From: Qipengyuania vulgaris
GTDB lineage: Bacteria > Pseudomonadota > Alphaproteobacteria > Sphingomonadales > Sphingomonadaceae
Assembly: GCA_000756795.1 (NCBI GenBank)
Contig: CCSI01000001.1
Coordinates: forward strand, 620,001 to 684,000
Direction: 5' to 3'
Length of the DNA: 64,000 bases
Under the pieces are notes generated by a model, which was given only the letters and a program-made list of their open reading frames with translations, was not told the origin of the DNA and did no database searches. The first letter of the stretch is position 1. Every line of letters begins with the position of its first letter. Made by a program: the position numbers and the translations under genes. This document shows, piece after piece, positions 1 through 64,000 of the stretch.

Positions 1-841
1 CGCGATTGGTCGCAGCCACGATGCGCACGTCCACTCCGATTTCCTGCCGCCCACCGACCCGCCGGATGCGCCCCGACTGTAGTGCGCGCAGGAGGCGCGT
101 CTGAGCCTCGGCGGGCATGTCGCCTATTTCATCGAGGAAGAGCGTGCCGCCATTGGCTTGCTCGAACTTGCCGATTTGCTGCGAATGCGCGCCGGTGAAG
201 GCACCACGTTCGTGCCCGAACAGTTCGCTTTCGAGCAAGTCGTGCGGGATGGCGGCCATGTTGACCGCGACGAAAGGGCCGGTGCGGCGCGAGCCGAGCT
301 GGTGAATGGCCTCCGCGACCAGCTCCTTGCCCGTCCCGCTTTCGCCGGTGACGAGCACGGTCAGATCGTTGCGTAGGACTCGCGTGATCATGCGATAGAC
401 GTCCTGCATCGCCCGGCTACGCCCGATGAGCGGCAAATCGCCCCCCTCGCCCTCGCCTTCAGAAGCGCTGCTGCGCGGCGACTGCGCAACCGCCTGCTTC
501 ACTGCCTGCGTCAGTTCGTCGAGGTCAAAGGGCTTGGGGAAATATTCGAATGCCTCGCTGTCGCTGGCGCGTACCGCGGTATCGAGCGTGTTCTGCGCCG
601 AAAGCACGATGACCGGCATGGCTGGTGCCTTCTCGCGCACCGAGGCGATGCCATCCAGGCCGTCGCCATCTTCAAGCATGATGTCGGTCAGCATGACGTC
701 GAAGCTTGCATCGGACAGCAGGGCGTCACGCCTCGCGATGCTTGCGCATGCGGTGATGTCGAAGCCTTCGTCGCGCAGCGCCTCCGTGATGACGGTTGCG
801 ATTGCGCGGTCGTCCTCGACCAGCAGTACCTTGTGGCTCAT
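1..841 (-). CDS. ntrC: Nitrogen regulation response regulator NtrC (3' part outside the window)
   Basis: Sigma-54-dependent response regulator of the NtrB/NtrC pair. The 280 residues visible show a receiver domain (phospho-acceptor D53, conserved K103) and most of the AAA+ domain: Walker A GESGTGKE at 166-173, the sigma-54 contact loop GAFTGA at 213-218 and Walker [11 protein letters not shown] at 231-240. The rest of the AAA+ domain and the C-terminal DNA-binding HTH lie beyond the window edge. Its ATG overlaps the ntrB stop by four bases, so the two are translationally coupled. Family knowledge: when phosphorylated by NtrB it activates nitrogen-assimilation promoters. Confidence 0.93.
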
Positions 842-1911
842 GACGGCTTCCTGTCTGCGACAGCGAGATTGATGCGGAAATGGGTGAGGCCGGCACGCTC
901 GTCGCGTTCATGGGCGATGCGACCGCCCATGTCGCGCAGGAGCTTGCGGACGAGCGCGAGACCGAGGCCCTGCCCGTGCGGTTTGCCCGATACGAAGGGC
1001 TCGAAGGCATGGTCGCGCAAATGTGGCGGCAGGCCCGGCCCGGGGTCGGTCACGGTAATCTCGATGGGCAAGCGCGTCGCCTTGCCGAGACGAATGGCTG
1101 AAAACACGAGGCCACTGACAAAGCGTGTGCGGACGGAAACCCGCGCATCTTCGACATCCGAGCAGGCGTCGCAGGCATTGGCGAGCAGGTTGATGAGAAC
1201 CTGTTCGAGCGCGCCCTGGTCGGCCTCCACCGGCGGCAATGAGGGGTCGAACTCCTCGACCAGTTCGCAGCCATCGTCGCGGCCTGCCCTCACAGTGGCC
1301 ATGGCATTGCGGATGGCCTCGTGGAGATTGCACGGTCCGGTCTGCACCGAGCTGCGACTGCCCAGTTGCTGCATCCGGTCGATAAGCTGGGCAATGCGGT
1401 CGACCTCACCCTCGATCATCGTCGCCAGCGGGCGGTCACGTTCCGATGCGCGGCGGGCAATCAGCTGGCTGGCGCCACGAATGGCAGAGAGCGGGTTTTT
1501 GATTTCATGCGCGAGGACAGCCGGGGCGCGCAATTCGACGCGTTCCTCGTCGTCGCCGTCATTGCCTTCCTGCCCCAACTCGGAAAGCGTCACCACGCGC
1601 CAGCCGGGATGCGAATGCATCGGAGAGCTGGTGATATTCACCCGCCGTCCGCCCTGCCCCGTCGAAATGGCGATGCCGCGCACAATCATCTGCGCATCGC
1701 GCTTGGTCAGGCTTGCGCGCAGCCGCTCGTCGTCGATAACGATGGCCTCGCCAAGTTCCATGGTAGTGAGCTTGCCCGCACTGCGACCGAGCAATTCCTC
1801 GGCAGCTGGATTGGCTTCGATGATGCAGTCAGCCTCGTTCACGAGCAGCACGGCGAAAATCAGTCCGGAAATCTGCGCGGCGGCATCGGGCGCGCCCGGA
1901 CTGGCGCTCAT
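838..1911 (-). CDS. ntrB: Nitrogen regulation sensor histidine kinase NtrB
   Basis: Cytoplasmic two-component kinase of 357 residues that phosphorylates NtrC. An N-terminal PAS-like domain (about 15-110) is followed by a dimerisation/H-box region with [14 protein letters not shown] (H135) and a HATPase domain with an N-box (NLLANACDA), a DPGPGLPP G1 box and a [10 protein letters not shown]2 box. No membrane segment is visible, as expected for soluble NtrB. It overlaps dusB upstream and ntrC downstream by four bases each, forming the dusB-ntrB-ntrC operon typical of alphaproteobacteria, where dusB is often called nifR3. Confidence 0.93.
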
Positions 1912-2927
1912 GCGGCGCGCCGGTGCAGGAACGGCTCGTAGAACCGCTCCAATTCATCAAGGACTTCAGTAGTATCGTCGAGGAAGTTCACGCGGTTGCG
2001 GAACTCTGCCGAGCCATGCATTCCCTTGGTGTACCAGCCGAGATGCTTGCGTGCGATCTTGACGCCAACCTGCTCGCCATAAAGCTCGAGCATGTCGCGG
2101 TAATGTTCGACCACGACCTCGTATTGCTCGTCGAAGCTGGGGCTCTCGAGCTTCTCGCCCGTCTTCCACCAGTGCATGACCTGCGCCAGCAGCCACGGCT
2201 TGCCATAGGCACCGCGGCCAATCATCAGTCCGTCCGCACCCGATTGTTCAAGCGCCTTGCCTGCATCGTCGATGGTGCAGATGTCGCCATTGACGATGAC
2301 GGGGATTTTCACCGCGTCCCTTACCTTGCGGATGAAGGCCCAGTCGGCGCTGCCTTTGTACATCTGGTTGCGCGTGCGGCCGTGGACGGTGACCATTTTT
2401 ACGCCAAGGTCCTCGGCAATCCGCGCCAGTTCGGGCGCATTGAGGTCGGCGTGGTCCCAGCCCATGCGCATCTTGACCGTCACCGGAACGTCGACCGCCT
2501 TGACCGTCGCTTCCATCAGCTTGGTGGCGAGCCCGACTTCCTTCATCAGCGCCGAGCCGGCAAGCTGGCCGACGACCTTGCGCACCGGGCAGCCGAAATT
2601 GATGTCGATGATGTCGGCGCCATTGCCCTGCTGGAGCTTGGCGGCCTCGGCCATGCTGTGCGGATCGCAGCCGACCAGCTGCATCGAGACCGGTTCCTCG
2701 ATAGGGTCCCACGCCGCCTTCTGCACCGACTGGCGCGTCTCTCGGATGGCCGCCTCGCTGGCAATCATCTCGGTGACGTTGAGGCCCGAACCATATTTGC
2801 GCACCAGCTTGCGGAACGGCAGGTCTGTGACGCCCGTCATCGGCGCCAGGATGACCGGCGTGTCGATGGCCACATTGCCGATGTGGATGGGCTTCGGCGG
2901 GGCCGGAGGATTGGTGGTCGCGTTCAT
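1908..2927 (-). CDS. dusB: tRNA-dihydrouridine synthase (DusB/NifR3)
   Basis: FMN- and NADPH-dependent enzyme that reduces uridines in the tRNA D-loop to dihydrouridine. The 339-residue TIM-barrel protein has the N-terminal [12 protein letters not shown] motif and the catalytic-cysteine motif [10 protein letters not shown] (C113), followed by the FMN-phosphate region ([23 protein letters not shown]). Length and motifs fit the DusB subfamily. It is the first gene of the dusB-ntrB-ntrC operon and diverges from ispDF across an 84-bp gap that must hold both promoters. Confidence 0.93.
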
Positions 2928-3011
2928 GACTGGGTGGTGTGCCTAAATAATGGGCAGGCACATAGTGCGTTGCAGCGAAAACCTCAAGCCGCTAGCGGGC
3001 GGGACATAGCT

Positions 3012-4157
3012 ATGCAGGACGAACACCCCCTCCCCTCCTTCGCCGCCATCGTGGTAGCCGCGGGCAAGGGCCTGCGCGCGGGCCAGCCGGTGCCGAAGCA
3101 ATTCGCGCAGTGGCGCGGTAAGCCGGTAGTGCGGCATTCGGTGGAGGCGCTGCTCGATGCGGGCGCGGCGCCACTCGTTGTCATGATACCAGAGGGTGGT
3201 GACGAACTTTTGTCCGAGGCGCTCGACGGGCTTGAAGGCTGGCAAGCCGTCACCGGCGGAGCGACGCGACAGCAATCGGTGGCGCTCGGACTAGAGGCAA
3301 TAAAGAGCGCCGAGCGCGTTCTCATTCATGACGCGGCACGTCCGAAGCTGCCCCATTCGGTCATCGAAAATCTGCTTCACGCACTCGACGAGGACCCCGG
3401 CGCCATCCCCACCCTCCCCGTCGTCGACAGCCTCGCCATCGATGAGGGCGGTGTCATGGCAGGGAGCGGAGAACGCGAAAAGCTTCGCCGCGTCCAGACA
3501 CCGCAGGCCTTCCGCTTCACCGACATCCTTGATGCACATCGTGCGTGGCAAGGCGCGCCTACCGCCGGGGACGATGCGCAGGTCTTGCGCGCCTCAGGAG
3601 GCTCGGTGGCACTGGTCGAAGGTGACGAGCGCCTCAGAAAACTCACATTCGCGGAGGATTTCGTGTCCGACCTACCCCCTGTGCGCATCGGCACCGGTTT
3701 CGACGTTCACAAACTTGCCGCTGGTGAGGAGCTCTGGTTGGGCGGTATCAAAATCGATCACGACAAGGGGCTTGCCGGTCACAGCGATGCCGACGTGGCG
3801 CTCCACGCCATCGTCGATGCCCTGCTCGGCGCGATCGGCAATGGCGATATTGGCGACCATTTCCCGCCGTCCGACCCGCAATGGAAAGGCGCAAGCAGCG
3901 ACCGGTTTGTGGCGCACGCGGCGAAGCTTGTGGACGAAGCGGGCTACCGCACGGGCAATATCGACCTCACCATCATCTGCGAAGCGCCCAAGATTGGTCC
4001 CCACCGGGATGCCATGCGGCAGCGGATTGCCGAACTGCTCGGCGTTGACACCGGCGCGATATCGGTGAAGGCGACGACAACGGAAAGGCTCGGCTTCACC
4101 GGACGGGGGGAAGGCATAGCCGCACAGGCCGCCGTGACGGTCATTCGCAACGATTGA
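3012..4157 (+). CDS. ispDF: Bifunctional IspDF (MEP cytidylyltransferase / MECDP synthase)
   Basis: Fusion enzyme of the non-mevalonate isoprenoid pathway. Residues 10-215 are IspD, coupling CTP to methylerythritol 4-phosphate (nucleotide-binding VVAAGKGLR, HDAARP around 106-111). Residues 225-381 are IspF, which forms the cyclodiphosphate (metal-binding D231-V-H233, GHSDADV at 256-262, TTTERLGFTGRGEG near the end). IspE, which acts between the two steps, is not in the window. The D-F fusion is common in alphaproteobacteria. The ATG at 3012 starts just before the IspD fold; the open frame extends far upstream but only as the shadow of dusB. Confidence 0.95.
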   Translation: MQDEHPLPSFAAIVVAAGKGLRAGQPVPKQFAQWRGKPVVRHSVEALLDAGAAPLVVMIPEGGDELLSEALDGLEGWQAVTGGATRQQSVALGLEAIKSAERVLIHDAARPKLPHSVIENLLHALDEDPGAIPTLPVVDSLAIDEGGVMAGSGEREKLRRVQTPQAFRFTDILDAHRAWQGAPTAGDDAQVLRASGGSVALVEGDERLRKLTFAEDFVSDLPPVRIGTGFDVHKLAAGEELWLGGIKIDHDKGLAGHSDADVALHAIVDALLGAIGNGDIGDHFPPSDPQWKGASSDRFVAHAAKLVDEAGYRTGNIDLTIICEAPKIGPHRDAMRQRIAELLGVDTGAISVKATTTERLGFTGRGEGIAAQAAVTVIRND

Positions 4158-4170
4158 AGGGGTATCGCAA

Positions 4171-4707
4171 ATGAAGCAACTCGGGATCTTTTTGGGCGCC
4201 GTGGCCTTGGGCAGCAGCACAATGGCGATGGCGCAAGAGTCGGCAGCTTCGCCGAAGCCTGACCAGGAAGTCATCGTGGGTGGTGTGCGCTACTTCATGC
4301 CCATTCTCGTCGACACGATTACGACGAGGTGCGCCGGAACGCTTGCAGCTGACGGCTATCTCGTCACCAACACGGACGCACTGACGGCCAAGTTTTCCGA
4401 AGGGGCTGAAGCGAACTGGCCTCATGCGCGAGCCCTTATTGTCGCTATGGTGAACGACAGGAAAGACTCTCCGGAACGCGGCAACGATATGGATGAGCTG
4501 CCTGATGAAGTTTTGAAACCCATGTTCGAGATCATGCTTCCCGCAAAGCTCGGCGAGGAAATCGAGGAAAAGCATTGCGCTTCTATCGAAGAGGTAATGG
4601 AATCTCTCGACCCATTGCCCGCAGAAAATTTTGCGAACTTCGTAGGAACGGTGATTACGCTGGTTTGGGAAGACAAGGACCGCAAGCGCCAGAAGAACGG
4701 GGAATGA
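4171..4707 (+). CDS. Small secreted protein of unknown function
   Basis: I do not recognise a family. The 178-residue product begins with a clear Sec signal peptide (MKQLGIFLGAVALGSS, predicted cleavage after AMA-QES near residue 22), so it is probably periplasmic. The mature part is acidic with two cysteines (TTRCAG and EKHCAS) that might form a disulfide. It starts 13 bp after ispDF with a GAAGGGG ribosome site, and its stop overlaps the ATG of the CinA-family gene by four bases, so it sits in the ispDF transcript. Nothing links it to isoprenoid synthesis. Confidence 0.75.
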   Translation: MKQLGIFLGAVALGSSTMAMAQESAASPKPDQEVIVGGVRYFMPILVDTITTRCAGTLAADGYLVTNTDALTAKFSEGAEANWPHARALIVAMVNDRKDSPERGNDMDELPDEVLKPMFEIMLPAKLGEEIEEKHCASIEEVMESLDPLPAENFANFVGTVITLVWEDKDRKRQKNGE

Positions 4708-5210
4708 CGACGCCAGGCGAACTTCTCCCGCATGAAATCGATGACCTTGCCGCTAAGGTCATCGAAGCCAATAAGGCTGCCGGACGCAAGGTTGTGCTGG
4801 CAGAAAGCTGCACCGGAGGTCTTGTCTCTGCCGCGCTGACCGAAATTCCTGGTTCGTCGGCAGTCTTCGACCGTGGTTTCGTGACTTATTCGAACGAGTC
4901 CAAGATGGAAGCGCTCGGTGTGCCGCTCGACATTATCGAGACTTTCGGTGCCGTCTCGATCGCCTGTGCATGGGCAATGGCGAAGGGGGCGCTGGCCAAG
5001 AGCGATGCCGACGTTGCGGTGGCTATCAGTGGCGTGGCAGGTCCTACCGGCGGCACGACCCTGAAGCCGGTCGGCACGGTGGTCTTCGCGCGCGTCGTGC
5101 GCGGACAGGAAGGTGAACCCGAAGGCGAACTCAAGAAGTTCGAGCCGACCTCGCGGGCTGACATCCGCCGCGAGGCGACCGTCTGCGCTCTCGAACTGCT
5201 GATGCCCTAA
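4704..5210 (+). CDS. pncC: CinA-family protein, nicotinamide-nucleotide amidase type
   Basis: Stand-alone CinA C-terminal domain of 168 residues, a family whose characterised members deamidate nicotinamide mononucleotide to nicotinate mononucleotide in NAD recycling. Visible motifs are the N-terminal VVLAESCTGGL, the GFVTYSNESK region and AISGVAGPTGGT followed by KPVGTV. The N-terminal MoCF-like domain of full-length CinA is absent, as in E. coli PncC. The ATG at 4704 overlaps the upstream stop (ATGA). The 3' end overlaps the convergent COQ10-type gene by four bases. The enzymatic call is from family only. Confidence 0.88.
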   Translation: MTTPGELLPHEIDDLAAKVIEANKAAGRKVVLAESCTGGLVSAALTEIPGSSAVFDRGFVTYSNESKMEALGVPLDIIETFGAVSIACAWAMAKGALAKSDADVAVAISGVAGPTGGTTLKPVGTVVFARVVRGQEGEPEGELKKFEPTSRADIRREATVCALELLMP

Positions 5211-5662
5211 AGGTTGGCTGCGGCGTTTTCGCGGCCGTAGAGTTCGTCTGCGCGCTTCTCGAACGCCTCGACCATCTTGCGGAAGGCACGGTCGAAATAC
5301 TGTCCTGCGAGCGCCTCGAATACGGCATTGCGAAATGTAAACTCAACGCAGAAGTCGATCTCGCAACCGCCATCGGGAAGGCATTTGAAATGCCAGTTGT
5401 TGTCGAGGTCCTTCAGCGGACCGTCGACATAGAACACCTCGATATGCTCGGGCCGATTCTTGATGACGCGCGAAGTGAATTTCTCGCGGATGGCCTTGAA
5501 GCCGACCAGCATGTCGGCTTCCATCTCGGTTTCGCTGTTACTGCGGATGCGCGTGGCTACGACCCAGGGCAGGAACTTGGGATAGTTCGCCACGTCGGCG
5601 ACGAGGTCGAACATCTGTTCGCAGCTATATGGAAGGCGCCGCGTCTCGCGTATGCCCGGCAT
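5207..5662 (-). CDS. COQ10/RatA-type START-like ubiquinone-binding protein
   Basis: A 151-residue single-domain polyketide-cyclase/START protein: RRLPYSCEQMFDLVADVANY at the start followed by FLPWV, the signature of the COQ10/RatA family. In mitochondria COQ10 binds ubiquinone and aids respiration; E. coli RatA was reported as a toxin affecting 70S assembly, but alphaproteobacterial members next to lipA are usually read as COQ10-like. It is co-directional with lipA, whose stop overlaps this ATG (TGATG), so the pair is translationally coupled. No membrane segment. Confidence 0.85.
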   Translation of the reverse strand: MPGIRETRRLPYSCEQMFDLVADVANYPKFLPWVVATRIRSNSETEMEADMLVGFKAIREKFTSRVIKNRPEHIEVFYVDGPLKDLDNNWHFKCLPDGGCEIDFCVEFTFRNAVFEALAGQYFDRAFRKMVEAFEKRADELYGRENAAANL

Positions 5663-6615
5663 CAGCCCTGTGCCCTCGCCCTCGCCTTGGCCAGCTTCTC
5701 TTCGCGCGCCGCCTTCATCACGGCAAAGTCGTCGCCCGCGTGGTAGCTGGAGCGCGTGAGCGGGCTCGAGGCGACCTGAAGGAAGCCCTTGGCGCGAGCA
5801 ATCGAGCCATAGGCGGCAAAGGCCTTTGGCGTGACGAAATCCTCGACCTTGGCGTGCTTCGGCGTGGGCTGGAGATACTGGCCCATGGTGATGAAATCGA
5901 CATCAGCGCTGCGCATGTCGTCCATAACTTGGTGCACTTCGAGGCGCTGTTCACCGAGGCCGAGCATGATGCCTGACTTGGTGAAAATCAGCGGGTCGTG
6001 CGCCTTCACTTCTTCGAGAAGCCGCAGCGAGGCGTAATAGCGCGCACCGGGGCGAATGGTCGGATAGAGACGCGGCACGGTCTCGAGATTGTGATTGTAG
6101 ACGTCCGGGCCCGCCTCGCAGATTTTCTCGACCGCAGCGCGCATCTTGCCACGGAAGTCCGGAGTGAGGATCTCGATGGTCGTCTCGGGCGTCTCGCGGC
6201 GCAGGGCCTTGATGACCTTCACGAACTGGTCCGCGCCGCCATCGGGCAAATCATCGCGGTCGACGCTGGTGATGACGATGTGGTTGAGCCCCATCTTCCC
6301 TGCAGCGATGGCGACGTTTTCCGGCTCCATCGGATCGACCAGGCGCGGCATGCCGGTCTTCACGTTGCAGAAGGCGCAGGCGCGCGTGCAAACATCGCCA
6401 AGGATCATGACCGTGGCGTGTTTCTTGTCCCAGCATTCGCCGATATTCGGACAGGCCGCTTCCTCGCACACCGTGTTGAGCGAGAGGTCGCGCATAAGCT
6501 TGCGCGTCTCGTGATAGCCCTTGCTGACAGGCGCTTTCACGCGAATCCAGTCGGGCTTGCGCTGCTTCTTCGGCGGTTCGCCATCGGTTTTGGGCGGGGA
6601 GGAAAGGTCGTTCAT
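5662..6615 (-). CDS. lipA: Lipoyl synthase LipA
   Basis: Radical-SAM enzyme that inserts two sulfurs into protein-bound octanoyl groups to make lipoyl cofactors, for example on the PDH components encoded at 18.7-21.1 kb. Visible are the auxiliary-cluster cysteines in [12 protein letters not shown] and the radical-SAM motif CTRACAFC, followed by [10 protein letters not shown] chose the ATG at 6615 (MNDLSSPP, 317 residues); an in-frame ATG four codons earlier (6627) is equally open. It is coupled to the COQ10-type gene downstream and diverges from the carbonic anhydrase gene across about 110 bp. Confidence 0.95.
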
Positions 6616-6728
6616 TGCGCGGCCCATCTAGGCGCGAAGGGCGCAAGTCGCAACCTTGCATAGCAATGTCCTGACGCTGCGATTCGAGGTCTTGCTTCCT
6701 TTACGGTTTCGGGGCAGCAGCGCAGCCT

Positions 6729-7367
6729 ATGAAGACATTCGAACAAATGATCGACGGCTACCGCAACTTTCGCGCAGGCGACTGGCACGAGGAACGCGAA
6801 CGCTGGGCGCAGCTTGCCGAAGGGCAATCACCGCAGGTCATGGTCATTTCCTGCTCGGACAGCCGCGTGGACCCGGCGCAGATCCTCGACGTTGCCCCGG
6901 GCGAGATATTCGTCGTGCGCAACGTTGCCGCGCTGGTGCCGCCGTTCGAGACGACACCCGGGCGCCACGGTGTCTCGGCCGCGGTGGAGTTCGCGGTTCA
7001 GTTCCTCAAGGTGAAGGAAATCCTCGTCATGGGGCATGGCCTGTGCGGCGGGTGCAAGGCCGCGTTGACGCAGGACCTCCACGGTAACGAGATTGGTGAA
7101 GGCGGCTTCGTCGCCCACTGGGTCGACATGCTCGACGAAGCGCGCGAGCCGATTGCAGCGAAGCTCGGCACGGATGGGCGCGAGGCGGAGCTGGCAATGG
7201 AACTTGAGGCGGTGAAGGTCAGCCTCGCGAACCTGATGACCTTCCCATACGTGGCGGATAAGGTCGAAAGCGGAAAGCTGTCGCTGCACGGCGGTCACTT
7301 CGCCATCTCAGACGGTATCCTGCGGGTGCTCGACAACGAGAGCGGCGAGTTCAAACCCGCTGACTGA
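6729..7367 (+). CDS. Beta-class carbonic anhydrase
   Basis: Zinc enzyme interconverting CO2 and bicarbonate. The 212-residue protein carries the beta-class ligands: C42 and the D44/R46 dyad in SCSDSRVDP, then H103 and C106 in MGHGLCGGCK. The length matches bacterial beta-CAs and there is no signal peptide, so it should be cytoplasmic. It stands alone between lipA (divergent) and the NYN gene. No regulation is evident. Confidence 0.94.
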   Translation: MKTFEQMIDGYRNFRAGDWHEERERWAQLAEGQSPQVMVISCSDSRVDPAQILDVAPGEIFVVRNVAALVPPFETTPGRHGVSAAVEFAVQFLKVKEILVMGHGLCGGCKAALTQDLHGNEIGEGGFVAHWVDMLDEAREPIAAKLGTDGREAELAMELEAVKVSLANLMTFPYVADKVESGKLSLHGGHFAISDGILRVLDNESGEFKPAD

Positions 7368-7404
7368 CTTGCGCTTCATCCGACGCACCGCCATGTGAGC
7401 GTGC

Positions 7405-8130
7405 ATGGCTGATAAAGAACTGAAAAACATCGCCCTGCTCATCGACGCGGACAACACGACGCCGCGAGGGATCGACCCTGTCCTGACCGTCATGGCCGAA
7501 CTGGGCCAGGTCAACATCAAGCGGGCTTACGGCAACTTCACCAAGAAGAACCTGCAGGGGTGGGACAAATACAGCCACAAGTTCGGCATCCTGCCCTACC
7601 AGCAATTCGACATGACGACGGGCAAGAACGCCACCGACATGGCGATGACCATCGACGCCATCGACCTGCTCTACCAGGGAAAGGTCGACGGGTTCGGAAT
7701 CATGAGCTCCGACAGCGACTTCACCCCCCTCGCCACCCGGCTGAGGCAGGACGGGCTGATCGTTTACGGTTTCGGCAGCAAGAACAAGACGCCCGATGCT
7801 TTCAAGAGCGCGTGCACCCGCTTCATCGACATCGATGCGCTGATTGCCGGTGCATCGGATGAAGCGACTCCCTCGAAGGCCAGTGGCAAGACGGAGAAGT
7901 CGGGCATTGACGAGGAACTGGTCGATTTGCTCGGCACGGCGTGGAAAGCCGCCAATCGCGACGAGGATGGATATGCGCAGATGGGTGAGGTCGGCAGCCT
8001 TGCTGGCAACCGTTCCAGCTTCGACGTGCGTAACTACGGCTTCAAGCGCCTTTCCGACCTGTTCCATTCGCTGGACCAGTTCGATGTCAAGCGTCGCGAC
8101 AACACGCTCTATGTGAAACGCCTGCGTTAG
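7405..8130 (+). CDS. NYN-domain (LabA/DUF88) protein with C-terminal OST-HTH-like region
   Basis: A 241-residue NYN-type (PIN-like) protein, a family thought to act as RNases. The acidic motifs are visible: ALLIDADNT near residue 10, then KNATDMAMTIDAIDL and GIMSSDSDFTPLATRL, which supply the conserved metal-binding aspartates. After a linker (about 150-175), the last 65 residues (ELVDLLGTAW ... RNYGFKRLSDL) look like an OST-HTH/LOTUS RNA-binding domain. Gene order gives no hint of target. It ends at a strong bidirectional terminator shared with the convergent gene. Confidence 0.85.
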   Translation: MADKELKNIALLIDADNTTPRGIDPVLTVMAELGQVNIKRAYGNFTKKNLQGWDKYSHKFGILPYQQFDMTTGKNATDMAMTIDAIDLLYQGKVDGFGIMSSDSDFTPLATRLRQDGLIVYGFGSKNKTPDAFKSACTRFIDIDALIAGASDEATPSKASGKTEKSGIDEELVDLLGTAWKAANRDEDGYAQMGEVGSLAGNRSSFDVRNYGFKRLSDLFHSLDQFDVKRRDNTLYVKRLR

Positions 8131-8139
8131 ACGCAAAAA

Positions 8140-8176
8140 CGGCGCGGATCCTGGAAGGACCCGCGCCGCCTATTTT
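8140..8176. terminator. Bidirectional rho-independent terminator
   Basis: GC-rich inverted repeat cggcgcgg / ccgcgccg (8140-8147 and 8161-8168) with a 13-nt loop, preceded by aaaa and followed by tattttgt. It lies between the convergent NYN gene and the helical-repeat gene and has a U-tract on either strand. Confidence 0.85.
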
Positions 8177-8191
8177 GTCGGTAACTAGCGC

Positions 8192-9523
8192 TTACATGCT
8201 GGTCTGCTGGGCTGCGTAAATCGCCCAGAGGTTAGCCAGTTCGCGGCGCGTGCCTTCGACCTTCTTGAAGGTCTCGATCGCCTCCGCATACTTGCCTTGG
8301 TCGTACTGGGCGATGCCAAGACGGGTGAGGATGACAGGCGTCTCCACACCGCTCATGGTGAGCGCCTTGGTGTAGAACTCCTCCGCCTCGGCCGGCTTGT
8401 CGTAACTCAGGAAGGTATCGCCAGCGACGACAATCGTCTTGAGCGTGGCGCCTGCTGCGCGAGCATCTGCGGCAAGGCCTGCAAGCTCGCGACGGTCGGC
8501 TTCAACACGGCCAGCCGCATCCTTGCGCGATTCGACAAGGAAAGGATCGGTCTTGTCGATGTTGCCAAGAGCAAAACCTTCGTCGATCGCCGACACGACT
8601 TCACCCGGGTAACGGCGAGGATCGAGCAGTTCGACATACTCGGAAAGCACGCGCGTGTCGTTGTAGACATTCATGCGGCGCGAAAGGCGCAGCAGGTCGA
8701 TTGCTTCCGGGTTTGCATAGTCCTTGGCGGTAAGCGTGATGATCACCGCATCACCCCAGGTGGTGGGGTTCGGATACTGTTCCGCCAGCAACGCGACGTA
8801 TTTGGCAGAATCGGAATGCAGGTTGTTTTCATATGCCTGCTGAAGGCCGGTACGAATAAGGGTCTCGGCAATCGGTTCGCCCGCCGAGCGCAGACCGTCA
8901 ATCACGCCCGCAAGATAGGCAAGGCCTTCGCTCGTCTGGCCGGCATCGAAATACATATCGGCAATCATCCGCTGCATGTCTGCGGGGCCAATGCGGCTGA
9001 CCGAGCCATCGCTCATGTTGGCGTCGAACGAATAGTTCGCAGCAATCGCAGCTTCGAGAGCGGAGCGCGCTTCGGCGATATTGTCCTGGCCACGGTAAAT
9101 CTGGAACAGGTTCCAGTTGAGCTGACCCGCAAGGTCCGGCTCGAGGATGCCGCTGTCGAGCATCATCTTCATGCCCTGCAGCTGCAAGGCCTCGTCATCG
9201 GCCTTGAGGCCGAGGTTGAGGATAAGGGCACCCGCCGCGCGCTTCTCGTCAACGCTGCTGGTTGCAGCAACTACTGCCGGGACCATGCCCCGTGCTGCCG
9301 CAATGTCGGGCGTTTCGGCCTGAATGGCCTCGTTCAGCGGCTGGTAGACCTTCATCCAGTCCTTTGAATATTCAGCCTTACGCTCTTCTTCCTTCTTCTT
9401 TTTCTGCGCATGGGCAGGCTCTGCAAAGGCAGTCATGCCGAGCGCGCCAGTAGCAGCGAGGACGAGCGCCATCGCGATCGCCGAAGACGGACGCGAGGCC
9501 TTGTTGGAACGGGTGAAAATCAT
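8192..9523 (-). CDS. Periplasmic TPR-like helical-repeat protein of unknown function
   Basis: A 443-residue exported protein. The N-terminus has a basic n-region, a hydrophobic stretch and an AHA-Q cleavage site near residue 39, followed by a lysine/glutamate run (KKKKEEERKAEY). The mature part is alpha-helical and has degenerate tetratricopeptide features, best seen at the end (LTRLGIAQYDQGKYAEAIETFKKV, about 398-420, here given as separate helices LTRLGIAQYDQGKY and AEAIETFKKV). TPR proteins scaffold protein complexes; no partner is encoded nearby. Its start has a GGGAG ribosome site and faces gyrA across 306 bp. Confidence 0.8.
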   Translation of the reverse strand: MIFTRSNKASRPSSAIAMALVLAATGALGMTAFAEPAHAQKKKKEEERKAEYSKDWMKVYQPLNEAIQAETPDIAAARGMVPAVVAATSSVDEKRAAGALILNLGLKADDEALQLQGMKMMLDSGILEPDLAGQLNWNLFQIYRGQDNIAEARSALEAAIAANYSFDANMSDGSVSRIGPADMQRMIADMYFDAGQTSEGLAYLAGVIDGLRSAGEPIAETLIRTGLQQAYENNLHSDSAKYVALLAEQYPNPTTWGDAVIITLTAKDYANPEAIDLLRLSRRMNVYNDTRVLSEYVELLDPRRYPGEVVSAIDEGFALGNIDKTDPFLVESRKDAAGRVEADRRELAGLAADARAAGATLKTIVVAGDTFLSYDKPAEAEEFYTKALTMSGVETPVILTRLGIAQYDQGKYAEAIETFKKVEGTRRELANLWAIYAAQQTSM

Positions 9524-9829
9524 GTTAGGAAACTCCCAAGAGTGGATAGGGTCTCGAGCGCGCTTTGGCGCTGTTAAACGGTCATGGATGCGGCCAATGC
9601 CGCTTCTGCGCTCTCATTGCAAACTGTGTAGGCGAAACGCGCTGAACGGTGTTTGAATGCGGGTAACTCCCACTGTTCATGGTTACCTCGTGCGCAAGGG
9701 CGATCCATATGTGGAAAAAGCGCACGAAACGGGGCTTCGGTTCCCGCAATCGGTGGCGCTTTCACGGCATCTCGCCTAGGGTTTCAGGCCTGAATACCTG
9801 TCTGACACAGCATATGGATACCATCAGTT
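9524..9829. other. 306-bp divergent intergenic region before gyrA
   Basis: Holds the promoters of the TPR-like gene (minus) and gyrA (plus). No ORF with coding character. One inverted repeat stands out: ggtaac at 9662-9667 and gttacc at 9682-9687, separated by 14 bases, which could be an operator. No clear RNA structure or terminator seen. Confidence 0.6.
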
Positions 9830-12670
9830 TTGGCTGACGACATCGACACGATCGATTCCCCCGTTCCGGGCGGCGAAGAACACACCCGCATCGACATCGT
9901 CGAGGAAATGAAGACGAGCTATCTCGATTACGCGATGAGCGTGATCGTGAGCCGCGCATTGCCCGACGTGCGCGACGGGCTGAAGCCGGTCCACCGCCGT
10001 ATTCTCTACGCCAGCAATGAAGGCGGATTCGTAGCCGGACGCCCCTTCCGCAAGAGCGCCAAGATCGTTGGCGACGTGATGGGTAACTACCATCCGCACG
10101 GCGACGCGGCGATCTACGACGCGCTGGCACGGATGACCCAGAACTGGTCGCTGCGCGTCCCACTTATCGATGGCCAGGGAAACTTCGGGTCGATGGACCC
10201 CGACCCGCCGGCATCCATGCGTTACACCGAGGCGCGCCTTGCCCGTGTCGCCAATTCGCTGCTCGACGATCTCGACAAGGATACGGTCGATTTCGCCGAC
10301 AACTATGACGGTTCGCGCCGCGAGCCGACGGTCCTGCCTGCCCGCTTCCCCAACCTCCTCGTCAATGGCGCAGGCGGTATCGCGGTCGGCATGGCAACAA
10401 ACATCCCGCCGCATAACCTCGGCGAGGTGATCGACGGCTGTTTCGCCTACATGGACAACCCCGCCATCACGAGCGAGGAACTGTTCGAAATCATTCCGGG
10501 ACCGGACTTCCCGACCGCGCCGCTTATCCTCGGCAAGTCGGGCGCTCGTGCCGCCTACACCACGGGGCGCGGCTCCATCCTCCAGCGCGCGCGCCACACG
10601 ATCGAAGAGAAGCGCGGCGACAGGAAGTCGATCGTCCTCACTTCCATCCCCTTCCAGGTCGGCAAGAGCGGCCTCGTTGAGAAAATCGCCGAGGCAGCCA
10701 AGGACAAGCGGATCGAAGGTATCTCCGATATCCGTGATGAATCCAGCCGCCAGGGCGTTCGCGTGGTCGTCGACCTCAAGCGCGATGCCTCGCCCGAGGT
10801 CGTGCTCAACCAGATCTGGCGCTACACGCCTGCCCAGGCGAGCTTCCCGGCGAACATGCTCGCCATCAGTGGTGGTCGCCCAGAAGTCCTGACCCTGCGC
10901 GAGTTCATTCAGGCCTTCATCACCTTCCGCGAGGAAGTGATTACGCGCCGCACCAAGTTCGAACTGAACAAGGCGCGCGACCGCGCGCATATCTTGCTCG
11001 GCCTCGTGGTCGCCGTCTCCAACCTCGACGAGGTGGTGGCGATGATCCGCGGCGCTCCGACGCCAGCCGAAGCGCGCGCTCGCCTGCTCGCCAAGGAATG
11101 GCCCATCGGCGACATCGCGCAATATATCGCGCTGGTCGAAGCCATCGAGCCGAGCGACGAGCAGGCCGGCGGGACCTACCGCCTGTCCGAGCGTCAGGTG
11201 AAAGCCATCCTCGACCTGCGCCTCCACCGCCTCACCGCGCTGGGTCGCGACGAAATCGGGGACGAACTCAAGGAACTCTCGCTCTCGATCGAGGAATACC
11301 TCTCCATCCTCGCCGACCGCGTGAAGCTCTACGGCGTGATGCGCGGCGAACTCGAGGAAATCAAAGCGGCCTATGCCACGCCGCGCGTTTCCGAAATCGC
11401 GCCCGCATGGGACGGTATCGATGACGAAGACCTCATCGAGCGTGAGGAGATGGTCGTTACCGTTACCCACGGCGGCTACATCAAGCGTACCCCGCTTGAT
11501 GCCTTCCGCGCGCAGGCTCGCGGCGGCAAGGGCCGCAGCGGCATGGCGACGAAAGACGAAGATGCCGTCGTCGAAATGTTCGTAACTTCGACGCACAACC
11601 CCGTGTTGTTCTTCACGAATACAGGCCGCGTGTACCGCATGAAGGTGTGGAAGCTGCCCGAAGGCGGGCCGCAGACCAAGGGCCGCCCAATGGTCAACCT
11701 CCTGCCGCTGGGCGATGACGAGCGGGTTACTAACGTGCTCTCCCTTCCCGAAGACGAGAACGAGTGGGAAAACCTCAACATCGTCTTCGCCACAGAGCAG
11801 GGAATGGTCCGCCGCAACTCGATGGACGCCTTCACCAATGTGCCTAGCAACGGCAAATACGCGATGGGCTTCGTCGAGGGCAGCGGTGATCGCCTCATCG
11901 GTGTCGAACTGCTCACCGAGGACCAGGAAATCTTCCTCGCCTCGGATTCGGGCAAGGCCATCCGCTTCTCCGCCACCGACGCGCGTGAGACCAAGAGCCG
12001 TACCGGCATCGGTGTGCGCGGCATGAAGCTGAAGGAAGGCCAGAAGGTCGTCTCGATGGCTGTGCTCGATGCGGGCGAGCCCGAGACCGAGGTTCGCGAG
12101 GCCTATCTGCGTGCTGCCGAATGGAAGAACAACGATAACGAGCCGACACTCCCCGCCGACAAGGTCGAGGAATTGTCTGGCACTGAAGAGTTCATCCTGA
12201 CGCTGACCACCAAGGGCTATGGCAAGATTTCGTCGTCCTACGAATACCGCACCATCGGGCGCGGCGGGATGGGCCTCACCAATATCGGTGAACCTTCCAG
12301 CAATCCCGAGCGCAACGGTCCAGTGGTGGCGAGCTTCCCGGTCAAGCACGGTTCGCAGCTCATGCTTGTGACCGACCAGGCCAAGCTCATCCGCCTACCC
12401 ATCAACTTCCGCCACATGGTGGAAGGCGGCTTCGAGAACCATGAAGGTTTCTCGATTTCGGGTCGTGGTTCGTCGGGCGTGCGTATCTTCAACGTGGCCA
12501 AGGGCGAGAACATCGTCGGCGCTGCGTTGATCGACGAAACCGAGGAACCGGAAAACGAGGCCGAAGAGCGGGTGCAGGACGAGATTGCCGCGCGCGGCGG
12601 GCTCGACAAGACCGAGCCGCACACCACGGCGCATTCGGACAAGAACATCGAAGGCGAACCGGGGGGCTGA
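9830..12670 (+). CDS. gyrA: DNA gyrase subunit A
   Basis: DNA-breaking subunit of gyrase, which introduces negative supercoils with GyrB. The 946-residue protein has the 5Y-CAP/tower/coiled-coil body (catalytic Y132 in SMRYTEARL) and a C-terminal beta-pinwheel with a GyrA-box variant QARGGKG near 560, which separates it from ParC; an acidic tail follows. The start is a TTG at 9830: the only nearby ATG (9814) is out of frame and soon stops, and the TTG gives the family's usual N-terminus. At the quinolone-resistance positions it has A93 where E. coli has S83, and D97 where E. coli has D87. Confidence 0.95.
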
Positions 12671-12688
12671 TAGCCTCCCGGGCGCGGG

Positions 12689-13345
12689 CTAGACCTTGCC
12701 TTTGCGAATGGTCTGGATGACGCCAGTCGCTATCAGAAACTGACCGCCGTAGTAGAGTGGCCACACCAGCCACTCGGCGATGTCGCGCGGCATCTGCCCG
12801 GCCTCGCGCGCGAAGATGATGAGGTCGCTGACGACGAACAGCACCGCGCCGATACCTACACGGTATCGCGGGAAGCGGCTCGTCCACGCAGCCCCCGCCA
12901 TTGCGCCGACCACAAGGGCGTAGAGAGCGGCGAGATACCAGTTCTCGAGCGGGTAGGTCAGCATTGCGGCAAGCACCGGCGTTCCTATAAGTAACGCAAG
13001 TCCGGCGGCCTTCTGGCTGACCGTGGTTTGCTCGCGGCGTTGGGCCATGAAAAGCCAGATGGCGATGAGGTGCCCGACGGCAAACAAGACGCCCCCGGAG
13101 AGGAAATTGAATTCGAGCACCACGTCGGCGAGCGCCCCGAAGGCCATGACAAGCGTTATGAGCACCCCTTCCCTGCCCCGACCGCGCTGGGCCGCGTAGA
13201 TGGCGAGGAAAGCGACCCCCGCGCCCTTCCACAGCGAAAGGAAACTTCCGCCCACCTTCCCATCCATGACGAAGAAATAGCTGATGCCGAATATCAGGCT
13301 GAGCAGCAGGTATGGCCGGTGGTCTAAGAGTGCGCGTTTTGGCAT
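12689..13345 (-). CDS. YhhN/TMEM86-family membrane protein (lysoplasmalogenase family)
   Basis: A 218-residue integral membrane protein with about seven to eight hydrophobic helices (LLLSLIFGISYFFV, GVAFLAIYA, VLITLVMAFGALADVV, VGHLIAIWLFMA and so on). The family includes eukaryotic TMEM86B, which hydrolyses lysoplasmalogens; a conserved acidic residue is in ALADVVLEF. Bacterial roles are poorly defined. I start it at the ATG at 13345 because the frame's earlier ATGs (13402, 13414) would run into divergent trmFO. It converges on gyrA with an 18-bp gap. Confidence 0.82.
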   Translation of the reverse strand: MPKRALLDHRPYLLLSLIFGISYFFVMDGKVGGSFLSLWKGAGVAFLAIYAAQRGRGREGVLITLVMAFGALADVVLEFNFLSGGVLFAVGHLIAIWLFMAQRREQTTVSQKAAGLALLIGTPVLAAMLTYPLENWYLAALYALVVGAMAGAAWTSRFPRYRVGIGAVLFVVSDLIIFAREAGQMPRDIAEWLVWPLYYGGQFLIATGVIQTIRKGKV

Positions 13346-13400
13346 CGCGCACCTATTCCCTTGATAGAGGGCGGGTGCAAGCACTAGGTGCGCAGCCGAC

Positions 13401-14768
13401 ATGACACACGACATCCAGATTATCGGCGGCGGCCTCGCCGGAAGCGAAGCGGCGTGGCAGCTTGCAAGGCGCGGCTACAAGGTTCGCCTCTCCGAAATGC
13501 GCGGCAGCGGCGAGATGACGCCTGCTCACCAGACCGACGGGCTGGCCGAACTCGTCTGCTCGAACAGCTTCCGCAGCGATGACAGCGACAAGAACGCGGT
13601 CGGCCTGCTCCACCACGAGATGCGCCGCCTCGACAGCATCATCATGCGCGCTGGCGAGGTTGCGCGGGTGCCTGCCGGCAGCGCCATGGCCGTCGACCGC
13701 GACGTGTTCTCGGCCGAAGTGCAGCGCACGCTTGAAGAGCATCCGAACATCACCGTGGTTCGCGAGCGAGTCGATGCCCTCCCCTCCTCCGGCCCGACCA
13801 TCGTCGCTACCGGACCGCTGACCGCGCAATCGCTTGCCGAGAGCATCGTCAAATCGACCGGGCAGGACCGCCTCGCCTTTTTCGATGCGATTGCTCCGAT
13901 TGTGCACCGCGACAGCATCGACATGTCGAAATGCTGGATACAGAGCCGCTGGAATAAGCGGACCGACGCCTCGAACGAGGATGGCGACTACATCAATTGC
14001 CCGATGACGAAGGAGCAATACCTCGCCTTCCACCAAGGCCTGATGGACGGCGAGAAGACCGAGTTCCGCGAGTGGGAAGCCGACACGCCCTATTTCGACG
14101 GCTGCATGCCGATCGAGGTCATGGCATCGCGCGGCGTTGAAACCCTGCGCTACGGCCCGATGAAGGGCGTCGGCCTCGACAATCCTTATGACACGAGCGA
14201 AGAGCATCCGCAGGGCAAATGGCCATATGCCGTCGTGCAGCTTCGGCAGGACAACAAGCTCGGCACGCTGTGGAACATGGTCGGCTTCCAGACCAAGCTG
14301 AAATATGGCGCGCAAGTGGAGCTCTTCCGAACCATTCCGGGCCTTGAGAATGCCGAGTTCGCGCGTCTCGGCGGATTGCACCGGAACACTTTTATCAATT
14401 CACCGCTCGTGCTTGACCGCCAGCTTCGCCTGCGCGGCGGAGAACATATCCGTTTCGCCGGTCAGATCACCGGCTGCGAGGGCTATGTCGAAAGCTCGGC
14501 AGTAGGATTGATGGCAGGCATGATGGCGGCGAGCGAACTTGCGGGCCGTGACTGGACGCCCCCGCCCCGCAGTACCGCATTCGGCGCGCTGCTATCGCAT
14601 ATCACCGGCGATGCGGAGGCTGACACCTTCCAGCCGATGAATGTGAATTTCGGGCTCTTCCCGCCGCTTCACGAGGTGAAGAAAAAGGAGCGCAAGGAGG
14701 CCTATACCTCGCGCGCCAAGGCAGAATTCGGCGAGTGGCTCGATACGCTCGAGGCAGTCCCCGCCTGA
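13401..14768 (+). CDS. trmFO: Folate-dependent tRNA (uracil-54-C5)-methyltransferase TrmFO
   Basis: Flavoprotein that makes ribothymidine at position 54 of tRNA using methylenetetrahydrofolate and FADH2. The 455-residue protein starts with the FAD-binding Rossmann motif [19 protein letters not shown] and the family signature [22 protein letters not shown] appears near 355. This is the 'Gid'-like form, distinct from MnmG. Its stop codon directly abuts that of the convergent EF-hand gene (14768/14769). Confidence 0.94.
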
Positions 14769-15236
14769 TCAGCAGGCGCAGCGGCGCTTTTTCGCCGGCT
14801 TCGGCTTGGTAGTCGCGAACTCGCCGGGCGACAGCTCGCGATCGCCATTGGCATCGGCGCCTTCAAACTTGTCGACCGTGGTCACCGCCCACTCCTCGAA
14901 AGTGAGCAGGTTGTTGCCGTCCTTGTCGAGCTTCCTGAAAGCGTCTGAGCGCGTCGAGAGCATTTCGTTGCGCGTGATGCGCCAGTCGCGGTTGCGGTCG
15001 TAGCGGAAGAAACGCTGCTGTTCCTTGGTCAGTTCGCTGGCCTCTGGTGGTGCGGGGCCCTCCATGTCGCCCGGGTCACTGACCGGGAGCGCGTCCGGGT
15101 CGTAGGCCGCGGGCGCGAAAGCCATCGGGTCGGGCGGCGGCGCGGCCGCTTCGACTTCGGCGCGACCATCCCACCAGAACAGGCCGACGCCCGTCAGCAT
15201 CAGCGTCACAAGCGAACCGGTCACGAAGGCTTTCAC
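14769..15236 (-). CDS. Exported/membrane-anchored EF-hand protein
   Basis: A 155-residue protein with an N-terminal hydrophobic segment (GSLVTLMLTGVGLFWW), a proline/alanine-rich linker (about 30-70) and three EF-hand calcium loops: DRNRDWRITRNE, DKDGNNLLTFEE and DANGDRELSPGE. The tail is basic and ends CAC. It is likely a calcium-binding envelope protein; the N-terminus may be an uncleaved anchor. No partner is apparent: trmFO is convergent, and the next gene upstream is the squalene-synthase-like gene 38 bp away on the same strand. Confidence 0.82.
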   Translation of the reverse strand: MKAFVTGSLVTLMLTGVGLFWWDGRAEVEAAAPPPDPMAFAPAAYDPDALPVSDPGDMEGPAPPEASELTKEQQRFFRYDRNRDWRITRNEMLSTRSDAFRKLDKDGNNLLTFEEWAVTTVDKFEGADANGDRELSPGEFATTKPKPAKKRRCAC

Positions 15237-15274
15237 TGGGCGAGCTCTCCCCTTTGCTCAGCCGCCAACCTAGC

Positions 15275-15913
15275 CTAAGTCCCGAAAATTCCAAGCCTCA
15301 TCGCCGCCAGCGGGCTGAGACGGTCCCCGAACAGGGCAGCGCCCCCGCGCTTTATCGAGCGGCGGGACAGCCCGCCAATAATAGCAAGCGCCCGCAATTC
15401 GCGAGGGAGTGCCGGGAGGTCCAAGGACCTCCTTTCCACGTCAGGGCCCATCATGGTGAGCTCCGCAACGCCCCAGGCTTTTCCATGCGATCCGGCTTCA
15501 TCGACATATTCGGCCTTTCCCGACAGTCGAGCCAGTGCTGCGAACGCACTTGCGCGGCCCTGCATGAACTCTGCCTGCCCCTTTTCATCCAGCGGGAGCT
15601 CAAACAGCAGGTGTTCCCAGCCATCTATCAATGGGACCAATTCGCTTCGCTCCGCTCCCCAATGCCTTAGTATTGACCGGAGCAGCGGGTCGGGCGGTTG
15701 CGGGTCGCCAGCGGAACGCTCCCGAAGGATTTCGTCTCGCCACCACGCCATGCGTACCTGTCCTAGGGCCGGTTCCGACACACTGCGCGTGATGCGCGAG
15801 AGGTTCTGGTCCAGCTGGAGCAACGCCTCGAGTGCGCCCCGCTGCCCCTCCCACGCATAGGAAAGTACGAGCGGCCCCCAGTCTGGCAGGCTGTAGGTTT
15901 CATCTTCACCCAT
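15275..15913 (-). CDS. Squalene/phytoene synthase-like protein lacking DxxxD motifs
   Basis: A 212-residue protein resembling the trans-isoprenyl diphosphate synthase fold of squalene/phytoene synthases (LSYAWEGQRGALEALLQLDQ at the start, QVRMAWWRDEI as in the family). It is shorter than catalytic members (about 280-350 residues), and I cannot find the two aspartate-rich DxxxD motifs that bind magnesium-diphosphate, so catalysis is doubtful. The closest analogy is NDUFAF6, a non-catalytic complex I assembly factor; that assignment is inference. No carotenoid genes adjoin it. Confidence 0.65.
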   Translation of the reverse strand: MGEDETYSLPDWGPLVLSYAWEGQRGALEALLQLDQNLSRITRSVSEPALGQVRMAWWRDEILRERSAGDPQPPDPLLRSILRHWGAERSELVPLIDGWEHLLFELPLDEKGQAEFMQGRASAFAALARLSGKAEYVDEAGSHGKAWGVAELTMMGPDVERRSLDLPALPRELRALAIIGGLSRRSIKRGGAALFGDRLSPLAAMRLGIFGT

Positions 15914-16012
15914 AGGCGCCGCCTAGGCCTGCCCGGGCCCTTGCTGTCAAGGAGACCCATATTTCCCGAACGTGGGAAACGGGAAATTAACTACTTTCGG
16001 TACATGAAAAAT

Positions 16013-16057
16013 AAGGAACTGCTCTTTTATCAGGCACGGTCGAAGAGGTTCCTTTTT
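16013..16057 (+). promoter_or_regulatory. Leader hairpin upstream of the tad-like operon
   Basis: Imperfect stem AAGGAAC-(TG)-CTCTT (16013-16026) pairing with AAGAG-GTTCCTT (16043-16054), 16-nt loop, followed by TTT. It resembles a weak intrinsic terminator/attenuator 20 bp before the ATG of the first Tad-like gene. A-rich sequence upstream would also give a U-tract on the other strand, so it might serve both directions. Function not established. Confidence 0.4.
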
Positions 16058-16076
16058 ACGAGGTTCAACGGGGTAT

Positions 16077-17708
16077 ATGGGCATCAAGACTTTCCTGCAT
16101 CGCCTGCGCGAGGACACTAGCGGCAATGCCATGCTGCTGGTGGCCATGGGCGCACCGGTCCTGTTCGGCTCGGCCGGGCTCGGCGTGGATATGGCGCAGT
16201 ATTACCTCTGGAAACGCGAACTTCAGTATGCGGTGGATCAGTCTGCCCTCGCAGGCGCTTGGGCCAAGGGCAATGGCGATACATCGACCAATGCCGACGG
16301 CGCCAACACGCCCTTCAAGAAGCGTTCGCGGCAGGAATTCTATTCCAACCTTTCGCGTACCAAGAACTACCTTCTGACCCACCGCGTCAACCTCGATACC
16401 TACGACGGCGTCGATGAAAACTCGGTGCTGACAGAAGCTTCGGCAACGGCCAACCTGCCCTTCACGAAGGTCGTGCTCGGCGATGGAATGACAGTCGCAG
16501 TGCAGGCAAAGGCGGTTTGGGAAACGACCCAGCAGTTCACGGCTTGCCTCTATTCCCTCGACCCGACCTCCTCGCGCACGATGTGGTTCAACGGTGGTCC
16601 GACGGTCGATGCAGCTTGCGGTGTTGGCGCTCGCTCGACCGCCAGCAACGCTATTGTCACGAACGGTAATACCGGTCCGCAGGACATCAACTGGGTTATC
16701 GCGGGCGGCGGCATCGATGATGGCGCCGGCGCGTTCGCGAATGCGGACGTGGTCGAAAACTACGGCAATATGGTTGACCCCTGGGAAGAGTTGACCCCTC
16801 CCGACGACACGACCGTCCGCAGCGACCCCGGCACGGTCTCGAGTTGCAGCGGAAACGAAAAAAAGGCCAACTGGCAGGCCGACGAAACCATAACCGAGGA
16901 AATTACCTACAAGTATTATAAAGGTAACAACAAGAGTAACGCCAAGAAGGCTGGCGAGATAAGCTACACCGGTGCAGGTGCGCTTACCCCCAGCACCACA
17001 GTCTATCCGACGATCGAGGATGGGGACTTCAACGAGGAACCGACCGATTATTCGGAATCAAAAACCGGCAACCTCAGTCAGGTCGCAGGCTCCGGTCCGG
17101 ACAAGATCTATGCGGAAGCGATCACGACGACCAGCTACGCATATACCGACGTCGTATATCTCGATAACGACTTCACCCTGCAGCCGGGCACCTACTCGGA
17201 CATGAACATCAAATGTAACGCGGTGATGGAAAGCGGTGTATACGTCATCGACGGGGGCACGCTGTCGCTTACCGGGGGCAAGACGCTGATCGGTGAGGGC
17301 GTGATGTTTGTTCTCAAGAACGGCGCCGATATCAGCATCCAAGGTGGGGCAAAGGTATACCTTACGCCGATGACTGCGACGGAAATCCTCGCCTATACGA
17401 ATATCACCGATGCGGAGCAGGCCGCCAAGCTCGAAAACATGCTGATCTTCGAACATCCCGATTCGCCGGGTAGCGCGGGCAGCTCGATTACAGGTGGTGC
17501 GAACTTCGACCTCAACGGCATCATCTACATGCCGAACAGCGATCTGCAGCTCGCCGGTAATATGAACGCTTCGGCAGAGTGCCTGATGGTGGCCACGGGA
17601 ACGCTTAAGCTTAGCGGTACCGCCGATCTCGAAACGCTCTGCCCCGCAGGCAAGACCCACGACATCGTGGTTGGCGAAGGCAGCACCCGCGTGAGGCTCG
17701 TGCTATGA
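16077..17708 (+). CDS. TadG-like (Tad domain) pilus-associated protein with repeat-rich C-terminal half
   Basis: A 543-residue protein whose N-terminus is typical of TadE/TadG proteins: a short basic region, then SGNAMLLVAMGAPVLFGSAGLGVDMAQYY (signal/anchor helix, split here: SGNAMLLVAMGAPV and LFGSAGLGVDMAQYY) and a QYAVDQSALAGAWA helix. No von Willebrand A domain motif is obvious. Residues 340-520 are glycine- and serine/threonine-rich with short repeating strands (GGTLSLTGGKTLIGEGVMF, GADISIQGGAKVYL), suggesting a beta-helix-like fold. It overlaps the next gene by four bases. Tad/Flp secretion ATPase, platform and prepilin peptidase genes are not nearby. Confidence 0.8.
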   Translation: MGIKTFLHRLREDTSGNAMLLVAMGAPVLFGSAGLGVDMAQYYLWKRELQYAVDQSALAGAWAKGNGDTSTNADGANTPFKKRSRQEFYSNLSRTKNYLLTHRVNLDTYDGVDENSVLTEASATANLPFTKVVLGDGMTVAVQAKAVWETTQQFTACLYSLDPTSSRTMWFNGGPTVDAACGVGARSTASNAIVTNGNTGPQDINWVIAGGGIDDGAGAFANADVVENYGNMVDPWEELTPPDDTTVRSDPGTVSSCSGNEKKANWQADETITEEITYKYYKGNNKSNAKKAGEISYTGAGALTPSTTVYPTIEDGDFNEEPTDYSESKTGNLSQVAGSGPDKIYAEAITTTSYAYTDVVYLDNDFTLQPGTYSDMNIKCNAVMESGVYVIDGGTLSLTGGKTLIGEGVMFVLKNGADISIQGGAKVYLTPMTATEILAYTNITDAEQAAKLENMLIFEHPDSPGSAGSSITGGANFDLNGIIYMPNSDLQLAGNMNASAECLMVATGTLKLSGTADLETLCPAGKTHDIVVGEGSTRVRLVL

Positions 17709-18166
17709 TCAAACGTCTGTTCAACATCGGTCGCTTCGGTCGCGACGAAAAGGGATCGGTTGTCGTCGAGACTGCCATCGTTCTGCCCGTGCTGATCCTC
17801 ATGGCCTTGGGAGGCTACGAGGCCAGCCGGATCGTCGCGAAAGAAAACGAGCTGCAGATTGCCATCGCGGAAGCGGCGGAAATCGTGCTCGCAACCATTC
17901 CCGAAGACCAGGACGATCTCGACGCCATCGAAGAGATAATCGAAACCTCGACCGGTCTTCCGGCGGGCCAGGTCCGGCTGCAGAAGAAATATCGTTGCGA
18001 CGCGACAGCAGCACTTGTCGATGACATCGACAGTTGTGCAACCGACGCAGTTATCTCCGAATTCATCCACCTTAACGTTTGGGACGGCTATACTCCGGTT
18101 TGGACTTCCTTCGGAATTGGAGAGCCGGTTGCCTACGACTTGCGCCGGAGGATCCAGATCTCATGA
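17705..18166 (+). CDS. TadE-like pseudopilin
   Basis: A 153-residue TadE/G-type protein. After a basic start (MIKRLFNIGRFGRDEKGS) the hydrophobic helix VVVETAIVLPVLILMALGGYEASR contains the conserved glutamate of the TadE domain (here written VVVETAIVLPVLILM then ALGGYEASR). The rest is a short extracytoplasmic domain with two cysteines (YRCDA, DSCATD). It is coupled to the genes on either side by ATGA overlaps, so the three products are made together and probably act as minor pseudopilins of a Tad/Flp pilus encoded elsewhere. Confidence 0.83.
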   Translation: MIKRLFNIGRFGRDEKGSVVVETAIVLPVLILMALGGYEASRIVAKENELQIAIAEAAEIVLATIPEDQDDLDAIEEIIETSTGLPAGQVRLQKKYRCDATAALVDDIDSCATDAVISEFIHLNVWDGYTPVWTSFGIGEPVAYDLRRRIQIS

Positions 18167-18597
18167 TGAAATCGTTTTTCAAGCGCCTCGCACGGCAGGA
18201 GGACGGCTCGACGGTTGTCGAATTTGCCCTCCTCGCGCCCGTAGTCTTCGGCATGTTCTTCGGCCTCATCCAGATCGGCATCAGCATGCAGTCCTATAAC
18301 TCGCTCCGCGGTGTCGCATCGGACACTGCCCGCTGGGCCGTGGTCGAGTATATGAAGCAGAATGAGGTCACCGATAGCCAGGTGCAAACCAAGGCCGTCG
18401 CCATCGCCCAGTCGGCGCCTTACATGCTGAATGACAGCATCGTTGCTACTGTTGACCCCGTAGATACCCCGCGCATTCACGGTACCCACGAGTGGACCCT
18501 GACGCTGACCTACACCCCGCCAGAGGTGCTGCCGTTTTTCGACTATGTCAGCGGCGAACAGAAGTTCGTTCGTCCGATCTTCATGATCGACGAGTGA
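18163..18597 (+). CDS. TadE-like pseudopilin
   Basis: A 144-residue TadE-family protein: basic N-terminus, then GSTVVEFALLAPVVFGMFFG with the conserved glutamate, and a SYNSLRGVASDTARWAVVEYM helix. The start at 18163 overlaps the previous stop; a second ATG follows immediately at 18166. It is the last gene of the three-gene unit and is followed by a strong terminator. Confidence 0.83.
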   Translation: MMKSFFKRLARQEDGSTVVEFALLAPVVFGMFFGLIQIGISMQSYNSLRGVASDTARWAVVEYMKQNEVTDSQVQTKAVAIAQSAPYMLNDSIVATVDPVDTPRIHGTHEWTLTLTYTPPEVLPFFDYVSGEQKFVRPIFMIDE

Positions 18598-18621
18598 TTT
18601 CCAGTATCGCCTTAAGAATTA

Positions 18622-18658
18622 CGGGGCTCGCGGGATGACCGCGGGCCCCGTTTCGTTT
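18622..18658 (+). terminator. Rho-independent terminator of the tad-like operon
   Basis: Twelve-base-pair stem cggggctcgcgg / ccgcgggccccg (one T-G wobble; arms 18622-18633 and 18639-18650), 5-nt loop, followed by tttcgttt. It lies between the last Tad gene and the convergent pdhB stop. Confidence 0.88.
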
Positions 18659-20049
18659 CAGTCGCGGTAGCAGACCTTCTTGGCCGCTTTCACGATGCGC
18701 GGCGTGTCGATGAGCGCCAGCTTCTCTAGGTTCGCCGCATAGGGCAGCGGAACGTCCTCGTCACATACGCGGGTGACCGGCGCGTCGAGGTGATCAAAGC
18801 CTTCTTCCATGCAGATCGCGACGATTTCCGAAGCGATCGAGCAGGTCGGCCAGCCTTCCTCGGCGATGACGAGGCGGTTGGTCTTTTTGAGGCTTTCGAG
18901 CACAGTTTCCTTGTCGAGCGGACGCAGCGTGCGCAGGTCGATGACTTCGGCTTCGATGCCCTCGCCTGCCAGTTCCTTGGCAGCTTCCAGCGCGAGGCCG
19001 ACAGCAATCGAGTAGGCGACGATGGTGACATCCGAACCTTCGCGCATGATGCGCGCCTTGCCGATGGGAAGCACGTGGTCGTCAAGCTCGGGCAGTTCGA
19101 AGCTGCGGCCGTAGACCAGCTCGTTCTCGAGGAAGACCACCGGGTCTTCGCAGCGGATGGCGGCCTTCATCAGGCCCTTGGCATCGTAAGCGTCATAGGG
19201 TGCGATAACGATCAGGCCCGGCACGCTGGCGTACCATGGGCCATAGTTCTGGCTGTGCTGGGCGCCGACGCGGCTTGCAGCAGCGTTGGGTCCGCGGAAC
19301 ACGACCGGACAGCGCATCTGGCCGCCGGACATGTAATTGGTCTTGGCCGCGGAGTTGATGATGTGGTCGATCGCCTGCATGGCAAAATTGAAGGTCATGA
19401 ACTCGACGATGGGACGAAGGCCGCCCATTGCCGCACCCGTACCGATGCCGGCGAAACCGTATTCCGTAATCGGCGTGTCGATGACGCGCTTGGGGCCGAA
19501 CTCGTCGAGAAGGCCCTGCGTGACCTTGTAGGCACCCTGATACTGGGCGACTTCCTCGCCCATCACGAAGACCCGCTCGTCGCGGCGCATTTCCTCGGCC
19601 ATGCCGTCGCGAAGTGCTTCGCGAACGGTAATGGTCTGCATATTCGTGCCGTGCGGGATTTCGGGATCCTTGACGCCGGACTTCTTGGCGGGCTTGGCGA
19701 TTTCCGCCTCGCTACCCTCGCCCGAAGCATCGGGACGGCCGACATCCTTGCCTTCACCCGGAACCGGGTCGGCAGGAGCGGCATTGGCCATGTCGGATGC
19801 ATCTTCGCCCTCGCCTGCAAGCATGGCGATGACCGTGCCGACAGCGACGTTCTCGGTGCCTTCCGCGACGAGGATTTTACCCAGCGTGCCTTCATCGACA
19901 GCCTCGAATTCCATCGTAGCCTTGTCGGTCTCGATCTCGGCGATGATGTCGCCGATTTCGATGGTATCACCTTCCTGCTTCAGCCACTTGGCGAGCGTGC
20001 CCTCTTCCATGGTGGGCGACAGGGCGGGCATCTTGAGTTCGATAGCCAT
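18658..20049 (-). CDS. pdhB: Pyruvate dehydrogenase E1 beta subunit with N-terminal lipoyl domain
   Basis: Beta subunit of the heterotetrameric E1 component, which decarboxylates pyruvate with thiamine diphosphate. Residues 1-80 form a biotinyl/lipoyl domain ([16 protein letters not shown], lipoyl lysine K43 in ETDKATME); an alanine/proline/glutamate-rich linker follows, then the transketolase-like beta domain from about 140 ([28 protein letters not shown]). The lipoyl fusion on E1-beta is typical of alphaproteobacteria. It lies three bases downstream of pdhA. The E2 and E3 genes are not in the window; LipA at 5.7-6.6 kb would supply the cofactor. Confidence 0.95.
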
Positions 20050-20052
20050 GGC

Positions 20053-21123
20053 TCAATACTCCTCCACCAGAACATCGGTGTAGAGTTCGCTCGGATCCGG
20101 CTCGGGCGAGTTCTCGGCGAAGTCTGCCGCTTCGCTCACGACCTTGCGGATGTCCTTGTCGATGGCTTTCAAGTCTTCCTCGCTATTGCCCTGTTCGATC
20201 AGGATCTTCTTCAGGCCCTCGATGGGGTCCTTGTGTTCCTTTACGTCCTGCACTTCCTCGCGGGTGCGGTACTTGGCTGGGTCGGACATGGAGTGGCCGC
20301 GGTAGCGATAGGTCTCGCATTCCATCAACACAGGCCCCCTGCCCTCGCGGACATGCTTGAAGGCGATTTCAGCGGCCTGGCGCACTTCGAGCACGTCCAT
20401 GCCGTTGACCTTCATGCCCGGGATGCGGAAGGCGGTGCCGCGGCGGTAGAATTCGGTCTCGGCGCTGGAGCGGCCGACTGCGGTGCCCATGGCGTACTGG
20501 TTGTTCTCGACCACGAAGACGATCGGCAGCTTCCACAGCGAGGCCATGTTGAATGTCTCGTAGACCTGGCCCTGATTGGCTGCGCCGTCGCCGAAATAGG
20601 CAAGGCAAAGGCCGCCGTCGTCATTGTACTGGTGCGCGAGCGCGAGTCCGCCACCCAGTGCGACCTGCGCGCCGACGATGCCGTGGCCGCCGTAGAACTT
20701 ATGCTCGGTCGAGAACATGTGCATCGACCCGCCCTTGCCCTTCGAGATGCCAGCTTCGCGGCCGGTCAGCTCGGCCATGATGACCTTGGGGTCGATGCCA
20801 TAGGCGAGCATGTGGCCGTGGTCGCGATAGCCGGTGATGACGCTGTCGAGCTTCTCGGTCAGCGCAGACTGCAGGCCGACGGCGACAGCCTCCTGCCCGA
20901 TGTAAAGGTGGCAGAAGCCGCCAATGAGGCCGAGGCCATACAGCTGGCCGGCGCGCTCTTCGAAGCGGCGGATGAGCAGCATCTGCTCGTAGAAGTGCTT
21001 CAGCTGTTCTTCCGAAGCATCATAGCGCTTGGTCTTCTCGAGCTCTTCCTGGAGCGAGTGAAGCGCGAAATCGAGGTTTTCCGCGGGGCTGCGCGGGGTC
21101 TTGTTCTTGGGGGCCTTGGCCAA
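20053..21123 (-). CDS. pdhA: Pyruvate dehydrogenase E1 alpha subunit
   Basis: Thiamine-diphosphate-binding subunit of E1, 356 residues. The ThDP motif is YFGDGAANQGQVYE ... VENNQYAMGT; the phosphorylation-loop-like region YRYRGHSMSDP is present near residue 270. The N-terminus is a short charged extension (MAKAPKNKTPRSP). It is the gene before pdhB, and ftsB precedes it on the same strand by about 150 bp, an arrangement frequent in alphaproteobacteria (ftsB-pdhA-pdhB). Confidence 0.96.
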   Translation of the reverse strand: MAKAPKNKTPRSPAENLDFALHSLQEELEKTKRYDASEEQLKHFYEQMLLIRRFEERAGQLYGLGLIGGFCHLYIGQEAVAVGLQSALTEKLDSVITGYRDHGHMLAYGIDPKVIMAELTGREAGISKGKGGSMHMFSTEHKFYGGHGIVGAQVALGGGLALAHQYNDDGGLCLAYFGDGAANQGQVYETFNMASLWKLPIVFVVENNQYAMGTAVGRSSAETEFYRRGTAFRIPGMKVNGMDVLEVRQAAEIAFKHVREGRGPVLMECETYRYRGHSMSDPAKYRTREEVQDVKEHKDPIEGLKKILIEQGNSEEDLKAIDKDIRKVVSEAADFAENSPEPDPSELYTDVLVEEY

Positions 21124-21272
21124 AACGTATCGTCCCTTTTCCGTAACGGGAATTCTCTCTGACCGCGCCTATACGCACAGGGTCACGGGCAGCGCAACGG
21201 GGCGTGTGCCTTGCATACGAAAACCTTACGGAATTGCGGGAGTTCCGACCGGAGTGCGGGAGCCTGCGAAGG

Positions 21273-21587
21273 TCAGTCGTCGAGCTTGATGACAACTTCG
21301 TCGGGATGGACGACGTTCAACTGGCTGCGCAGCAGTTCGCCCACCATGTCGGGGTCGGCATGATCGGGGTGGAGCAAAGCCACCTTGTTCTCGAGTGCGG
21401 CTTTTTCCTTCTGCAGCGCTTCGAGCTGGGCCTCGCGCTGGTCGAGCAGGCGCAGGTTTTCGCTCCATGCGAGCAGGCCGGACGGCCCGGCGATGCCCAG
21501 CCCGCCGAGGACGAGCAGCACCACGAGCGCCGCGTTTTGCGTCGTCCGCTTCTTGCCGAAATTATCGAGTCTGCCTCGCCGCATCAT
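21273..21587 (-). CDS. ftsB: Septum formation initiator FtsB/DivIC
   Basis: Small bitopic division protein of 104 residues that links FtsL and FtsQ in the divisome. It has a basic cytoplasmic start, one membrane helix (NAALVVLLVLGGLGIAGPSG) and a periplasmic coiled coil (LRLLDQREAQLEALQKEKAA). I start at the ATG at 21587; a second ATG follows at 21584, and a GTG two codons earlier (21593) is possible. No strong ribosome site decides. It precedes pdhA. Confidence 0.87.
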   Translation of the reverse strand: MMRRGRLDNFGKKRTTQNAALVVLLVLGGLGIAGPSGLLAWSENLRLLDQREAQLEALQKEKAALENKVALLHPDHADPDMVGELLRSQLNVVHPDEVVIKLDD

Positions 21588-21748
21588 GAAACGCACAGAA
21601 TCACAGTTAACCTTCTGGTGCAAGGGATATTCGCGAGTTGCCGGACCAAAGGAACGACCGGGTGCGTCCAGCCGTTCGATTCTTGACACATCCAAGGCTC
21701 ACGCCTATTTGGTTTCTATTGAAACTATCTAGCGGACAGAGGAACCAC

Positions 21749-22870
21749 ATGCCCGACCTTTTCGAAAACCCCATCGGCCTCGACGGCTTCGAGTTCGTCG
21801 AATTCTGCGCACCCACCAAGGGCGTTATCGAGCCGGTTTTCGAAGCCATGGGCTTCACCCACGTTGCCACGCATCGTTCGAAGGACGTAAACCTGTGGCG
21901 CCAGGGTGGCATCAACCTCATACTCAACTACGAACCGCGCAGCGCTGCATGGTATTTCGCCCGTGAACACGGCCCTTCGGCTTGCGGCATGGGTTTCCGT
22001 GTCCGCGATGCGAAGCATGCTTACGAAGAGCTGCTGAAGCGCGGTGCGGAGCCGGTCACCGTCGACACCGGTCCGATGGAGCTGCGCATCCCCGCCATCC
22101 GCGGCATCGGTGGGGCCATCGTCTACCTGATCGACCGTTATGCCGAGCAAGGCGATGATAGTCTCTCGATCTACGACATCGATTTCGAATATCTGGATGG
22201 CGTCGAGAAGTGGCCTGTCGGTGCCGGCTTCAACGTGATCGATCACCTGACGCACAACGTCTACAACGGCCGCATGAAATACTGGGCGGACTATTACGAA
22301 ACGCTCTTCAACTTCCGCGAAATCCGCTTCTTCGACATCAAGGGCGAATATACCGGCCTTACCTCGAAGGCGCTGACCGCGCCCGACGGCAAGATCCGCA
22401 TTCCGCTCAACGAAGAAGGCGAAGGCGGCAAGGGTCAGATCGAGGAGTTCCTGAAGGAGTTCAACGGCGAAGGCATCCAGCACATCGCGCTCATCTGCGA
22501 CGACCTCGTCAAGTGCTGGGACAATCTCAAGGACCTCGGCGTCCCCTTCATGACCGCCCCGCCGGAAACCTATTACGAAATGCTCTCCGAGCGCCTGCCG
22601 GACCATGGTGAGGACGTCGACCAGCTCAAGATGCGCGGCATCCTGCTCGACGGCACGACCGAAGGCGGCAACCCGCGCCTGCTGCTGCAGATTTTCGCCG
22701 AGGCACAGGTCGGCCCGGTGTTCTTCGAGTTCATCCAGCGCAAGGGCGATGAAGGCTTCGGCGAAGGCAACTTCAAGGCCCTCTTCGAAAGCATGGAGCG
22801 CGACCAGATCAAGCGCGGTGTGCTGAGTGTCGAAGAAGCCAAGAGCGTCGAGCAGGAGCCTGCCGAATGA
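21749..22870 (+). CDS. hppD: 4-hydroxyphenylpyruvate dioxygenase
   Basis: Non-haem iron dioxygenase that turns 4-hydroxyphenylpyruvate into homogentisate in tyrosine breakdown. The 373-residue protein has two VOC domains; the iron ligands are visible as His in VIDHLTHNV, His in GIQHIALIC and Glu in FFEFIQRKG, with the C-terminal [13 protein letters not shown] helix of the family. The ATG at 21749 has a GAGGAA ribosome site. It overlaps the next VOC gene by four bases. Homogentisate dioxygenase and maleylacetoacetate isomerase are not in the window. Confidence 0.95.
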
Positions 22871-23451
22871 GCGATGTCGCCGAACATCCCGTAAAGCACC
22901 CCATCTCTTTGGGCGGCGTCCACCACGCCGCCTATCGCTGCAAGGACGCGAAAGAGACCGTCGAGTGGTACGGCAAGGTACTGGGCATGGATTACACCAC
23001 CGCCTTCGCCGAAGACCACGTTCCCTCGACCGGCGAGTACGACCCTTACATGCACGTCTTCCTCGACGCGGGTAACGGCAACATCCTCGCCTTCTTCGAA
23101 CTGCCCAACCAGAAGGACATGGGCCGCGACGAGAACACGCCGCAGTGGGTCCAGCACCTCGCCTTCAAGGTCGGCAGCGAGGAAGAACTCGAGGCGGCCA
23201 AGGAGCATGTCGAGAGTCTCGGCATCGACGTTCTCGGCCCGACGCACCACGGCATCTTCAAGTCCATCTATTTTTTCGACCCGAACGGCCATCGTGTAGA
23301 GCTGGCAACCGACATCGGCACGGACGAGCAATATGCTGAATTGAAGCGCGTCGCCCCGCTGATGCTCGACGAGTGGAGCGAGACCAAGAAGGCCCCGCGC
23401 CATGCCGACTGGCTCCATGAGCTTGCGCGCAAGGAACACGGCCAGGGTTAA
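22867..23451 (+). CDS. VOC (glyoxalase/bleomycin resistance) family protein
   Basis: A 194-residue vicinal-oxygen-chelate protein. Metal-binding candidates are the His pair in GVHHAAYRC, a second His in VQHLAFKV and a glutamate in [10 protein letters not shown], the usual paired beta-alpha-beta-beta-beta layout. Translational coupling to hppD suggests a role with aromatic amino acid or ring-cleavage metabolism, but the substrate cannot be read from sequence. No export signal. Confidence 0.85.
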
Positions 23452-23527
23452 CCCTCGCTAACCGCGTATTTCCGCCATTTCGGAACCCGCTGCGGTGCAC
23501 AACGTTGTGCCGCAAAGGGAGTCCGAC

Positions 23528-24406
23528 TTGAATTACATCGATACTTTGCGCGACCAGCTTAATGATATGGGCGAAGGCTTCATCGAAAGCCTCCCCAGCC
23601 TCGCCATTGCGCTGTTCATTGTCCTGCTGACGTGGATTGTCGCGCGCTTTGCCGTACGCATTTCCGACATGATAGTCGGGCGCACCGATATCCGGTCGAG
23701 CCTCAAGAACCTCGTCGACACGATTGTACGGCTCGCCATCTGGGTGGTCGGCCTGTTCATCGCGGCGGTAGTGGTCATGCCAGACCTCACGCCCGCCAGC
23801 CTGCTTGCAGGGCTCGGCATCGGTGCCGTCGCCATCGGCTTCGCTTTTCAGGACATTTTCGAGAATTTCTTCGCCGGCATCCTCATCATGCTGCGAGAAA
23901 AGATGCAGATCGGCGATGTCATCGAATGCGAAGGTATCACCGGCAAGGTCGAGCATATCACCTTGCGCGAAACGCATGTCCGCAAGCTCTCGGGAGAGTT
24001 GACGGTCGTACCCAATTCCATCCTGTTTAAGAACCCGGTCGAAATTCTCACCGATGTCGAGCAGCGCCGGCACGAGGTGGTTGTGGGTGTCTCCTACGAT
24101 ACCAATCTCGATCATGCGGCGACCGTCATCCAGCGCGCGGTCGAAGGCGTGAGCGATGTTCTCGCGAGCAAGGGCATTGATATTTTCGCGCAGGAGTTCA
24201 ATTCGAGCTCGGTCGACTTCCTTGTGCGCTGGTGGGCGGGCGCCTCACCTCGCGACGGTTGGGAGAGCAAAGACAAGGTGGTCCGTGCCATCAAGGCAGG
24301 CCTCGACGAGGCTGGTATCGAGATACCCTTCCCCTATGTCACCCACACCTTCAAGGAGACCGTACCGGTCAGCCGTCTGGGCGACAGCAGCAAGCCGACA
24401 CCCTAA
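23528..24406 (+). CDS. Small-conductance mechanosensitive channel (MscS family)
   Basis: A 292-residue MscS protein that releases solutes on hypo-osmotic shock. Three membrane helices are visible (about 20-40, 60-80 and the pore-lining TM3 LAGLGIGAVAIGFAFQDIFE with glycine/alanine packing), followed by the beta domain (GDVIECEGITGKVEHITLR, VPNSILFKNPV) and the C-terminal alpha-beta domain. I chose the TTG at 23528 because AAAGGGAG sits seven bases before it; a GTG at 23495 would add 11 residues but has no such site. Confidence 0.88.
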   Translation: MNYIDTLRDQLNDMGEGFIESLPSLAIALFIVLLTWIVARFAVRISDMIVGRTDIRSSLKNLVDTIVRLAIWVVGLFIAAVVVMPDLTPASLLAGLGIGAVAIGFAFQDIFENFFAGILIMLREKMQIGDVIECEGITGKVEHITLRETHVRKLSGELTVVPNSILFKNPVEILTDVEQRRHEVVVGVSYDTNLDHAATVIQRAVEGVSDVLASKGIDIFAQEFNSSSVDFLVRWWAGASPRDGWESKDKVVRAIKAGLDEAGIEIPFPYVTHTFKETVPVSRLGDSSKPTP

Positions 24407-24469
24407 AACAGTTGCAATCGGAAACGGGAATGCGAATGGTGCTCCCGCTTGCAACGAGGGAGAGATGGC

Positions 24470-25384
24470 ATGCAAATCCTGCGCACCCCGGCGGATCGCT
24501 TCGCGAATATCCCGGACTACCCCTTCGCCGAGAACTGGTTCGAGGTGGACCTCGGCAACGGCCAGACCGCCCGCCAGCATTATGTCGACGAGGGTGACAA
24601 GGCCGCCCCGCCCGTCCTCCTCTTCCATGGCGAGCCGAGTTGGTCCTTCCTCTATCGCAAGATGATTCCGATCCTTGCCGATGCGGGTTTCCGCGTCCTT
24701 GCGCCGGACCTCATCGGCTTCGGCAAGAGCGACAAGCCCGACGATATTTCGTTCTTCAGCTACCAGCGCCATGTCGATTGGTTGAAGCAATGGCGTAGCG
24801 CCATCGAGCCGCGACCGGCTGCCTTGTTCTGTCAAGACTGGGGCGGATTGCTTGGCCTGCGCATGGTGGCGAACGACCCTGACCTCTTCACGTGCGTTGT
24901 CGCCAGCAACACCTTCCTGCCCGCCGGTGGCACCCCGTCGCAGGCGTTCCTTGCGTGGAGGGAGTTCGCAAAGTCCTCGCCCGACTTCAAGATTGGACCG
25001 CTTCTCGACCGTGCAACACAGACATCGCTGAGCGAGGCCGAGATTGCTGCCTATGATGCGCCCTTCCCCGATGAGCCGTCGAAGGCTGCCGCACGGGCAT
25101 TTCCTTCGTTGGTACCGGTGGAGGATGGCATGCCCGGCGTGGCAGAAAACAAGGCGGCCTGGCCCTCGCTCGCGGCTTTCGACAAGCCCTTCCTGACGCT
25201 GTTCGGCGAAGAAGATCCGATCACCAAGGGGAGCGAGAAATTCCTAATTGAGCGTATCGAAGGTGCCAAAGGCCTCGACCACCGTACGCTCAGCCCTTGC
25301 GGCCATTTCTGCCAAGAGGACCAGTCTGAGGCCCTCGCGCAGGGTGTCATCGACACGGCGCGCAAGGCAGGCCACCTCGCGTGA
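24470..25384 (+). CDS. Haloalkane dehalogenase (HLD-I type)
   Basis: Alpha/beta hydrolase of 304 residues that would hydrolyse carbon-halogen bonds of haloalkanes. Compared with DhlA of Xanthobacter, the key residues are all in register: HGEPSWSFLYRKM, nucleophile D123 and halide-binding W124 in CQDWGG, a second halide-binding Trp W163 in the cap (FLAWREF), acid D249 in FGEEDP and H279 in CGHFCQED. That set argues for a dehalogenase rather than an epoxide hydrolase. Natural substrate unknown. The ATG at 24470 is preceded by GAGGGAGAGATGGC. It overlaps the MFS gene by four bases. Confidence 0.88.
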   Translation: MQILRTPADRFANIPDYPFAENWFEVDLGNGQTARQHYVDEGDKAAPPVLLFHGEPSWSFLYRKMIPILADAGFRVLAPDLIGFGKSDKPDDISFFSYQRHVDWLKQWRSAIEPRPAALFCQDWGGLLGLRMVANDPDLFTCVVASNTFLPAGGTPSQAFLAWREFAKSSPDFKIGPLLDRATQTSLSEAEIAAYDAPFPDEPSKAAARAFPSLVPVEDGMPGVAENKAAWPSLAAFDKPFLTLFGEEDPITKGSEKFLIERIEGAKGLDHRTLSPCGHFCQEDQSEALAQGVIDTARKAGHLA

Positions 25385-26556
25385 ACGAAGCCTCGCGGCT
25401 CAGCCGTACGCAGGAATATTCGCTCGCCGTCGCTGCCGCGGTGGTGACGGCCAATGCCTATTACATCCACCCGATTATCGGGGATGTCGCGGCGCATTTC
25501 GGCGTCAGCGAGGCGCGTATTGGTATCGTGCCTGCGTTGAACCAGCTTGCGCTTGCGGTTGGAATCCTGCTGTTGTTGCCGCTCGGTGACCGCTATTCGA
25601 ACAAGCGCCTGACAATCATCTTCGTTGCGGGACAGACGGCTTCGCTGGCGGTGATGACACTGGCGGCAAGCTTCGTCGGTTTCACCGTGGGCTCCACGCT
25701 GCTCGGCTTCTTCACCATCGCGCCCTACCTCCTCCCTGCATATGCCTCGAAGCGAGTGGCTCCAGAGAGGTTGGGACAGGTCACAGCCTTGCTCGCTGCG
25801 GGGGTCATCCTGGGAATTCTCGTCGCACGGGCTGGCGCAGGCTGGATTGCCGAGCATTATGGCTGGCGGCTCGTCTACTGGATAGCGACAGGCCTTATGC
25901 TGGCCGTGACGCTCGCCCTCCCCCGCCTGATGGAAGGCGGTGAGCGCGAACGCGACGGGACGCGCTACTGGCCGCTCGTTTTCTCGGTCTTCGCCCTTGC
26001 GCGGCAGCATCGCGAGGTCCTGTTGTCGGGCGCAATCCAGGCCCTGAATTTCGCGCAATTCATCGCGCTGTGGCTCGCCCTCGCCCTCTATCTTACTGCG
26101 CCACGGATGAATTACGGCACTGACGTCGTTGGCTATCTCGCCGCGATTGCTGCGGTGAGCATCCTTTCGACACCGCGCCTGGGGCGATGGGCCGATTCGG
26201 TCGGCGCTCGCAAAGCCAGATTCCTGCTCGCAATCATCCAATTGGCGGGTCTTGCGTTATTCTGGCCTGTAGGTGAGACCTTGTGGGGTCTGGTCATTCC
26301 GCTCGTCATCGTAAACCTGGTCGGCCCGGGTGTCGACGTGACGGGGCGCATGACATTTCTTTCGCTCCAGCCGGACCTCAGGACGCGGCTCACAACCGTC
26401 TACATCGTCCTGATGTTCATCGGCGGAGGTATCGGCAGCATCGGCTCGACTGCGGTGTACGACGCTTTTGGATGGGGAGGAATTTGCGCCTTGCTGACAG
26501 CATCTTCGGCACTGCTGACGGCATTGGCATGGTGGGCGACGAGATTGGGGAGATGA
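25381..26556 (+). CDS. MFS transporter
   Basis: Major facilitator superfamily protein of 391 residues with about twelve hydrophobic helices. The loop 2-3 signature is GDRYSNKRLTII. The fold resembles drug/metabolite exporters (YnfM/arabinose-efflux-like), but the substrate cannot be told. The start is a GTG overlapping the dehalogenase stop (GTGA), so both are co-translated, which hints at transport of a related substrate or product; that is inference. Its stop lies two bases from the CCA end of a convergent tRNA gene. Confidence 0.88.
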   Translation: MNEASRLSRTQEYSLAVAAAVVTANAYYIHPIIGDVAAHFGVSEARIGIVPALNQLALAVGILLLLPLGDRYSNKRLTIIFVAGQTASLAVMTLAASFVGFTVGSTLLGFFTIAPYLLPAYASKRVAPERLGQVTALLAAGVILGILVARAGAGWIAEHYGWRLVYWIATGLMLAVTLALPRLMEGGERERDGTRYWPLVFSVFALARQHREVLLSGAIQALNFAQFIALWLALALYLTAPRMNYGTDVVGYLAAIAAVSILSTPRLGRWADSVGARKARFLLAIIQLAGLALFWPVGETLWGLVIPLVIVNLVGPGVDVTGRMTFLSLQPDLRTRLTTVYIVLMFIGGGIGSIGSTAVYDAFGWGGICALLTASSALLTALAWWATRLGR

Positions 26557-26558
26557 AA

Positions 26559-26635
26559 TGGTGCGCCCGACAGGATTCGAACCTGTGGCCCCCAGATTAG
26601 GAATCTGGTGCTCTATCCGACTGAGCTACGGGCGC
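26559..26635 (-). tRNA. tRNA-Arg (anticodon CCU)
   Basis: Complete 77-nt cloverleaf on the minus strand: acceptor GCGCCCG / CGGGCGC, D-arm GCTC/GAGC, anticodon stem CCAGA/TCTGG with loop TTCCTAA (anticodon CCT, reading AGG), T-arm with GGTTCGAATCC, discriminator A and encoded CCA. It follows the DUF1178 gene by about 40 bp on the same strand and could be part of that transcript. No duplicated 3' end or integrase nearby, so no sign of use as an attachment site. Confidence 0.97.
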
Positions 26636-26674
26636 CTCCGGTGCGACCTATAACGTCGCTACGCGAAGAAACAA

Positions 26675-27139
26675 TCAGTTGAGTTTGTCGGGTTCGGCGA
26701 TGGGGAAGAGGATGGGGGCGACCGAAATGCCTTCCGACGCGAGGTCCTCGGCTTCCTTCTTGGTCGCCTTGCCGTGAATGGGGACTTCGTCCTTCTCGCC
26801 ATAATGCTGCGAACGGGCTTCGTCGGCGAACTTGTCGCCTACCCATGTGCTGCTTTCGAGCGCCTTTGCCTGAGCCTTGGCGAGCTGCTTGAGCGCCTTT
26901 TCGACCTCTGGCGGCATCGGGGCATTGGATAGCTGCGCATCCTTGCTGGGAGCGCGCGGCTCCTCCTTGTTGCCCTTCGCGCCCACAGCCGGAGCCATCG
27001 GCGCCTTGCCGACGGTCTTGCTGCCACATTCCGGGCAATCGACCAGCCCACGCTCGCGCTGGCTATCGTAGTCGGCAGACGAGCCGAACCAGCCTTCGAA
27101 ACGATGGCCGTTGTCGCAGTGGAGGTCGTAGACAATCAT
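26675..27139 (-). CDS. DUF1178 family protein
   Basis: A 154-residue member of DUF1178, found next to nitrilase-type amidase genes in many proteobacteria. The N-terminus (MIVYDLHCDNGHRFEGWFGS) and the CPECGS pair give a zinc-ribbon-like four-cysteine/histidine site (C8, H12 region and CxxC near 40). Function unknown. The frame stays open for 38 codons upstream, but the conserved start is the ATG at 27139, 7 bp from the amidase gene. Confidence 0.88.
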   Translation of the reverse strand: MIVYDLHCDNGHRFEGWFGSSADYDSQRERGLVDCPECGSKTVGKAPMAPAVGAKGNKEEPRAPSKDAQLSNAPMPPEVEKALKQLAKAQAKALESSTWVGDKFADEARSQHYGEKDEVPIHGKATKKEAEDLASEGISVAPILFPIAEPDKLN

Positions 27140-27146
27140 CGCGGCG

Positions 27147-27962
27147 CTATTTGTCGATTTCGCGGCGGTTGGCAAGGCTCGGAACTTGGGCACGCACCTC
27201 TTCGATACGAGAGAGATCGATATCGGCGAAACCGAGGCCTGCCTTGTCCCCACCCATGTCGAGCAGGACTTCGCCCCAGGGGTCGATTACGAGGCTATGG
27301 CCGTAGGTTGTCCGCCCGTCCGCATGCTCGCCCACCTGCGCAGCTGCGACAACGAAAGCGCTGGCTTCGATGGCCCGCGCGCGCTGGAGGACGTGCCAAT
27401 GTGCCTGGCCGGTCGGAACGGTAAAAGCAGCCGGAATGCTGATGCAATCGCATTGCTGTCTGCCGAGCGCGTCGAATAGCGCGGGGAACCGCAGGTCATA
27501 GCATATGGCGAGCCCGAGACGCCCAAGCGGGGTGTCCTCGACGATAACTGGTTTGTTGCCAGCTTCATAGGCATTTGACTCCCGCCAGCTTTCGCCAGTG
27601 GCAAGGTCGACGTCGAACATGTGCATCTTGTCGTATGTGACCGGCCGAGCCCCGCTGGCCGCGAAATAGTAGGCGCGATTGGCCAATTTCTCTCCTGCAG
27701 GGACGGGCATCGAGCCGAGCGCAATATCGACACAGGTATCCGCAGCGATCTCGCTCAGACGCTCTGGAAACCGCGCATAGGCGCTATCGGCAATCGTTGC
27801 CGCCCCCCGCTTCCTGTCACGGTCGAGCAGGAGCGACATTTCAGGCGTGAAGAGGATGGCAGCCCCGCCCTCGCCCGCATCAGCCGCAGCGCGCTCGATG
27901 GTGCGAAAGTTTTCCTCCGGGTCGATGCCCGATGTCATTTGCAGGACCGCAATACGCGTCAT
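27147..27962 (-). CDS. Nitrilase-superfamily amidase (Nit1/deaminated glutathione amidase type)
   Basis: A 271-residue carbon-nitrogen hydrolase with the Glu-Lys-Cys triad: E in LFTPEMSLL, K in YDKMHMFDVDL and C in LAICYDLRFP. The KMHMFDVDL motif and length fit the Nit1 branch, whose members remove the amide from deaminated glutathione; being next to grxC agrees with a link to glutathione but does not prove the substrate. It is co-directional with grxC upstream (adjacent codons) and the DUF1178 gene downstream. Confidence 0.88.
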   Translation of the reverse strand: MTRIAVLQMTSGIDPEENFRTIERAAADAGEGGAAILFTPEMSLLLDRDRKRGAATIADSAYARFPERLSEIAADTCVDIALGSMPVPAGEKLANRAYYFAASGARPVTYDKMHMFDVDLATGESWRESNAYEAGNKPVIVEDTPLGRLGLAICYDLRFPALFDALGRQQCDCISIPAAFTVPTGQAHWHVLQRARAIEASAFVVAAAQVGEHADGRTTYGHSLVIDPWGEVLLDMGGDKAGLGFADIDLSRIEEVRAQVPSLANRREIDK

Positions 27963-28226
27963 TCAGCCCTCGAGCAGCGCGTCCAGCTTGCCCGCCCTTT
28001 CGAGCGCCGCCAACTCGTCAGAGCCACCGACATAGGTCTCGCCGATGAAAATCTGCGGCACTGTGCGGGCCTGCGGGGCGCGCTGGAGCATTTCCTCGCG
28101 CTTCGGGCCGCCCATGGTAATGTCGTGCTCGTGATAGTCGGCGCCCTTCTCGTCGAGCAGGCGCTTGGCGCGAAAGCAGTAGCCGCAACCGAATTTGGTG
28201 TAGATGTCGATATGCGGTTGGCTCAT
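27963..28226 (-). CDS. grxC: Glutaredoxin 3
   Basis: Glutathione-dependent disulfide reductase of 87 residues. The active site is C14-G-Y-C17 (KFGCGYCFRAK; most Grx3 have CPYC), followed by the cis-proline TVPQIF and the GGSDELAALE glutathione-binding turn. The ATG at 28226 gives the family's usual N-terminus. It starts the grxC-amidase-DUF1178 operon and diverges from hsp20; its promoter must overlap the heat-shock promoter region. Confidence 0.93.
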   Translation of the reverse strand: MSQPHIDIYTKFGCGYCFRAKRLLDEKGADYHEHDITMGGPKREEMLQRAPQARTVPQIFIGETYVGGSDELAALERAGKLDALLEG

Positions 28227-28262
28227 GGAAAATCCTCTGGTGTTCGGGCTGCATGTGCGGCG

Positions 28263-28293
28263 CTTGAAAGCGTTCCGCAAGCGCCTATCTTGA
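28263..28293 (+). promoter_or_regulatory. RpoH (sigma-32) type heat-shock promoter of hsp20
   Basis: CTTG at 28263-28266 (context CTTGAAA), exactly 17 bases, then CCTATCTTGA at 28284-28293. This matches the alphaproteobacterial RpoH consensus CTTG-N17/18-CYTATNTNNG in all but the last base. The implied start near 28300 leaves an 80-nt untranslated leader before the hsp20 ATG. Confidence 0.75.
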
Positions 28294-28299
28294 GTTCGT

Positions 28300-28381
28300 C
28301 GCCGCATCGTGCGGTGGCTTGGGAGCGCCGCTTACGGGTTCCCTTCACATATTCAAATTGCTCAATGGAGGATTTGTTTCG
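28300..28381 (+). promoter_or_regulatory. ROSE-type RNA thermometer in the hsp20 5' leader
   Basis: The leader ends in the diagnostic ROSE hairpin: TTGCTC (28358-28363), loop AATG, GAGGAT (28368-28373). The pairing buries the Shine-Dalgarno GGAGGA and uses the unusual U-U and G-G pairs known from ROSE elements of rhizobial small heat-shock genes; two A-U pairs extend the stem. A CCGCA-tcg-TGCGG hairpin lies further upstream (around 28306-28319). Heating would melt the last stem and free the ribosome site nine bases before ATG. Confidence 0.75.
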
Positions 28382-28849
28382 ATGAACCGTTTTGACACTA
28401 CCCCTTATCGCCGTTCGACCGTCGGTTTCGATCGCCTGTTCGACCTCATGGAACGCCAGGCACGCAACGCCGGTGGGGATAATTACCCTCCCTTCAATAT
28501 CGAGCGACGCGACGAGGACGAGTATCGCATTACTCTCGCCGTCGCCGGTTTCCGCTCGGAAGACCTCGACATTACCGCGCAGCAGAATCTGCTGACGATC
28601 CAGGGACGCAAGCGCGACGACCAGCCTGAAGGCGAGATGCTGCATGTTGGCATCGCCAACCGAGGGTTCGAGCGCCGCTTCGACCTTGCCGACTATGTCC
28701 GGGTCGAGAATGCCGATCTTAAGGACGGCATGCTTTACATCGATTTGGTGCGCGAAGTGCCTGAAGCGATGAAGCCGAAGAAGATATCGATCGGCGGCCA
28801 GAAGACGCTCGAAATCGTCAAGGATGACGACGATAGCGCTGCGGCCTGA
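28382..28849 (+). CDS. Small heat shock protein Hsp20 (IbpA-like)
   Basis: A 155-residue alpha-crystallin-domain chaperone that holds unfolding proteins. The N-terminal arm (TPYRRSTVGFDRLFDLME) and PPFNIERRDEDEYRITLAVAG followed by the LLTIQGRKRDD, GIANRGFERRFDLAD segments are typical of the IbpA/HspA class of proteobacteria (the second motif is split in reading: PPFNIERRDEDEY, RITLAVAG). The start is the ATG at 28382, placed by the GGAGGA site and the ROSE element. A terminator follows 23 bp after the stop. Confidence 0.93.
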   Translation: MNRFDTTPYRRSTVGFDRLFDLMERQARNAGGDNYPPFNIERRDEDEYRITLAVAGFRSEDLDITAQQNLLTIQGRKRDDQPEGEMLHVGIANRGFERRFDLADYVRVENADLKDGMLYIDLVREVPEAMKPKKISIGGQKTLEIVKDDDDSAAA

Positions 28850-28871
28850 GGGTAAATTCAAAAGCCTGAAG

Positions 28872-28902
28872 GGCGGCGCCTCGAAAGGGGCGCCGCCTTA
28901 TT
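28872..28902 (+). terminator. Rho-independent terminator of hsp20
   Basis: Nine-base-pair perfect stem ggcggcgcc / ggcgccgcc (28872-28880 and 28889-28897), loop tcgaaagg, followed by ttattc. Stem is strong; the U-tract is short. Confidence 0.85.
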
Positions 28903-28913
28903 CGTGAGCCTTC

Positions 28914-28950
28914 ACAAAATGAAAGGGGGCGACACCTGAGTGCCACCCCC
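28914..28950 (-). terminator. Intrinsic terminator of the minus-strand RNA
   Basis: Eleven-pair hairpin (two wobbles) with a TCAG loop and TTTCATTTT directly after it on the minus strand; on the plus strand no T-run follows, so it is directional. Confidence 0.75.
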
Positions 28951-29045
28951 GCGACGACTAGCGCCGCCAAGCCTCGGATTCGGCCGTCCGGGTCGCAGAA
29001 GACGACCGGGTTCGAGGCAAGCCCCACCGCTTGCGCGAAGCTCTA
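28914..29045 (-). ncRNA. Candidate structured small RNA with intrinsic terminator
   Basis: On the minus strand about 130 nt appear to form: a short GCTT/AAGC hairpin; a long arm closed by GCCTCG / CGAGGC containing an inner CCGGTCG / CGACCCGG stem with a bulge; and a strong terminator at 28925-28950 (11-bp stem GGGGGTGGCAC / GTGTCGCCCCC, TCAG loop) followed by TTTCATTTT. The terminator faces away from hsp20 and is 275 bp beyond the pyrG stop, which suggests an independent RNA or a long pyrG 3' tail. It does not match tmRNA, RNase P or SRP RNA signatures I know; 6S RNA could not be excluded. The 5' end is a guess. Confidence 0.45.
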
Positions 29046-29064
29046 ATCCATTGTCACTCGGTAG

Positions 29065-29110
29065 CTTTTGACAACCGAACGCCTCACTCCTGCATCAATT
29101 ATGTCAAAAG
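29065..29110. repeat. Perfect 9-bp inverted repeat CTTTTGACA / TGTCAAAAG
   Basis: Arms at 29065-29073 and 29102-29110, 28 bases apart. Each arm holds a TTGACA, i.e. a -35-like hexamer, facing inward. It lies just upstream of the candidate small RNA and could be an operator or paired promoter elements; no convincing -10 hexamer was found at 17 bases. Confidence 0.5.
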
Positions 29111-29224
29111 ATAAAGCCGTGGGTGCGTATCCGAAACAGGCTTGGTGTCGCACTTATACAAATCACCTCACTTTAGATGAGGGATTACAAATGTTTACGA
29201 GAAATCGCCCGTGAGAAAAAATTT

Positions 29225-30859
29225 CTACACGAGGCGCGCCTGTTCGAGCGCCGCTCCAATAAAGCCTGCAAACAGGGGGTGCGGGTCGAAGGGTTTCGAC
29301 TTCAATTCCGGATGGAACTGAACACCGACGAACCACGGATGGTCCGGACGCTCGACGATTTCGGGCAACAAACCATCGGGCGACATGCCGGAGAAAATCA
29401 GCCCCTGCTTTTCCAGCGGATCGATATATTTGCCGTTCACTTCGTAGCGGTGACGATGGCGCTCGGATATTTCGGTCTCGCCGCCGTAGATGGTCGAGAC
29501 ATGGCTGTTGGCGGCCAGTTTCGCGTCATAGGCACCCAGGCGCATCGTCCCGCCAAGATCGCCTCCAGCCTCACGCTTCTGGAGACCTTCTTCAGTCATC
29601 CACTCGGTGATAATGCCGACAACGGGCTCTTCTGTACTACCGAACTCGGTTGAGCTAGCCCGCTCGAAGCCAGCACTACGCGCGCCTTCGACGCAGGCCA
29701 TCTGCATGCCAAGGCAGATGCCAAAGAAAGGGACTTTGCGCTCGCGGGCGAAACGGACGCTGGCAATCTTGCCTTCGCTGCCCCGTTCACCGAAGCCACC
29801 GGGCACCAAGATGCCGTGCATCGGCTCGAGCTGTGCAGCGATATCGCTGTCATTCTGTTCGAAAACTTCCGCATCGATCCACTTGATGTTGACCTTCACG
29901 CGGTGCGCCATGCCACCATGGATCAGCGCCTCGTTGAGCGATTTGTAAGCATCCTGCAGGCCGACATACTTGCCGACCACGCCGATGGTGACTTCGCCTT
30001 CAGGGTTCGAATGGCGGTCTACTACATCGTACCAGCGTGAAAGATCCGGTTCGGGCGCATCCGTGATGCCGAAACCGCGGAGGACCTCGGTGTCGAGGCC
30101 TTCTGCGTGATACTGCAGCGGGACCGAGTAGATCGACGGCGCATCGAGCGCGGGAATGACCGCTTCTTTGCGCACGTTGCAGAAGTTCGCGATTTTCTGA
30201 CGCTCGCCATCGGGAATGGGATGTTCGGCGCGGCACAGCAGCACGTCGGGCTTGATACCGAGGCTGGCGAGTTCGCGGACCGAGTGCTGGGTCGGCTTGG
30301 TCTTAAGCTCACCTGCTGCCGCAATATAGGGCACCAGCGTCACGTGGACGCTCAGCGACTGCATCGGCTCCAGCTCGTTACGCAGCTGGCGAATGGCTTC
30401 CATAAAGGGAAGGCTCTCAATGTCGCCCACCGTCCCGCCGATTTCGCAGAGGATGAAATCGTGATCGTCCTGTCCGGCCAGCGCGAATTCCTTGATTGCG
30501 TCGGTCACATGCGGGACCACCTGCACGGTCGCGCCGAGATAGTCGCCGCGACGTTCTTTGGCGATGATCTGCTGGTAGACGCGGCCGGATGTGATGTTGT
30601 CGCCCTGATGCGCCGAGACGCCGGTGAATCGCTCGTAATGGCCGAGGTCGAGGTCGGTTTCCGCCCCGTCGTCGGTCACATAGACCTCGCCATGCTGATA
30701 CGGGCTCATCGTGCCCGGATCGACATTGAGGTAGGGGTCGAACTTACGAATGCGGACCTTGTAGCCACGCGCCTGGAGGAGGGCAGCAAGCGATGCTGCC
30801 ATGAGACCTTTGCCAAGCGAGGAGACCACGCCGCCGGTGATGAATATATACCGCGCCAT
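29225..30859 (-). CDS. pyrG: CTP synthase
   Basis: Makes CTP from UTP, ATP and glutamine. The 544-residue enzyme has an N-terminal synthase domain ([20 protein letters not shown]-loop; [13 protein letters not shown]) and a C-terminal class I glutamine amidotransferase domain ([12 protein letters not shown]; nucleophile Cys in FFGICLGMQ; His/Glu in FHPEL). It follows secG on the same strand with about 100 bp between. CTP is also the IspD substrate, but no regulatory link is visible. Confidence 0.96.
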
Positions 30860-30963
30860 GGGAGTCGGGCCTTAAGCGTGCGTGTTGAGTCGGCGCAAGG
30901 GAAAAGGCGCGTGGAAACGCGCGCTATCCACCATGGCGCATGCGAATTGCGATGAAGTGAGGG

Positions 30964-31317
30964 TTATTCCGCGAGCGGATCGTCACCAGCCGGTGCTTCA
31001 GCCGGAGCGGCTGCCGGCCCGCTGCCCGCAAGCGGGTCATTCGCCAGCGGCTCGACCGTACGGTCCAGCGTCGATTCGATTTCGCCTGCTCCGACGCCTT
31101 CGACCGCCAAGGCAGCAAGGGCGATCGACAGCGCGACGAAGGTCACCGCCAGCCATTTGGTCGAGCGGGTCAGGAAGTCGGCCGCGCCGCGGGCGCTGAG
31201 CATGCCGCTGGGGCTACCGCCGATTCCGAGGCCGCCGCCTTCACTGCGCTGCATCAGGATGACCGTGATGAGTGCGGCTCCGACAATGGCCTGCACGACG
31301 GTGAGGAAGACGAACAT
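30964..31317 (-). CDS. secG: Preprotein translocase subunit SecG
   Basis: Small SecYEG subunit of 117 residues. Two membrane helices (FLTVVQAIVGAALITVILM and WLAVTFVALSIALAALAVEG) flank the conserved cytoplasmic loop with MQRSEGGGLG and the FLTRSTKW segment. An alanine/proline-rich acidic tail (after about 85) is longer than in E. coli, which is normal for alphaproteobacteria. The gene lies between tpiA and pyrG, the usual order. Confidence 0.92.
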   Translation of the reverse strand: MFVFLTVVQAIVGAALITVILMQRSEGGGLGIGGSPSGMLSARGAADFLTRSTKWLAVTFVALSIALAALAVEGVGAGEIESTLDRTVEPLANDPLAGSGPAAAPAEAPAGDDPLAE

Positions 31318-31400
31318 GGATAAACTCTGCTTTTAATGTCTGGTTTGCAGCGCCGCATTTAGTGGCAGCGCCGCGAAACGGCAAGGCTCGGGTGGCAGGC

Positions 31401-32162
31401 TCAGGCCTCTTCGGTTTCCGATGCTGCGACCACGATGCCGAGGAAACTTTCCGCCGACAGGCTGGCGCCGCCAACGAGAGCCCCGCCCACTTCGGGAATC
31501 GAGAGGATTTCCTTGGCGTTGTCGGGCTTGACCGAACCACCATAAAGGATGCGCACTTCCGCCGAGGTTTCCTCGCCATAGGTTTCGTCGAGCAGTCCGC
31601 GAATCGCCTTGTGCATCGCTTCGATGTCGTTGGGCGTTGCGGTCTTGCCGGTGCCGATGGCCCAGACAGGTTCATAAGCGACAGTCAGGCGCTCTGCTGC
31701 ATCTTCGATTTTCGGCAGGCTGGCCTTGAGTTGCTTCAAGACGAATTCTTCTGCGTCACCTGCCTCGCGCACCTTCAGCGTTTCTCCGCAGCAAAGGATA
31801 ATGCGCAGGCCCGCTTCGAGAGCGCTCTCGATCTTGGCATTGATTTGCTTGGCGGTTTCCTTGTGGTCCGCACGGCGCTCGCTATGCCCGAGGATGACGA
31901 ACTTGGCGCCGGCGTCGGCGATCATGGCGGCCGAGATGTCGCCCGTATGCGCGCCGTCTTCGCCCGGGAAAACGTCCTGTGCGCCCACGCCGATCTGCTC
32001 CGCCTCGCGGTGGACAGCGTGAATAAGCGTGTATGGCGGCGCCACGGCCACTTCGGCCTTCATATAGCGCTGTGCGGCGCGGTCGATGGCGCGCGCTTCG
32101 GAGAGCATGGCGCGCGTACCGTTCATCTTCCAGTTGCCGACAATGTAGGGCCGTTCGGCCAT
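31401..32162 (-). CDS. tpiA: Triosephosphate isomerase
   Basis: Interconverts dihydroxyacetone phosphate and glyceraldehyde 3-phosphate. The 253-residue TIM barrel has catalytic K in VGNWKMNG, H in LGHSERR and E in VAYEPVWAIGTGK, and the phosphate-binding GGSVKPDN and GGASL loops. I start at the ATG at 32162, preceded by GGGAAG seven bases before; an in-frame ATG six codons earlier (32180) lacks that site. It diverges from the PpiD-like gene over 220 bp. Confidence 0.95.
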   Translation of the reverse strand: MAERPYIVGNWKMNGTRAMLSEARAIDRAAQRYMKAEVAVAPPYTLIHAVHREAEQIGVGAQDVFPGEDGAHTGDISAAMIADAGAKFVILGHSERRADHKETAKQINAKIESALEAGLRIILCCGETLKVREAGDAEEFVLKQLKASLPKIEDAAERLTVAYEPVWAIGTGKTATPNDIEAMHKAIRGLLDETYGEETSAEVRILYGGSVKPDNAKEILSIPEVGGALVGGASLSAESFLGIVVAASETEEA

Positions 32163-32382
32163 AGAATAACTTCCCGTCATGAATCGTAAATGCAGCGAGG
32201 CGCTATATAGGGGCTCGTCGTCGCTCCGCTAGCCGTGGTTTCTTTATACGTCAAAACCGGATGGGACCTGTTGCGGCGAGGTCGCAGGGCGGATAAAGCG
32301 CGCTGCTCAAACCGGTGATACGCCGCTTCCCGTCCGGAAGCAGGCCGCGCCCAATGCAGATGAAAAGGCCCTTTCGCAAGCC

Positions 32383-34320
32383 ATGCTCACGATTTTCCGG
32401 AATTTCTTCAAATCCAAGTTCGGCCTCGCGATTACGCTCGCGTTCCTTGGCGTTATCGGATTTGCTTTCGCCAGCATGGATGTCTCGAGCACGGGCACCT
32501 TCGGGGGTGTGGCTGGCGGCGACAGCGTCGCGGTAGTTGGCGACCAGAAAATCGGCACGGCGGAACTGAACCGTGCGGCCAATGATGCTCTGCGCGAAGC
32601 GCGCCAAGAAAACCCGAATGCCACGATGCAGACGCTGCTGGCCAATGGCGGGCTGGAACGGATCCTTGATGACCTGATCAACCGCTATGCGATTATCGCC
32701 TGGGCCGAGGAAAATGGCTTTCGTGCTGGCGACAACCTCGTGAACAGCGAGATTCGCCAAATCCCGGCAGCGCGCGGCCCCAGCGGGGACTTCGACACGG
32801 CGACCTATCAGCAGTTTCTGCGCAACAACAGCCTGACCGATGCGCAGGTGCGTCAGCAGATCCGTACCTCGCTGTTCTTCCAGCAAACTGTATTGCCACA
32901 AGTCTATGGCGCGAAGCTGCCGAGCTCGCTGGCTGAAACCTATGCACGTACCTTCAAGGAACGCCGTACTGGCTCGATAGCGGCCCTGCCCTTTGCTGCC
33001 TTCGCTCCCGAAGGAACGCCGACTGACGCAGCCCTGCAAAAGTTCTACACTGAGAACCGCAGCCGGTTCATACGTCCTGAGCGTCGGACGATGCGCTATG
33101 CCACTTTCGACAGCAGTGCGCTGGGCGACAGCATCGAGCCTACCGCGGAAGAGATCGCGGCGGACTACGAAGAAAACGCAGCCCAATATGCAGCGAGCGA
33201 GACCCGCAGCTTCACGCAGTTGATCGTCCCCACCCGCGAGGGTGCCGAGGCAATCGCAGCGCGCGTGCGCGGCGGCGAGAGCTTTGCGCAAGCGGCCCGG
33301 AGCGCGGGATTGCGTCCTGCCGATCTCGCCGACCAGTCGCGAGCAGCCATCCGCAGCTCGGCCTCGGCCGCAGTCGCAGATGCCTACTTTGCGGCAAGTG
33401 AAGGTGCGGTCACCGCTCCCGCCCAAGGTCAACTTGGGTGGTACATCGCCCGTGTGAATTCGGTCGAAAGCCGTGCGGCGCGCGATCTCGCATCTGTGCG
33501 CGATGAAATTGCCGACCGTTTGCGCGAGCAGAAGCGCCAACGAGGTATCGCCGAACTGGCGATCAGCGTCGAAGACCGCCTCGCGGATGGTGCATCGCTG
33601 TCCTCGGTCGCGCAGGAACTCGGCTTGGAGTTGGAGACGTCGCGGCCGATTACTGCCTCGGGCCAGATTTACGGTACGTCGGAACCTGCACCCGAGGCGC
33701 TTCGCGGGGTGCTCGAGTTCGCGTTCCAGATCGACGAAGGCGACGCCGAAATTGGCGCGCTTCCTGATCAGCGCACATTCGTCATCTACGAAATTGCCGA
33801 CATCACCCCTTCGGCAGCGGCTCCGCTTGCTGAAATCAAGGACCAGGTCACCTCGGCATGGCGCCGCGACCGTGCCAGTAAGGCAGCGGAAGCTGCAGCG
33901 GACCGTGTCCTCAAGCGCGTTGAAGGCGGCGCGAGCCTCGCCGATGCGCTGGCAGCCGAAGAAAAGCGACTGCCCCCGGCGCAACAGGTATCGCTTAGCC
34001 GCGAGGAACTGGCTCGTATGCAGGACCAGCGCATTCCCGCCGCCATCGGCCTGATGTTCGCCATGGCGGAAGGCACGGTAAAGAAGCTTGAAGGCCCGTC
34101 GCAGCAGAGCTGGTTCGTGGTCGACCTGGAAGATGTCCAGCTGGAAGAGCTTGCTGAGAATGATCCGCTGATTGCACAGGCGCGAAATTCCATAGGTCAG
34201 GCCTGGGGCTCGGAATATGCCGAGCAACTGCTCGCTGCCATGCGTGCTGCAGTAGGTGTCGAGCGCAATGCCGACGCCATCGCTGCAGTGCGTCGCCAGC
34301 TCCTCGGCGAAACGAACTGA
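32383..34320 (+). CDS. PpiD/SurA-like periplasmic peptidyl-prolyl isomerase
   Basis: A 645-residue membrane-anchored foldase. An N-terminal hydrophobic helix (LAITLAFLGVIGFAFASM, about 14-31) anchors a SurA_N-like domain (GDQKIGTAELNRAANDA...; LINRYAIIAWAEENG), followed by a parvulin-like region near 280-360 (AQYAASETRSFTQLIV, FAQAARSAG, GQLGWY) and a second helical domain. The layout matches PpiD, which helps outer-membrane and secreted proteins fold near SecYEG. Parvulin catalytic residues look poorly conserved, as in E. coli PpiD. It precedes trpE by 7 bp, a common alphaproteobacterial order. Confidence 0.88.
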   Translation: MLTIFRNFFKSKFGLAITLAFLGVIGFAFASMDVSSTGTFGGVAGGDSVAVVGDQKIGTAELNRAANDALREARQENPNATMQTLLANGGLERILDDLINRYAIIAWAEENGFRAGDNLVNSEIRQIPAARGPSGDFDTATYQQFLRNNSLTDAQVRQQIRTSLFFQQTVLPQVYGAKLPSSLAETYARTFKERRTGSIAALPFAAFAPEGTPTDAALQKFYTENRSRFIRPERRTMRYATFDSSALGDSIEPTAEEIAADYEENAAQYAASETRSFTQLIVPTREGAEAIAARVRGGESFAQAARSAGLRPADLADQSRAAIRSSASAAVADAYFAASEGAVTAPAQGQLGWYIARVNSVESRAARDLASVRDEIADRLREQKRQRGIAELAISVEDRLADGASLSSVAQELGLELETSRPITASGQIYGTSEPAPEALRGVLEFAFQIDEGDAEIGALPDQRTFVIYEIADITPSAAAPLAEIKDQVTSAWRRDRASKAAEAAADRVLKRVEGGASLADALAAEEKRLPPAQQVSLSREELARMQDQRIPAAIGLMFAMAEGTVKKLEGPSQQSWFVVDLEDVQLEELAENDPLIAQARNSIGQAWGSEYAEQLLAAMRAAVGVERNADAIAAVRRQLLGETN

Positions 34321-34327
34321 GGCGCGC

Positions 34328-35842
34328 TTGACGGGCCAATTCGAAGGCCGCGCGCGGGCGCTAGAGGCGCTGGGGCAAGGCCGTCCGGCACTCGTCTGGC
34401 GCAAGCTGGTCGCCGATACGGTCACACCGGTCGGCGCGGCTCTGCGGCTCATCAAAGAAGGGCGCGGCGATTTCCTGCTGGAGTCGGTGGAAGGGGGTGA
34501 AGTCCGCGGGCGCTACAGTCTGCTTGGGCTCGACCCCGACCTGGTCTTCCGTGCCGAAGGTGACGAAGCAGCGATAAACCGCAACTGGCAGCGCGACCGC
34601 GAGGATTTCGTGAGTTGCGACGGTGGTACGCTCGCCGCCATGCGCAGCCTGCTCGAAGAATGTCGTATCGATGTGCCCGACGGGCTGCCGCCTGCCCTCG
34701 CCTGCCTGGTCGGCTATTTCGGCTATGAGACCATCGGGCTTGTCGAGAAGCTGCCCCGCCCGGACGAGCAGGCGCTCGACCTGCCGGACATGCTTTTTTC
34801 TCGCCCGACGCTGCTGCTCGTGTTCGACAGTCTGAAGGACACGCTTTTCTGTATCGCTCCACTCTGGCCTGGCGATGCCTCCGCCGAGGATGCCATCGCG
34901 CAAGCTGACGAGCGGATTGAGGCTACGCTTGCCAAGCTGGACAGCGCACTGCCAAGAACCACCGCCGCGGCGACAGACCACGAACTGCCGCAACTCCAGC
35001 CCACCATGCCGAGCGAGGACTACGCCGCTATGGTGGCCCGCGCCAAGGACTACATCACTGCGGGCGACATCTTCCAGGTGGTGCTGTCGCAGCGCTTCAC
35101 AGCGCCTTTCGAGCTTCCGCCGATCGCTCTCTATCGCTCGCTGCGGCGAGTGAATCCCTCGCCCTTCCTCTATTTCCTCGACCTGCCCGGTTTCGCAGTG
35201 GTCGGCTCCAGCCCCGAAATCCTCGTGCGCGTGCGCAATGACGAAGTCACCGTGCGGCCCATCGCCGGCACCCGCCCGCGCGGAGCTACGCCTGAAGAGG
35301 ACCGCGCTGCCGAGGCCTCGCTCCTTGCCGACCCCAAGGAAAAGGCGGAACACCTCATGCTGCTCGACCTCGGGCGCAATGATGTGGGACGGGTCGCCAA
35401 GAGCGGCACGGTGGAGGTCACCGACAGCTTTACGGTCGAACGCTACAGTCACGTCATGCATATCGTCAGCAATGTTGTCGGCCAGCTCGACCCGTCGAAG
35501 GACGCCATTGATGCGCTGTTCGCCGGTTTTCCCGCCGGGACCGTCAGTGGCGCGCCCAAGGTCCGCGCCTGCGAAATCATCGCCGAACTCGAACCTGCGA
35601 ACCGCGGCCCCTATGCCGGCGGCGTCGGCTATTTCGCGCCCGACGGCTCGCTCGACAGCTGTATCGTCCTGCGCACGGCAGTCGTGAAGGGCGGCACCAT
35701 GCATGTGCAGGCCGGTGCAGGGATAGTCGCCGACAGCAATCCCGAATATGAACAACGCGAATGTGAAGCCAAGGCCGGCGCGCTATTCGCAGCAGCACGC
35801 GAGGCAGTGAGCCTCGCCCAGACACCCGGTTACGGACAATGA
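34328..35842 (+). CDS. trpE: Anthranilate synthase component I
   Basis: Chorismate-to-anthranilate subunit of tryptophan synthesis, 504 residues. The TrpE N-terminal domain (feedback Trp site in LLESVEGG) is followed by the chorismate-binding domain (PIAGTRPRGATPEED, LMLLDLGRNDVGRV, ERYSHVMHIVSNV, FPAGTVSGAPKVRA, each shorter than the whole conserved block). The start is a TTG at 34328 with GAGG five bases before it, overlapping nothing but close after ppiD; the in-frame ATG at 34256 lies inside ppiD. It overlaps the lipoprotein gene by four bases. Confidence 0.95.
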   Translation: MTGQFEGRARALEALGQGRPALVWRKLVADTVTPVGAALRLIKEGRGDFLLESVEGGEVRGRYSLLGLDPDLVFRAEGDEAAINRNWQRDREDFVSCDGGTLAAMRSLLEECRIDVPDGLPPALACLVGYFGYETIGLVEKLPRPDEQALDLPDMLFSRPTLLLVFDSLKDTLFCIAPLWPGDASAEDAIAQADERIEATLAKLDSALPRTTAAATDHELPQLQPTMPSEDYAAMVARAKDYITAGDIFQVVLSQRFTAPFELPPIALYRSLRRVNPSPFLYFLDLPGFAVVGSSPEILVRVRNDEVTVRPIAGTRPRGATPEEDRAAEASLLADPKEKAEHLMLLDLGRNDVGRVAKSGTVEVTDSFTVERYSHVMHIVSNVVGQLDPSKDAIDALFAGFPAGTVSGAPKVRACEIIAELEPANRGPYAGGVGYFAPDGSLDSCIVLRTAVVKGGTMHVQAGAGIVADSNPEYEQRECEAKAGALFAAAREAVSLAQTPGYGQ

Positions 35843-36681
35843 AATACGCATTTCTCGCCCTCCCCCTGATGATGCTGACCGCCTGCGAACCCGCAAAGGA
35901 AGGCGAGCCGGTCACGCGCACCCGTATTGACGGTCAGGGCATCCCCTCGGCAACACCCACGCCTGTCGAAACCGCCTCGGGCACCACGCAGGTAGAAAGC
36001 GCCTGCCGCTCGATAATCTTCGAGGACACGCCGCTCACCCATTGCCTTGCCACCCCGTCGCGCCATCGCGTTTCGATGGACCTCGGCCCCTCGGGTGACG
36101 CTCCCTACCGAAGCCTGACGGCCTATTCGAAAGCGCACAGTGCAGGAAGCATCGCATTCGCCATGAACGCGGGCATGTATGACGATGAGGGCAAGCCCAT
36201 CGGCTATTTCGTCGAGGACGGTAACCGCCTGCAAACGCTGAGCACCGCCGATGGCGAGGGCAATTTCCACATGAAGCCCAACGGCGTCTTCTTCGGCAGC
36301 GGCGAGACATGGGAGGTCCGGACCACCGACGACTTCCTCGCCAATGTCCGCGAGCGTCCGCAATTCGGCACGCAGTCGGGCCCGATGCTGGTCGTCGACG
36401 GCAAGCTGCATCCCGAAATTTCGCATGACGGCGAATCGCGCCTCATCCGCAACGCCGTCGGTGTCGACGAAAAGGGCCGCGCGCATTTCGTGATCTCGAA
36501 CGCCGCAATCAGCTTCGGCAAGCTTGCGCGTTTCTATCGCGACGAGCTCAATGTGAAGAACGCGCTCTACCTCGACGGCAATGTCTCGGCGCTGTGGAAC
36601 CCGGCGACCGACCGGCTCGATACCGGCGCGCCCATCGGCCCCATCGTGGTCGTCGAAAAGAAGGACCGGACCGATGATTGA
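35839..36681 (+). CDS. Phosphodiester glycosidase (NAGPA/DUF2233) family lipoprotein
   Basis: A 280-residue lipoprotein (lipobox LTAC, Cys16) with a proline/threonine linker and a NAGPA-type domain: IAFAMNAGMYDDEG, QSGPMLVVDG and NAVGVDEKG are the family's conserved loops. Characterised members cleave phosphodiester-linked GlcNAc (uncovering enzyme) or related bonds; the substrate here is unknown. It is inserted between trpE and pip, overlapping trpE by four bases and pip by eight, so it is read with the trp genes though it has no evident role in tryptophan synthesis. Confidence 0.82.
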   Translation: MKYAFLALPLMMLTACEPAKEGEPVTRTRIDGQGIPSATPTPVETASGTTQVESACRSIIFEDTPLTHCLATPSRHRVSMDLGPSGDAPYRSLTAYSKAHSAGSIAFAMNAGMYDDEGKPIGYFVEDGNRLQTLSTADGEGNFHMKPNGVFFGSGETWEVRTTDDFLANVRERPQFGTQSGPMLVVDGKLHPEISHDGESRLIRNAVGVDEKGRAHFVISNAAISFGKLARFYRDELNVKNALYLDGNVSALWNPATDRLDTGAPIGPIVVVEKKDRTDD

Positions 36682-37627
36682 TTACGAGCGCACGCTCTAT
36701 CCCGAGATCGAACCCTATGAGACCGGCATGCTCGATGTCGGCGAGGGCCACTCGCTCTATTTCGAGCGCGTCGGTACGCCGGGGGCAAAGCCTGCGGTCT
36801 TCCTCCACGGCGGCCCCGGCGGCGGCATGTCGCCAGCGCATCGCCGCCAGTGGGACCCCGAACTCTACGACGTGCTGCTGTTCGACCAGCGCGGCTGCGG
36901 CAAGTCGCTGCCCTTCGCCGAAATCGAGAACAACGACACTTGGCGCATCGTCGAGGACATTGAAAAGCTGCGCGAGATGTGCGGCCACGAGAAGTGGCAG
37001 GCCTTCGGTGGAAGCTGGGGTGCCACCCTCGCCCTTGCCTATGCCCAGACGCATCCTGAGCGCGTGAGCGAAATCGTCCTGCGCGGCGTGTTCCTCGCCC
37101 GCCAGAAGGAAAAGGACTGGCTCTATTCCTACGGCGCGAGCGAGATCATGGCCGAGCAGTGGGACGACTTCGCAGGCCTCATCCCCGAGGCCGAGCGTGG
37201 CAACCTCGTCCAGGCCTATTACGACCGCCTGACCAGCAACGACGAGGAAACCCGTGTTGTCGCTGCGCGCGAATGGTCGCTGTGGGAAGGCAATGTTGCC
37301 ACCCTGCTACCAGACGAGGCATTGCTCGACAGCTTCGGCGACCCGGCCAAGGCCATCCCGTTCGCCCGCATCTGTGCCAAGTTCTTCCTGCAGGACTTCT
37401 TCCTCGAGGAAGCGCAGCTGCTGAAGAATGTCGATCGTATCAAGCATATCCCCGGCATCATCGTGCAGGGTCGTCACGACATCTGCACGCCGCCGACCAG
37501 CGCATGGGAGTTGAAGAAGGCATGGCCCGAAGCCGAGCTCTGGATTGTCCACGATGCCGGCCACTCGGCAGGCGAGCCGGGTATCATCGACGGCCTCGTC
37601 CGCGCGACCGACAAGCTTGCGGGGTAG
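36674..37627 (+). CDS. pip: Proline iminopeptidase
   Basis: Alpha/beta hydrolase of 317 residues that releases N-terminal proline. Features: oxyanion HGGPGGG, DQRGCGKS motif, nucleophile Ser in GGSWGATLALAYAQTHPE, catalytic Asp in GRHDICTP and His in DAGHSAGEPG, all as in bacterial Pip (S33 family). The start at 36674 overlaps the lipoprotein stop by eight bases; the open frame upstream of it is shadow. It precedes trpG by 69 bp. Confidence 0.93.
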   Translation: MIDYERTLYPEIEPYETGMLDVGEGHSLYFERVGTPGAKPAVFLHGGPGGGMSPAHRRQWDPELYDVLLFDQRGCGKSLPFAEIENNDTWRIVEDIEKLREMCGHEKWQAFGGSWGATLALAYAQTHPERVSEIVLRGVFLARQKEKDWLYSYGASEIMAEQWDDFAGLIPEAERGNLVQAYYDRLTSNDEETRVVAAREWSLWEGNVATLLPDEALLDSFGDPAKAIPFARICAKFFLQDFFLEEAQLLKNVDRIKHIPGIIVQGRHDICTPPTSAWELKKAWPEAELWIVHDAGHSAGEPGIIDGLVRATDKLAG

Positions 37628-37696
37628 GAAGGCTGAGACGGCGGGCAGCTTTCCTTCCTTGAAAGCGCGCCCCTCCCTCGCCAATCAAGCACTGCA

Positions 37697-38311
37697 ATGA
37701 CCGCCAACCGCTCCATCCTCGTCATCGACAATTACGACAGCTTCACCTTCAACCTCGTCCATTACCTGATGGAACTGGGGGCCGAGGTTGAGGTCGTGCG
37801 CAATGACGCCATCACGGCACAGGAAGCCCTCGCGAAGGACGCTGCGGGGTATCTCATCTCGCCAGGTCCCTGCACGCCCAACGAAGCGGGTGTGAGCCTC
37901 GACCTTGTCGCCGCCTGTGCCGGAGCGAAGAAACCGCTGCTCGGCGTGTGCCTCGGCCACCAGTCCATTGGCCAGCATTTCGGCGGCAAGGTGGTTCGCG
38001 GCGGGCTGATGCATGGCAAGACCAGCGACCTCACCCACGACGGCAGCGGGGTTTTCGAAGGACTGCCCTCGTCCTATACCGCTACACGTTACCATTCGCT
38101 GGTGGTCGAGGACATTCCGGACTGCCTGCTCGTCAATGCAACCAGCGAGACCCCGGGCCTCGATGGCTCCAGCGTCATGGGCTTCCGACACCGCGAGCTG
38201 CCCATCCACGGCGTGCAGTTCCATCCGGAAAGCATCGCCACCGAGCACGGACATGCATTGCTCGCCAATTTTCTTGCCATTTGCGGCATCGACGCCAAGG
38301 TCCCCGCATGA
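37697..38311 (+). CDS. trpG: Anthranilate synthase component II (glutamine amidotransferase)
   Basis: Supplies ammonia to TrpE. The 204-residue class I glutaminase has [11 protein letters not shown] at the start, [12 protein letters not shown], nucleophile Cys in [10 protein letters not shown], and His/Glu in VQFHPESIA. It overlaps trpD by four bases. Members of this type may also serve PabB. A weak hairpin (AAGGCTG / CAGCTTT around 37629-37652) lies upstream, not clearly an attenuator. Confidence 0.94.
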
Positions 38312-39300
38312 AACAGCTTCCCTCCGCCGACACGCATCTCGACGAAGCCCAGGCGCATGAGGTCTTTGGCTGGATCCTCGACGGCGAGACGAGCGATGAG
38401 GAAATCGGCCGTTTCCTGGTCGACATGTCTGCCCGAAGCGAAACCTCGGATGAAATCGCCGGTGCGGCGCGAGCGCTGCGCGAACGGCTCATTCCCATCG
38501 ACGCCCCCGAAGGCACGGTGGACTGCTGCGGCACGGGCGGCGACGGCCATCATACACTCAACGTCTCGACGGCAGTCAGCCTGCTGGTAGCGGCTTGCGG
38601 CGTCCCCGTGGCGAAGCATGGCAACCGTGCCGCCAGTTCGAAATCGGGTGCCGCGGACACGCTGGAAGCTCTCGGCCTCGACATGGAAGCTGCGGGAAGA
38701 ACCGCCGAGAAGACCTTGAACGAATTGGGAATTTGCTTCCTCTTCGCCAAGAACCATCACCCCGCCATGGGCCGTATCCAGCCCATTCGCCAGAAGCTGG
38801 GCGTGCGCACCATTTTCAACCTGATGGGCCCGCTGTCGAACCCCGCTGGCGTCACCCGCCAGCTCATCGGCATTGCCCGCCCTGCCTACGTCCCGATTTA
38901 CGCGGCCGCCAAGGCCAAGCTCGGTACCGAGCGAACCTTTATTGCCTCTGGCGACGAGGGGCTGGACGAATTGAGCCTCGCTGGCGGCAACGAGCTGGCC
39001 GACGTCAAGGGCAATGACTTCGAAATGCGCCGCGTTGTCGCCGTGCAGGCGAATCTCCCCCACGCGCCGGTCGAGGCAATTCGCGGCGGTGACCCGGAGC
39101 ATAACGCCAAGGCGCTCGAAGCGCTCCTTATGGGCGCTCCCGGCCCCTATCGCGATGCGGTGCTGTTGAACGCTGCAGCGACGCTCATCGTTGCGGGCAA
39201 GACCAGCGACTGGACCGAAGGCGCCGAGATGGCGGGAGAAGCCATCGATTCCGGCCGCGCCAAACAGCTTATGGTCGACTGGATCGCGCTCGCCCAATGA
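38308..39300 (+). CDS. trpD: Anthranilate phosphoribosyltransferase
   Basis: Joins anthranilate to PRPP. The 330-residue protein has the PRPP/Mg motif [24 protein letters not shown], the NHHPAMG and [15 protein letters not shown] blocks. The ATG at 38308 overlaps the trpG stop; the frame's earlier Met residues fall inside trpG. It is coupled to trpC by a four-base overlap. Confidence 0.95.
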
Positions 39301-40082
39301 ACAAGCTCGAGCAGATTTGCGCCACCAAGCGTGAGGAAGTCGCTGCGCGCAAGGCTGGGCGAAGCCTCGCCGATCTCGCGGCACTCGCAAGCGAGCAGAC
39401 CGCACCGCGCGGCTTCATGCGTGCATTGGAAGAGAAACAAGAGAGCGGTTTCGGTCTCATCGCCGAAATCAAGAAGGCTTCGCCGTCGAAAGGCATCATC
39501 CGCGAGGACTTCCATCCTGCCGACCACGCCCGCGCCTATGCCGCCGGGGGAGCTGCCTGCCTGTCAGTCCTTACCGATGCTCCCTATTTTCAAGGCCACG
39601 AGGACTACCTCGTCGCCGCACGCGGAGCTTGCGACTTGCCGGTCCTGCGCAAGGATTTCATGGTCGACCCCTGGCAGGTCGCGGAGGCGCGCGCGATTGG
39701 GGCAGACGCCATCCTCATCATCGTCGCAGCGCTTGAAGACAGCCAGATGGTGGAGATCGAAGACGCGGCCATCGAACAGGGCATGGACGTTCTGGTCGAG
39801 GTGCATGACGCTGAGGAACTCGACCGCGCAAGCGTGCTGAAGTCACGCCTTCTCGGGGTAAACAACCGCAATCTCAAGACCTTCGAGACAGACCTTACCA
39901 CGACGGAGCAGCTTGCCGAGCGTGCGCCGAAGGATGCCTTGCTGGTCGGTGAGAGCGGCATATTCACGCATGATGATTGCCAGCGCCTTGCCCGCGCCGG
40001 GGTGCGCAGCTTCCTCGTCGGGGAAAGCCTGATGCGGCAGGACGATGTTGAGCAGGCAACGCGGACCTTGCTGCATGGCTAG
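39297..40082 (+). CDS. trpC: Indole-3-glycerol phosphate synthase
   Basis: Monofunctional TIM-barrel synthase (261 residues; not fused to TrpF). Conserved segments are [45 protein letters not shown] and VGESGI. It overlaps moaC by eight bases. TrpF, TrpA and TrpB are not in this window. Confidence 0.95.
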
Positions 40083-40548
40083 GCTTACGCATCTCGACGA
40101 CAAGGGCGCAGCGCACATGGTCGATGTTGGTACCAAGGCCGAAACGGTCCGCAGCGCGGTTGCAGAAGGACGCATCCGGATGAGCGCGGAAGCACTCGAA
40201 GCGTTGATGTCCGGAAGTGGCCCGAAGGGCGACGCGCTCGCGACGGCGCGCATTGCCGGCATCATGGCCGCCAAGCGAACCGGAGAGCTGATACCGCTCT
40301 GCCACCCCCTCTGGCTTGAAAGCGTGACTGTCGAATTCGCCCGCGAATCGGACGCAATCAGGGTCTCCGCCACGGCATCGCTGACCGGCAAGACGGGAGT
40401 CGAAATGGAGGCAATGACCGCCGCCAGCGTCGCGCTGCTCACGCTTTACGACATGGGCAAGGCCATCGACCGCGCCATGGTCATCGAAGGTGTTCGCCTC
40501 CTTGAAAAGACCGGCGGCAAGTCCGGAACGTGGACTGCGCCGGACTGA
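40075..40548 (+). CDS. moaC: Cyclic pyranopterin monophosphate synthase MoaC
   Basis: Molybdenum-cofactor enzyme of 157 residues that completes formation of cyclic pyranopterin monophosphate. Motifs [10 protein letters not shown] (conserved CH), [21 protein letters not shown] and [17 protein letters not shown] are diagnostic (second motif read as [11 protein letters not shown] and [10 protein letters not shown]). The ATG at 40075 overlaps the trpC stop (ATGGCTAG). In many relatives moeA follows; here lexA comes next. Confidence 0.94.
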
Positions 40549-40625
40549 AACGGGAACGCCTGTTCTCGCGTAACTGCCTCCAGAATGGCGGGAATGCTTG
40601 ACTTGGCGAAAATGGTTGCCTAATT

Positions 40626-40654
40626 GTTCCACATTCGTTCACAGCTTTGTGAAC
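40626..40654 (+). promoter_or_regulatory. LexA operator (SOS box) of lexA
   Basis: GTTC at 40626-40629, seven bases, GTTC at 40637-40640: an exact alphaproteobacterial SOS box (GTTC-N7-GTTC), 35 bp before the lexA ATG. The second GTTC also begins a palindrome GTTCACA-gctt-TGTGAAC (40637-40654). Presence before lexA implies autoregulation. Confidence 0.85.
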
Positions 40655-40674
40655 AGCAATGTGGGAGCATTTGG

Positions 40675-41364
40675 ATGCTGACTGCCAAGCAGCACGAACT
40701 TATCCGCTTTATCCAGCAGAAGCTGGAGGAAACCGGTATCTCGCCCTCTTTCGAGGAGATGAAGGAAGCGCTCGATCTGAAGAGCAAGTCGGGCGTGCAC
40801 CGCCTGATTTCCGCGCTCGAGGAACGCGGCTTCATCCGTCGCCTGCCCAATCGCGCGCGGGCCTTGGAAATCGTCAAGCTGCCCGAAGACGCCGTAACCA
40901 GCCCGTCGCGCGCTGCGCCAGCCAACGATACGGTGGTCTCGATTGCCTCGGCCAAGCCTGCCGCGCCGGAACCGGCCAACGACATCATCGACGTGCCGCT
41001 CCACGGCCGCATCGCTGCAGGCGCACCTATCGAGGCAATCGAGGGTCAGTCCTCGATGCCGGTGCCTGCTGCCCTGCTCGGACCGGGCGATCACTACGCG
41101 CTTGAGGTAAGCGGCGATTCGATGATTGAAGCCGGCATTTTCGATGGCGACTTCGCGCTTGTGAAGCGCTGCGAAAGCGCCCGCGACGGCGAAATTGTGG
41201 TCGCGCTGGTCGATAACGAGGAAGCCACGCTCAAATACCTGCGCAAGGATGGGCCGATGGTGCGGCTCGACCCGGCCAATGGCTCTTACGAGCCGCAAAT
41301 TTACGAAGCCGGCCGCGTGCAGGTTCAGGGCAAACTCGCTGGGCTCCTGCGCCGCTATCATTGA
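40675..41364 (+). CDS. lexA: SOS repressor LexA
   Basis: Represses DNA-repair genes until RecA filaments stimulate its self-cleavage. The 229-residue protein has an N-terminal winged HTH ([21 protein letters not shown], about 22-42), a linker, and an S24 peptidase domain: cleavage bond A115-G116 in [10 protein letters not shown]149 in SGDSMIEAG and K187 in EEATLKYL. The ATG at 40675 has GTGGGAG upstream; it sits 127 bp after moaC with its own SOS box. Confidence 0.95.
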
Positions 41365-41407
41365 TTGCGCGCCCAAGTCCTTCGGATTCGCTGAAGGTAT
41401 AGATGAG

Positions 41408-41445
41408 AAGGCGTCCGGCGATAGTCGGGCGCCTTTTCTATTTTT
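41408..41445. terminator. Rho-independent terminator between lexA and comEC
   Basis: Ten-base-pair stem aaggcgtccg / cgggcgcctt (one T-G wobble), loop gcgatagt, followed by ttctattttt on the plus strand. It separates the convergent lexA and comEC genes. Confidence 0.87.
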
Positions 41446-41448
41446 GGC

Positions 41449-43635
41449 CTAGCGGTTTTCCGGAGGCTCCCACCACCCGTGCTGCCCCTGCCGTGAAGCG
41501 ACGGTGTCGGTTCGTTCTTCGGCTAGGTAAAGTGCAGTCCCACCATTCCCGGCAATGAAGCGTCCGTCGGCCTTGAGCCATCGGGGCTTGCAACTGCGCG
41601 GAAGCCAGCGGTCGGCGATGACGATGTCCGCCTTCTCGCAAGCGGAGGCCAGCGCGCGTTCGTCGATACGCTGGCGGGTTCGCGCCACCAGCAAGTGCCA
41701 GGTCCGTCCTTCGCGGGTCATCGGAAGGCTGCAGAAGTCATTGCTGCACCGTGCGCCCGGCCAGCGGGTCATCGAAAGCGGAGCGGCCTTCGTCCCCGCC
41801 AGCTCTCCGATATTCTGCTGCGCATAGGACCCGGGGCTATCGCGCAGGACAAATAGCTCTCCCTCTTCGCCGACCAAGCCAACGTCACGTCCATCGCGGG
41901 TAATCAGGATGTCGGGCGCTCGCGCTGACAGGAGCATGAGAACACCCACCAGCGCGGGCAAGAGCCCGAGCAATCGCGCCTTTCCCCTCCACAAGGCTAG
42001 CCAAAGCCCTCCGGCTACAAACACCATGACCGTCGTCAGACCGATATGAGGAACGAGCTTCACTGCACCCGGCTGCGAAGCCGTGGTGTGGGCAATAGCG
42101 AGAAGGAGGTCGAGGGACTGACCGGCCAGCCACCAGAACGGCGCTCCCAGCCCCAAAAGATCGAAAAGTAGCGCAATCGCAATGAGGGGCATGGAGATGA
42201 AGGTCACCAGCGGAATGGCGATGACGTTCGCGAAAGCACCGTAAAGACCTGCGCGATGGAAATGGAAGAGCACGATGGGTGTCAGGGCTATTTCGATGAC
42301 GAGGCCGGTCACGAACAGCATTAACACCCGCCGCGCCAACCAGCGGGCTTTGCTTTCCTCCCGCGGGGCGAGGAAGTCGCGAACGCGCTTCGCGTTGTGC
42401 AGCGCGACGATGGCCATGACTGCCGCAAAGCTCATCTGGAAGCTCGGTCCGACGAGTGATTCCGGCCACATGAGCAGCACGACGGCAGCCGCCACTGCCA
42501 CCATGCGCATGGAAAGCGGCTCTCGCCCAAGTGCCAGCGCTATCAGCACCAGTACCGCGCCCACGCAGCTACGCACCGTAGGCACCTGCGCGCCTGTAAG
42601 GAGAGTATAACCGATCCCAGCGCCCGCCGCGATGGCAGCGGCAAGTAGTGGCAGACGGACCCGCAAGGTCAGCCACGGCCACAGCGCCAGAATTTTCAAA
42701 GCGAGGAAATAGGCCGCCGCAATAACCGCACTCACGTGCAACCCGCTGATGGAGAGAAGGTGAGTGAGCCCCGCATCTCGCATCGCGACCTCATCGGCCT
42801 CGCTGATAGCCCCGCGATCTCCGCTGGCAAAAGCGGCTGCGATGCTGCCCGCACCCCCGCCAAGATTGTCCTGCACATGGCCCGACAACCAGCGCTGGAC
42901 TTGCGCAATTCGCCCCTCCCCGCCCGTGGCCTGCTCCAGAACTTCAACATCGCCGACCAGCGAGCCCGTAGCCGCATAGCCGTCGAACCACGCTCTCCGG
43001 GCAAAGTCGTAAGCCCCCGGAAGCAGCGGTGGCGATGGAGGCATGAGGCGCGCGCGCAGCCGGACCCGCGCTCCTTCGCGCAATTCGGCAAAATCCTTCT
43101 CGCGTGGCACGTTGACGCGCACCTTGATGGCGCGTCCTGCCTCGGCATCCCGGCTCGCGAGGACCAGGCGCACCCTACCTTCGGCCGGTTGCTCTTCGCG
43201 CTCTAGAATTCGCGCATCGAGTTGCATGAGCGCCGGACGGTCGAGGGGCTCGGCCCCAACCATTTCCGACCGCGCCCACACGACTGCCATTCCCGCCGCG
43301 AAAGCCAAACCCAAAGCTGTCACCGCGAGCCTCAGATGCGCCCGCTCGTCCTCTCCCTTCCATGCGGCCTGAGCCGCCAGGGCAAGCAGTACGGCCAGCC
43401 CTCCCGCGCCGAGCCATTGCCACGGCTCGCCCAGCACGAACCAATTCCCGACACCGCTCGCAAAGGCAACAACCAGCCACGGCCCCTTGTCGAAGCCGGA
43501 GGCGGCGAGAAATCCCTCGATAGCGCCAGCGAATCTGGACATTGCGTCGCGCATGCGCCAAGGGCGCTGCACTGCAGCATCGGCGGTATCATCCGCATCG
43601 CCGAACGGAACCAGCGGCGTCCCCTGCGTCGCCAT
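41449..43635 (-). CDS. comEC: ComEC/Rec2-family DNA uptake channel
   Basis: Polytopic inner-membrane protein of 728 residues that would carry single-stranded DNA into the cytoplasm during natural transformation. An N-terminal DUF4131-like region (about 30-190) is followed by the Competence domain with the signature [13 protein letters not shown] and many membrane helices (about 240-560). The last 150 residues lack the HxHxDH motif of the metallo-beta-lactamase nuclease domain found in Gram-positive ComEC. The ATG at 43635 is chosen; the ATG at 43683 would overlap gltX. No other competence genes are nearby. Confidence 0.87.
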
Positions 43636-43663
43636 GCAAATACCTGAAAGGAAAGAGCAAGGA

Positions 43664-45088
43664 ATGGCAAGCGAAACCGGCAATCAGGTCGTCACGCGGT
43701 TCGCGCCCTCGCCCACCGGCTTCCTTCATATTGGCGGCGCGCGCACCGCGCTGTTCAACTGGCTCTACGCCCGCCACCACGGCGGCCGCGCGCTCCTGCG
43801 TATCGAGGATACCGACCGCAAGCGCAGCACGCAGGACGCCATCGACAAGATTATCGAAGGGCTCGACTGGCTTGGCCTCGATTTCGACGAGCCGCCCGTG
43901 TTCCAGTCCGACCGTGCCGAGCGTCATGCCGAAGTCGCGCATGCCCTGCTCGAGGCGGGCCATGCCTACAAGTGCTACGCCACGCCCGAAGAGTTGGAAG
44001 AGATGCGCGCCCAGCAGCGCGCCAACAAGCAGCCCATGCGCTACGACCGTCGCTGGCGCGATCGCGACGAGAGCGAGGCCCCTGCTGGCGCGCCCTACGT
44101 CATCCGCCTGAAGGTCCCGACCGAAGGCGAAACCGTCATCAATGACGAGGTGCAGGGCAAGGTCACGGTCAAGAACGCGGAAATCGACGACTACGTCCTG
44201 CTGCGCGCCGACGGAACACCGACCTATATGCTCGCCGTTGTTGTCGACGACCACGACATGGGCGTCACGCACATCATCCGCGGCGACGACCACCTCAACA
44301 ATGCTTTCCGCCAGCTTCCCATAATCCGCGCGATGGATGTCATCGAAGGTGGCTGGCCCGACCCGGTCTATGCACATGTCCCGCTCATCCACGGTGCGGA
44401 CGGTGCGAAGCTGTCGAAACGTCACGGCGCAGTCGGCGTCGAAGCCTATCGCGACGAGGAAGGCGTCCTCCCCGAAGCGTTGTTCAACTACCTCCTCCGC
44501 CTTGGCTGGGGTCATGGCGATCGCGAGGAAATTACCAAGGCCGAAGCCATCGAGCTGTTCGACCTCGATGGCGTGGGCAAGAGTCCTTCGCGTTTCGACA
44601 TCAAGAAGCTGCAGAACCTCAACGGGCATTACATCCGCGAAGCCGATGATGCGCGGCTTGCAACAATGGTGGCGGAGAAACTCGGCGAAAAGGCCGATGT
44701 GAAGCTTCTCACCGAGGCCATGCCGGTCCTCAAGCCGCGCGCCAAGAGTGTCGATGAACTAGTTGAAGGCGCTGCCTTTTTGTTCAAGCAGCGTCCGCTC
44801 GAACTGACCGAGAAGGCTGCAAGCCAGCTCGACGATGAGGCACGGGCGCGCCTTGGCGGGCTTTCGGCCCGTCTGGCCAAGGAAAATCACTGGACATTGG
44901 AGGCTCTCGAAGCCACTACGAAATCGTATGCCGAGGAGCTCGAACTGGGTCTCGGCAAGCTGGCGCAACCCTTGCGGGCGGCGCTGACGGGCACCACGAC
45001 TTCGCCCGGAATTTTCGATGTACTGGTCCTGCTGGGCAAGGAAGAGTCGCTCGCGCGTATCGACGCGCAGGCATCCGGCGCAGAGTAA
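43664..45088 (+). CDS. gltX: Glutamyl-tRNA synthetase
   Basis: Charges tRNA-Glu. The 474-residue class I enzyme has the HIGH equivalent [28 protein letters not shown], and the KMSKS equivalent KLSKRHG. The ATG at 43664 is preceded by AAGGA. Alphaproteobacteria often have two gltX copies; this one is next to gltA, as is common in the group. It diverges from comEC over 28 bp. Confidence 0.95.
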
Positions 45089-45129
45089 TCTGGCCCGCAG
45101 ACCGAATGGAATGAACTGAGGAGATACGC

Positions 45130-46416
45130 GTGGCCGACAAGCAGGCAACTCTCAATATAGGCGGACAGACGCAGGACTTCCCCGTCCTCGAAGGCAGCGT
45201 CGGACCCGACGTGGTCGACATCCGCAAACTTTACGGCACCACCGGCAAGTTCACTTACGACCCGGGTTACAAGTCGACCGCCAGCTGCGAAAGCGCGCTG
45301 ACCTATATCGACGGTGAAGAAGGCGTCCTGCTGCACCGCGGTTACCCCATCGGCCAGCTGGCAGAGCATTCCAGCTTCATGGAAGTCGCCTACCTGCTGC
45401 TGAACGGCGAACTGCCGAACCAGACCGAACTCGACGATTTCGACAACACCATCACGCGCCACACCATGGTGCATGACCAGCTGCGCCAGTTCTATCAGGG
45501 CTTCCGCCGCGACGCGCACCCGATGGCCATCATGTGCGGCGTGGTCGGCGCGCTGTCGGCGTTCTACCATGACAGCACCGACATCTCGGACCCCGAGCAC
45601 CGCAAGATTTCGAGCCACCGTCTCATCGCCAAGATGCCGACGATTGCGGCGATGGCGTACAAATATGCGGTCGGCCAGCCGTTCCTGCAGCCGAAGAACG
45701 ACCTCAGCTACACGGGCAACTTCCTGCGCATGACCTTCGGCGTTCCGGCTGAGGAATATGAAGTGCACCCGGCCATCGAAAAGGCGATGGACCGCATCTT
45801 CATCCTCCACGCCGACCACGAGCAGAACGCCTCGACCTCGACTGTCCGTCTCGCCGGTTCTTCTGGCGCGAACCCGTTTGCCTGCATCGCGGCCGGTATC
45901 GCCTGTCTCTGGGGCCCGGCTCACGGCGGCGCCAACGAAGCTGCGCTCAACATGCTGCAGGAAATCGGCTCGCCCGACCGCATTCCGCACTATATCGAGC
46001 GCGCCAAGGACAAGAACGACCCGTTCCGCCTGATGGGCTTCGGTCACCGCGTCTACAAGAATTACGATCCGCGCGCGACCGTCATGCAGCAGACGCTGCG
46101 TGAGGTGTTCGAGGCGCTCAACGTCAACGACCCGGTCTTCGAAACCGCGCTGCAGCTCGAGGAACTCGCGCTCAACGACGATTACTTCAAGGAAAAGAAG
46201 CTCTTCCCGAACGTGGACTTCTATTCGGGCATCATCCTGAATTCGATCGGTTTCCCGACCACCATGTTCACCGCGCTCTTCGCGTTGGCCCGCACTGTGG
46301 GCTGGGTTGCGCAGTGGAACGAAATGATTTCGGACCCCGCACAGGTCATCGGCCGTCCGCGCCAGCTTTACACTGGTCCGACGGAACGCGACTACGTGCC
46401 CATCGGCCAGCGCTGA
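45130..46416 (+). CDS. gltA: Citrate synthase
   Basis: First enzyme of the citric acid cycle, 428 residues (type II, hexameric form). Catalytic His in [12 protein letters not shown], His in [15 protein letters not shown] and Asp in FYSGIILNS upstream context NVDFYSG are visible; [14 protein letters not shown] precedes. The start is a GTG with GGAG at eight bases. It follows gltX by 41 bp. A UUCG-loop terminator ends the unit. Confidence 0.95.
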
Positions 46417-46438
46417 TAGTCACTGGAATTTTTGGGAG

Positions 46439-46466
46439 AGGGGCGCTTCGGCGTCCCTTTTTCTTT
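46439..46466 (+). terminator. Rho-independent terminator of gltA
   Basis: Eight-base-pair stem aggggcgc / gcgtccct closed by a UUCG tetraloop (46447-46450), followed by ttttcttt. It lies in the 54-bp gap between convergent gltA and the kinase-like gene. Confidence 0.88.
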
Positions 46467-46470
46467 GCCC

Positions 46471-47841
46471 TCAGCCTTCGTCTTTGGCGGCGGGTACCGA
46501 AAGGGTGAAGCGGGCCCCCTGCCCCGGCGCGCTCTCGACGGTGAGGTCGCCATCCATCGCGCGGGCAATGCGGCGCGAGATGTAGAGGCCGAGACCGGAA
46601 CCACCATCTTCACCGCGACCGAGCCGCTCGAACTTCTCGAACACCTTCTTCTGCTGCTCGTCGTCAAGCCCATGGCCCTGGTCAGCCACTGTCACCATGG
46701 CACGCTGGCCGATGGCATCGAGGCGCACCCAGACACGGCTGTTCTCGGGCGAATAGCGGATAGCGTTGCCGATGAGGTTGAGCAGCACCTGCAGCACACG
46801 GCGGAACTCGGCGATGGCCATCTGGACTTCACCTTCCGCTGGCGCGTCGAGCGTGATGCCGCGTTCCTTCGCTTTCACGCCGAGGATGCCGCAAGCGCGC
46901 CGTGCGACATCGGCAAGGTCGATGCGGTCGGGCGCGGTCGAGAAACCCTCTGCCTCGACCACTTCGAGGTCGGACAAGTCATCGATGAGCGCCAGCAGGT
47001 GCTGTCCCGCACTCGCGATGTCGGCTGCGTAATCGCTGTATTCGTCGCGCAAGGGACCGGCGAGCTTGGTCCGGATGGTCTCGGCGTTGGCAATGATGCG
47101 GTTGACCGGCTGCCGCAGGACCGGGGTCAAATCGCGGCCCAAGGAGGGCGTGTCGCCCTTCGCGCCTGCCGGAGTTGCACCCAAGGGCCGTTTCGCACCG
47201 AGGTGGAGGACGAAGCCCGCGCTGCCCGGCTCCGGCTGTCCCAGCGGCTCGAGGAAGGCAGTCCATTCGCGGTCGGAGCCAGGAATGCGGCACGCAGTGC
47301 CGTCGAGCAATTGCCAATGGATAGGCTGCTCGTGCGCGTTGCTCGGCAACACGACGAAATCGGTCCAGGGCCGACCCACGCCCGCGCTGGCGGTCTTGGC
47401 GAATTCGACGAGGTCGGGTGCATCTGTCTCGATGGAGAGGATGCGCTGCGACGGGTCGAGCCGCGCGGTACACTCGGCGAGGTGGCGGTTTATTTCGGAG
47501 CGACGCTGGTTGGCGCGCTCCTCGCTCTCGCGCGGAATGGCATCAACCTGCCAGCTCGAGATAGCGATATCGCAACCGCCATCCTCATCGCCGCGAGGCG
47601 CAATTTCGACCCATGCGGTGATGCGCTCTTGCCCATCCACGGCCTCAAAACGCCGGGAGAGGCGAAGCCCGTACTCGCGGGCCTTGGTCACGAGCGAGAG
47701 CAATTCCGGTATGGCGAGCGTGCTGCCGAGGTCCCCGCCACAGGCGCGGTTTAGTTCGGCAAGCCGACCGTCGGCCTCGAGCAGCCGGTCCTCGGCATCG
47801 GTCTTGCCGCTGGCGATATATTGTGTGCCTACATTCGACAT
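46471..47841 (-). CDS. Histidine-kinase-like protein lacking the phospho-accepting histidine
   Basis: A 456-residue soluble sensor-kinase-like protein. Residues 40-230 look like a degenerate PAS/sensor part. The dimerisation helix reads RDLTPVLRQPVNRIIANAETI from 236 (split: RDLTPVLRQPV, NRIIANAETI); aligned with SHELRTPLNAI the histidine position is P240. The ATPase domain appears intact: N359 in LLNLIGNAIRYSP, G1 VADQGHG, F-box FEKFERLG and G2 GSGLGLYIS. It may act as a pseudokinase, an allosteric partner or a phosphatase-type regulator, as with His-less DivL-type proteins; that is inference. The adjacent upstream gene ends 3 bp before it. Confidence 0.82.
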   Translation of the reverse strand: MSNVGTQYIASGKTDAEDRLLEADGRLAELNRACGGDLGSTLAIPELLSLVTKAREYGLRLSRRFEAVDGQERITAWVEIAPRGDEDGGCDIAISSWQVDAIPRESEERANQRRSEINRHLAECTARLDPSQRILSIETDAPDLVEFAKTASAGVGRPWTDFVVLPSNAHEQPIHWQLLDGTACRIPGSDREWTAFLEPLGQPEPGSAGFVLHLGAKRPLGATPAGAKGDTPSLGRDLTPVLRQPVNRIIANAETIRTKLAGPLRDEYSDYAADIASAGQHLLALIDDLSDLEVVEAEGFSTAPDRIDLADVARRACGILGVKAKERGITLDAPAEGEVQMAIAEFRRVLQVLLNLIGNAIRYSPENSRVWVRLDAIGQRAMVTVADQGHGLDDEQQKKVFEKFERLGRGEDGGSGLGLYISRRIARAMDGDLTVESAPGQGARFTLSVPAAKDEG

Positions 47842-47843
47842 CG

Positions 47844-48803
47844 TCAGCGCCCGATCCTGTGCGCCGCGTCGAGCAGCATGCCGCGCGCCTTGTCCTGGTC
47901 GATAGTGTCTAAGCCGGCGACAGGTGCTGCGCCCGGATGGATGCGAAGCAGGACTTCGTCGATACGGCGCGGTTCGAGGCCAGCTGCGCGCAAGCCCAGC
48001 GCCAGTCGCACCGTCTGCCGCCCGTGGCTCGACAAGACCGCCAGTTCGCGGTCCTGTCCGGAGCGCGCGGCGAGAGCGGTAAAGAAGATCCCGGCCCCAG
48101 CCTCTTCGAGAACAAGGGCCGATGCGCCCTCCTGCCCGCCGACGAGGCGCGCGAAGAGCGAGAGTCTGCCATTGCTCTCGTCAAAAGACTGGCGAAGTTT
48201 CGCCTCGGCGCGCTGAACTGCATCGCTGCGGGTCTCGCCGCAATAGCGTCGCCATGCGAGGAGCATCTGGTGGAGCAGGTCGCCCGGAAGCTCGCCCAAG
48301 GGCAACTCCATCCTCCGCTGCGACTGCGCAAACCGTGCTTGCGCGGCAAGAGCGGCCATAGCCGTGCTCGACACTGAAGATTCCGACGCAGCCACCAGTC
48401 TTTGCATCAGCGGAGACAGCACCGGGTCAATGCCCAGTTGCGCTTCGAGGCGCTCGGTCAGCTGCCACTCGATTGCGAGCGCATGGCAATGCGAAAGCAA
48501 CGCGCGCGAGGCCTGGAAATGCTCGGCCAGTGGCTCGCCATGGCGCTCGGCAAAGGCATCGCGCCCTTTCTGCCCCGTCGCCTCGGCCTGTGTACGCAGG
48601 ACTTGGCGGGCAAGGTCCGCGAGCATCCCTCGAACCCGCGCGACAATTTCGTCGCTGAACAGCGAATGGTCGGGAGCCGAGAGCAAATGCGCGAGGATGG
48701 GCTCGATGCCGGCAAGCATGGCATCACCCTGCAGCAAGGCATGACGCAAGTCGCCGCCTATAGGCTTTTCGAGTTCATCCATGGCAAATGGCCGGTCCAT
48801 CAT
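47844..48803 (-). CDS. Alpha-helical protein of unknown function, paired with the kinase-like gene
   Basis: I do not recognise a family. The 319-residue product is predicted nearly all helical, rich in Ala, Leu, Arg and Gln, with no signal peptide or membrane segment and no catalytic motif that I can see; it might be a HEAT-like or DUF2336-like repeat protein but the match is too weak to claim. Start options are the ATGs at 48803, 48800 and 48782; the first has GGGGGC upstream. It ends 2 bp before the kinase-like gene and is certainly co-transcribed with it, so it may supply its input or target. Confidence 0.72.
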   Translation of the reverse strand: MMDRPFAMDELEKPIGGDLRHALLQGDAMLAGIEPILAHLLSAPDHSLFSDEIVARVRGMLADLARQVLRTQAEATGQKGRDAFAERHGEPLAEHFQASRALLSHCHALAIEWQLTERLEAQLGIDPVLSPLMQRLVAASESSVSSTAMAALAAQARFAQSQRRMELPLGELPGDLLHQMLLAWRRYCGETRSDAVQRAEAKLRQSFDESNGRLSLFARLVGGQEGASALVLEEAGAGIFFTALAARSGQDRELAVLSSHGRQTVRLALGLRAAGLEPRRIDEVLLRIHPGAAPVAGLDTIDQDKARGMLLDAAHRIGR

Positions 48804-48835
48804 GCCCCCATAGGGCCCATGTGGTTAATTCGCCG

Positions 48836-50014
48836 TTAGTCCTCACGAAACCGCTCGAAAAAGCGTGTTGCGAGCACCAGCAGGGCGATCGCAGCTGCCA
48901 TCTCGAGGGAGTATCCGAAGAAGGCTGCTGGCGTCAGGAGGAGGCCAAGCAGGATGCGGTCCTTGTATGTCGCTTTCCACGCCTTGCTTGCATGCCGGGC
49001 ACCGAGGTGGAGCAGGCCGAAGAGCATGAGCGGGACGAAGGGTCCGAGAATACCGAATTTCGCCGGTGCCGCTATGAGAAGCAGCAAGAGGAATATCGGG
49101 TCGATCGCATAGCCGAGGATGCGCAGGAGCGGATTTTCCTTCGCATCCGGCCGCCCGAGCCGCGAGACGCGCTCGACCACATCACCCATATGCGCAAACA
49201 GCGCGGTCACAGTGGTCAGGCCGAGTCCAACTGTGGTGTAACCGAAAATGCCCGCCCCAAGCGCGCCGACAGCGGCCACACCTGCAAGAATTATCGGCAG
49301 GGACTCGCCAGCCTTCCCGAGCAAGTCGCGCGCGAGCCTCGCCCCTGCCCTTTCGGCAACGGCCAGGCCCGGCGCGCGGAAGGCAATCTGGCGGCGCTGT
49401 GCATCGATCCATTCCTTCTCGCGCAGGTCGAGCGTTTCGCGGTCCGGGTCGAGGTGCCACTTGCCATCGGCCAGCAAATCCCTGTCGACCCGCGTAACGC
49501 CTGTGCCCGACTGAAGGGCTATGCGCATTAGGGCGGAGGGCACGTCGACATCCTGCGGCAGGTCGCCCAACCTTTCGACTGTCACGCCGGGGAGCATCAT
49601 GACCCCTGCCCACGCCAATTCGAGATCGAGCCGCTCGTAACCCAGCGGCACGGCAAGGTCGGCAGGCAGCGCAAGCACTGTCTTGCGCTCGAGCATGGAC
49701 TGCACCGCGTCATCATCCGGCAGCACACCGGGCGCGAAGACCAGCAATTCATCATCGGCGGTCACCATGCCCGAAAGCCTGTCGGGGCTCCGGATTGCGC
49801 GGAACTTCAGTCCTGCCCGCTCGGCCCGGTGCTGCAGCTGCACCACCTCGCTTTCGACCGCGTCGACGAGGCAGGCAACACGCTCGACGCCCAGCTTTAT
49901 GGCGAGATCCAACTGGCGTTCGACAATCATCGCACCTGCGAAATTCGCGAACGCCGGGCGCGCGCGTCCCGGGGTCGGATTCCTGTCGAGAGTGGACAGC
50001 AAGGCGATGCGCAT
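48836..50014 (-). CDS. Membrane protein with nucleotidyltransferase-like N-terminal domain
   Basis: A 392-residue protein. Residues 1-230 resemble the Rossmann-like half of sugar nucleotidyltransferases (GARPAFANF-like start in PGRARPAFANFAGAMIVERQL, DDELLVFAPGVLPDDDAV where an acidic cluster would bind metal), while 230-390 hold about five membrane helices (LPIILAGVAAVGALGAGIFG, PIFLLLLLIAAPAKFGILG, ILLGLLLTPAAFFGYSL). No CDP-alcohol phosphotransferase motif is present, so a lipid-headgroup synthase is not supported. I chose the ATG at 50014; the earlier ATG at 50095 adds a low-complexity stretch. Function unknown. Confidence 0.72.
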   Translation of the reverse strand: MRIALLSTLDRNPTPGRARPAFANFAGAMIVERQLDLAIKLGVERVACLVDAVESEVVQLQHRAERAGLKFRAIRSPDRLSGMVTADDELLVFAPGVLPDDDAVQSMLERKTVLALPADLAVPLGYERLDLELAWAGVMMLPGVTVERLGDLPQDVDVPSALMRIALQSGTGVTRVDRDLLADGKWHLDPDRETLDLREKEWIDAQRRQIAFRAPGLAVAERAGARLARDLLGKAGESLPIILAGVAAVGALGAGIFGYTTVGLGLTTVTALFAHMGDVVERVSRLGRPDAKENPLLRILGYAIDPIFLLLLLIAAPAKFGILGPFVPLMLFGLLHLGARHASKAWKATYKDRILLGLLLTPAAFFGYSLEMAAAIALLVLATRFFERFRED

Positions 50015-50218
50015 GCTGGCTCCTGTTATTGCGATGCGGAGATGGTTTAGGAGCCGCGCCGCTACCCTGCCAAGCGCGCCGGTGCAAATGCCCACGGGAA
50101 ATCTTCGCCAGACCTATCCTTAACGGGCGCGGTCCATACCAGTCACCGTCCCATGCAACCTGCAGGTTTCAAAGGTTAACAAGGGTTTCTGGCACTCGCG
50201 AATGTGGTATGAGAGACC

Positions 50219-52849
50219 ATGGCAAAGCGCTCTCACATCAAGGTCGTCGATGGCGAAAACACCGCTGTCGACACTCCCGAAACCGACCTCGTCCTTGAAC
50301 AGGAGGTGGTCGATGAACCCGCTGCCGACGACTATGTCGAGCAGGAGGAGTGGTTCGAGGAAGAGCCTGAACAGCCCCGCCGCAACTGGCTTGTGCCCTC
50401 GCTGGCGTTGCTCGCGATCGCAGGCTGGACCGCGTTCTATGGTTGGGCGAACCAGTCCGCCATCCTCGGAGGAGGCACCCCGCAGGAATGGGTGGGATGG
50501 GTTGTCGAGTGGTCGGTGCCGACGCTGCTCGTGGTCGCACTCTGGATACTCGCGACCCGCAATTCGACCCGCGAGGCCCGTCGCTATGGCGAGGTCGCAC
50601 GCAGCCTTTCGGAGGAATCCGCGCTGCTCGAACGTCGCCTCGTCACGGTGAACCGCGAACTCAGCCTCGCGCGCGAATTCCTCGGAAATCAGTCGCGGGA
50701 CCTCGAATATCTCGGACGCAGCGCCTCGGAAAAGATTTCCGAGCATGCCGACCGGCTGCAGGTCCTCATCCGCGACAATGGCGAGCAGGTCGATGCCATA
50801 CACGGCACCAGCGGCGCGGCGCTCGAAAACATGGAGAAGCTGCGCGACAACCTCCCCGTCATCGCCAATTCCGCGCGCGATGTGTCGAACCAGATTGGCG
50901 GCGCGGGCCGGACCGCGCAGGAACAACTCGGCGCGCTTGTCGGCGGATTCGAACGCCTCAACCAGTTCGGCGAGGCAAGCGAACGCCAAGTCGCCTCCTT
51001 GCGCAAGCGCGTAGACGAAGCGCTTGCCGCCTTTACCGATCAGGCCAACGAACTCGAAACGGTAACCGCCGAACGCTTCGCCGCGCTGAGCGAAGGCAGC
51101 GATGCCATCCGCAGCGATTTGCAGGCACAGGAAATCGAAGCACTTTCGGCCCTGCGCGCCCGCAGCATGGCACTGCGCAACGAGCTGGCCGAGGCCCATG
51201 CCGCAGCAAACGAGGAAGAGGCGCAGGTGCTTGCGGCCATGCGCGAACGCTTGATGGCGCTGCGTGAAGAGGCGACGGAACTGACCTCCGGCATTCGCGA
51301 GGGTGAAGAAGTGGCTATCGGCGCGTGGGGCGGCCAGGTCGATGCGATGAAGGCGCGGCTCGAAGAGGCTGTCGCTGAAATCAAGGAAATCGATGCAGCG
51401 GCACTGGAAGCTGCAAATACGAAACTGCGCGCCCTGTTCGACGAAGCCCAGAGCGTCGATGCACGCATTACCGAACGCAACCGCCTGTTCGAGGAGGAAA
51501 CTCTGCGCCGCAACGAGAGCCTTAACGCTGCGCAGGATGAGATGGCGGAAGCGCTTACCGCGCGCATGGCGGAACTCGATGCCGCTATCTCCGAACGCCG
51601 TGAAACACAGCGCGCCCAACTGGCCGCGATGGTTGAGGAAGGCGAAACGCTGGGTGAGCGAGTCGCTGCACTTGGAAAAACATTCGGCGCCGTCGCGGCG
51701 CAGGGGTACGAGGCACGCGAAACGCTTGCCGGCGGTATCGATGCGCTATCCGGACAACTTCGCCATACCCGAGAGGCAATGGATGGGACCGATCAGGACA
51801 TCGCGCGCCTCACCGATGCCAGCGTGCGCCTGCTCGAACTCATCCAGGCCAGCGCCAAGCAGACTGCCGACACGCTGCCCAAGGCGATGGAAGCATCGGA
51901 AGAACGCCTTGCCGCGATCGAAACCCGCGCGAGCGAAATCCACACGCTGCTCGACAATGCTCGCCTGACCGGCGAGACGCTGACCGAGGGCATGACGGTC
52001 ATCGAAGACCGGACCCGCACGGCCATGGAAGGGTTTGATGCCTTCCAGCAGGACTTCGACGGCACGAGCACGCGGCAGATCGAGAGCGTCGAAGGCCTTC
52101 GCGCCAGCCTCGCCAATCTGGCTGCTGACAGCAACACATTCGCCGACCAGGTCCAGGGCGAATTGCGCACCGCTATCGCGGCTCTGGAGGAAAAGGCACG
52201 AGGCGCGCTTGCGGCCATCGAGGACGAGCAAGCCGGACGCATCACCAGTATCGCCGATAGCATCGGTGCGCGCACTTCGGAGCAAATCGAGCAGGTCCTT
52301 GCAGAGCGGACCGAAACCGCGCTCGCCGAACTGGACGAGGCGCGTAACCGCTCGAACCAGGCGACGCGGGACATGACGCAGCATCTGCGCGACCAACTAG
52401 GCCGGTTGAATGAACTCACGGTCAATCTGGAATCGCGCATTGCCCATGCCCGCGACAAGGCAACCGACAGCGTAGATGGCGATTTCGCCCGCCGCGTCGC
52501 GCTCATCACCGAGAGCCTCAATTCGAGCTCCATCGACATTGCCAAGGCCCTGTCGAGCGAAGTCACCGACACCGCATGGGCAAGCTATCTGCGCGGTGAC
52601 CGCGGCATCTTCACCCGCCGGGCGGTCCGTCTGCTGGACAATTCAGAGGCACGCGAGATCGCCGAACTGTATGATGGCGATGCGGACTTCCGCGAGCACG
52701 TCAATCGCTACATCCATGATTTCGAGGCGATGCTGCGCACCATGCTCTCGACCCGCGATGGTAATGCGGTCAGCGTGACCCTGCTGTCGAGCGACATGGG
52801 CAAGCTCTACGTGGTGCTTGCGCAGGCACTCGAACGCCTGCGCCAGTAA
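50219..52849 (+). CDS. Large membrane-anchored coiled-coil protein of unknown function
   Basis: An 876-residue protein. An acidic cytoplasmic N-terminus (1-55) leads to two membrane helices (WLVPSLALLAIAGWTAFYGW, about 57-76, and WSVPTLLVVALWILAT, about 98-113). Residues 120-770 are almost continuous coiled coil with Ala/Glu/Arg heptads. The last 100 residues form a distinct conserved-looking globular domain (TAWASYLRGDRGIFTRRAVR, LYDGDADFREHVNRYIHDFE). Similar alphaproteobacterial proteins are often misnamed ATPases; I see no Walker motif. A scaffold or envelope-organising role is inference. It stands alone, divergent from the gene at 48.8-50.0 kb. Confidence 0.8.
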   Translation: MAKRSHIKVVDGENTAVDTPETDLVLEQEVVDEPAADDYVEQEEWFEEEPEQPRRNWLVPSLALLAIAGWTAFYGWANQSAILGGGTPQEWVGWVVEWSVPTLLVVALWILATRNSTREARRYGEVARSLSEESALLERRLVTVNRELSLAREFLGNQSRDLEYLGRSASEKISEHADRLQVLIRDNGEQVDAIHGTSGAALENMEKLRDNLPVIANSARDVSNQIGGAGRTAQEQLGALVGGFERLNQFGEASERQVASLRKRVDEALAAFTDQANELETVTAERFAALSEGSDAIRSDLQAQEIEALSALRARSMALRNELAEAHAAANEEEAQVLAAMRERLMALREEATELTSGIREGEEVAIGAWGGQVDAMKARLEEAVAEIKEIDAAALEAANTKLRALFDEAQSVDARITERNRLFEEETLRRNESLNAAQDEMAEALTARMAELDAAISERRETQRAQLAAMVEEGETLGERVAALGKTFGAVAAQGYEARETLAGGIDALSGQLRHTREAMDGTDQDIARLTDASVRLLELIQASAKQTADTLPKAMEASEERLAAIETRASEIHTLLDNARLTGETLTEGMTVIEDRTRTAMEGFDAFQQDFDGTSTRQIESVEGLRASLANLAADSNTFADQVQGELRTAIAALEEKARGALAAIEDEQAGRITSIADSIGARTSEQIEQVLAERTETALAELDEARNRSNQATRDMTQHLRDQLGRLNELTVNLESRIAHARDKATDSVDGDFARRVALITESLNSSSIDIAKALSSEVTDTAWASYLRGDRGIFTRRAVRLLDNSEAREIAELYDGDADFREHVNRYIHDFEAMLRTMLSTRDGNAVSVTLLSSDMGKLYVVLAQALERLRQ

Positions 52850-52850
52850 G

Positions 52851-53135
52851 TCAGCGGACCGTCGGCCCCCAAAAGATGAGGTCACGTGCCTCGATCCAGC
52901 CATAGGCATAATTCAGCACGTAGAGCGTGGTAAGTACCGCCGCGAGGATGGTGGCGCGCTTGGCGATGAGGCCGGGGCGGAAATTGGCCGGTGCGCTGTC
53001 GGCCTGACCGGGGATTTTTTCGATGCCTGCCTCATCATGCGTCTGCACCCCGAAAGGGAGCATGATGAAGGCGCTGACGACCCAGAAAAGCGCGTAGATC
53101 GCGATAATCGAAGTCCATTCCATGGGCAGGTTCAT
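52851..53135 (-). CDS. DUF1467 family membrane protein
   Basis: A 94-residue protein with two membrane helices (TSIIAIYALFWVVSAFIMLP and ILAAVLTTLYVLNYAYGW) and the family motif LPFGVQTHDEAG. DUF1467 genes recur next to rnj in alphaproteobacteria; function unknown. It starts 5 bp after the rnj stop and is the last gene of the nuo-birA-coaX-rnj unit. It converges on the coiled-coil gene with no gap to speak of (stop at 52849/52851). Confidence 0.87.
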   Translation of the reverse strand: MNLPMEWTSIIAIYALFWVVSAFIMLPFGVQTHDEAGIEKIPGQADSAPANFRPGLIAKRATILAAVLTTLYVLNYAYGWIEARDLIFWGPTVR

Positions 53136-53140
53136 GGCGG

Positions 53141-54799
53141 TCAGTCCAGTCCTCGCGTGGGCAGCATGACGCGCACTTGCGGGCGCTTGCCCGACCAGCG
53201 TTGGGCTGCCCGGCGGGCGGCGAGGCGCGCTGCTTCGTGTACCGTGCTCGACGACTTGCGCGCATTGCCCTTGAGCCTGCCGATGGCCTTGCGGATATCC
53301 TCGCGTGCTTCGGCGAGGAAATCCTCGTAATCTTCGTCGAGCGGCAGGCCGATGCTGTCGATGAGCGGGTTGAGCCTGTCGTCCAGTGCCACGATGACCA
53401 CGCCTTCGTGCATGATGCGGCGGCGCATCACGATGCTGTCGCCATCGGCAGGCGCAATGATGTCGCCGTCGAGGACGAGCCGCCCTGTCCTAACCTCGGC
53501 AATCTTGCCGGGTGCGCCTGGAGCAAGGCGGACGATGTCCCCGTTCTGCTGCACCACGGCATCGGGAATGCCATTGGCAAGGCCGAGCCGCGCTTGTTCC
53601 TGCATGTGCCGCATCTCGCCGTGGACGGGCAGCAGGATGTCGGGCCGCAGCCAGCCATAGAGTGCTTCGAGTTCCGGGCGACCGGGGTGGCCCGATACGT
53701 GGATGAGGCTCTGCCGGTCGGTGACCATGGTCACGCCCTTGGCCGCGAGGCGGTTCTGCACCGCGCCAATGGCGAGTTCGTTGCCCGGTATCTGGCGGCT
53801 CGAGAACAGCACGACATCGCCCGACACGAGTTCGAGCGGATGGCTGTCCTCCGATATCCGCGACAGGGCCGCACGCGGTTCGCCCTGCCCGCCGGTCGCG
53901 AGGATAAGCACCTCGCCACGCGGCAGGCCCATGGCGGTGTCGAAATCGACCGTTTCGGGGAAGTCCTCGAGATAGCCGTTCTGCTGCGACACATCGATAA
54001 TGCGGTCGAGCGAGCGGCCCGCGACGCAGACCTGCCGCCCGGTCTCGCGGGCGACCTCGCCCAGCGTGTGCAACCGCGCGACATTACTGGCGAAGGTGGT
54101 CACCAGAATACGCTTGCCTGGATGGCGCTGAACCTCTTCGAGCAAGCCCTTGAACACGGCCCCTTCCGAGCCGCTGGGGGCGGGATTGAAGACATTGGTA
54201 CTGTCGCACACGAGCGCCAGCACTCCCTCGTCGCCGATTTCGGTGAGTTCTTCCTCGGTGGTCGGCTCGCCAATGATCGGGTCTTCGTCGAGCTTCCAGT
54301 CGCCCGTATGGAATATCTTGCCATGCGGCGTGTCGATGAGCAGCGCATTGCCCTCGGCGATCGAGTGGGAGAGCGGGAGATAGGTCACTTCGAAGGGGCC
54401 GACGCGGAAGCTGCCGTGGTCTTCTTCGATGATATAGAGTTTGACCTCGCCCTCAAGGTCCGCCTCTTCCAGCTTGCGACGAACCAGCTCTGCCGTGAAG
54501 GGCGTTGCATAAATGGGCACGCCGAGGTCGGCAGCGAAATAGGGAACAGCGCCGATATGGTCCTCGTGCCCATGCGTAAGCACGATGGCTTCGAGGTCTT
54601 TCACCCGATCTTCGATGAATTCGAGGTCGGCGAAGACGAGGTCCACACCCGGGTACTGTCCGCCCGAAAAAGTCATGCCGAGGTCGACCATTAGCCACCG
54701 ACCCTGACAGCCGTAGAGATTGACGTTCATGCCAATCTCGCCCGAGCCGCCAAGCGCCAGGAAAAGGAGTTCGTCTTCGGGGGTGTAATTCTTCTTCAA
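53141..54799 (-). CDS. rnj: Ribonuclease J
   Basis: Metallo-beta-lactamase/beta-CASP RNase of 552 residues that degrades and matures RNA by 5' exo- and endonucleolytic cutting. The zinc motif [13 protein letters not shown] gives H76, H78, D80, H81; beta-CASP motifs ([32 protein letters not shown]) follow. The C-terminal domain is present. RNase J replaces or supplements RNase E in alphaproteobacteria. It overlaps coaX by four bases. Confidence 0.94.
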
Positions 54800-55572
54800 G
54801 AGGATGCGCGCTCCGCAAGGATGGCAAGGCCGAGCAGCGTCAAATCGCTGTCGACCTCGTCGAACAGGTCGGTGATTTCATCGAACAGTAAGGCCAAACC
54901 GCCGGTGGCGACGACCTTGGCAGGCCGCCCGATTTCCTTCTTCATCCGCGCCACAAGCCCTTCGATAAGCGAGACGTAGCCCCAGAATACCCCGATGAGC
55001 ATCTGGTCTTCGGTGTTGCGGCCGATGACGCTGTCGCTGTCGGGCTTCTCGATGGCGATGCGCGGCAATTTGGCAGTGTTGCCCACCAGCGCATCGAGCG
55101 AAAGATTGATGCCCGGCGCGATGATGCCGCCCTTGTAGGCGCCGTTGAAATCAACCGCATCAATCGTGGTCGCCGTGCCGAAATCAATGACGATGAGGTC
55201 GCCTTCGTATTTCGCATGGGCCGCAATGGCATCAAGTGCCCGGTCGGCCCCCAGCGAACGAGGCTCGTCGACATCGATGGCGATACCCCAATCGGTGTCC
55301 CCTGCCCCGGCAATCATCGGTTCGACGTCGAAATATTTGCGGGCGAGGACGGTCAAATTGTGAATGCTGCGCGGGACGACCGAGCCGATGATAATCTGGT
55401 CAATGTCCTCTCGCTTGAAGCCTTCTAGCTGGAGCAATTGGAGGAGCCAGACGGCGTATTCGTCGCCGGTGCGGCGGGCCTCGGTGGCGATGCGCCAGCG
55501 GGCCTTGATTTCGCGACCTTCGAAGAGCGCGAAGACGACATTGGTATTCCCGACATCGGCTGCCAGCAGCAT
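54796..55572 (-). CDS. coaX: Type III pantothenate kinase
   Basis: First step of coenzyme A synthesis, 258 residues. ASKHA-fold motifs are visible: phosphate loop [16 protein letters not shown] at the start, [12 protein letters not shown] in the middle and [13 protein letters not shown]. Type III enzymes need a monovalent cation and are not inhibited by CoA. It sits between birA and rnj, as in many alphaproteobacteria. Confidence 0.94.
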
Positions 55573-55575
55573 GGC

Positions 55576-56298
55576 TCAGCCCTCCTCGTTTGCGAGCATC
55601 ACGTCGCCTGCATGGATGACACGGCTTTCGCCCGAGGCCAAGCGCAGGCGCAGAGCGCCCTCGTCGGTCAATCCAGCGAATGCCGCGTTGATAGGTTCCT
55701 CGCCCGGCGGATGGACATTCAGAGCCGTGCCCTTGGGATGCGCAACGCTTTCCCAGCGGCGCACAATCGGCTCAACCCCGAAATTGCGCCAGCGTTCGAG
55801 TTCTGTGTCGAAACTCGCCGCGAGCGAATGGGCGAAAGTGTCGCGGTCCGGTGCAGGGCCGAGTTGCGACAGAGCTATCGTTCTGCGGTCCGGCAGGTCC
55901 GGCGCAGCCGCAAGGTTCACGCCGATGCCGACGATGATGGCGTCGCCTTCACGCTCCAGCAGAATGCCGGCGAGTTTCGCCCCGCCCAGCATCAAATCAT
56001 TGGGCCATTTAAGCGACAGGTCTGCCGGGTTCGAAATCAGCGGGACGACAGTTTCGTAAAGCGCCAGAGCGGTCAACAGGGCGAGGCTTGCCGGAGCCGG
56101 ATCGCGCTCGTGCGGGCGGACCACCGTCGAGCCCATGAAATTGCCGTGGCCGTCGAACCAGGTGCGGCCCTGCCGTCCTCGACCCGAGGTCTGGCGATCG
56201 GCGACGAGCCAGTGCCCCTCGCCCACCGCCTCGCCAGCACGGATTGCGGCGGCGAGGTCGGCGTTGGTGCTTCCGGTTTCTGGGACCGTCTTTATCAA
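55576..56298 (-). CDS. birA: Biotin--[acetyl-CoA-carboxylase] ligase
   Basis: Attaches biotin to carboxyl-carrier proteins. The 240-residue protein has only the catalytic and C-terminal domains (no N-terminal HTH), so it is not a repressor: ETGSTNADLA, the biotinyl-AMP loop SGRGRQGRTW and the KWPNDLML motif are present. The start I favour is TTG at 56298, which overlaps the nuoN stop (TTGA); an ATG at 56391 is in frame but lies inside nuoN and would add 31 residues unlike the family. Confidence 0.92.
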   Translation of the reverse strand: MIKTVPETGSTNADLAAAIRAGEAVGEGHWLVADRQTSGRGRQGRTWFDGHGNFMGSTVVRPHERDPAPASLALLTALALYETVVPLISNPADLSLKWPNDLMLGGAKLAGILLEREGDAIIVGIGVNLAAAPDLPDRRTIALSQLGPAPDRDTFAHSLAASFDTELERWRNFGVEPIVRRWESVAHPKGTALNVHPPGEEPINAAFAGLTDEGALRLRLASGESRVIHAGDVMLANEEG

Positions 56299-57749
56299 GC
56301 GGTGTAGAACAGCGCCTGCGCTGCAGCATCCGCAAGATTGCCGAGCCACGGCGTCAGCAAATAGCCGAGCGGCGAGATTACGGCGACGCAAAGTGCAAGG
56401 ACCACCCAGTGTGAAACCGGGGCCTTGGCAGGGGCGGCGCCCTTCGGCTCATCGAAGAACATCACCTTGATGAACTTGATGTAGTAGAAGGCGCCGATGA
56501 CGCTGGCAGCGATACCGATGGCGGCGAGCGCAATCATGTCGGCCTGCACCGCGGCCTGGAAGACCACGAACTTGCCCCAGAAGCCGAACAGCGGCGGGAT
56601 GCCGGCTAGGCTGAACATCAGCGCGAGCAGGCACCATGCCAGCGCCGGGCTGGTGGTCGAAAGGCCGGAGATATCGTCAAAAGTGGCCAGCGCATTGCCC
56701 TCTGCATCGCGCAGCATCAGCAGGGCAACGAAGCTGCCGATGGTCATGAAGACATAAATCGACAGGTACACCATCACGCCCGAGATGCCCGCAGGCGCCG
56801 CAGCGGCAAGACCGATGAGGATGAAGCCGACGTTGTTGATGGAGGAATAGGCAAGCAAGCGCTTGAGGTTTTGCTGGCCGATGGCTCCGAGAGCGCCGAC
56901 CACGATGGAAGCAAGCGCTGCGAAGATGACAATTTGCTGCCAAGCCTCGACCTGCCCGCCGAAGGGACCGGTCGCCAGGCGCACCAGCATCGCCACGGCA
57001 GCAACCTTGGGGGCGCTGGCGAAAAAGGCTGTGACCGGCGTCGGTGCTCCTTCGTAGACGTCGGGCGTCCACATGTGGAACGGCACAGCGGCAATCTTGA
57101 AGGCCACACCGGCGAGAACGAAGACCACGCCGAACATCGCACCGGTCGAGAAATCGGCGGTGAAGGCAGCACGGATACCGTCATAGCTGGTCGTGCCCGA
57201 GAAGCCGTAGACGAGGCTCACGCCGTAAAGGATGATGCCCGAAGCAAGCCCGCCGAGTACGAAATACTTGAGGCCCGCCTCGCTCGACTTCTCGTTCCGC
57301 CGTGCGAAGCTGGCGAGGACGTAGGACGACAGGCTCGACATCTCGAGACCTATGTAGAGCGTCATCAAATCGGTGGCCGAAACCATCATGCCCATGCCGA
57401 CCGCGTTGAACAGCATCAGCACCGGATATTCGCCGCGATATTCTGCGCGTCCGTCGAAATAGCGGGGCGCGACAATCAGGCAGGCGATGGTGGCGAGATA
57501 GATGAGAGATTTGGCGAAGACCGCGAAGCCGTCGGCGAGGAACAGCCCGCCGAATGCGACGCCGGCCGCGCCGCCGTCGAACAGCGAGAGGTTGAAGAAC
57601 AGCGCACCGAACAGCGCCGCAACCGCGGCAATAGTGATACCGCGCGCAGCCTTTTCGCCCATGAATGCGGTGGCGAGCAGCAGCACGAGGCCGGTGACCG
57701 ACAGGCCGATTTCAGCGCCGGTGAGGTAGAGGGAAGTCGCGTAGGACAT
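56295..57749 (-). CDS. nuoN: NADH-quinone oxidoreductase subunit N
   Basis: Antiporter-like membrane subunit of complex I, 484 residues with about fourteen helices. The proton-translocating lysines lie in the FKIAAVPFHMWTPDVYEGAP and GQQNLKRLLAYSS segments and the quaternary motif is typical. Its start overlaps the nuoM stop by one base; birA follows. It is the last structural gene of the nuo operon. Confidence 0.95.
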   Translation of the reverse strand: MSYATSLYLTGAEIGLSVTGLVLLLATAFMGEKAARGITIAAVAALFGALFFNLSLFDGGAAGVAFGGLFLADGFAVFAKSLIYLATIACLIVAPRYFDGRAEYRGEYPVLMLFNAVGMGMMVSATDLMTLYIGLEMSSLSSYVLASFARRNEKSSEAGLKYFVLGGLASGIILYGVSLVYGFSGTTSYDGIRAAFTADFSTGAMFGVVFVLAGVAFKIAAVPFHMWTPDVYEGAPTPVTAFFASAPKVAAVAMLVRLATGPFGGQVEAWQQIVIFAALASIVVGALGAIGQQNLKRLLAYSSINNVGFILIGLAAAAPAGISGVMVYLSIYVFMTIGSFVALLMLRDAEGNALATFDDISGLSTTSPALAWCLLALMFSLAGIPPLFGFWGKFVVFQAAVQADMIALAAIGIAASVIGAFYYIKFIKVMFFDEPKGAAPAKAPVSHWVVLALCVAVISPLGYLLTPWLGNLADAAAQALFYTA

Positions 57750-59293
57750 CAGTGCTCTCCCTCCTCGTGGCCTTCATACTCGACATAGTTCGCAGCGGTT
57801 GCGCGCGGCGTTCCTTCGTCGAGTGCGCTGTCATAGCGCGGCGCGACGCTGGCGAGGCGGGTTTCGAGAGCGGCAATGTCCTGACGCATGGGGGCTAGGA
57901 AGCTTTCCGGATAGACGCCCATCCACAGCACGGCGGCTGCAATCGGGGCAAGCATGGCCCATTCGCGGGCGTTGAGATCTGTCATGGCGGCGGCATCGGC
58001 ATTCTTCTGTTCGCCGAAAGCCACGCGGCGGTAGAGGTAGAGCATGTAGGCTGCGCCAAGGATGATGCCCGTGGTGCAGACCAGCGTCACGAAGGTCGAG
58101 ACCTCGTAGATGCCTGCCAGCGCAAGGAATTCGCCGACGAAGTTGCTCGTGCCCGGAAGGCCCACGCTCGCCATCGTGAAGAGCAGGAAGAACAGCGCGT
58201 ATTTCGGCATGTTGATGCTGAGGCCGCCGTAACGCGCAATCTCGCGGGTGTGCAGGCGGTCGTAGATGACGCCGACACACAGGAAGAGCGCGCCCGAAAC
58301 GAGGCCGTGGCCGAGCATGACCATCATCGCGCCTTCGAGGCCCTGCACGTTGAAGGCGAAGAGACCCACCGTCACGATCGCCATGTGGGCGACCGAAGAA
58401 TAGGCAATGAGCTTCTTCATGTCCTGCTGCACCAGCGCGACTAGCGAGGTGTAAATCACCGCCACCATCGAGAGTGCGAAGACCAGCCATGCAAGGTCTG
58501 CACTTGCATCGGGGAACATCGGCAGGCTGAAGCGGATGAAACCGTAGCCGCCGAGCTTCAAGAGAACACCTGCAAGGATGACCGAACCGGCCGTCGGTGC
58601 CTGCACGTGGGCATCGGGCAGCCAGGTGTGGACCGGCCACATCGGCATTTTCACTGCGAAGCTGGCGAAGAAGGCGAGCCAGAGCCACAGCTGCGCACCG
58701 ACCGGGAAGTTATACTGCATCAGCGTGGGGATGTCGGACGTGCCGGCTTCGTCCACCATCCACAGCATCGCGATCAGCATCAGCACCGATCCGAGCAGCG
58801 TGTAGAGGAAGAACTTATAGCTCGCGTAAATGCGGTTATCGCCGCCCCACACGCCGATGATGAGATACATCGGGATGAGGCCAGCCTCGAAGAAGATGTA
58901 GAACAGGAACAGGTCCTGCGCGGCGAACACGCCGATCATCAGCACTTCCATCAGCAGGAAGGCGGCCATGTATTCGCCCACGCGCTTGGTGATGGAATCC
59001 CAGCTGGCGAGGATGCAGATGGGCATCAGGAAGACGCTGAGCATGATCAGCATCAGCGCAATGCCGTCGATGCCGAGCGCATACTGGAAGCCTGCGAAGA
59101 GCTGTGCACGCTCGGTGAACTGCCACTGGGCACCACCGATATCGTAATTGAGCCACAGCAGGATGCCGAGCGCGAGGTCGATGAGCGTCGCGAACAGCGC
59201 GACCATGCGCGCGGCAGGCGCGTTCAGGAACAGGCAGGCGATGGCCGCGACAAGCGGCACGGCGAGCATGAGCGAGAGGATGGGGAACTCCAT
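57749..59293 (-). CDS. nuoM: NADH-quinone oxidoreductase subunit M
   Basis: Antiporter-like subunit of complex I, 514 residues. Conserved features are WPVHTWLPDAHVQAPTAGS with the key Lys (FAVKMPMWPVHTW), QQDMKKLIAYSSVAHM and the Glu in the FYIFFEAGLIPMYL helix. Joined to nuoL and nuoN by one-base stop/start overlaps (TGATG). Confidence 0.96.
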   Translation of the reverse strand: MEFPILSLMLAVPLVAAIACLFLNAPAARMVALFATLIDLALGILLWLNYDIGGAQWQFTERAQLFAGFQYALGIDGIALMLIMLSVFLMPICILASWDSITKRVGEYMAAFLLMEVLMIGVFAAQDLFLFYIFFEAGLIPMYLIIGVWGGDNRIYASYKFFLYTLLGSVLMLIAMLWMVDEAGTSDIPTLMQYNFPVGAQLWLWLAFFASFAVKMPMWPVHTWLPDAHVQAPTAGSVILAGVLLKLGGYGFIRFSLPMFPDASADLAWLVFALSMVAVIYTSLVALVQQDMKKLIAYSSVAHMAIVTVGLFAFNVQGLEGAMMVMLGHGLVSGALFLCVGVIYDRLHTREIARYGGLSINMPKYALFFLLFTMASVGLPGTSNFVGEFLALAGIYEVSTFVTLVCTTGIILGAAYMLYLYRRVAFGEQKNADAAAMTDLNAREWAMLAPIAAAVLWMGVYPESFLAPMRQDIAALETRLASVAPRYDSALDEGTPRATAANYVEYEGHEEGEH

Positions 59294-61284
59294 CAGAACA
59301 GTACCCAGGTGACAGCGGCGACAAGTCCGAGGAGCATCACCAGCGCATAGCTATACAGATATCCGGTCTGGAACTTCTTGGCACCGACCGAGCCCTTTTC
59401 GATCACCCAGGCCACACCATTGGGGCCGAAGCGGTCGATGGTGCCGATATCGCCGAGTTTCCAGAACTGGCGGCCCAGCCAGAAGGCGGGGACCACGAAG
59501 AGGTAGTGGTAGAGCTCGTCGAAATACCACTTGTTGTAGAAGAAGCGGTAGACCGGTCCGAGCTGCTCGGCAGCCTTGCCGGGGATGCTCGTGTCCTTGA
59601 TGTAGGCGAGCCATGCCACGAACAGGCCGATGAGCATCACGATGAACGCCGCATACTTAACCAGATAGGGGACAGCGTGCATCCGGTGGATCAGGTCTTC
59701 ATTGTAGAAGATCGACTGACCCCAGAAGGCGGCATCGTCGAGGAAGGTCGGCGCGAAGACCTGTCCGGCCAGCACCGCACCCACCGACAGCACACCTAGC
59801 GGGATGAGCATCGAGAGTGGGCTTTCGTGCGGGTGGTAACCACCCGTGGTGTCTTCACCGGCTTCTTCGGGTGTCTTGTGGACGCTGTGCTGGATGTGCT
59901 CGCTCTCGATCCAGCGGGGCTTGCCCCAGAAGGTGAGGAACATCAGGCGCCAGCTGTAGAAGCTGGTCAGGAGCGCGGCGAGCGTACCCATCCAGAAGGC
60001 GAAATTGCCGAGTTCCGTGCCGCGACCATAGGCAACTTCGAGAATGGCATCCTTCGACCAGAAGCCTGCGAAACCGGCACCGAGGTGATAGATACCCACA
60101 CCGGTAATCGCCAGCGTACCTGCCATCATCGCCCAGAAGGTGAGCGGGATGTGCTTACGCAGATTGCCGTAGTAGCGCATGTCCTGCTCGTGGTGCATCG
60201 CGTGAATGACCGAGCCTGCACCGAGGAACAGCAGCGCCTTGAAGAAGGCGTGCGTGAACAGGTGGAACATGGCCGCGCCATAAGCGCCGACACCTGCCGC
60301 GAAGAACATGTAGCCAAGCTGCGAACAGGTCGAATAGGCGATGACGCGCTTGATGTCCCACTGCGTCGTGCCGACGGTGGCGGCAAAGATACAGGTAGCA
60401 GCGCCGATGAAGGTCACCATGCCGAGCGCGACAGGCGCGGTCTCGAACATCGGCGACAGGCGGCAGACCATGAAGACGCCCGCGGTCACCATAGTGGCGG
60501 CGTGGATGAGGGCCGAAACCGGGGTCGGGCCCTCCATCGCGTCGGGCAGCCAGGTGTGGAGGCCGAGCTGTGCCGACTTGCCCATCGCGCCGATGAACAG
60601 GAGGATGCAGAGCACGTCCATCGTATGCACGCGCAGGCCGAGGAAACCGATCGTCGCCCCGCTCATGCCGGGTGCCGCTTCGAGGATTTCGGGGATCGAG
60701 ACCGTGCCGAACACCCAGAAGGTGCCGAAGATGCCGAGCATGAAGCCGAGGTCGCCCACGCGGTTGACCACGAAGGCCTTGATAGCGGCGGCATTGGCGC
60801 TCGGCTTCTTGAACCAGAAACCGATCAGCAGGTAGCTGGCGAGGCCAACGCCTTCCCAACCGAAGAACATCTGCACGAGGTTGTCGGCAGTCACCAGCAT
60901 CAGCATGGCGAAGGTGAAGAGCGAGAGGTAGGCGAAGAAGCGCGGCTGATCCGGGTCTTCCTCCATATAGCCCCAGCTGTAGAGGTGGACGAGCGCGGAG
61001 ACAGTGGTGATGACCACCAGCATGACCGCGGTCAGAGTGTCGACGCGCAGCGCCCAGTCGAAGGACAACGCGCCCGACTGGACCCAGGTGAGGACGGGCA
61101 CGACGCTGGCTTCCGCGCTGCCACTCACGAAGCTCAGGAAAATCGGCCAGCTCAAGGCGCAGCTGATGAACAGCGCGCCGGTCGTGATCGATTTGGCGAA
61201 AACGCTGGGCGCGCTCTTGTTGACGAGGCCCGCTACCACTGCTGCGAGCAGCGGCAGGAAGACGATGAAGAGGATCGAGTTCAC
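59293..61284 (-). CDS. nuoL: NADH-quinone oxidoreductase subunit L
   Basis: Largest antiporter-like subunit of complex I, 663 residues, which also carries the long lateral helix at its C-terminal end. Signature [32 protein letters not shown] and [18 protein letters not shown] are visible (each within the conserved core), plus [11 protein letters not shown]. Gene joined to nuoM by a one-base overlap and to nuoK by a 6-bp gap. Confidence 0.96.
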
Positions 61285-61290
61285 GTCGCC

Positions 61291-61596
61291 TTATCCCTTC
61301 ATCTGGTTGGCGTCGTCGACCGCGATGGTGCCGCGGCCTCGGAAGTAGATCAGGAGGATGGCGAGCCCGATGGCCGCCTCTGCCGCAGCAACGGTCAGGA
61401 CGAACATGGCGAAGACCTGACCGACGAGGTCGCCGAGGAAGGCGCTGAAGGCTACCATGTTGATATTCACGGCGAGCAGGATGAGCTCGATCGACATCAG
61501 GATGACGATGATGTTCTTCCGATTGAGGAAGATGCCCAGCACGCCCAGCACGAACAGGATCGCGCTGACAATGATATAGTGTTCGACGCCGATCAC
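61291..61596 (-). CDS. nuoK: NADH-quinone oxidoreductase subunit K
   Basis: Three-helix complex I subunit of 101 residues that takes part in the proton path between the quinone site and the antiporter subunits. The key membrane glutamates are in [15 protein letters not shown] and [15 protein letters not shown]. Overlaps nuoJ by four bases. Confidence 0.94.
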
Positions 61597-62213
61597 AGCT
61601 CGACCCCCTGCCCAACTGTGGGCTGTTTCATGACAGTTGCCTCGTCCGGATTGCGACGGACCTGCTTGCCGATGTCCTGCTGGCCGCGCTTGGCGCGCGT
61701 GGGACGGTGGGTCAGCACGATGGCGCCGATCATCGCCACCAGCAGGATGATGCCGGCAGCTTCGAACAGGAAGAGGTATTTGGTGTAGAGCAAGGCGCCG
61801 ATGGCATTGGTGTTGCCTTCGACCATGGCGGGCGCGTCGCTCGCCATCGGGGTGCCGAGTTCGATGGCGCCCATCCGGTACGCACCTATGCCCAGCACCA
61901 GTTCGGCAAGCAGGATGAGCGCGATGACCACGCCCAGCGGCGCGTTCTTGATGAAGCCTGCGCGCATGGCGGCGACGTCGATGTCGAGCATCATCACCAC
62001 GAAGAGGAACAGCACAGCGACCGCGCCGACGTAAACGATGATGAGAAGCATCGCGATAAATTCAGCGCCGACGAGGACCATCAGCCCCGCAGCGTTGAAG
62101 AAGGCGAGGATGAGCCACAGCACGGAATGCACCGGATTGCGCGCCGTGATGACCATCACGGCCGATGCAATCACGAGCACCGCAAACAGGTAAAAGGCGA
62201 TAGTCTGGATCAT
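61593..62213 (-). CDS. nuoJ: NADH-quinone oxidoreductase subunit J
   Basis: Membrane subunit of 206 residues with five helices; the TM3 region with the conserved Tyr/Gly bulge ([20 protein letters not shown], approximate) is visible. The C-terminal tail is hydrophilic and basic ([12 protein letters not shown]). It lies 27 bp from nuoI and overlaps nuoK by four bases. Confidence 0.93.
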
Positions 62214-62240
62214 GGTATCCCGATTTCGATTGCGGCGCGG

Positions 62241-62726
62241 TTAGCGATAGGGTGCGTCGGCTTCAAGGTTCGCGGCGATAGCCCGCTCCCACTTGTCACC
62301 ATTGGCGAGCAGCTTGGCCTTGTCGTAAAGCAGCTCCTCGCGGGTTTCGGTTGCATATTCGAAGTTCGGACCCTCGACCACGGCATCCACCGGGCAGGCT
62401 TCCTGACAGAAACCGCAGTAAATGCACTTGGTCATATCGATGTCGTAGCGCGTGGTGCGGCGGCTGCCGTCCTCGCGCGGTTCGCTCTCGATAGTGATCG
62501 CCTGCGCCGGGCAGACGGCCTCGCACAGCTTGCAGGCTATGCAGCGTTCCTCGCCATTGGGATAACGGCGCAGCGCATGCTCGCCGCGGAAGCGCGGAGA
62601 GAGCGGGTTCTTCTCGAACGGATAGTTGATCGTCACCTTGGGCTTGAAGAAATACTTCAGCGTGAGGGCATGCGCCTTCACGAACTCCCACAGGGTGAAC
62701 GACTTTATGTAGTGCGCGACGCTCAT
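62241..62726 (-). CDS. nuoI: NADH-quinone oxidoreductase subunit I (2 x 4Fe-4S)
   Basis: Peripheral-arm subunit of 161 residues that carries clusters N6a and N6b next to the quinone site. Two cysteine sets are visible: [12 protein letters not shown] and [12 protein letters not shown]. The N-terminal amphipathic segment ([17 protein letters not shown]) anchors it to the membrane arm. The ATG at 62726 overlaps the nuoH stop by four bases. Confidence 0.96.
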
Positions 62727-63784
62727 GCGGCGGCTCCATAGTGGCCGGTGGCCATCAACCAACCGGAAATCAGAACGACGAACAGCAGGCTCAGCGGCAG
62801 GAAGACTTTCCAGCCCAGGCGCATAAGCTGGTCGTAGCGATAGCGCGGGACGGTCGCCATGACCCAGCTGAACATGAAAAAGAACAGGAACATCTTGGCG
62901 AAGAACCAGATGATGCCCGGGATATCGAACCAGGGAATAAGGTCGATATCGAGCGGGGGCAGCCAGCCACCGAAGAACAGGATGGTCATCAGCGCGCACA
63001 TCAGCAGGATGTTGGCGTATTCGCCGAGCCAGAAGAGCGCGAAGCTCATCGAGGAGTATTCGGTCTGGTAGCCTGCCACCAGCTCGCTTTCCGCTTCGGT
63101 CAGGTCGAAGGGAACGCGCTGCGTTTCAGCCAGTGCCGAGATGAAGAACATCACGAAAATCGGGAACAGCAGCAGGTTGAAGACATAGCCATTGACGATG
63201 CCCAGCCCGTGGCCCTTCTGCGCCATCACGATGTCGGTCAGGTTGAAGCTACCCGCATAGAGGATGACGCCGATCATGATGAAGCCGATCGAGACTTCGT
63301 AGCTGATCATCTGCGCCGAGGCGCGCATGGCGGAGAAGAACGGGTATTTCGAGTTCGATGCCCAGCCCGCCATGATGATGCCGTAGACCGACAGCGAACT
63401 AACCGCGAAGATGTAGAGCAAGCCGACATTGATGTCGGCGAGCACCACGCCCGCATCGAACGGAATGACCGCCCAAGCAATGAGCGCCACGGTAAAGGTG
63501 ACGATCGGCGCAAGGATGAAGATGCCCTTGTTAGCTGCGCTCGGGATGATGGTTTCCTGGAGGAAGACCTTCAGGCCGTCGGCAAAGCTCTGCAGCAGGC
63601 CGAAGGGGCCGACCACATTGGGTCCGCGGCGCAGGTTGATCGCTGCCCAGACCTTGCGGTCGACATAGATGATCATGGCGACGGCCAGCATCAGCGGCAG
63701 CGCGATAAGCAGGATGCCTGCGATGGTCGCGATGGCCCATGCCCATTCGTAGGATAGGCCCCAGGATTGGAAGAATTCGGTCAT
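62723..63784 (-). CDS. nuoH: NADH-quinone oxidoreductase subunit H
   Basis: Membrane subunit at the quinone-binding site, 353 residues, eight helices. Conserved blocks are [21 protein letters not shown] at the first cytoplasmic loop (given in parts: [21 protein letters not shown]), [19 protein letters not shown], and [17 protein letters not shown]. Overlaps nuoG upstream and nuoI downstream by four bases each. Confidence 0.96.
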
Positions 63785-64000
63785 TCCGCGGCCTCCGCCA
63801 GTTCGCCGCCGTGGAGCAGTTCGTCCGAGCAGCGCTGCATCACCGCGCTGGCACGGGCGATGGGATTGGTGAGGTAGAAGTCCAGAATCGGATAGGCGCT
63901 CATCGTGCCTTCCGCCTTGGCGTTGGCATCTGCCTTGGGCAGCGCGCCATAGTCGGCGAGGCCTTCTTCGCCCAGTGCCGGGACTTCGCTGATCATTGCA
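63781..64000 (-). CDS. nuoG: NADH-quinone oxidoreductase subunit G (C-terminal end only)
   Basis: Only the last 72 or so codons lie in the window. They match the extreme C-terminus of alphaproteobacterial NuoG ([20 protein letters not shown], then GELAEAAE), and the position just before nuoH with a four-base overlap fits the standard nuoG-H-I order. Iron-sulfur ligands lie outside the window. Confidence 0.88.

Follow-up and report, generated by a model that had tools for sequence, protein, structure and literature searches.

A conserved structured RNA with an invariant loop, probably a trans-acting small RNA, downstream of pyrG in one branch of the sphingomonads

INTRODUCTION

GsrN, the general stress response small RNA (sRNA) of Caulobacter, pairs with mRNAs via an exposed C-rich loop that is its most conserved part. 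In that report, GsrN BLASTn hits are limited to Caulobacteraceae, and Erythrobacter litoralis is reported to have no evident gsrN-like gene (PMC5869019). Sphingopyxis granuli has SuhB, a trans-acting, Hfq-dependent sRNA of 61 nt that is described as targeting the thnR mRNA (PMC6563040). In addition, a word search of the main text of a paper on Zymomonas sRNAs found neither pyrG nor Hsp20 mentioned (PMC6970203).

Here, we analyze a locus in a 64,000-nt stretch of Qipengyuania vulgaris DNA (referred to as the window), in which a structured RNA lies between the convergent genes hsp20 and pyrG. Like GsrN as described, this RNA is alphaproteobacterial and has an exposed loop; the loop is invariant, contains CCC, and is predicted to be unpaired. 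GsrN sits at a different place, and the EcfG-type motif, which we take to be GGAAC-N16-18-GTT, has three matches in the window, equal to chance expectation, with none within 5 kb of the RNA. SuhB shares with our RNA a sphingomonad host, and what sets it apart, going by its description, is its length of 61 nt, its Hfq dependence, and its action on thnR mRNA. The RNA is intergenic and structured, occupies a conserved locus, has a terminator-like end, and carries a conserved single-stranded candidate seed (GCGACCC, 69/69 sequences), as do trans-acting sRNAs. Among the matches listed in our search of the open-access literature (subscription journals and supplements lay outside its scope), no such RNA is described. 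In our reading, it represents a new family of small RNAs, of a kind that is already known, in one branch of the sphingomonads.

RESULTS

The minus strand between hsp20 and pyrG carries a structured core

A preliminary description, made from the sequence alone, had proposed a structured, terminator-ended RNA on the minus strand at 28914-29060. The minus strand of this stretch folds at -71.2 kcal/mol, compared to a mean of -59.25 kcal/mol for 200 dinucleotide shuffles (z -3.10), none of which reached so low an energy. The 11-bp terminator hairpin that had been reported is indeed present at 28950-28925, with 11 pairs, a loop of 4, and the tail TTTCATTTTG. Together, a hairpin at the expected place and a fold energy beyond that of the shuffles indicate more structure than chance would give. 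The proposed interval holds the structure but falls short of the full extent, since conserved DNA continues 5' to an element at 29115-29100. Similarly, the stretch is structured as described, but the number of helices differs: three had been claimed, and the single-sequence fold has four local ones. The helix of this fold at about 29043-29019 is absent from the consensus of relatives, in which GGCUUG pairs at the base of the long hairpin instead. The GCGACCC loop is unpaired in the single-sequence fold.

Three hairpins make up the conserved core: a long one, a short one, and a terminator-like one (Table 1). The roughly 70 nt before the core form a variable 5' domain. One hairpin of this domain shows partial compensation alongside some broken pairs in 18 genus sequences, whereas the prediction for another 18 does not contain it. 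The T-tract after the terminator-like hairpin is poor in many relatives (e.g., CCCCCTAAACGTTT), so both termination and Hfq binding are uncertain.

Table 1. Features of the RNA locus, in window coordinates
Feature	Coordinates	Strand	Evidence and remarks
Conserved RNA core	28922..29023	-	R1 and R2 covariance model matches (G000:C1:648922-649023; window offset 620000)
Hairpin 1, basal helix	28971..29018	-	GCCUCG 29018-29013 with CGAGGC 28976-28971; per-pair covariation; CUUG/CAAG-type extension in other genera
Hairpin 1, upper helix	28981..29008	-	CGGUCGUCU 29008-29000 with GGACGGCCG 28989-28981; 7/8 model pairs with two-sided change in at least 1 of 69 sequences
Apical loop UCUGCGACCC	28990..28999	-	GCGACCC at 28996-28990 invariant; proposed seed
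Hairpin 2	28951..28967	-	GCGGCG 28967-28962 with CGUCGC 28956-28951; 96.4% of cells paired and 6/6 pairs with two-sided change in the wide alignment; 0/6 in the genus alone
Terminator-like hairpin and T-rich tail TTTCATTTT	28916..28950	-	Hairpin 28950-28925; 98.9% cell pairing across the 69 sequences
Hairpin UCGGU/ACCGA of the variable 5' domain, preceding the core	29058..29078	-	Partial covariation
pyrG (CTP synthase)	29225..30859	-	Pfam PF06418, PF00117; constant upstream neighbor of the RNA
hsp20	28382..28849	+	Pfam PF00011; convergent on the RNA
Conserved upstream element TTTATCTTTTGACATA	29100..29115	-	Putative promoter or activator site
Second conserved upstream site TTGTA-N6-CGACA	29146..29161	-	By eye, in most genus rows shown, uncounted

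Compensatory changes support the helices around an invariant loop

We used two alignments. The genus alignment was made with MAFFT from 52 distinct cores of 59 loci (7 identical ones were left out); it was not fitted to a structure, and we tested it against the consensus that RNAalifold derived from it. The wide alignment, A2, holds 69 loci (16 of the genus and 53 of other genera) picked for spread among matches, and it was fitted to the covariance model, hence it leans towards that model.

In the genus alignment, 98.6% of cells pair and 12/31 pairs have two-sided changes, amounting to 64 two-sided cells versus 16.2 in shuffles. No shuffle out of 500 reaches this number, and the slid versions (1-3 columns) have 8 such cells at most. 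Within the genus alone, compensatory changes back three helices, helix 3 being the one with no two-sided change. In A2, all four helices contain pairs with two-sided changes, which affect 29/31 pairs and 326 cells, compared to 73.3 in shuffles (0/500 as high) and at most 54 in slid versions. Adding three basal pairs of the CUUG/CAAG type, which are partly lost in the genus itself, brings the count to 32/34 pairs, with helix 1 at 89.8% paired. Thus, compensatory stem changes, which the preliminary description had named as a check on its stems, are present at both depths. Altogether, we consider it almost certain that a conserved structured RNA exists at this locus.

The loop behaves differently from the stems. 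Most stem columns vary in A2, while the loop is invariant (69/69): nine columns do not change at all, namely the seven loop letters GCGACCC, a stem G next to the loop, and one G of the terminator. The loop-closing stem, GUCU/GGAC, is nearly invariant. Since the A2 rows were chosen by models that contain the loop, invariance is somewhat favored by this choice, although the search did not require the loop. All 112 loci (59 from the genus, 53 from elsewhere) contain the motif, a count made with a script that was itself anchored on the motif. GCGACCC alone is a common 7-mer, with 2 occurrences in locus L168 where 1.56 are expected.

These data also bear on a coding explanation, according to which the conserved stretch would be the gene of a small protein. 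A 69-codon minus-strand open reading frame (29027-28818) does span the core. However, no frame stays open across 120 core bases in all loci, the most open genus frame has stops in 19/59 genus loci and 28/53 others, and the stem changes are compensatory. We regard a small protein gene as extremely improbable.

The RNA is found in part of one bacterial family

The preliminary description had proposed to look for 28900-29110 in relatives by BLAST, and the stretch proves to be conserved, with one match each in 59/60 genomes of the genus and none in 39 genomes from the order's other families. The exception in the genus is an assembly of 290 contigs (G006) in which pyrG is cut by a contig end, leaving one downstream base. 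A covariance model built from the 52 distinct genus cores (R1) matched 92/249 genomes of the family and 84/247 genomes drawn from the order, all 84 being of the same family. A second model (R2), built from A2, matched 98/249 family genomes in 35/91 genera, with one match each, and 4/289 genomes drawn from the class, all four again of the same family. R2 matched none of 29 genomes belonging to the order but to other families, and none of 10 same-family genomes missed by earlier searches, G006 among these. In searches over more than 40 genomes, stricter filters drop weak matches, and these distribution counts are lower bounds; genome G099, for instance, has the RNA at the locus level (39 bits) despite having no match in the family-wide R1 and R2 searches or in the R2 search of the 39 genomes just mentioned.

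For 30 genomes chosen as non-hits or outgroups, we located pyrG and read the stretch downstream of it. Leaving aside G006, hsp20 was matched within the downstream stretch examined in 4/29 (G109, G105, G162, and G183), and none of these four has an R2 match at E below 0.1. The loop motif occurs in 2/29 of the downstream stretches: that of G099, which has the RNA, and that of G105, where it falls inside hsp20. A sequence-pattern scan of genome contigs matched at least four relatives, namely Citromicrobium (twice), an Erythrobacter metagenome-assembled genome (MAG), and Altererythrobacter lutimaris (Sphingomonadales, Erythrobacteraceae). A fifth match of the scan, in a Desulfobacteraceae MAG, was rejected: the stretch contains neither pyrG nor hsp20, and the partial match scores 18.8 bits. 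From the names of the relatives and the taxonomy of A. lutimaris, we take the carrier family to be Sphingomonadaceae in the GTDB sense. As far as searched, the RNA family is confined to part of this one bacterial family.

In a pyrG tree of 82 rows, from which L130 (short pyrG) and 15 more rows (13 of the genus, L112, and L145) were left out, a single branch (support 88/75) sets all RNA carriers present apart on the same side, and the RNA is absent from four rows on the carrier side (L160, L161, L162, and L176). With the carriers together on one side of this branch, a single origin of the RNA is likely, though not strongly supported.

No Rfam family reaches its threshold at the locus

At gathering scores, Rfam finds only a tRNA in the whole window. 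The covariance search suggested earlier, 6S RNA (RF00013) included, returned no family at threshold and no 6S match at the locus. 6S RNA, likewise a structured stand-alone RNA, has its candidate elsewhere in this genome (G000:C5:186145-186312; 43.1 bits, E 2.4e-7, just under the gathering score of 46.4), and 59/98 genomes pass the cut-off in the 6S search.

The best permissive Rfam match is BjrC68 (RF02353), at 19.6 bits and E 0.011 against a gathering score of 39. This Bradyrhizobiaceae sRNA shares with our RNA a hairpin and a terminator, and the match begins at 29004, inside hairpin 1. BjrC68, RcsR1, and the other weak Rfam matches were rejected, being under their gathering scores and not listed for any of 14 related loci when E values as high as 3 were allowed; for these loci, the matches listed are of the ROSE type, plus one to ALIL, with no sRNA family.

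pyrG and hsp20 are the conserved neighbors of the RNA

pyrG lies upstream on the same strand in 69/69 loci of A2. In the window, it is the nearest upstream gene, the core beginning about 200 bases past it with no Crp/Fnr gene in between, and from the end of pyrG (29225) to the start of the terminator hairpin there are 275 bases, precisely as first described. A convergent hsp20 is found at the RNA in 67/69 A2 loci, with 3' ends down to 13 bases apart; the other two, L123 and L124, have no hsp20 match near the RNA within the stretch examined per locus.

We made two side observations around hsp20. A ROSE-like RNA thermometer candidate precedes the gene at 28311-28386 (+), scoring 35.0 bits where the gathering score is 45 (E 0.00048 with 191 bases searched), and weak ROSE/ROSE_3 matches, all under the gathering score, occur in 9/14 related loci. 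Right after hsp20, at 28870-28899 (+), there is a strong hairpin, GGGCGGCGCC...GGCGCCGCC, with no clear T-tract by eye and absent from the output of the terminator scan, which is perhaps the hsp20 terminator.

The proximity of hsp20 raises the question of a cis-acting antisense partner of this gene. Convergence in nearly all loci and the closeness of the 3' ends fit such a role, as does the loop region of the window's own genome, which is complementary to 14 hsp20 bases with one bulge. This 14-base site is, however, present in only 5/59 genus loci and 2/53 others, and with 7/112 loci in total, the hsp20 coding sequence was rejected as a target. Furthermore, hsp20 codons vary at synonymous sites, and L123 and L124 carry the RNA with no hsp20 found nearby. 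We hold an antisense role towards hsp20 to be very unlikely.

Upstream of the RNA, TTTATCTTTTG is present with at most one mismatch in 55/59 genus loci and 12/53 others, compared to 16/5600 letter-shuffled upstreams, at 97-120 bases (genus) or 67-115 bases (others) before the start of the GUCUUCUGCGACCC motif. It is missing even at 2 mismatches in 36/53 other-genus loci. A standard promoter was not found at this element (29115-29100), which may be a promoter or an activator site. A regulon of the element was considered and rejected: with one mismatch allowed, TTTATCTTTTGNYAYA has a single occurrence in the genome, and so has the backward control. In 13/55 genus loci, the window not among them, this T-rich element is where a hairpin with 7 or more perfect pairs ends, and its T's may also serve pyrG termination in those 13 loci. 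The second upstream site listed in Table 1 lies upstream of the T-rich element and is palindrome-like, reading TTGT-N9-ACAA in a number of relatives.

These findings bear on the possibility that the RNA is no separate product but a structured pyrG 3' UTR, acting in mRNA stability or termination. It would account for the constant position of pyrG upstream on the same strand (69/69) and for the failure to find a standard promoter; in the window, moreover, there is no strong pyrG terminator between pyrG and the RNA, the candidates being weak (e.g., 6 pairs at 29182-29166). Against it stand the upstream element kept in most genus loci, the terminator-like hairpins ending at that element in 13/55 genus loci (though not in the window), and the Crp/Fnr gene or remnant that intervenes in 7 loci (see below). 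The preliminary description had left the choice between a lineage-specific sRNA and a long pyrG 3' UTR RNA; conservation (59/60 genus genomes, 35/91 genera) and covariation support this proposal. Between the two, the upstream element in 55/59 genus loci and the 7 Crp/Fnr loci would favor an sRNA over a plain pyrG 3' UTR, and we consider the latter improbable.

Several genera have a Crp/Fnr-type gene between pyrG and the RNA

A Crp/Fnr-type gene is found between pyrG and the RNA in L168, L130, L111, L115, L120, and L145, and a C-terminal remnant of it in L118, making a total of 7 loci of four genera. The L168 gene, the one on which Pfam was run, has cNMP-binding and Crp-like HTH domains. Counted from the sequences, the core begins 12-43 nt past the Crp/Fnr stop codon in L111, L115, L118, L120, and L145. 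This arrangement resembles that of 3' UTR-derived sRNAs; unlike these, the RNA of the window has no gene between itself and pyrG and is preceded by a conserved upstream element. L161 has the Crp/Fnr gene and no RNA match. As a separate observation, tandem RNA hairpins stand behind the Crp/Fnr gene in one genus (L168:4113-4315 and L130:1494-1700), with GCGACCC in common and different stems.

In the pyrG tree, the deepest carriers (L168 and L111) have the Crp/Fnr gene, and the carriers of both RNA and Crp/Fnr gene (L118 included) are scattered, requiring 3 changes; support for the forks behind this placement is not strong (88/75 and 92/76). An ancestral order pyrG-crp-RNA with repeated loss of crp fits this pattern, and repeated gain of crp, rather than repeated loss, could have produced it as well. 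Since the deepest carriers have the RNA right behind the Crp/Fnr gene, the RNA may have originated as the 3' UTR of that gene. A fuller scenario, which we put forward tentatively, is that the RNA was born in this 3' UTR, kept its loop, and outlived its parent gene, the regulator being lost several times, including in the lineage of the window; the RNA would have gained or kept a promoter of its own and become a core post-transcriptional regulator of this sphingomonad branch.

A limited target search yields a weak candidate

We searched for GGGTCGCAG within 22 nt of an ATG, which gave 40 rows in four genomes versus 24 for the backward control and no conserved target. The sole site common to genomes (the own genome and G059; L219/L223) is internal to a long open frame rather than at a start. 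Of the hits in the own genome, two are placed as a start site would be, and most of the relatives seen do not retain them. What is presumably a pyridoxamine-oxidase-like gene was rejected as a target: the gene has a match in 7/31 genomes, and the site occurs in the own genome only.

A separate observation concerns the start region of a presumed phaZ-like gene (L204:1460-1530), where GGGTCGCAGGGG, complementary to the RNA loop, occurs in the own genome and one close relative. Upstream of phaZ (the name again being our assumption), GGGTCG is present in 2/10 genus regions examined, as well as in a region from a different family (L256). GCAGGGGA precedes the phaZ start in all 10 genus rows examined of 19, the other 9 having been dropped by the start filter. 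On these sequence matches, phaZ may be a target, and we treat it as a weak candidate.

DISCUSSION

The stems that vary with compensation, the invariant exposed loop, the recurrence of this loop in new stems, the intergenic place, and the terminator-like end suggest that the RNA works through its loop. The best overall explanation, which we consider probable, is a small non-coding RNA gene that regulates mRNAs in trans via the exposed loop; that it does so by base-pairing is slightly favored in our judgment. In the proposed mechanism, transcription would run leftwards from just downstream of the element at 29115-29100 and end at the terminator-like hairpin at 28925. The discrete RNA product would comprise a core of about 105-120 nt, or perhaps 165 nt with the 5' domain. 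Its exposed loop, UCUGCGACCC, would pair with GGGUCGC-containing sites in mRNAs to regulate them in trans, while the stems would keep the loop open and stabilize the RNA.

Alternatively, an RNA-binding protein may recognize the invariant loop together with the nearly invariant stem that closes it, and the RNA would sequester or guide this protein. Near-invariance does reach into the closing stem GUCU/GGAC, where pairing alone would permit change; the poor T-tracts are unlike those of typical Hfq sRNAs, and our limited target search gave no conserved mRNA target. However, we have no candidate protein, and an exposed C-rich loop is the base-pairing part in GsrN (PMC5869019). Weighing these points, we find protein binding unlikely as the main role and prefer the trans-acting sRNA, at the strength given above.

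What would this mean for the organisms that carry the RNA? Sphingomonads are pollutant and lignin degraders that are common in sea and soil, and we know of few regulatory RNAs described from them. A single-copy RNA that is present in at least 35 of the 91 genera searched and has an unchanging loop offers a clear handle for mutation and pull-down. If an origin in the 3' UTR of the Crp/Fnr gene is true, the RNA would in addition be a traceable case of a regulatory RNA outlasting its parent gene.
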